From positions 1 through 20,185 of the IMG/VR virus record IMGVR_UViG_3300005594_000041: DNA of 20,185 bases, one strand, 5' to 3'. Each line of letters opens with the position of its first letter. Positions within the stretch are counted from its first letter, which is position 1. Position numbers and translations under genes: made by a program. Of the stretch, positions 1-20,185 are shown one piece after another. The notes under the pieces were generated by a model. It was not told where the DNA came from and made no database searches. It was given only the letters and a program-made list of their open reading frames with translations. Origin of the DNA: a virus.

Positions 1-69
1 GTTCGCCTCGTCGCGGCTTAGGCGCTCACTGGCGGGAAGTCGGCCGCGGTATCTATCGAGGTGCTTCAT
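1..69 (-). CDS. Possible 5' part of a leftward gene running off the window
   Basis: An open frame starts with ATG at 69 on the minus strand and stays open for 23 codons to the window edge, beginning MKHLDRYRGRLPASERL. It overlaps the end of the neighbouring leftward gene by 17 bases, a common arrangement in operons. Only a weak G-rich stretch precedes the ATG. The fragment is too short to assign a family, and it may be a chance open frame. Confidence 0.3.
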   Translation of the reverse strand, partial: MKHLDRYRGRLPASERLSRDEAN

Positions 70-430
70 ACCCCGAACATAGCACGCCTGCGGCCTCGGT
101 CGCATCATCGAATGCCGCTTCCGGCAGGTTGTTGAGCGTCGCTATCTCGGCATCGGTCAGGCCCATGGCTTGGCGGGCTTCATACACCGCTGTGGCGACG
201 CAGACCGAGAGCTGCGTGTGATTATCGAGCGCAGCCACGCCGATCGTGTATCCAGGCGCGCCTGGTAGGATCGTGTGCAAATGCCCCTCGGGCCCGAGTT
301 CCACGGCGAAAGTCAGATCACCCGCGGCATCCGGCTGCCACCGGCCCTCTTCGTATCGGCGTTTCAGGGTCTTGGCGGCGAGGTCGAACGGCATGCGCGG
401 GGCTCTTGGTTGTGGTTTTCGCCTCCTCAT
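53..430 (-). CDS. Hypothetical protein, 125 aa
   Basis: This leftward frame encodes a 125-residue, slightly acidic, soluble protein that I do not recognise. It has no signal peptide, membrane segment or cysteine cluster. The start is uncertain. The ATG at 430 has no Shine-Dalgarno sequence before it and adds a basic proline-rich N-terminus (MRRRKPQPRAPR). The ATG at 394, giving a protein that starts MPFDLAAKTLKRRYEEGRW, is an equally good choice (113 aa). The stop lies inside the start of another possible leftward gene that leaves the window, so the two may share a transcript. The upstream region (431-928) is non-coding and carries repeats that could act on this gene as well as on the rightward gene at 929. 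Confidence 0.6.
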   Translation of the reverse strand: MRRRKPQPRAPRMPFDLAAKTLKRRYEEGRWQPDAAGDLTFAVELGPEGHLHTILPGAPGYTIGVAALDNHTQLSVCVATAVYEARQAMGLTDAEIATLNNLPEAAFDDATEAAGVLCSGYEAPR

Positions 431-456
431 CAGGGGTGCAGAGGCACGCCAAGGCG

Positions 457-835
457 ATTTTCACACAAACCGCAGTGGCTGAAAGAGGCATATCGCACGA
501 GATGGACGGAAAACAATCATATAAAACAATGGTATGCACGAAAATCACAGAAACCGCACTTGCGTGTGTAGGGGATGAGGAGTGGAGAACATGAGGAGAG
601 AGGGGATAGGGGGGCTCTTTACTTACTTAACGCCTCGCCCGCGCAAGGGCGTTTTGTGTGAAAATGTATCAAAACACTGAAAAGGAACGACTTTTCCGGT
701 TCAGGATCAGAGTTCCAGATAGGCCGATTTCCCCGGTTTGACCCCTCAGGCAAACTTTTTTAGCATTGAAAAACAGGCACTTGGCAACTTTTCACATAAA
801 AAGCAGGGGGGTCACTGCGGTTTCTGTGATTTTTC
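457..835. repeat. Five-copy dispersed repeat (operator- or iteron-like) upstream of the DUF3987 gene
   Basis: Five related elements share the core TCACANAAAMMGC with T/A-rich 5' flanks. They lie at 457-477 (+, ATTTTCACACAAACCGCAG), 539-561 (+, AAAATCACAGAAACCGCAC), 645-666 (-), 787-806 (+, CTTTTCACATAAAAAGC) and 811-835 (-, AAAATCACAGAAACCGCAG). The last two face each other 4 bases apart and end just before the -35-like element at 838. The arrangement fits binding sites for a transcription regulator, or replication iterons for the primase-like gene downstream. No protein in the window can be assigned to them. Confidence 0.6.
636..655 (+). terminator. Weak hairpin with short T-run
   Basis: CGCCC at 636-640 pairs with GGGCG at 647-651 around a 6-base loop, followed by TTTT. 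An outer AACGCC/GGCGTT pairing is an alternative fold. No confident gene lies directly upstream on this strand, so its role is unclear. Confidence 0.25.
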
Positions 836-837
836 AT

Positions 838-866
838 TTTTGGAACGCCCCATCTCCTTCCTACCT
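838..866 (+). promoter_or_regulatory. Promoter of the shared TTTTGG-N17-CTAATT class (variant CTACCT)
   Basis: TTTTGG at 838-843 is followed after exactly 17 bases by CTACCT at 861-866. This matches the bipartite element found upstream of four other backbone units, with the -10-like half changed from CTAATT to CTACCT. It lies about 65 bases upstream of the ATG at 929 and directly beside the convergent repeat pair at 787-835. No other good promoter is visible for this gene. Confidence 0.55.
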
Positions 867-928
867 CCGACTTGCGAGTCTGAAAACAGCCCGCTTGTCA
901 AGACCAAAAACACGAAGGTAGGTAGGCC

Positions 929-2659
929 ATGACCAAGATGAACGATCAGCACGATTTCGACCTGAACAGCGCGATGGATGCGCTCGGCGCGATCGTGTCG
1001 GGAGAGGAGCCGGAGCAGGCACCTGAGTATGAGACCGAGGCCGAGGCAGCCCAGGATGTGGCACCCAAGCGCCCGGTCATTGAGCCCATTGACCTATTCG
1101 GCGACACCTCGCTGACGGGTCGTCAGGAACTCACCGCCGACATGCTGCCCCCGGCAATCTACAACTACGCCCGCGAGGTGTCCGAGATCATGGGTATCAA
1201 CGCCGGCCCGATCGCGTTGGGCTGCCTCGTGTCGGCCGCCACTGCAATCCGCGAGGGGTGGGTCATCCAACCCAAACTCCATGACCTCAACTGGCGCGAA
1301 AAGCCGATCCTGTGGGGCGCTATCTCGGGCTCCTCCGGTGCGAAAAAGACTTCCGCACTGAACGCCGGCACCCTGCCCCTTGATCGGCTCGAAAAGGATT
1401 GGGCGGAACTCGGCGAAGAGGAGATGAAAGAGTATCGCCGCGAAAAAGCCCAATACAATGAAGAAATGAAGGGCTGGCGCAAGGCGTGTCAGGCCCTCAT
1501 GAAAGAGGGCGGCAACCGCGACATGTTCCCCGAGATGCCCGAGGCTCCGGAAAAGCCTGCGCGCCCGCGCATGGTTGTGAAAGACACCACCATTGAAAAG
1601 GTGATGGAGGTTTGTTCCGAGAACCCGGCAGGCATCGTGCAGGTGCGCGATGAACTCACCGAATGGATCGGCTCGTTCGACCTTTATTCGGGCGGCTCGG
1701 GTTCGCGCGATCGGGCTAAGTATCTCACGGCCTACAATGGCGGAAGCGAAAGCGTCGATCGCAAGAGCGACGAAGACGGCCCGCTTCGAGTTGATAGCTT
1801 CGCCGTGTCCATCGTGGGTGGCATTCAGGATGACATCCTGCGCAAGGATTTCTCGAACACCAAGGCTGACGGCTTCCTTGCCCGCTTCCTGTTCGTGAAG
1901 GCTGAAATCCGGCCGGGCTGCGATCGTCGCGCCGATCCCAAGGCGGTTGAGGGCTATCTGAAACTCATCCGTTCCATCGCTCTCAACGAGTTGCAGGCGG
2001 AAAACGGCGAGATTGACGGCGTGGTGAGCATGTCGCCCGAAGCTGCCGAGGTGCGTGAGCGCATCGAGTGCCTGAGCCGTGCCCTGAACGACAGCCCGAT
2101 GCTGGTGAAGGGTCTGTCTGACCATCTCAACAAGTGGCCTGGCATCTTCTCGCGCCTCTGCCTCGTATTCCACATGATCGAGGCCGTGCAGAACGATTTT
2201 CGGCCGCAGAAACAGCCGGTGAGCGGCAAGACCGCCGAAGCCGTCTATCGCCTGCTCACCGAGTATTTCCTGCCCGAGGCTGCCCGCATCTACAACGAGG
2301 TCATGCAGGGGGATGAGGCCACTGGCCATGCCAAGTGGATCGCCGGTCACATCCTCGCCCATGGCAAAGAGCGCATCAGCACCTTCGACATTCGCCGCGC
2401 CTTCTCCTCAATCAAGGACGACTTTCGCGCAATCGAAGCGGCCTGCCAGAAACTCGAACTGATGGCTTGGATCACCCCGGACGGCAAGCGCGGTGCCCGC
2501 ACTGACTTCGCCAAGATGAAATGGCGGGTGAATAAGCGGGTGCATCAGATCTTCGCTGAACGCGCCGAGATCGAGCGTCAGGAGCGCGAGGCCACCAAGG
2601 CTCGCATCCAACAGGGCGCAGCCGCGATGCGCGACCTGCAAGCCAAGGTCAAGCGTTGA
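929..2659 (+). CDS. DUF3987 (YfjI-like) primase/helicase-type protein, 576 aa
   Basis: This is probably a plasmid/phage replication or DNA-processing ATPase of the DUF3987 family; the exact activity is inferred. The N-terminal 60 residues are acidic and low in complexity. The family domain starts near residue 72 (DMLPPAIYNYAREVS), followed by AREVSEIMGI and a Walker-A-like GSSGAKKT at residues 134-141. A charged, probably helical stretch covers about 155-220. Further family-like segments are VQVRDELTEWIGSFDLY near 240, a serine/glycine-rich stretch after it, and SIVGGIQDDILRKDF near 295. The C-terminus is basic and coiled-coil-like. The ATG at 929 has only a weak GGTAGG upstream; a second ATG three codons later is possible. 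It is transcribed alone, from the promoter at 838-866 to the terminator at 2721-2746. Confidence 0.8.
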   Translation: MTKMNDQHDFDLNSAMDALGAIVSGEEPEQAPEYETEAEAAQDVAPKRPVIEPIDLFGDTSLTGRQELTADMLPPAIYNYAREVSEIMGINAGPIALGCLVSAATAIREGWVIQPKLHDLNWREKPILWGAISGSSGAKKTSALNAGTLPLDRLEKDWAELGEEEMKEYRREKAQYNEEMKGWRKACQALMKEGGNRDMFPEMPEAPEKPARPRMVVKDTTIEKVMEVCSENPAGIVQVRDELTEWIGSFDLYSGGSGSRDRAKYLTAYNGGSESVDRKSDEDGPLRVDSFAVSIVGGIQDDILRKDFSNTKADGFLARFLFVKAEIRPGCDRRADPKAVEGYLKLIRSIALNELQAENGEIDGVVSMSPEAAEVRERIECLSRALNDSPMLVKGLSDHLNKWPGIFSRLCLVFHMIEAVQNDFRPQKQPVSGKTAEAVYRLLTEYFLPEAARIYNEVMQGDEATGHAKWIAGHILAHGKERISTFDIRRAFSSIKDDFRAIEAACQKLELMAWITPDGKRGARTDFAKMKWRVNKRVHQIFAERAEIERQEREATKARIQQGAAAMRDLQAKVKR

Positions 2660-2720
2660 GAGACACCCCGGCGCCGAGGGTAAAATCGGGCACCTACCTA
2701 CCCGCGACAGCGGCAACTGA

Positions 2721-2746
2721 CCCGGCTTCGGCCGGGGCTTTTTTTT
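2721..2746 (+). terminator. Intrinsic terminator after the DUF3987 gene
   Basis: CCCGGC-TTCG-GCCGGG forms a stem closed by a stable UUCG tetraloop (2721-2736). It is followed by GCTTTTTTTT, with eight T at 2739-2746. This is a textbook rho-independent terminator and marks the end of the DUF3987 unit and the left edge of the cargo-like block. Confidence 0.9.
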
Positions 2747-2796
2747 GCCGACCCTACGCCGCACCGCAGAACCATATCTTGTGTCGTCTAACAGGC

Positions 2797-2825
2797 TTTC
2801 CACAAGAGAACGAATCGGGTATATA
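2797..2825 (+). promoter_or_regulatory. Candidate sigma-70-type promoter for the zinc-ribbon gene
   Basis: TTTCCA (2797-2802) and TATATA (2820-2825) are separated by 17 bases, in the gap between the terminator and the GTG start at 2878. It resembles a housekeeping -35/-10 pair rather than the TTTTGG/CTAATT class of the backbone genes, consistent with this block having its own origin. Confidence 0.4.
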
Positions 2826-2877
2826 AGGACTGGGAGGGCCAAATTTGGGTCGTCAATCATAACCTTAGGTAACCAAA

Positions 2878-3702
2878 GTGAGCAAGCAACCCTTCGCCGA
2901 GAACGACTTTCTCATCACCGATCCGGAGAAGCATCCGGGTGTCGTCTTCGAGGTGCCGGCAGGCGTGAGGCCGCTTCGTTTGGAGCCCATCGGCTATCGC
3001 GCCGACACCGAGGTTAGGTGCGCCTTCTGCCGGAACCGGCAGCGCCATGTCTACGGGTTCTTCGCTGTCCTACCTGATGGTAGTCTCGCCCTGTGTGGAA
3101 ACTGCTGCGCGGTCGAGATCTCGGACAAGTCGACCGTCGCGAAGATCAAGCAGGACGTGAAGCGTCGCGAGATCACCAGCCAGAACATGGTCGTCATCCG
3201 CGAGCTCACCCGGGGGCTGCCGGAAGTCTTGGAAGTTCTCGAGCGAGACTTCCTTCCGATCGAGGCTCAGGTCAATTCAATCGCCGAGAAGCTGGAGTGG
3301 CTGTTCCCCTCGAGCCGCGGAACATGGAAGACGTCGAAGAAGCTGGGTCTCGCGCGCGGCGGCCTGGTCAGCGTTCTGAAAATCACCGGCAGACTCGATG
3401 AGCGCGGCGTCGAAAGCGTCCTCGAAAAGCGGCGGAGGATCTTCACCGCGCTCCATGAGGGGCTTCAGGAACTCGAGGCTGCGGCGAAGGCTCTCCGCCC
3501 TGGTCCGGTGAAGCACACCGTCTGCAACCTGGCGCGGCGCGACGGCTATGAACAGGTCACCATAAGGGGCGCCGAGGTTGTCGTAGGTGGCTGGATACCG
3601 GACCCGGACGACGACGAGATGGAAATCTTCAGCGAGCAGGCCGTGCCGTTGCCCCCATTGCAGGTGCCGGATACGGGGGAGCTGTTGGAGTTGATGAAGT
3701 AG
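2878..3702 (+). CDS. Zinc-ribbon protein of unknown function, 274 aa
   Basis: I do not recognise a named family. A four-cysteine zinc ribbon is visible: C48-x2-C51 (CAFC) and C73-x2-C76 (CGNC), separated by 21 residues, in a segment that reads like a small treble-clef or ribbon fold. The middle (about 95-220) is probably helical and rich in charged residues. The C-terminus is acidic (DPDDDEMEIF) and ends LPPLQVPDTGELLELMK. Translation starts with GTG at 2878, preceded by TTAGGT. The gene is upstream of and co-directional with the EcoRV-type methylase, 75 bases away, so the two could be co-transcribed. A link to restriction-modification is only suggested by position. Confidence 0.65.
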   Translation: MSKQPFAENDFLITDPEKHPGVVFEVPAGVRPLRLEPIGYRADTEVRCAFCRNRQRHVYGFFAVLPDGSLALCGNCCAVEISDKSTVAKIKQDVKRREITSQNMVVIRELTRGLPEVLEVLERDFLPIEAQVNSIAEKLEWLFPSSRGTWKTSKKLGLARGGLVSVLKITGRLDERGVESVLEKRRRIFTALHEGLQELEAAAKALRPGPVKHTVCNLARRDGYEQVTIRGAEVVVGGWIPDPDDDEMEIFSEQAVPLPPLQVPDTGELLELMK

Positions 3703-3777
3703 GCAGACAACCCCTTATTTAGTTGTTCGATGCGGCTGGTCTGCTATTGGTGGAGACTAACCCATCAGGAGAATCCT

Positions 3778-4713
3778 TTGACCTTCCTTCCCCGAACCAT
3801 TCGACCAAAGGCGCCTCCGATCAAGACACAAGGCATCAAGACTAAGGTCGTGCCGCTGATCGCGCGCTCGATCGTGTGGGAAGGCTCTGGACGTTGGATC
3901 GAGCCTTTCCTGGGCTCCGGGGTGGTGGCGCTGAACATCGCTCCTCAGCGGGCTCTGCTGGCCGACAACAACGAGCACATGATCGAACTTTACCGTGGCA
4001 TCCAGAACGGCACTATAAATGGCCACACGATGCGCGAGTATCTCGTCCGCGAGGGTTCAGCACTGCTTGATCAAGGCGAGCAGCACTACTACTTCATCCG
4101 CGATCGATTTAATGCCGAGGGCAACCCCTTCGACTTCGTTTTCCTGAGCCGGTCCTGCTTTAATGGCATGATGCGGTTCAATAGGAAGGGCGGCTTCAAT
4201 GTCCCGTTCTGCCGGAAGCCGGAACGCTTCCGTCCAGCACTTGTCACAAAGATTGTGAATCAGGTCGAATGGGCATCGACAGCTATGGCCGGAAAGGACT
4301 GGAAATTTGTTGCCCAGGACTGGAAGGAAACCGTTGGTCAGGCTCAGGCCGGCGACATGATCTATGCTGATCCGCCCTACGTCGGACGGCACACTGATTA
4401 CTACAACGGTTTCACGGATCAGGATTCCGACGACCTCGCCGAGATGCTGATCTCGTCTCCAGCCGATTTTGCGATGTCGAACTGGCTGGAGAACAAGTAT
4501 CGCCGGAATGAGTATGTCGACCGTTGGTTCGCGGATCATGCCCAGCGCACGATGTCTCACTTCTACCATGTCGGGCCGACCGAGAGCCTCAGGAACGAGA
4601 TGACCGAGGTGGTAATCTTGTCCCCGAGAGCTGCGGCGCCGGTGGTCGAGGAGGAAGCGGCGAAGCCGTCAGTTCTGCCCCTGTTTGAGGCGGCGGAAGC
4701 CGTCAATGTTTGA
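3778..4713 (+). CDS. DNA adenine N6-methyltransferase, M.EcoRV type (D12 class)
   Basis: It transfers a methyl group from S-adenosylmethionine to N6 of adenine in DNA, protecting the host from the paired nuclease. The predicted target is GATATC, by analogy with M.EcoRV. Motif I (SAM binding) is EPFLGSG and catalytic motif IV is DPPY (within YADPPYVG). The N-terminal APPIKTQGIKTKVV and the central SCFNGMMRFNRKGGFNVPF are typical of the Dam/EcoRV alpha group. The start chosen is TTG at 3778, with AGGAG 6 bases upstream, giving 311 aa and an N-terminus that begins close to the family's first motif. An in-frame ATG at 3730 would add 16 residues but has no ribosome-binding site. The 3' end overlaps the convergent endonuclease gene by 45 bases. 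Confidence 0.92.
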   Translation: MTFLPRTIRPKAPPIKTQGIKTKVVPLIARSIVWEGSGRWIEPFLGSGVVALNIAPQRALLADNNEHMIELYRGIQNGTINGHTMREYLVREGSALLDQGEQHYYFIRDRFNAEGNPFDFVFLSRSCFNGMMRFNRKGGFNVPFCRKPERFRPALVTKIVNQVEWASTAMAGKDWKFVAQDWKETVGQAQAGDMIYADPPYVGRHTDYYNGFTDQDSDDLAEMLISSPADFAMSNWLENKYRRNEYVDRWFADHAQRTMSHFYHVGPTESLRNEMTEVVILSPRAAAPVVEEEAAKPSVLPLFEAAEAVNV

Positions 4714-5406
4714 GAAATCGGTGCGATCGCTTTTTGTCCGTCCGTAGGACCTCCAGTATTCGAGAAATTCCTCTTCTGATTCGAATGGGCCTCGGCCCTC
4801 TTCGAAGTCTTCGAGGGTGCCGTTGATGCTGCCGATATTGGTCGTGTTTCCACTACCGGCACGATCACTCGAGATGCGCCATTTCTCCTGAACGAATACA
4901 TCGACGTTTTCGAAGGGAAGTGGAATATCCAGAAGATCGCTAATTGAGTAGCTATGTTCGGCACCGGCCTTCTTTTCAGCTACCCGATTGTAGATGAACC
5001 CGATCACCCAGTGCTCGGAATACTCGTCGAAGGGGAACACGATGTTCTTCCGACCCGTGCCGCGCATGAAACTGGTATAACCGCCAAGGGTGTAGTTGAA
5101 CTTGGCATCGTCCCGCAGTCGGTAGGTCGTCTTGACGTCGAGGGCGATTTTTCCATTCTCGCCCAAACCCTTGTGTAGGGTGAAATCGGGATAGTGGTTC
5201 TGCACAGTGGGCTCGACGACCTCATAGCCCATAGTCTTCGCAGCCGCATAAACGGCCGGTCGGCTTACGAGTTCGAAAATCGTGCTGAGAACTTTCGTAT
5301 CTGCTCCGAGTGGATAAACCGTGCCTGCTTGATCGACAATTCCACACACTTTGTAGCTATCGACAAGCTTGTCGAGTTCAGCTTGCAGCGTTTTTCTGAA
5401 GTCCAT
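4669..5406 (-). CDS. Type II restriction endonuclease, EcoRV homologue, 245 aa
   Basis: It is predicted to cut GATATC bluntly as a homodimer. From memory of the R.EcoRV sequence, similarity runs along the whole chain: CGIVDQAGTVYPLGADTKV, QNHYPDFTL, KIALDVKTTY, TLGGYTSF and AGSGNTTNIGS all have close counterparts. The catalytic residues D74, D90 and K92 fall at the same numbers as in R.EcoRV. The base-contacting recognition loop is present as G184-S-G-N187-T188-T. The length of 245 aa equals that of R.EcoRV. The ATG at 5406 is preceded by GAGAGGA at good spacing; the frame is open further upstream, but that part has no similarity or start signal. The gene looks less GC-rich than its neighbours, which suggests transfer. 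No controller (C) protein gene lies next to it. Confidence 0.95.
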   Translation of the reverse strand: MDFRKTLQAELDKLVDSYKVCGIVDQAGTVYPLGADTKVLSTIFELVSRPAVYAAAKTMGYEVVEPTVQNHYPDFTLHKGLGENGKIALDVKTTYRLRDDAKFNYTLGGYTSFMRGTGRKNIVFPFDEYSEHWVIGFIYNRVAEKKAGAEHSYSISDLLDIPLPFENVDVFVQEKWRISSDRAGSGNTTNIGSINGTLEDFEEGRGPFESEEEFLEYWRSYGRTKSDRTDFSNIDGFRRLKQGQN

Positions 5407-5520
5407 TCTATCCTCTCGTTTTTGCGGCACCGTAGCTGCACCGGGTAACCGGGTCGAGTCCGGCCCGTGACCTGCACCAGAGTTTTTTGTTGAACTCGAA
5501 GGTGCCCGAACCTCCCGACA

Positions 5521-5549
5521 TTTCCGCCAAGCTCCCCTGGGACCTACCT
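5521..5549 (+). promoter_or_regulatory. Weak candidate promoter for the sigma-factor gene
   Basis: The 5407-5586 gap separates the divergent endonuclease and sigma genes. It holds CTACCT at 5544-5549, followed by CC as in the promoter at 838-866. At the -35 position of the shared class it has only TTTCCG (5521-5526) in place of TTTTGG. The spacing is the same, but the match is partial. The gap also has the direct repeat CTGCACC. No clear promoter was seen for the endonuclease on the minus strand. Confidence 0.25.
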
Positions 5550-5586
5550 CCTGTGAAGAACAAAAAACGAACAGGGCAGGCCCGAC

Positions 5587-6414
5587 ATGAGCGAACAATT
5601 CCGGAGAGGTGAGGACCAAGCAGCCTGGGTGAAGGCGTGGATTGAGGATCGCGACGAGATCGCGTTCGAGCTGTTGGAGAACTCGGTCAGGACGCCGATC
5701 CTCATGGCGATTGCAAATGTCCGCCGGCAGGCGAAGGTTCTCGACCTTGAGATGCTCTGGCAGGAGGCGAGGGTCTGCCTCGTGAAATGTGCGGCCCGGT
5801 TCCGTCCTGAGGATGGAGTGCCGTTCGGCGCATACTACAAGGAGTCTGTCAGGCGGCATCTGGAGGCGGCAACTCTCGGAGCCGATACGCAGCTCTCGAT
5901 GAAGAAGTCGAACAAGGAGCGTGACATCCATCGCCGGGTGCGCGGGATTGTTGGAGCGGTCACGAAGGATGGTCGCAGTGTCGAGCTCGGCATCACGATC
6001 GCCGCGTGGATGCTTTGCATTGAGCGAGATCATGCTGCCGAAGCGCTTTCTTGCTACCAGGGCTTTAGCCTCTCTGCTCCCGTGTCAGAAGATGAAGGGG
6101 GCGAGTTCGGCGCTATCCAGATGGAGGCTCGCGACCCCCACGCAGTCGACCAGGTCGACCAGTCTCGCCTGCCCGCGATCATTGAAGAGATCATCGAGGA
6201 GGCATGCAAAGGCGACGATCGTGCAAGACATATCGTCCGTGAGCGCCACTGGGGTGAGGCCAATGATAGGCGGGAGCTCCGGTCATTTCAGTCCATTGCC
6301 GACGAGATGGGCATGACACGAGAGCGAGCTCGTCAGATCCATGCTGCCGCGATTGTGCGCATGGCATCTGCACTCAAGGCGCGGGGGCTGGGACTCGACG
6401 ACCTGGTGGGGTGA
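5587..6414 (+). CDS. Divergent sigma-70-family RNA polymerase sigma factor, 275 aa
   Basis: It is predicted to bind host core RNA polymerase and redirect it to plasmid promoters. A region-2-like segment spans about residues 34-97, with the signature DLEMLWQEARVCLVKCAARF followed by GVPFGAYYKESVRRHL; this parallels the core-binding and -10 recognition helices of RpoH-like factors. A region-4 helix-turn-helix sits at about 232-262 (SFQSIADEMGMTRERARQ), the -35-binding motif with the typical SRERxRQ pattern. Region 1 is absent and region 3 is weak or atypical. The length is near that of RpoH (about 300). The gene is divergent from the EcoRV-type nuclease, and its 3' end overlaps the convergent VRR-NUC gene by 41 bases. 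Phage and plasmid sigma factors of this kind usually time transcription; its targets here are unproven. Confidence 0.8.
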   Translation: MSEQFRRGEDQAAWVKAWIEDRDEIAFELLENSVRTPILMAIANVRRQAKVLDLEMLWQEARVCLVKCAARFRPEDGVPFGAYYKESVRRHLEAATLGADTQLSMKKSNKERDIHRRVRGIVGAVTKDGRSVELGITIAAWMLCIERDHAAEALSCYQGFSLSAPVSEDEGGEFGAIQMEARDPHAVDQVDQSRLPAIIEEIIEEACKGDDRARHIVRERHWGEANDRRELRSFQSIADEMGMTRERARQIHAAAIVRMASALKARGLGLDDLVG

Positions 6415-6766
6415 TGCCGCGTGCGGCACACTCGGCATGTATGCCCCGAACGAGTTCGGGCCCTGAGCGGGCGACGACGAAGATGCATCCAGCGGCGGTG
6501 ACCATCTTCCGCCACTTGACCTGAGAGGCGCGAAGTTTGCCGGTGCGTTTCTTGACCTCAACGAACACGATCCACCCGCCTGGCAGGAAGCCGACATAGT
6601 CAGAGATGCCGGTCGGGCCGAGAGGAATTCTGGTCCCGGACAGGGTGAGACCCTGGCCGGCGTTCTGGCGCCAGAGAACGCCAGGGGCGAAGTTTTCCGA
6701 CCAAGCATCCGCAACCTCGTCCATCACCTCGGATTCTGACTTGTCTGTCTTTCGCGCCTTGGTCAT
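6374..6766 (-). CDS. VRR-NUC (PD-(D/E)XK) nuclease, 130 aa
   Basis: A small nuclease of the VRR-NUC type, a family that includes structure-specific and Holliday-junction-like nucleases often placed next to phage helicases. Counted from the longer start, the active site reads D59 (GISDYVGF) then E73-x-K75 (FVEVKKRTGKL), followed by a QVKW segment expected in the family. The QNAGQG stretch near the N-terminus is also typical. The ATG at 6766 overlaps the helicase stop as ATGA, so the gene is translationally coupled to it; a GTG at 6775 would add three residues. The C-terminus is proline-rich and lies within the 41-base overlap with the convergent sigma-factor gene. Confidence 0.8.
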   Translation of the reverse strand: MTKARKTDKSESEVMDEVADAWSENFAPGVLWRQNAGQGLTLSGTRIPLGPTGISDYVGFLPGGWIVFVEVKKRTGKLRASQVKWRKMVTAAGCIFVVARSGPELVRGIHAECAARGITPPGRRVPAPAP

Positions 6767-8241
6767 GTCGGCCACCCGTCGGCGCCGAACTTCATCTGCA
6801 CCGCGTCGCGCGCCGCGGCCGCCATGGCCTTCTTGCCTTTTCCGGACTTCTTCCAGCGGGTGTATGCCCAGTTCGGGTTGTAGCCACGCCTGTGGCCGAG
6901 TGCGATCAGCTCATCCAGGCTGTTGCAGTCCCTCTCTTCTTGGAGGCGGGCGGCGGTGGCGGCCTTCTTCGCGGCAGCAAGTTCATCCTTCTTTAGCTTC
7001 CTGATCTCGGCAGCGCGCTCACGGGAGACGCGGCGGTCGATGCCGTTGTCGAAGTCGCAATACGGGCAGACCTGCGCCGGTGTCCGGAAGTGCTGGAAGC
7101 ATCCGTTGCATTGCCGGGTCGAGAGGTGCTCGCCGTCCTCTGTCGTCTCCGAAAGCTTCTTCCGCCCCTTCTCGCCCTGGAGAGAGAACTGTCGGGCAAT
7201 GCATGGGTGTCCATGCTCGGCGGCATTGCCGACGAGGTCGATATAGATGCCGACCTCCTTGCCCTTGGCTGGGCGCAGGATGCGGAAGACGCGCTGGAGA
7301 TAGGCGACCAGGCTCTTCGTCTTCATGCAGTCGATGAGGATCTCGAGGTCGGGGATGTCCGTCCCCTCCCCGATCACGCCGCAGTTCCAGACAAAGTCCG
7401 TGGTGCCATTCTCGAATCCGGCCAGGATCGCGTCGCGCTCCTCGTCGTCGGTCTCGCTTGTGAGTGAGAACGCCCGATACCCTGCCGCACGGAACCTATC
7501 GGCCTGATCATTGCAGTATTCGATGCTTGGGCCGAACCCGACACCGCGTCGTCCAGGGCGGTGATGCTTGCGCCACTGCACCAGGGGGTCGCCGTCTCTG
7601 CCCTTGCGCTCGAGGGCCCTCAGCACCTTCTTGTAGTCGTATTCGGCGCCGTTCTTCGGGCGCGGGATCTGGATGCGGTCTGCGGCCCCGTAGACATCGC
7701 AATCGACAAGGAACCCGCTCTCGATGAGCCACGGGATCGATGGGCCGTCGATCATCTCCTCGAATGTATCATCAAGGCCGGTTCCATCGGCACGCTCAGG
7801 CGTGCCCGATAGGCCGATTACGATCGCATCGGGAAATGCTGCCAGAATACGATCCCATGTGCCGGCAGTCGCATGGTGTGCCTCGTCGACGATGATGATG
7901 TCCGGCGCGTGGATCTGAGCCAGGCGATTGATGAGCGTCTGGACGGAGGCGATCTGAAGCGGGTGCTCAGGCTCGAAGTCGAACCCTGCTTTGACGATCC
8001 CACCAGTCATGCCGAATTTCGCGAAGGTATCCCGCGGTTGTGTGATGAGTTCTCGCCGGTGGGCGAGGAACAGGACACGGCGATCCTTGGGGAGTGCGTC
8101 AGCGACTGCACGGGCGGCGGTGATGGTCTTTCCGCTGCCAGGCGGCATCTGAATTAGGATGCGGCGCCGGCCTGCCCTAAGCAGCTCATAGAGGCGCAAA
8201 ATGACCTTGGTCTGATAGTCTCTGAGTGGAACCTCGAACAT
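6763..8241 (-). CDS. SF2 DEAH-box helicase with C-terminal zinc ribbon, 492 aa
   Basis: An ATP-dependent DNA or RNA helicase or translocase resembling phage DEAD/DEAH helicases and RadD. Visible motifs in order are LRDYQ (Q-like, residues 6-10), Walker A PPGSGKT (33-39), LAHRREL (Ia), VDEAHH (II, DEAH at 119-122), LSGTPER (III), GEGTDIP (V, 291-297) and QRVFRILRP (VI, 316-324). Motif VI has F where most relatives have G. A four-cysteine zinc ribbon (C378, C381, C392, C395) follows, then a basic, alanine/lysine-rich helical tail. The ATG at 8241 has no good ribosome-binding site. It is the first gene of a leftward pair with the VRR-NUC gene, suggesting joint work in replication, repair or recombination. 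Confidence 0.88.
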   Translation of the reverse strand: MFEVPLRDYQTKVILRLYELLRAGRRRILIQMPPGSGKTITAARAVADALPKDRRVLFLAHRRELITQPRDTFAKFGMTGGIVKAGFDFEPEHPLQIASVQTLINRLAQIHAPDIIIVDEAHHATAGTWDRILAAFPDAIVIGLSGTPERADGTGLDDTFEEMIDGPSIPWLIESGFLVDCDVYGAADRIQIPRPKNGAEYDYKKVLRALERKGRDGDPLVQWRKHHRPGRRGVGFGPSIEYCNDQADRFRAAGYRAFSLTSETDDEERDAILAGFENGTTDFVWNCGVIGEGTDIPDLEILIDCMKTKSLVAYLQRVFRILRPAKGKEVGIYIDLVGNAAEHGHPCIARQFSLQGEKGRKKLSETTEDGEHLSTRQCNGCFQHFRTPAQVCPYCDFDNGIDRRVSRERAAEIRKLKKDELAAAKKAATAARLQEERDCNSLDELIALGHRRGYNPNWAYTRWKKSGKGKKAMAAAARDAVQMKFGADGWPT

Positions 8242-8319
8242 GCCGAGGAGATGGGGCGAATGCCCGGCACCCGCTGATCGAAGAAAAATAGCGGGTGGCG
8301 CACTTTTTCTCTGTTTTTC

Positions 8320-8348
8320 TTTTGGGGCCGATCAGAGCGTGCCTAATT
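8320..8348 (+). promoter_or_regulatory. Promoter of the shared TTTTGG-N17-CTAATT class
   Basis: TTTTGG at 8320-8325 and CTAATT at 8343-8348 are spaced by 17 bases, 74 bases before the ATG at 8422. A 12-base word, GAAAAATAGCGG (8283-8294), lies upstream and recurs at 14451-14462 before another promoter of the same class. Confidence 0.65.
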
Positions 8349-8421
8349 TCAGTCCAGGAGCGGAGAACAAAACAGCAACGCCTCACCCGCTCCCGAGGCA
8401 GTGAAAACAGGAAAGAGAACC

Positions 8422-8790
8422 ATGCTCACCAAGAAAGAAACGACGATCATCGCCGATGCCGCCCGCGACCTGCGCGACCAGATCCTCACCGCTTCCCCCG
8501 AGGATGTGGCCGAACTTGACGATCACATCGGCGACGGCTTCCCGGTTGAGTTCGATGTCGAGTTTGATGGCGACGAGATCGAGGCGATCACCGCCCGCAT
8601 CGGTCACTCCGATGGCGAATGGCATGGCATGAGCAAGACGCTCACCGAGTTGCGCGACATGCGGAAAGGCGACCTGCTCAATGCGATCTTCGACAGCATT
8701 GATGTCGCTATCGAAAACCACCGCGATCTGGCCCGCAACAAAGCAGCTCTGCTCAAGGCCTATGACGGCGAAGAGAGCATCCGCTGGTGA
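8422..8790 (+). CDS. Hypothetical acidic protein, 122 aa
   Basis: Not recognised. It is a soluble, strongly acidic protein beginning MLTKKETTIIADAARDL, with a negatively charged middle (EFDVEFDGDEIEAI) and a helical C-terminal half. ATG 8422 is preferred because GGAAAGAG precedes it; a GTG at 8401 in frame would add seven residues. It is first in a rightward group of four genes (8422-9929), driven by the promoter at 8320-8348. The gene after it follows across a perfect hairpin, and the remaining ones are tightly coupled. Confidence 0.7.
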   Translation: MLTKKETTIIADAARDLRDQILTASPEDVAELDDHIGDGFPVEFDVEFDGDEIEAITARIGHSDGEWHGMSKTLTELRDMRKGDLLNAIFDSIDVAIENHRDLARNKAALLKAYDGEESIRW

Positions 8791-8797
8791 TCCAAGC

Positions 8798-8818
8798 GCC
8801 GGGGCCTCGCGCCCCGGC
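8798..8818 (+). terminator. Perfect GC hairpin between operon genes, without T-run
   Basis: GCCGGGGC (8798-8805) pairs perfectly with GCCCCGGC (8811-8818) around a 5-base loop. No T-tract follows, so it is more likely an mRNA-stability or partial-attenuation element than a full terminator. It lowers the chance that downstream genes are made at the level of the first. Confidence 0.45.
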
Positions 8819-8848
8819 AACCTCCCCCATTCAGAGAAAGACAGACAG

Positions 8849-9043
8849 ATGACTATGAACGACACCGAGCGTTGCGCCCTCATCGAAGAGGCCAAGACCC
8901 TTTCGGCCGAGGAACTGGCCGCACAGATCGCCATTCTGAACGGCATGCTGCCGGCAAAAACGCAGTCGGCGACTGACGCGATTGAAGATCGCCTCGCGGT
9001 CTATGAGGGCGAGGTCTATGCCCGCGACGAGGGGGTGGTGTGA
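8849..9043 (+). CDS. Small hypothetical protein, 64 aa
   Basis: Not recognised. A 64-residue acidic, probably helical protein reading MTMNDTERCALIEEAKTL, with AEELAAQIAILNGML suggesting a short amphipathic helix or coiled coil. AGAGAAAG lies upstream of the ATG at 8849; the ATG at 8855 is an alternative. The stop codon TGA overlaps the start of the next gene (TGATG), so the two are translationally coupled. Confidence 0.6.
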   Translation: MTMNDTERCALIEEAKTLSAEELAAQIAILNGMLPAKTQSATDAIEDRLAVYEGEVYARDEGVV

Positions 9044-9618
9044 TGCTGAACCTGAGCAAATACACCTACGAGGATTCCGACCTGCTGCGCCGGACAGATC
9101 GCACCTTTGATGCGGCATGGGGGCGCCTGATGCGCGCCCCGCTCGGCGCGCTGCTGCCCTACCTCGATGACTTCACGGGCGAGGTGATTTCCGTGCCCCA
9201 TGCACTGACATTGACCTACACCGGAAAGAGCCTCACTGGCGTTCGCATTGACCGCTTGCCGCCCGGGAAAGGTTGGGGGTGGATGTCTGATGCCGGTTCT
9301 GCGGTCATAATCAGGCCCACCCAAGATGAGTCCTTTGAGCGGCAAGAGGTGCGCGCGTTGGTCTATCGGCGACACATTCTCAACTGCGTTGAGCGCGCAC
9401 ATGGGGCGCGTCCGCTGTTCCTCGCTGACGACCAGGAACTGCTCGCCATAGTCGATCCAGATGTGGATGTTGGCGACTATCAGAACCCATTGATGACGGG
9501 GGCGGTGATCCGGTCTATTGTCATGCGCCAACTGGCCACCAAGGAGGTGCGCGCCCGTGAGGGCGAAAGCAACCATGTGAAAATGGAGCGCCTGCGGCAG
9601 CAGCGCGAGGCTGCCTGA
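9043..9618 (+). CDS. Hypothetical protein, 191 aa
   Basis: Not recognised. A mixed alpha/beta soluble protein starting MLNLSKYTYEDSDLLRRTD, with segments such as TGKSLTGVRIDRLPPGKGWGW and ALVYRRHILNCVERAHGAR, and a basic C-terminus (MERLRQQREAA). No catalytic motif is evident. The ATG at 9043 overlaps the upstream stop by one base and has a G-rich ribosome-binding site (GAGGGGGTGG) inside the previous gene; a GTG one codon earlier is also possible. Its own stop again overlaps the next start as TGATG. Confidence 0.65.
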   Translation: MLNLSKYTYEDSDLLRRTDRTFDAAWGRLMRAPLGALLPYLDDFTGEVISVPHALTLTYTGKSLTGVRIDRLPPGKGWGWMSDAGSAVIIRPTQDESFERQEVRALVYRRHILNCVERAHGARPLFLADDQELLAIVDPDVDVGDYQNPLMTGAVIRSIVMRQLATKEVRAREGESNHVKMERLRQQREAA

Positions 9619-9929
9619 TGCTCTCCGCTCACCGCAGAATGGAACTGATCGGCGCCGTCAATCGCGGCCCCGATCGCGTCCGACAACTCGAGGGCGCGGT
9701 GCTGCTCCGATACGGCAAGATGCTCGTGAGCGTCGCAAAGGCCACTGGCGAAATCGGCATGCCGTTCGATCGCGATGAGCGCGCCTTCCTTGCCTCTATC
9801 GGCGTCGCAGAGAGGGCCCGTGAGGCCATGAGAAAGGGCGAGGGTATCACCCCCGCCCCTGACTATTCCAAGACGCCAGGCAGGCTGAAAATCGAGGCTG
9901 CCCGGCGCCGGTTTCGGTTGGTGGATTGA
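9618..9929 (+). CDS. Hypothetical protein, 103 aa
   Basis: Not recognised. A basic helical protein (MLSAHRRMELIGAVNRGPD) that ends with an arginine-rich stretch (KIEAARRRFRLVD), compatible with nucleic-acid binding, though no domain can be named. It begins inside the previous stop codon and closes the four-gene unit. Its stop lies 3 bases from the end of the convergent relaxase gene, with no room for a terminator between them. Confidence 0.62.
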   Translation: MLSAHRRMELIGAVNRGPDRVRQLEGAVLLRYGKMLVSVAKATGEIGMPFDRDERAFLASIGVAERAREAMRKGEGITPAPDYSKTPGRLKIEAARRRFRLVD

Positions 9930-9932
9930 CGA

Positions 9933-11225
9933 TCAACGCCCCCGATCTTCTCCTCCAAGACGCCCGACGAGATCGCGCATCTTATCGACGGCTCGTCCCG
10001 CTGACTGGATCAGTGGGTGGTCAGCCAAGCCGACCTTTCTTGCCGCCGCCCGGATGGTCTCTGCAAGCGGGAAGTAGGCCCGCATGACCTCGACCAGCCC
10101 CTCGCGCTTGCGGTCGACTTCGGCGCGCTCCTTCGCCACAGCGGCGCGCTCTTTCTCGACCTCGGCCCTCTTCTTCGCGATCTCCGCCTCCGCCTGCTTC
10201 ATGGCATCGGCCTCGGCCTTCCTGGCAAGCTCCTTCCGTCGCTCTGATGCCTTCGCATCCAGGTTTGCGCGACGGCGAGCCGCTTCGACATCCTGTTTCC
10301 GGCGACGCTTCTCCGCCTCGACATCCTTCTTCTTCCGCTCTTCTTCGGACGCCAGAACCTTGCCGGCGAATGCCTCCGCCGCCCGGCGCTTTCCTTCGAG
10401 CTTCGCCTGCTCGACCTGCGCGAGCTCGGCGGCTTGGAGATTTTCGGCGCGTTGCTGGCGGCGATAGAGCCAGGGCGGAACATGCTGCTTCTTCTCCGGC
10501 GGAACCTTGCCCGCAGCCTTCGCCTCCCGGCGCTTTTGCGCGGTATTGTCGCCGCGGTCGAGCCCCAGCGGCTTGAACCATTCCGCGACCGAAGTCTGCG
10601 CCTTCTCTGCGTTCCTGAAATGGAGCATGTCAGTGGGCTGGAGCATGCGCTGGCGTCCTTTGCCCTTCGTCTCTTTCTCATTCCAGCAGGCGTAGTAGGC
10701 GTGCAGGTGGGGAGTTTTTTCGTCCATTTCCCACACCATGAAAAGGCAGTGCTCGCGCGGGATTTCGGAGTCGAGATATGAGACTGCCAGCTCCTTGAAC
10801 TTGCGACAAATCACCGGGTCCCGGAAGTCGGCGCCCTCGAGTTCGGCAATATCCGCATCCGACAGGCCCGCCTTTCGGAAAAACTTCTCGTCGGCACTCA
10901 CGACGACAGAGCGGACGCCGCCGAGCTTCTGCGATGCCTTCCAGGGATCTTGGGGGCCAGCACGCTCGACCCTCTTCGCCGGGCCTGGGCGGCCAGCCTT
11001 GCGGAGGGCGAGCGCCTCGTTCTTCATGTTGAGAACGGACATCATCTCGACCTCGGCGATGAAGTCCTCGGCCCAAGTTGGACCGCCATGAATGACCTCG
11101 TTCTGGTTTTTCTTCGACGGATCGCAGTGGTCCAGATCTCCGAAGCTCCGCTCATGGTGCTTCTGAAAATAAATGAGCTGATCCGGCCTCCAGCCCTCCA
11201 TGTGATACGCTACTTTGAACGCCAT
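9933..11225 (-). CDS. MobV/Pre-like plasmid relaxase, 430 aa
   Basis: It is predicted to nick oriT and pilot the plasmid strand during mobilisation by a conjugative helper. Near the N-terminus, H23-x2-R26 followed by DHCDPSKKNQNEVI resembles MobV motifs I and II. FMVWEMDEKTPHLHAYY (about 162-178) matches the metal-binding HxDExxPHxH motif, except that the first His is Glu (E166). Residues about 240-400 are an extreme Lys/Glu/Ala/Arg-rich coiled coil, as in the C-terminal part of this family. The start at 11225 (MAFKVAYHME) has a strong GAGGGCAGGA upstream; an earlier in-frame ATG at 11264 lacks one and would start upstream of the CCTAATT element. No type IV secretion gene is seen, so the plasmid is probably mobilisable rather than self-transmissible. 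Confidence 0.8.
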   Translation of the reverse strand: MAFKVAYHMEGWRPDQLIYFQKHHERSFGDLDHCDPSKKNQNEVIHGGPTWAEDFIAEVEMMSVLNMKNEALALRKAGRPGPAKRVERAGPQDPWKASQKLGGVRSVVVSADEKFFRKAGLSDADIAELEGADFRDPVICRKFKELAVSYLDSEIPREHCLFMVWEMDEKTPHLHAYYACWNEKETKGKGRQRMLQPTDMLHFRNAEKAQTSVAEWFKPLGLDRGDNTAQKRREAKAAGKVPPEKKQHVPPWLYRRQQRAENLQAAELAQVEQAKLEGKRRAAEAFAGKVLASEEERKKKDVEAEKRRRKQDVEAARRRANLDAKASERRKELARKAEADAMKQAEAEIAKKRAEVEKERAAVAKERAEVDRKREGLVEVMRAYFPLAETIRAAARKVGLADHPLIQSAGRAVDKMRDLVGRLGGEDRGR

Positions 11226-11249
11226 TGTCCTGCCCTCTTTTTGAGAGGG

Positions 11250-11279
11250 AATTAGGCCCCGCATGCTGTTCTCGCGACC
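11250..11279 (-). promoter_or_regulatory. Half-matching element of the shared promoter class before the relaxase gene
   Basis: On the minus strand CCTAATTCC (from 11256 leftwards) repeats the -10-like half of the shared promoter, about 25 bases before the relaxase ATG. At the expected -35 position the sequence is GGTCGCG rather than TTTTGGG, so only one half is conserved. Confidence 0.35.
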
Positions 11280-11296
11280 AGAATTGCGGAAAAGGC

Positions 11297-11370
11297 AACG
11301 ATCTCACTAAATAACTCTACAACCCGCGCAGGCGCGGGCCGCCCTCCGGGCTTTGTTGAGTTATATCGTT
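11297..11370. other. Candidate oriT or regulatory inverted-repeat cluster
   Basis: A long imperfect inverted repeat pairs AACGAT (11297-11302) and ATAACTC (11311-11317) with GAGTTAT (11358-11364) and ATCGTT (11365-11370). Inside it a perfect CCCGCGC-AG-GCGCGGG hairpin sits at 11323-11338. The site is 70-145 bases upstream of the relaxase start, where MobV-type origins of transfer are normally found. No nick-site sequence from a known oriT was recognised, so the call rests on position and symmetry. Confidence 0.4.
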
Positions 11371-11426
11371 CGGCCCTCGCCGGGCAGCCGCCTTCCGCGG
11401 GACACAAATGGGTGGCTTTCGCGCCG

Positions 11427-11596
11427 CCCCCTTTGGATACCCCCCACGCCCGGGTCATCGTTCCGCACTCCCCCGGACCCCCTGCTCCCAGGAGAAACAC
11501 GCGCGCCGCTGTTTCCCCCGAACCCCCTTCCCGGCGTCTCCGACGGGGCTGTCTGCCGACATGGTGAGGACGCTCCACGCTCTCCCCCTGACCCCC
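11427..11596. repeat. C-tract repeats (CCCCC-N3-CCCCC)
   Basis: Three copies of CCCCC-N3-CCCCCT occur at 11470-11482 (spacer GGA), 11515-11527 (GAA) and 11584-11596 (TGA). A looser fourth lies at 11427-11445. The minus strand therefore carries paired G5 tracts about 43-69 bases apart, able in principle to form G-quadruplexes. I see no convincing gene in 11371-11690: the open frames there have low-complexity translations with no plausible start signals. Confidence 0.5.
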
Positions 11597-11693
11597 TCTC
11601 ATTCCCGAGGAAGGGCGCACGCGCTGCCCCTCCTCGAGCTCCTCCCAGGCGCGCTGCCGTGGGCTTTCCCGGTCGCGCGATCGCCGGGAACGA

Positions 11694-11760
11694 CCACCAA
11701 AGTTCCGGCCGGAACAGTGCGGTTCCGGCGCGCTATCCCCACCAAAGTTCCGGCCGGAAC
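11694..11760. repeat. Two identical 22-bp repeats with a 14-bp palindromic core
   Basis: Copies at 11694-11715 and 11739-11760 are identical over 22 bases and contain the perfect palindrome GTTCCGGCCGGAAC. They begin 45 bases apart. A half-copy, GTTCCGG, lies between them (11722-11728). They are 29 bases upstream of the promoter at 11790, a normal place for a dimeric regulator to bind. Confidence 0.6.
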
Positions 11761-11789
11761 ACCCCGCCTCGAACATTTTGAGAGTCTCG

Positions 11790-11818
11790 TTTTGGGTGCG
11801 CGCCACCCGTTCCTAATT
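11790..11818 (+). promoter_or_regulatory. Promoter of the shared TTTTGG-N17-CTAATT class
   Basis: TTTTGG at 11790-11795 and CTAATT at 11813-11818 have the 17-base spacing. The element stands 38 bases before the ATG at 11856 and heads the recombination operon (11856-13675). A GGGTG/CACCC hairpin sits in the spacer. Confidence 0.65.
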
Positions 11819-11855
11819 CCCTCCCAGGCGGAACAAAAAATGAACGGAGGCGTCG

Positions 11856-11993
11856 ATGCCAACCATGAGCCATACCCCCGAGCAGAGAAAAGCATGGCAT
11901 GCCAGCAAGCGCACTCAAAAGCAGCGCCGGGCCTTGCTGCGAGCACGGAAGGAACTCTTGAAGTCCTTCTTCAACCAGCTTTCGAAGCGGTGA
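11856..11993 (+). CDS. Small basic protein, 45 aa
   Basis: A short gene with a strong ribosome-binding site (GGAGG 5 bases before the ATG). It encodes a Lys/Arg-rich 45-residue protein beginning MPTMSHTPEQRKAWHASKR, with a helical RALLRARKELLKSFF segment. The charge suggests nucleic-acid binding; no family is recognised. It is the first gene after the promoter at 11790-11818 and lies 5 bases before the next gene. Confidence 0.6.
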   Translation: MPTMSHTPEQRKAWHASKRTQKQRRALLRARKELLKSFFNQLSKR

Positions 11994-11998
11994 TCGAC

Positions 11999-12205
11999 AT
12001 GGCCGAACTCACTCTCGCCATCGCCATCTTTGCGCTGATCGGGCTCGGGTTTTGGGTTCGGCATCTCGACCGCGAGCTCGGCCGACAGCGGCGCATCGCT
12101 CGCGGCCTGACTGAACACATGCTCGTCCATCGCGTCGCCATAGAGCGGCTGCTGAGCAAGCGGCAGGACGAGCAGAAAACGACCCCAAAACCAACAATCC
12201 ATTGA
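11999..12205 (+). CDS. Small membrane protein, 68 aa
   Basis: A single N-terminal membrane segment (LTLAIAIFALIGLGFWV, about residues 4-20) is followed by an arginine-rich, probably cytoplasmic helical domain ending in KTTPKPTIH. The ATG at 11999 has only a weak AAGCGG upstream and may depend on coupling to the gene before it. The function is unknown. One TM plus a coiled, charged tail is also seen in phage spanin- or regulator-type small proteins, but nothing here proves that. Confidence 0.6.
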   Translation: MAELTLAIAIFALIGLGFWVRHLDRELGRQRRIARGLTEHMLVHRVAIERLLSKRQDEQKTTPKPTIH

Positions 12206-12219
12206 GCAGGGATAGAGAG

Positions 12220-13032
12220 ATGACCGAGCAGAAAACAGGCACTCAGATCGCGCGCGTGCCGGAACAAGAAACGCACCTTCCGGCTGATCCGATGATCATG
12301 CTGATCGAGAAGGTTGTGAAAGACCCAGAGGCCGACATTTCCAAACTCGAAAAGATGCTGGAGATGCGCGAGCGCATCGAGGATCGCGCCCGTGAAGATC
12401 GGGCTCGGCAAGCAGAGCGTGCATTCTTCGCGGCTCTCACCGCTGCACAGAATGAAGTGCCGCTGGTTGTTCGCACCCGGGCAAACACCTTCGCAAAATA
12501 CACCTACGCAGATCTCGCGGATATCGAGACGCAGGCGATGCCCGTTGTCCGACGCCATGGTTTTTCCGTATCCGCTTGGTCTGGTGCCGGCGCTGAGCGG
12601 GGCTATCAGCGAGTGTTCATGCGCGTCTCGCATGTCGATGGTCATAGCCACGAGATCCACGATGATTTCCCGCTCGATGGGGCAGGTGCGAAAGGGGCCT
12701 CCAACAAGACAGACATTCAGGCCAAGGGCAGCACTACCAGCTACGGCAGGCGCTACCTGCTCTGCGGATATTTCAGCATCGCGACCGCCGATGACGACGG
12801 CAGCCGGCGCCATGCCGAGCCCGCAGCAGCTGACACGATCTCGGCGAAAGACGCGGCCCGCGTGCGCGAGCTCATCGCCTCGACCGATACCGAAGAGGCC
12901 AAGTTCCTCGGCGTCGCCAAGTCCGAGAGCATCGAAGAAATTCCGGCGAAGGATGCAGCCCGTCTGATCGGAATGCTTGAACGCAAGTCGCGCGATCAGG
13001 CCAAGGTGGCGAAGGAGTCGGGCAATGCTTGA
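12220..13032 (+). CDS. ERF-family single-strand annealing protein, 270 aa
   Basis: A RecT/Red-beta-type recombinase of the ERF superfamily that anneals complementary single strands during phage or plasmid recombination. The charged N-terminal helix (EKMLEMRERIEDRAREDRA) leads to the family signature region AERAFFAALTAAQNEV, then ANTFAKYTYADLADIE (about 88-103) and the core DIQAKGSTTSYGRRYLL, with a basic C-terminus. The ATG at 12220 has AGGGA upstream; a TTG at 12202 would add six residues. It overlaps the YqaJ gene by 8 bases, and the pair form a two-component annealase-exonuclease system. The gene holds the one GATATC site I noticed (12520-12525). Confidence 0.88.
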   Translation: MTEQKTGTQIARVPEQETHLPADPMIMLIEKVVKDPEADISKLEKMLEMRERIEDRAREDRARQAERAFFAALTAAQNEVPLVVRTRANTFAKYTYADLADIETQAMPVVRRHGFSVSAWSGAGAERGYQRVFMRVSHVDGHSHEIHDDFPLDGAGAKGASNKTDIQAKGSTTSYGRRYLLCGYFSIATADDDGSRRHAEPAAADTISAKDAARVRELIASTDTEEAKFLGVAKSESIEEIPAKDAARLIGMLERKSRDQAKVAKESGNA

Positions 13033-13675
13033 GCGTCGCATTATCGCCGAGTTGGAGCAGGGAACCCCCGAGTGGCTGAAAGCCCGCTCGGGCATCCCGA
13101 CCGCATCCGAAGCCGCGTGCTTGCTTGTGAAAGGCAAGGCCGTGAAAGGCGTGCAGCCGCCCCATGGCTTCGGTGCCGGCGCCCAGACCTACGCGCGCCA
13201 AGTGGCCGGGGAAATCCTACTCGGCGGCCCCCTGCCCTCGTTTCAGAGCGAGGCCATGAAGGACGGCACCGAATATGAGGCGACGCTGCGCGATGAGTAT
13301 TCGCTGCTGCGTGAAGAGGTCACCGAAGTCGGCATGGTGCAGGTGCTCGATGGCGGGCGCGTGATTGCCGGATACAGCCCCGATGGCCTTGTGGGCACTG
13401 ATGGGCTCGTTGAGATCAAGCGTCGCAACCCGGAAAAACTGATTGCTCTGCACCTCGGCGGGGCGATCCCGCAAGACGAGTATGTGCAAGGCCAGTTCGG
13501 CCTTTGGGCGTCTGAGCGTCAATGGATTGATCATGTCGCGGGCTTCCGGGGGATGCCCACTCACATCAGGCGCGTGCCCCGCGATGAGGAGATGATCGCC
13601 GAGATCGAGGACGCGGTGCAGCGGTTCATTCCGTATGTCGATGAGATCGTTGAGGCCGTGCGCCAGGCAGCGTGA
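13025..13675 (+). CDS. YqaJ/lambda-exonuclease-type recombination nuclease, 216 aa
   Basis: The 5'-to-3' double-strand exonuclease partner of the ERF annealase. GTPEWLKARSGIPTASEA near the N-terminus is the YqaJ signature. The PD-(D/E)XK active site appears as GYSPDGLVG followed by LVEIKRR (D...E-x-K), then the downstream QDEYVQGQFGLW helix. Its length of 216 aa fits phage relatives. The ATG at 13025 lies within the ERF 3' end and has AAGGAG 6 bases upstream; the longer in-frame start inside ERF adds a basic segment with no similarity. It is followed by a terminator that also carries the ssb promoter. Confidence 0.9.
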   Translation: MLERRIIAELEQGTPEWLKARSGIPTASEAACLLVKGKAVKGVQPPHGFGAGAQTYARQVAGEILLGGPLPSFQSEAMKDGTEYEATLRDEYSLLREEVTEVGMVQVLDGGRVIAGYSPDGLVGTDGLVEIKRRNPEKLIALHLGGAIPQDEYVQGQFGLWASERQWIDHVAGFRGMPTHIRRVPRDEEMIAEIEDAVQRFIPYVDEIVEAVRQAA

Positions 13676-13681
13676 AGAAAA

Positions 13682-13711
13682 ACCCCGGCTCGGTTTTGGG
13701 CCGGGGTCTTT
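13682..13711 (+). terminator. Terminator of the ERF-YqaJ operon
   Basis: ACCCCGGC (13682-13689) pairs with GCCGGGGT (13700-13707), followed by CTTTC. The T-run is short, so termination may be partial. The TTTTGG of the next promoter sits in the hairpin loop. Confidence 0.65.
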
Positions 13712-13722
13712 CGTTCCTAATT
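13694..13722 (+). promoter_or_regulatory. Promoter of the shared TTTTGG-N17-CTAATT class, for ssb
   Basis: TTTTGG at 13694-13699 and CTAATT at 13717-13722 have the 17-base spacing, 44 bases before the ssb ATG. The -35-like half is inside the loop of the preceding terminator. Confidence 0.65.
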
Positions 13723-13765
13723 CCCATTCAGAGGCAAAAACACGAACGCGAAAGGGCAGTTCAAC

Positions 13766-14185
13766 ATGGCAGGCAGCGTCAATAAAGTCATTCTCATCGG
13801 CAACCTCGGCGCCGATCCCGAGACCAAGACATTTCAGAACGGCGGCAAGGTGTGCAATCTGCGCCTCGCCACTTCCGAGACCTGGAAAGACAAGACCACC
13901 GGCGAGCGCAAAGAGCGCACCGAGTGGCATTCGGTGTCGATCTTCTCTGAGCAACTGGCCGGCATCGCCCAGCAGTATCTCAAGAAGGGCTCGAAGGTCT
14001 ACATCGAGGGCCAGCTCGAGACCCGCAAGTGGCAGGATCAGCAGGGCAACGACCGGTATTCCACCGAGGTTGCGCTGCGTCCCTACCGCGGCGAACTCAC
14101 GCTGCTCGGCGACAAGCCCGCAGGCGCATCCCCTGCCCCGGCCGGAAACGGCGCCGGCGCGCAGGACGATGAGGTGCCCTTCTGA
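13766..14185 (+). CDS. ssb: Single-stranded DNA-binding protein, 139 aa
   Basis: It binds single-stranded DNA as a tetramer during replication and recombination. The OB-fold begins [18 protein letters not shown], with the conserved NLRLATSE and EWHSVSIF strands and [16 protein letters not shown] short glycine/alanine/proline linker ends in DDEVPF, the acidic tip that recruits partner proteins (DDDIPF in E. coli). At 139 aa it is shorter than chromosomal alphaproteobacterial SSBs because the linker is short, as is usual for plasmid or phage copies. It has its own promoter and sits directly after ERF and YqaJ, completing the recombination set. Confidence 0.95.
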
Positions 14186-14199
14186 GTTACAGCGAACGG

Positions 14200-14222
14200 C
14201 GCCGGGGCTACTCTCCTCGGCG
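14200..14222 (+). terminator. Hairpin after ssb
   Basis: CGCCGGGG (14200-14207) pairs with CCTCGGCG (14215-14222) with one G-U pair and a 7-base loop. A pyrimidine-rich stretch follows rather than a clean T-run, so it is a moderate terminator candidate. The rest of 14223-14469 has no gene I can support. Confidence 0.45.
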
Positions 14223-14469
14223 TCGGCAGGGTTTCTTCCTTTCCCCTGCAACTAACGCCCGAGCTGTCATGTGCAGCGTGATGTTGTGCCCCGCCATCTG
14301 CTTTCATTGGGCGCAGATGTGGGTGAATCCGGGAACGAGCGGCAGCCGCACGAGACGCGGTAGAGGCTCGGAGCAATCCGGGCCTCAAATATTTTTGGGA
14401 CATTCTGCGCGGTTTTCCTGCCTGTTTTTCCGGTCCTGCCCTGGTGGTGTGAAAAATAGCGGATTTTCG

Positions 14470-14498
14470 TTTTTGTGGCTGTCTGCCTGTTCCTAATT
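14470..14498 (+). promoter_or_regulatory. Promoter of the shared TTTTGG-N17-CTAATT class (variant TTTTTG)
   Basis: TTTTTG at 14470-14475 and CTAATT at 14493-14498 have the 17-base spacing, 53 bases before the ATG at 14551. The 12-base word GAAAAATAGCGG lies upstream at 14451-14462, as it does before the promoter at 8320. Confidence 0.6.
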
Positions 14499-14550
14499 TC
14501 CAATCAGGAAAGGGCGCGGTGCTCTCTCCCTCACTGAAAAGGAAAATCCC

Positions 14551-15339
14551 ATGATCAAAAAGATTGTGAAAAACCCGCCTTTCGGCATGTCGATGCAGGC
14601 TGCAACCCGTGCCATGGCGAAGGCCAAGCAGCCGATCGCAGAGGCATACCAGGAACAGCGCATCGCCGCTGCCGCTGAGCGTCGCAAGGCTCGCGCCGAA
14701 GAGATTTCGAAGCGCCCCACCATCAAGGGCTCGATCACCGATCCTGATTGGCGCCGCGATGACAGCAGCCTGCCGATGACACAGCAGGCCGCGATCGCAA
14801 AGACCGAGCGCGAGATCAACGAACTGCCCGGCACTTTCGCATTCGCGGAAGTGGTCGGTTCCGGCCTGCGCCAGCGCATGCAGCACGGCCGCATCGATCC
14901 GACCTTCTCGCCGGTTCCGGCCGATCTCGACCGCGGCGCGCGCGAACTGAACGCCTACTCGGTCATGTGCCAGATCGCGGCTCAGAACGGCGCCGGTGAT
15001 CTTGCTGACACACCCGAGGGCTCGCGCGAGCGGTTTGAAGACCTGACCGACATGATTGACGATGCCGGTGCCGCCTACTCTCTGCTGACCGGCAAGGATT
15101 GGGAGAACGGCGAGCCCCTTGAAATGAGTTCGCACAAGCGCCTCGAAGCCATCCGCAACTTTCCGAACCAGGAGTTGCTGAGCGACATGAAGATGCTGCA
15201 CGCAAAAGGCACATCGAAACTGACGCAGCGCCTTGAAGGCTACGCCAATGAGTTCTGCGCCGCAGTCGATACCCGCGCGCAGATGAAACTCGAAACCCCG
15301 CTGCGGGTGAAGCGCCGCTCGAACGAAATGGTGCGGTAA
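14551..15339 (+). CDS. Hypothetical protein, 262 aa
   Basis: Not recognised. A soluble, largely helical protein starting MIKKIVKNPPFGMSMQAA. It has a basic alanine/arginine-rich helix at about 30-55 (AYQEQRIAAAAERRKARAEE), an acidic middle with LTDMIDDAGAAYSLLTGKDW, and a basic C-terminus (LRVKRRSNEMVR). The strong AAAAGGAAAA and its own class promoter suggest it is well expressed. It starts a rightward set with the secreted and small unknown proteins that follow. The helical, charged make-up is compatible with a DNA- or membrane-associated accessory factor, but no function can be given. Confidence 0.7.
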   Translation: MIKKIVKNPPFGMSMQAATRAMAKAKQPIAEAYQEQRIAAAAERRKARAEEISKRPTIKGSITDPDWRRDDSSLPMTQQAAIAKTEREINELPGTFAFAEVVGSGLRQRMQHGRIDPTFSPVPADLDRGARELNAYSVMCQIAAQNGAGDLADTPEGSRERFEDLTDMIDDAGAAYSLLTGKDWENGEPLEMSSHKRLEAIRNFPNQELLSDMKMLHAKGTSKLTQRLEGYANEFCAAVDTRAQMKLETPLRVKRRSNEMVR

Positions 15340-15396
15340 GCACCGCCCTACCCCGCCGCCCTCAATCTAACCCGACCGCCAAAAGGAGAAAAGATC

Positions 15397-15834
15397 ATGA
15401 AGACTTTGACGACAGCCCTGGCGGTAATCGCCACCCTCACACTCACCGGAACCGGCACAGCATCCGCAGCCAAGACCCCCACCGCGGCCGAAATCGCATC
15501 AGCAATGTGCCCCAAGCCCGATCGGGTAGGGCATGATGGCCTGACCTGCGCTCAGTTTGCAGCCGTCAAGGCCCAGGAGATGATCTGGTATGCCGCCTAC
15601 GAAAACTGGTTGCTCGTTCTCGACCGGCTGCCGGACACCGACAACGAGTTCAAGCGTTGGAACCGCGGCAAGGTTTCACTGGCTCTTGGCTGCGCATGGG
15701 GCGTCAAAGAGAGCGGCGTCCGCATCCGCACCCCCGGTCAGTTTCAGACCGCGGCTCTCGCTACTTACAACCGCATCATGTCCCGGCGCTTCGAGGGCCC
15801 GTATTCGAGCACCACGGGCGACTGCGGCTGGTAA
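15397..15834 (+). CDS. Secreted four-cysteine protein, 145 aa
   Basis: It begins with a Sec signal peptide (basic start, hydrophobic LAVIATLTLTGTGTASA, predicted cleavage near residues 24-25), so the mature protein of about 120 residues is periplasmic or extracellular. Four cysteines (C38, C51, C99, C143) could form two disulfides, and the core is rich in tryptophan and aromatic residues. No lipobox is present. AAGGAG precedes the ATG at 15397. It lies 57 bases after the previous gene and before a strong terminator. The function is unknown; entry exclusion, conjugation or envelope roles are possibilities only. Confidence 0.72.
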   Translation: MKTLTTALAVIATLTLTGTGTASAAKTPTAAEIASAMCPKPDRVGHDGLTCAQFAAVKAQEMIWYAAYENWLLVLDRLPDTDNEFKRWNRGKVSLALGCAWGVKESGVRIRTPGQFQTAALATYNRIMSRRFEGPYSSTTGDCGW

Positions 15835-15857
15835 GCCCCCTACCCTCCCCGATCCAG

Positions 15858-15902
15858 AGCCCTCGCCATCGGTGGGGGCTTTCTTCGTGCAAGCCCCCAC
15901 CG
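15858..15902 (+). terminator. Terminator overlapping an alternative hairpin (attenuator-like)
   Basis: AGCCCTCGCC (15858-15867) pairs over 10 positions, two of them G-U, with GGTGGGGGCT (15871-15880). TTCTT follows, giving a good intrinsic terminator. The same 3' arm can instead join a second perfect stem, CGGTGGGGGCTT (15870-15881) with AAGCCCCCACCG (15891-15902). The two folds exclude each other, just before the gene at 15917. Confidence 0.6.
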
Positions 15903-15916
15903 CTGACGAGGATCAC

Positions 15917-16234
15917 ATGACGAAGCACCCTACCCCGAACGCACCCCTGCAAGTCATCGAGAGCCAGTGGCAAAACCTGCCGCGATATGACCCTGACCGC
16001 GACGGGCCGACGCCGAGGTGGGTGCATAACTCGGTCAGGGCGTGGGCGCGTGGCAGTGTCGAGATCGTCCCCGAGTCATACCGATACATAGACCACCGCG
16101 AATATTCGCCCGCATTCACGCTCGATGGCGTAGAGTGGGACTGGCGGCATGACGGGGTCGAGGTTTGGACGCTCATTCACATCCTCGCGGACTCGGGATG
16201 GATCGACCTCTACGAAGATGTCCCGCTCGATTAA
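15917..16234 (+). CDS. Hypothetical protein, 105 aa
   Basis: Not recognised. A small acidic, tryptophan-rich soluble protein beginning MTKHPTPNAPLQVIESQWQ, with RYIDHREYSPAFTLDGVEWDW and a C-terminal DLYEDVPLD. GAGG lies 6 bases before the ATG at 15917, and the mutually exclusive hairpins at 15858-15902 end 14 bases upstream, so translation or read-through may be regulated. A longer frame runs upstream but is the shadow of the secreted-protein gene. Its stop overlaps the end of the convergent gene at 16231 by 4 bases. Confidence 0.62.
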   Translation: MTKHPTPNAPLQVIESQWQNLPRYDPDRDGPTPRWVHNSVRAWARGSVEIVPESYRYIDHREYSPAFTLDGVEWDWRHDGVEVWTLIHILADSGWIDLYEDVPLD

Positions 16235-16494
16235 GAGTAGATCTCCCGCTCGATGTCGGAGCGATAGACGCTGACGAGCACCCAGCCCCCGCCGCGAACG
16301 CGCTGCCAGACCCAGAGCTGACCATCGACCAGGGCGGCGGGGCGGAACCCGTCGCCCCGGGCGTCTCGCGAGGGGACGATGTCGATTAGGCCGACGATCA
16401 TGAAGACGGAAGCGCGGCGCAGCCAGGCGGGCGCGGATTTCAGGCTCGGGGCCTGAACATACGGCGGGATCTCGTTTTCGTGGTCGAGCAGCAT
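16231..16494 (-). CDS. Hypothetical protein, 87 aa
   Basis: Not recognised. It starts MLLDHENEIPPYVQAPSL, with a hydrophobic ASVFMIVGLIDIV segment in the middle that is more likely a buried strand than a membrane span, and a C-terminal beta-like stretch (GGGWVLVSVYRSDIERE). The start at 16494 is fixed by a near-perfect AGGAGGAG 8 bases upstream. The frame is open further up but runs antisense through the centromere region and parA. It reads away from the partition operon, so its promoter region overlaps the TGCG-box array and it may be controlled by the partition proteins. Confidence 0.65.
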   Translation of the reverse strand: MLLDHENEIPPYVQAPSLKSAPAWLRRASVFMIVGLIDIVPSRDARGDGFRPAALVDGQLWVWQRVRGGGWVLVSVYRSDIEREIYS

Positions 16495-16536
16495 GGCGGG
16501 TCTCCTCCTGGCGGGCCGGTTTCGAAATGGTAGCGC

Positions 16537-16640
16537 TGCGTGCATGCGTGCGCAAGTGCGTAACTGCGTGCGCGCGTATCTACGCAGCTGCGTAGGAGCG
16601 TAGGTGCGTGCGTATGTGCGCGAGTGCGTGCTTGACTGCG
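16537..16640. other. Candidate partition centromere (TGCG tetramer-box array)
   Basis: Twelve copies of TGCG start at 16537, 16545, 16549, 16557, 16565, 16569, 16589, 16605, 16609, 16617, 16625 and 16637. Every one lies in the same 4-bp register, often 8 bp apart (box plus 4-bp spacer). The palindrome CTACGCAGCTGCGTAG (16580-16595) sits in the middle. The array lies directly upstream of parA and its ribbon-helix-helix partner. The layout matches the tetramer-box centromeres of ParF/ParG systems, although the box sequence differs. Confidence 0.7.
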
Positions 16641-16666
16641 TGATCGGAACCGGCGAGATTGCCGGC

Positions 16667-17278
16667 ATGAAAACGCTTGTTGTAGCGGCACAGAAGGGCG
16701 GCGCCGGAAAGACCGCCCTCAGCAGGAACCTGGCAGCCGTTGCCGCCGAGGACGGGCAGCGCGTGCTGCTCATCGACCTCGACCCGCAAGGCACCACCAG
16801 GAGATGGCTCGAACGACGCCAGGCTGATGAGCCCACGATGCTCGACGCCGACCCGGAGCCGGGGGAGATCCCCGGCGTCCTGGCTCGGCTGAATGGGCAT
16901 TTTGACCTGGTTGTTATAGACACCCCTCCCACAGTTCCGGCGTGGATGTCAGATGTCATGGGCTCTTCTGATCTCGTTCTCATTCCCGCGCGAGCAAGCA
17001 CTGACGACCTCGACGCCATCGGCGCAACGATCGGAGCCGCGAGTAGGGCAGGGGCCTCGATCGCCTTCGTGATGACCATGATCAACCCGAGGGCAGCCCT
17101 CACAGATGCTGTCGCCAGGGCGCTCGCCCAGCATGGGCGGGTCGCGCCCGTGAATATCCACTCGCGGGTGGTGTATGCTGAGATAGGCGGCAGCGGAGAA
17201 AGCGTTGTTGAAGCAAGAGATCCGAAGGCGCTTGAGGAGATGAAACGCCTGTGGGGTTATGTCCAGGAGGTCATGTGA
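16667..17278 (+). CDS. parA: ParA-type partition ATPase, 203 aa
   Basis: A Walker-type partition ATPase that moves or positions the plasmid copies with its DNA-bound partner. The deviant Walker A is KGGAGKT (residues 10-16). LLIDLDPQGTTRRW gives the A' motif and LVVIDTPPT the Walker B. There is no N-terminal DNA-binding domain, and the length of 203 aa places it in the small Ib (ParF-like) group. The start at 16667 is chosen because the protein then begins MKTLVVAAQKGG, as in relatives; the longer frame would translate the repeat array. The spacing to the array suggests autoregulation through it. The stop overlaps the next start as TGATG. Confidence 0.93.
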   Translation: MKTLVVAAQKGGAGKTALSRNLAAVAAEDGQRVLLIDLDPQGTTRRWLERRQADEPTMLDADPEPGEIPGVLARLNGHFDLVVIDTPPTVPAWMSDVMGSSDLVLIPARASTDDLDAIGATIGAASRAGASIAFVMTMINPRAALTDAVARALAQHGRVAPVNIHSRVVYAEIGGSGESVVEARDPKALEEMKRLWGYVQEVM

Positions 17279-17574
17279 TGGCGAAGAGTTTCAGCCTGGA
17301 TGGGTTGGTCAATCCCGATGCCAAGGTTCCCGATCAGAAAGGGCAGGGGGCTTCGACTCACGCAAAGCCGAAGGCGGCACCGAAAGCAAAACCGAAGCCG
17401 GCACCCGCGCCGATGGCGCCGAGCAAGCGTCTGAGCCTGGTGCTCGATGGCGAGACCTACCAAGCCCTACGCCGTCTGTCTTTCGAGAGCGGCCGGACAC
17501 ACCAAGACATTCTCGATGAGGCTGCGCGTGCGTATCTACGCAAGCACGCATCTACGCAGGATGCGAGCGAGTGA
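17278..17574 (+). CDS. Ribbon-helix-helix partition partner of ParA (ParG-like), 98 aa
   Basis: It probably binds the TGCG-box centromere and stimulates the ATPase. The N-terminal half is flexible and rich in lysine, proline and alanine (KPKAAPKAKPKPAPAPM), as in the mobile tails of ParG and Omega-type proteins. Residues 50-92 form the ribbon-helix-helix: RLSLVLDGETYQALRRLSFESG, then RTHQDILDEAARAYLRKH. The ATG at 17278 overlaps the parA stop, with AGGAGG upstream. The 3' end of the gene itself carries more TGCG/CGCA boxes. It ends in a GTGA overlap with the replication initiator, so the three genes form one coupled operon. Confidence 0.85.
   Translation: MAKSFSLDGLVNPDAKVPDQKGQGASTHAKPKAAPKAKPKPAPAPMAPSKRLSLVLDGETYQALRRLSFESGRTHQDILDEAARAYLRKHASTQDASE
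17529..17558. repeat. Extra TGCG/CGCA boxes inside the ParG-like gene
   Basis: TGCGTATCTACGCA (17529-17542) is a perfect inverted repeat around TC, and ACGCATCTACGCA follows at 17546-17558. CGCA boxes start at 17539, 17547 and 17555, exactly 8 bp apart. The word CGTATCTACGCA also occurs in the centromere (16575-16586). They lie 13-42 bases before the initiator GTG. Confidence 0.55.
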
Positions 17575-18428
17575 GCACTGCAAAGGAGCAGCTCGATTTG
17601 TTCGTGGCGCTCGTCGGTGATGTGCCGCTGCGCGATGACAAGGAGATGATGTCAGCCCCCATGGTGTCGATAGCCAAGCGCGGTCAGCGCCGCATCGAAT
17701 GGGAGGGGCCGAGCGGGCAACAGGTCGTGATCACTTCGACAGAGGGCGACGACATTGCCACGATTTGGGATTTCGACTTGGTGATTTGGGCCATTTCGCA
17801 ACTTAATGCTGCGGTTGAGAGAGGCGAGACCCCGGCGCAGACGATCTCATTTCGGCCGTATGACTTGATGAAGAGCATCCGGTGGTGCGACAGTATGGGT
17901 AGGGTAGGGGGTCGGGAGTATGAGCGGTTCAAATCCGCGATGAACCGCCTGAGGGCAACCCGCATCCGAACGACAATCCGTCGCCACGACCGGAAAGATA
18001 GGCACGAAGATTTCAACCTGGTGTCGGATTTCACACTCGATGAAGTCAAGGATGCCGAGGGCAACGCCAGGCCGCTCGGCGCTCAGATGACCATCCCGAC
18101 ATGGATCTATCGTGCAGTGACCGGCAGCCGCAAAGAGGTTCTGAGCATCACGCCGCTCTACTTCGACCTCACATCGGGGCTCGACCGGTTCTTGTATCGA
18201 CTGGCACGGCGCCATGCCGGAAACGGCCTCGACAACTCTGACGGATGGGCGTTCAGTTTCCGCGACCTGCACCGGCGCTCGGGCTCTCAGATGAGGTATG
18301 CAGATTTTGCGAAGGCTCTACGCAAGGCCATCGCCGCGGAGAAAATCCCTACCTACGAGCTGGTTGAGGAGCGCGGCGCGAACGGCGATCCGCTGCTACG
18401 CATGCGCTACCGCAAGCTGCTTCTGTGA
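17571..18428 (+). CDS. repA: Plasmid replication initiator, RPA family (RepA), 285 aa
   Basis: It is predicted to bind the iterons downstream and open the plasmid origin. The family pattern includes MEFP-like N-terminal APMVSIAKRGQRRIEW, then ATIWDFDLVIWAISQL (about 63-78), RPYDLMKSIRW, YERFKSAMNRLRATRI, ITPLYFDLTSGLDRFLYRLAR (about 188-208) and RRSGSQMRYADFAKALRK, the winged-helix-type DNA-binding parts of RPA proteins. Length is normal for the family (about 280-300). The GTG at 17571 overlaps the preceding stop as GTGA and has no good ribosome-binding site, so translation is coupled to the partition gene. Iterons begin 3 bases after the stop. Confidence 0.9.
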   Translation: MSTAKEQLDLFVALVGDVPLRDDKEMMSAPMVSIAKRGQRRIEWEGPSGQQVVITSTEGDDIATIWDFDLVIWAISQLNAAVERGETPAQTISFRPYDLMKSIRWCDSMGRVGGREYERFKSAMNRLRATRIRTTIRRHDRKDRHEDFNLVSDFTLDEVKDAEGNARPLGAQMTIPTWIYRAVTGSRKEVLSITPLYFDLTSGLDRFLYRLARRHAGNGLDNSDGWAFSFRDLHRRSGSQMRYADFAKALRKAIAAEKIPTYELVEERGANGDPLLRMRYRKLLL

Positions 18429-18430
18429 GG

Positions 18431-18540
18431 CACGGGTTTTTACTCCCCGCAGTCAGACACGGGGTTTTACTCCCCGACACGGGTTTTAAGTCCCTGGCGG
18501 CAAGGGTTTTTGATCCCCAAAGCACGGGTTTTAAGTCCCT
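18431..18540 (+). repeat. oriV iterons, five 18-bp copies
   Basis: The consensus is CACGGGTTTTWRNTCCCY. Copies lie at 18431-18448, 18458-18475, 18478-18495, 18501-18518 (CAAGGG variant) and 18523-18540. Copies 3 and 5 are identical. Starts are 27, 20, 23 and 22 bases apart, about two helical turns for most. GGG and TCCC at the ends give each iteron partial symmetry. Placed directly after the initiator gene, they are the obvious RepA binding sites. Confidence 0.88.
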
Positions 18541-18595
18541 GAGGGGGTGAGGTAGGTGATTGAGAGGTAACGCAGAATCCCGGTTTCGATTCGGC

Positions 18596-18652
18596 TTAAC
18601 TTCTTTAACCTATATATTTTAACGGGATAGGAGGCACTGTGCCTGTGGATAA
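18596..18652. other. Origin AT-rich unwinding tract and DnaA box
   Basis: An AT-rich stretch (about 18596-18622, with TTTAACCTATATATTTTAAC) follows the iterons. A perfect DnaA box, TGTGGATAA, sits at 18644-18652 inside the first codons of the next gene. Together with the five iterons it makes a complete iteron-type origin. Confidence 0.75.
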
Positions 18653-18857
18653 CTCAACAGCCGGATATGTCGGCATCACCGAAGAGCAAGAAATCGTCTG
18701 CGCCGGCACCTCCCCGGATGCGCTGCGGGACATGGCAGATGTAGCCGAGGTTCTGCCTGCAACCGCAAGCCTGATCGAGGCGATCCAGGCGGGTGATGTT
18801 TCTTGGGAAGGGCGCATGATCGAGGGCGCGATGGTGGCCTGCCTCGAAGACGAGTGA
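18639..18857 (+). CDS. Small acidic hypothetical protein, 72 aa
   Basis: Not recognised. A strongly acidic soluble protein of 72 residues (MPVDNSTAGYVGITEEQEIV), with a helical middle ALRDMADVAEVL and the end MVACLEDE. AGGAGG lies 4 bases before the GTG at 18639; a GTG two codons later (18645) has a longer spacing. The start codons overlap the DnaA box of the origin, so initiation of replication and expression of this gene would compete for the same DNA. The reading frame could be a by-product of the origin sequence, but the strong ribosome-binding site argues that it is real. Confidence 0.6.
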   Translation: MPVDNSTAGYVGITEEQEIVCAGTSPDALRDMADVAEVLPATASLIEAIQAGDVSWEGRMIEGAMVACLEDE

Positions 18858-18904
18858 GGGCCGGTCACTCGTAGCCGATAATCCATGTTATGTTAGGTAT
18901 GCAT

Positions 18905-18927
18905 CGGTATGTATCGCTTACATACCG
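18905..18927. terminator. Hairpin between convergent genes
   Basis: CGGTATGT (18905-18912) pairs with ACATACCG (18920-18927) around 7 bases. It lies between the rightward gene ending at 18857 and the leftward gene ending at 18935. There is no T-run, so it could be a weak bidirectional terminator or an operator. Confidence 0.35.
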
Positions 18928-18934
18928 GCTCCCA

Positions 18935-19785
18935 TCAAGCAAACGCGTGCCGGGCGTCATCGAGATCCCGAGCCTCTTGCGCTCGCCGCATCCTCAGCTC
19001 CTGAGCGTAACCGCCACGACCCCACCGCTCCATGATGTAGTCATAGGGGTATTCGTTGATGCAGAAAGTTCCGTCCTGCATGTGGGTTAGAAGGAATGCG
19101 CCGGCCCACTCATCTGATGCGGTGTCGATTTCTTTGTGAGACACCATGCAGCCCGCCTTCATCGCGGTGATAACACCTCCATCAGAGGTATGGGACATCC
19201 GAATATCTTTCTTGTGTTCATCACCCACTACGAATGATCTGTGGCGATTGATGATCGTGGAAATGGCCGCGCCCTGTGGAAACCGCCCACGGCCCTTGGC
19301 GCCTGATTTTTGCAGATGCGCAAACCCCGTTCCTTGATACCAGAATGCATTGCCCAGCTCATGCCATGTGATGCCCAGCTCCCCCACGATGCGCACAAGC
19401 TCCTCGGGATCGAGCGACCGAGAATGTCGGTGCCGCGCCTCATGGTTCCCTTCGAGAAAATGGACTCCGTGCTCAGGCCAGTAACATCTCTCGGGCTCAG
19501 AATGGCTTGTAGCGCCATGCGAAAGAGCCGCTTCTCCTGCTCGAGAAACTTACGATCGAACCCCGCAGGACTCTCAACCACACTCTTCATGATAGAGACG
19601 AACTCAACCAAATCTCCTCCGATGCCAATGCAGGTGGGGCGCAGCTCATTGGCCATCTCTCCGAATGCTACAACCCTGTCGAATTCATCATCGCCTTGGT
19701 GCGTCTTCAGGTGAAAATCGCACCCGAAAAGCATTGAGTTTCCGCGAAGTGCTCGTTCCTGATTGGGTGTCATGTCGCCTGCCAT
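18935..19785 (-). pseudogene. Calcineurin-like metallophosphoesterase gene with a one-base frameshift
   Basis: The two parts are open in different frames. The upstream part (from ATG 19785, or alternatives at 19773 and 19734) reads MLFGCDFHLKTHQ, with metal motif DxH, and IGIGGDLVEF, with the GD motif. The downstream part contains LEGNHEARH, the GNHE motif (encoded at 19439-19450), and ends at 18935. The GNHE frame is joined to the start frame if one base is added to the GGG at 19493-19495 (plus strand); the repaired product would be about 283 aa. The later His motif is degenerate (VVGDEHK). So it is either a real inactivating mutation or a homopolymer sequencing error. Phage and plasmid MPEs of this type have unknown substrates. 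Confidence 0.65.
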
Positions 19786-19836
19786 GTTCTGGTTTTGTTT
19801 CCAGGGACATAGGGACAAACCCGCCCCATCGAAAAA

Positions 19837-20185
19837 TCAGCGCCTGCGTTCGACCCACTTTGGAACCGGTGCCATCCATCCAAGCACGCCAAGCACCACT
19901 GCGAGCACCAGCAATCCCACCAGGAGCCAAATCAGCAGTGCGGGAATCTCATTCACCACAACCATTTCAACGCTATCTGCCTTGACCCGGTTTTCGCTCG
20001 CATCCTGCTCGGTGTTCTGCGTCAGCGTTTCCACGCTTTCAGGGCGCGCCACAGGCCCGCTCATCTCGATGGTGCGCGTGCTGCCGATTGTCTGGCTGTT
20101 TGTTTTTCCCACCTGCGCATTGGCATTGACCGATGGGCCACCACCCACCGCTGCACTCAAGGCTGCCTTGCCAATGTCGGATGCG
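19837..20185 (-). CDS. Membrane protein with C-terminal TM segment, 5' end beyond the window
   Basis: The leftward frame is open to the window edge, so the start is outside; the TTG at 20160 could also serve. The visible part begins ASDIGKAALSAAVGGGPSV, has a Ser/Thr/Asn/Gln-rich polar stretch (QVGKTNSQTIGSTRTIEMS), an acidic linker, and one strongly hydrophobic segment (ALLIWLLVGLLVLAVVLGVLG). A short basic tail (KWVERRR) follows and would stay on the cytoplasmic side. No family is recognised. It lies 51 bases upstream of the metallophosphoesterase gene, on the same strand. Confidence 0.65.
   Translation of the reverse strand, partial: ASDIGKAALSAAVGGGPSVNANAQVGKTNSQTIGSTRTIEMSGPVARPESVETLTQNTEQDASENRVKADSVEMVVVNEIPALLIWLLVGLLVLAVVLGVLGWMAPVPKWVERRR

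Follow-up and report, generated by a model that had tools for sequence, protein, structure and literature searches.

The closest described relative of the restriction-modification (R-M) system studied here is EcoRV of pLG13, in which the endonuclease (R) and methylase (M) genes are divergent and linked to a controller (C) gene (PMC5333194); a preliminary description of the present locus had named this arrangement, and examination of the EcoRV locus bore it out. Convergent R and M genes are known from AhdI and Esp1396I, the textbook examples (PMC5333194), which share this order with the present pair but are C-controlled and encode unrelated enzymes. EcoRI and Eco29kI resemble the present pair in their C-independent control, but their genes are tandem, with mapped reverse promoters and regulation by antisense RNA (PMC3874152). 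How controller-free R-M systems protect a new host in time and yet restrict invaders is not well understood.

In this study, we analyzed an R-M locus in a viral DNA stretch of 20,185 nucleotides (hereafter the window), which is the whole IMG/VR record IMGVR_UViG_3300005594_000041 (Table 1). We propose, with a probability of roughly 0.6, that the locus is an intact C-less EcoRV-type pair directed at GATATC and carried as cargo by a phage-plasmid of Rhodobacterales, in which the tail of M, encoded in the overlap with R, binds the sliding clamp and lets M re-methylate new DNA.

Table 1. Features of the R-M locus and its carrier in the window.
Feature	Position	Strand	Basis or remark
274-aa protein directly upstream of M	2878-3702	plus	no family match
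Shine-Dalgarno sequence AGGAG, six bases 5′ of the M TTG	3767..3771	plus	sequence
M, D12-class adenine methylase, 311 aa, TTG start	3778..4713	plus	open frame and family matches
Convergent 3′ overlap of R and M, 45 bp	4669..4713	both	M and R codons in exact antisense register
VLPLF, M residues 299-303, candidate beta-clamp-binding motif	4672..4686	plus	inside the overlap; MutS comparison
R, EcoRV-type restriction endonuclease, 245 aa	4669..5406	minus	ATG at 5406, stop at 4669
Intergenic region of 180 bp separating R from the divergent sigma-like gene	5407..5586		not conserved in relatives
Shine-Dalgarno-like AGAGGA preceding the R ATG	5411..5416	minus	sequence
Sigma-70-like factor, neighbor only	5587..6414	plus	family matches; not linked in relatives
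ParA-type partition ATPase	16604..17278	plus	family match
RepA (RPA family), plasmid replication initiator	17571..18428	plus	family match and plasmid comparison

Identity of the endonuclease and the methylase

The frame of R is intact, and its product matched the Pfam family Endonuc-EcoRV (PF09233) with an E-value of 1e-51 and the solved R.EcoRV (1eo3) in phmmer with an E-value of 4.5e-81, at ~53% identity over residues 16-239. The alignment with R.EcoRV revealed identical residues at T37, K38, E45, Q69, N70, H71, D74, D90, K92, T93, and T94, as well as in the loop 182-188 (EcoRV numbering) and at R221 and T222. Among the 26 catalytic or DNA-contact positions checked, the sole difference was a conservative replacement of F105 by Y. 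The residues D74, D90, and K92 carry the same numbers as in R.EcoRV, and the GSGNTTN loop is present and intact at residues 184-190 instead of 182-188, so that the EcoRV-type assignment made in the preliminary description holds. Since the contact residues match those of R.EcoRV, GATATC is the likely target site of the system.

The methylase matched MethyltransfD12 (PF02086; E 1e-33) and scored over the cut-off of TIGR00571 (Dam family). It contains a DPPY motif, aligned along its length with its nearest kin, the M proteins of EcoRV-type pairs, and is 45-48% identical to M.EcoRV of pLG13, in agreement with its earlier placement as an EcoRV-like D12-class enzyme. There is an in-frame ATG upstream at 3730; the TTG was taken as the start of M because of the AGGAG in front of it and because the protein alignment of the relatives begins there. 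This TTG start, already proposed from the sequence alone, is conserved in the four closest relatives (L001, Rhodovulum; L002, Thioclava; L003, a proteobacterial MAG; L004, Hyphomonas jannaschiana), where an equivalent Shine-Dalgarno sequence precedes it in L001-L003 and a weaker one in L004. For the 274-aa protein encoded next to M, neither Pfam nor PHROG gave a match, and other viral contigs contained no relative. The GC contents of R (52%) and M (57%) are lower than the 61% of the 41-kb parent contig, which is consistent with recent acquisition of the pair.

Gene order and the convergent overlap

The two genes lie tail to tail with the 45-base overlap reported earlier, and the stop codon of M is opposite a serine codon of R. 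The preliminary description regarded such a layout as unusual. EcoRV-type loci were drawn from GTDB contigs, IMG/VR, plasmids, phages, and whole genomes, and the ~30 non-redundant pairs with both genes close together comprised 13 convergent, 11 tandem R>M, 4 divergent, and 2 tandem M>R arrangements, in a sample that is centered on relatives of the window and whose proportions are not population estimates. The convergent order, the commonest of all, is thus not exceptional among the EcoRV-type pairs sampled and is shared at least by the branch of the window; prevalence of this order among EcoRV homologues was an outcome that the preliminary description had named as speaking against its reading, and for that branch, at least, it holds. 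Sequence comparison places the R/M pair in the EcoRV family as a new member, with a layout common to its relatives, and it differs from EcoRV itself in being convergent, overlapping, and C-less.

The four closest relatives are 74-78% identical to the window in R and 74-80% in M. Like the window, they show a convergent in-register overlap (45, 39, 33, and 39 bp in L001 to L004), with the same serine codon opposite the M stop, no C gene, a TTG start of M, and an LPLF tail. Unlike the window, they are located on bacterial genome contigs in unrelated contexts, neither beside the phage's genes nor adjoining a sigma gene. The system of H. jannaschiana is presumably HjaI, an EcoRV isoschizomer. In L007, a Rhodospirillaceae MAG, reading of the frames indicates that M overlaps the 3′ end of R by ~30 bp, again in that register, bringing the alphaproteobacterial relatives with an in-register overlap to five. 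Stops or frame shifts interrupt the R frame of L007 while its M is intact, which points to a decayed nuclease or an assembly error. In other related convergent systems, the two genes are separated by 10-361 bp or a C gene is present. The alphaproteobacterial branch is controller-free, with the R and M ends overlapping tail to tail.

A search using a profile built from five EcoRV-type C proteins detected no C gene in either the window or the whole 41-kb parent contig, as the preliminary description had stated for the system. The same search found a C gene in L005, L012, L013, L014, L016, and L017, and none in L001-L004, L006-L008, L015, or L018. When the 300 bp preceding each of the two genes were compared among five loci, no pair of loci was clearly above shuffles (lowest rank 2 of 100, for L002/L003 on the R side). 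The absence of shared sequence upstream of either gene indicates that little more than the two coding regions with their ribosome sites makes up the transferable unit.

The C-terminal tail of the methylase

The tail peptide of M is AKPSVLPLFEAAEAVNV, and the last 14 residues of the protein, SVLPLFEAAEAVNV, are the part encoded opposite R. The canonical beta-clamp-binding motif is Q-phi-x-[LM]-[FL], and a Gln at the first position strengthens known clamp motifs (PMC11139829). The VLPLF of the window has no such Gln, and neither does 849DLPLF853 near the C-terminus of Caulobacter MutS, which is needed for clamp-dependent replisome localization (PMC8034640); VLPLF fits this MutS variant. In the genomes carrying L001-L004, MutS contains DLPLF, DLPLF, DLPLF, and TLPLF, respectively. 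The likeness of M to the MutS of Caulobacter and Rhodobacterales lies in this xLPLF near the C-terminus, a candidate clamp-binding motif in M; MutS is a mismatch-repair protein, and the short motif alone is held in common. In an AlphaFold prediction, M residues 293-311 are disordered (pLDDT <50) on a confident, well-folded enzyme.

The LPLF sequence does not vary among the window, L001-L004, and L007, and its codons differ among the window and L001-L004 (L, CTG/TTG/CTA/TTA; P, CCC/CCG; L, CTG/CTT/CTA; F, TTT/TTC). None of the ~7 nucleotide changes over these four codons alters M, and most are missense or stop in R; with independent events counted by eye, the chance that all would be synonymous is ~5e-4. 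In L003, the LPL codons lie beyond the end of R and nonetheless encode LPL. More distant EcoRV-type M proteins carry Q-type motifs at the C-terminus or at most ~10 residues from it, including QMALF (L012), QMSLF (L014), QLTLL (L005), QLQLI (L034, L067), QMMLL (L047), QLMLL (L070), QLTLPI (L073), and QLQIPL (L081). Such a motif occurred within the last 30 residues of 12 of 50 non-redundant M proteins, whereas 2000 shuffles gave 1.6 on average and 8 at most, and it was present in none of 33 R tails, although the patterns were written after the tails had been seen and the statistics, being partly post hoc, are supportive only. Since the motif also occurs in non-overlapping or divergent systems (L014, L034, L005), it is not a by-product of antisense coding. 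Among 25 other alphaproteobacterial D12 methylases, three contained it, all of them members of a single look-alike group with QxSLxL ends. A group of alphaproteobacterial D12 methylases (L145, L146, and L147) ends exactly in QASLAL, QVSLPL, or QASLSL, and these tails suggest that the clamp-like trait may extend beyond EcoRV-type systems.

The open-access papers searched contain no report of a clamp-binding motif in an R-M methylase. From these comparisons, the new element of the locus is the clamp-like M tail that the overlap encodes, and the probable phage-plasmid carrier comes second.

The tail could instead be a functionless loose extension of M in an ordinary C-less EcoRV-type pair, in which the overlap is mere compaction and timing follows from promoter and start-codon strengths only. 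Such pairs are common in our sample, both tandem and convergent, the TTG and ATG starts are each preceded by a Shine-Dalgarno sequence, and a recognizable motif is missing in M.EcoRV and more than half of the relatives. Nevertheless, the invariance of LPLF under synonymous codon drift, its use by MutS of the same hosts, and the excess over shuffles among distant relatives all argue against a functionless tail, and we consider this explanation rather doubtful.

According to the clamp-tethering explanation, M would be held at the beta sliding clamp through the xLPLF of its disordered tail and would re-methylate GATATC on new DNA soon after replication. A low level of M from the weak TTG start would then suffice to keep replicating self DNA protected, and incoming DNA, not yet replicated, would stay open to cutting by R. 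The conserved TTG is consistent with the low M levels that tethering would permit.

Control of expression

The preliminary description had suggested that expression order is set, for example, by antisense collision, by the TTG start of M, or by the neighboring sigma factor. If no terminator separates the genes, convergent transcripts would run together, and early transcription of M could dampen R through collision or duplex RNA. The overlap is conserved in the clade and contains no terminator-like site, the relatives have no conserved upstream regulatory DNA, and EcoRI and Eco29kI provide a precedent. On the other side, the gapped or C-controlled convergent relatives indicate that an overlap is not a general requirement, and its conservation tracks the codons of M and not a nucleotide signal. 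As the main explanation, antisense control seems unlikely to us; collision at the overlap may possibly act alongside clamp tethering. Scans for consensus promoters near the genes and for terminators gave counts equal to those in shuffles.

Because the sigma-like gene is divergent from R, its product might drive R, which would then be made only after the phage or plasmid genes were established; any R promoter outside the sigma gene must lie in the 180-bp intergenic region. In the flanks of the relatives, where the R/M pair stands in unrelated contexts, no sigma gene of this kind was detected, and no related sigma was found in known phage records or other viral contigs, so we hold this route to be very improbable. 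GATATC occurs once in the window, at 12520, with no site near the R/M genes, and eight times in the contig, where 5.9-8.6 sites are expected; avoidance of GATATC and self-site control were accordingly rejected. Neither the R nor the M control region contains a recognition site for control by promoter methylation. With the sigma gene unlinked and GATATC absent near the genes, both routes to the timing of expression are disfavored, and control by a C protein or by methylation of promoter sites is excluded or unsupported here.

The carrier element

An IMG/VR contig of 40,977 bases contains the window in reverse orientation, at positions 4072-24256 and with 100% identity. This parent contig encodes small and large terminase, portal, head protease, major head protein, neck and tail proteins, tape measure, tail fiber, and amidase, together with an Erf-like annealing protein, a RecE-like exonuclease, SSB, helicases, ParA, and an RPA-family RepA that is 76% identical to those of plasmids of Paracoccus marcusii and Roseivivax marinus. 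No integrase was detected among the contig ORFs searched (a part of all ORFs), and the contig ends carry no repeats. The structural and packaging genes, which are those of a tailed phage, combined with RepA and ParA make the carrier a probable phage-plasmid of Rhodobacterales. In the viral collections, the flanking genes matched only the parent contig and no annotated relative of the whole phage. A weak Mob_Pre match under the Pfam cut-off (window 9933-11264, minus strand) may represent a mobilization relaxase. The plasmid with the closest RepA, P. marcusii pMARC5 (L036), carries a DISARM defense system, which suggests that this replicon type may often carry defense cargo.

The phage-plasmid P1 carries the type III system EcoP1I and is likewise a phage with plasmid replication and partition that bears an R-M system. 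The present carrier differs from P1 in its type II EcoRV-type system, its HK97-type structural genes, and its replicon. EcoRV-like nucleases were also seen in other viruses. Thirteen IMG/VR contigs (L094-L106) encode a shorter form of 197 aa with no EcoRV-type methylase in the flanks fetched, possibly a solitary viral nuclease family, and similar lone genes occur in a 517-kb contig (L011) and in halovirus HGTV-1 (L019).

That the pair is inactive, or only a plasmid-addiction module, is hardly credible: type II systems do stabilize plasmids and the carrier is plasmid-like, but both frames are intact with all catalytic residues present, and addiction needs activity and is compatible with clamp tethering.

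Implications

Clamp tethering of M may represent a wider principle, namely that EcoRV-type, and perhaps other mobile-element, adenine methylases with C-terminal clamp peptides couple self-marking to replication, the peptide in this case being overprinted at the nuclease gene's end; we regard the odds of this generalization as even. The proposed logic resembles the coupling of DNMT1 to PCNA, in which a methylase is likewise tethered to the replication clamp (PMC9690074), although DNMT1 is a eukaryotic cytosine methylase unrelated to M. If the proposal is true, a clamp-tethered methylase would tell replicating self DNA from incoming DNA, in parallel with DNMT1/PCNA, and would offer a C-independent means of keeping the methylase low and protection complete. 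On its probable phage-plasmid carrier, the R-M system would naturally serve in superinfection exclusion and in stabilizing the plasmid.
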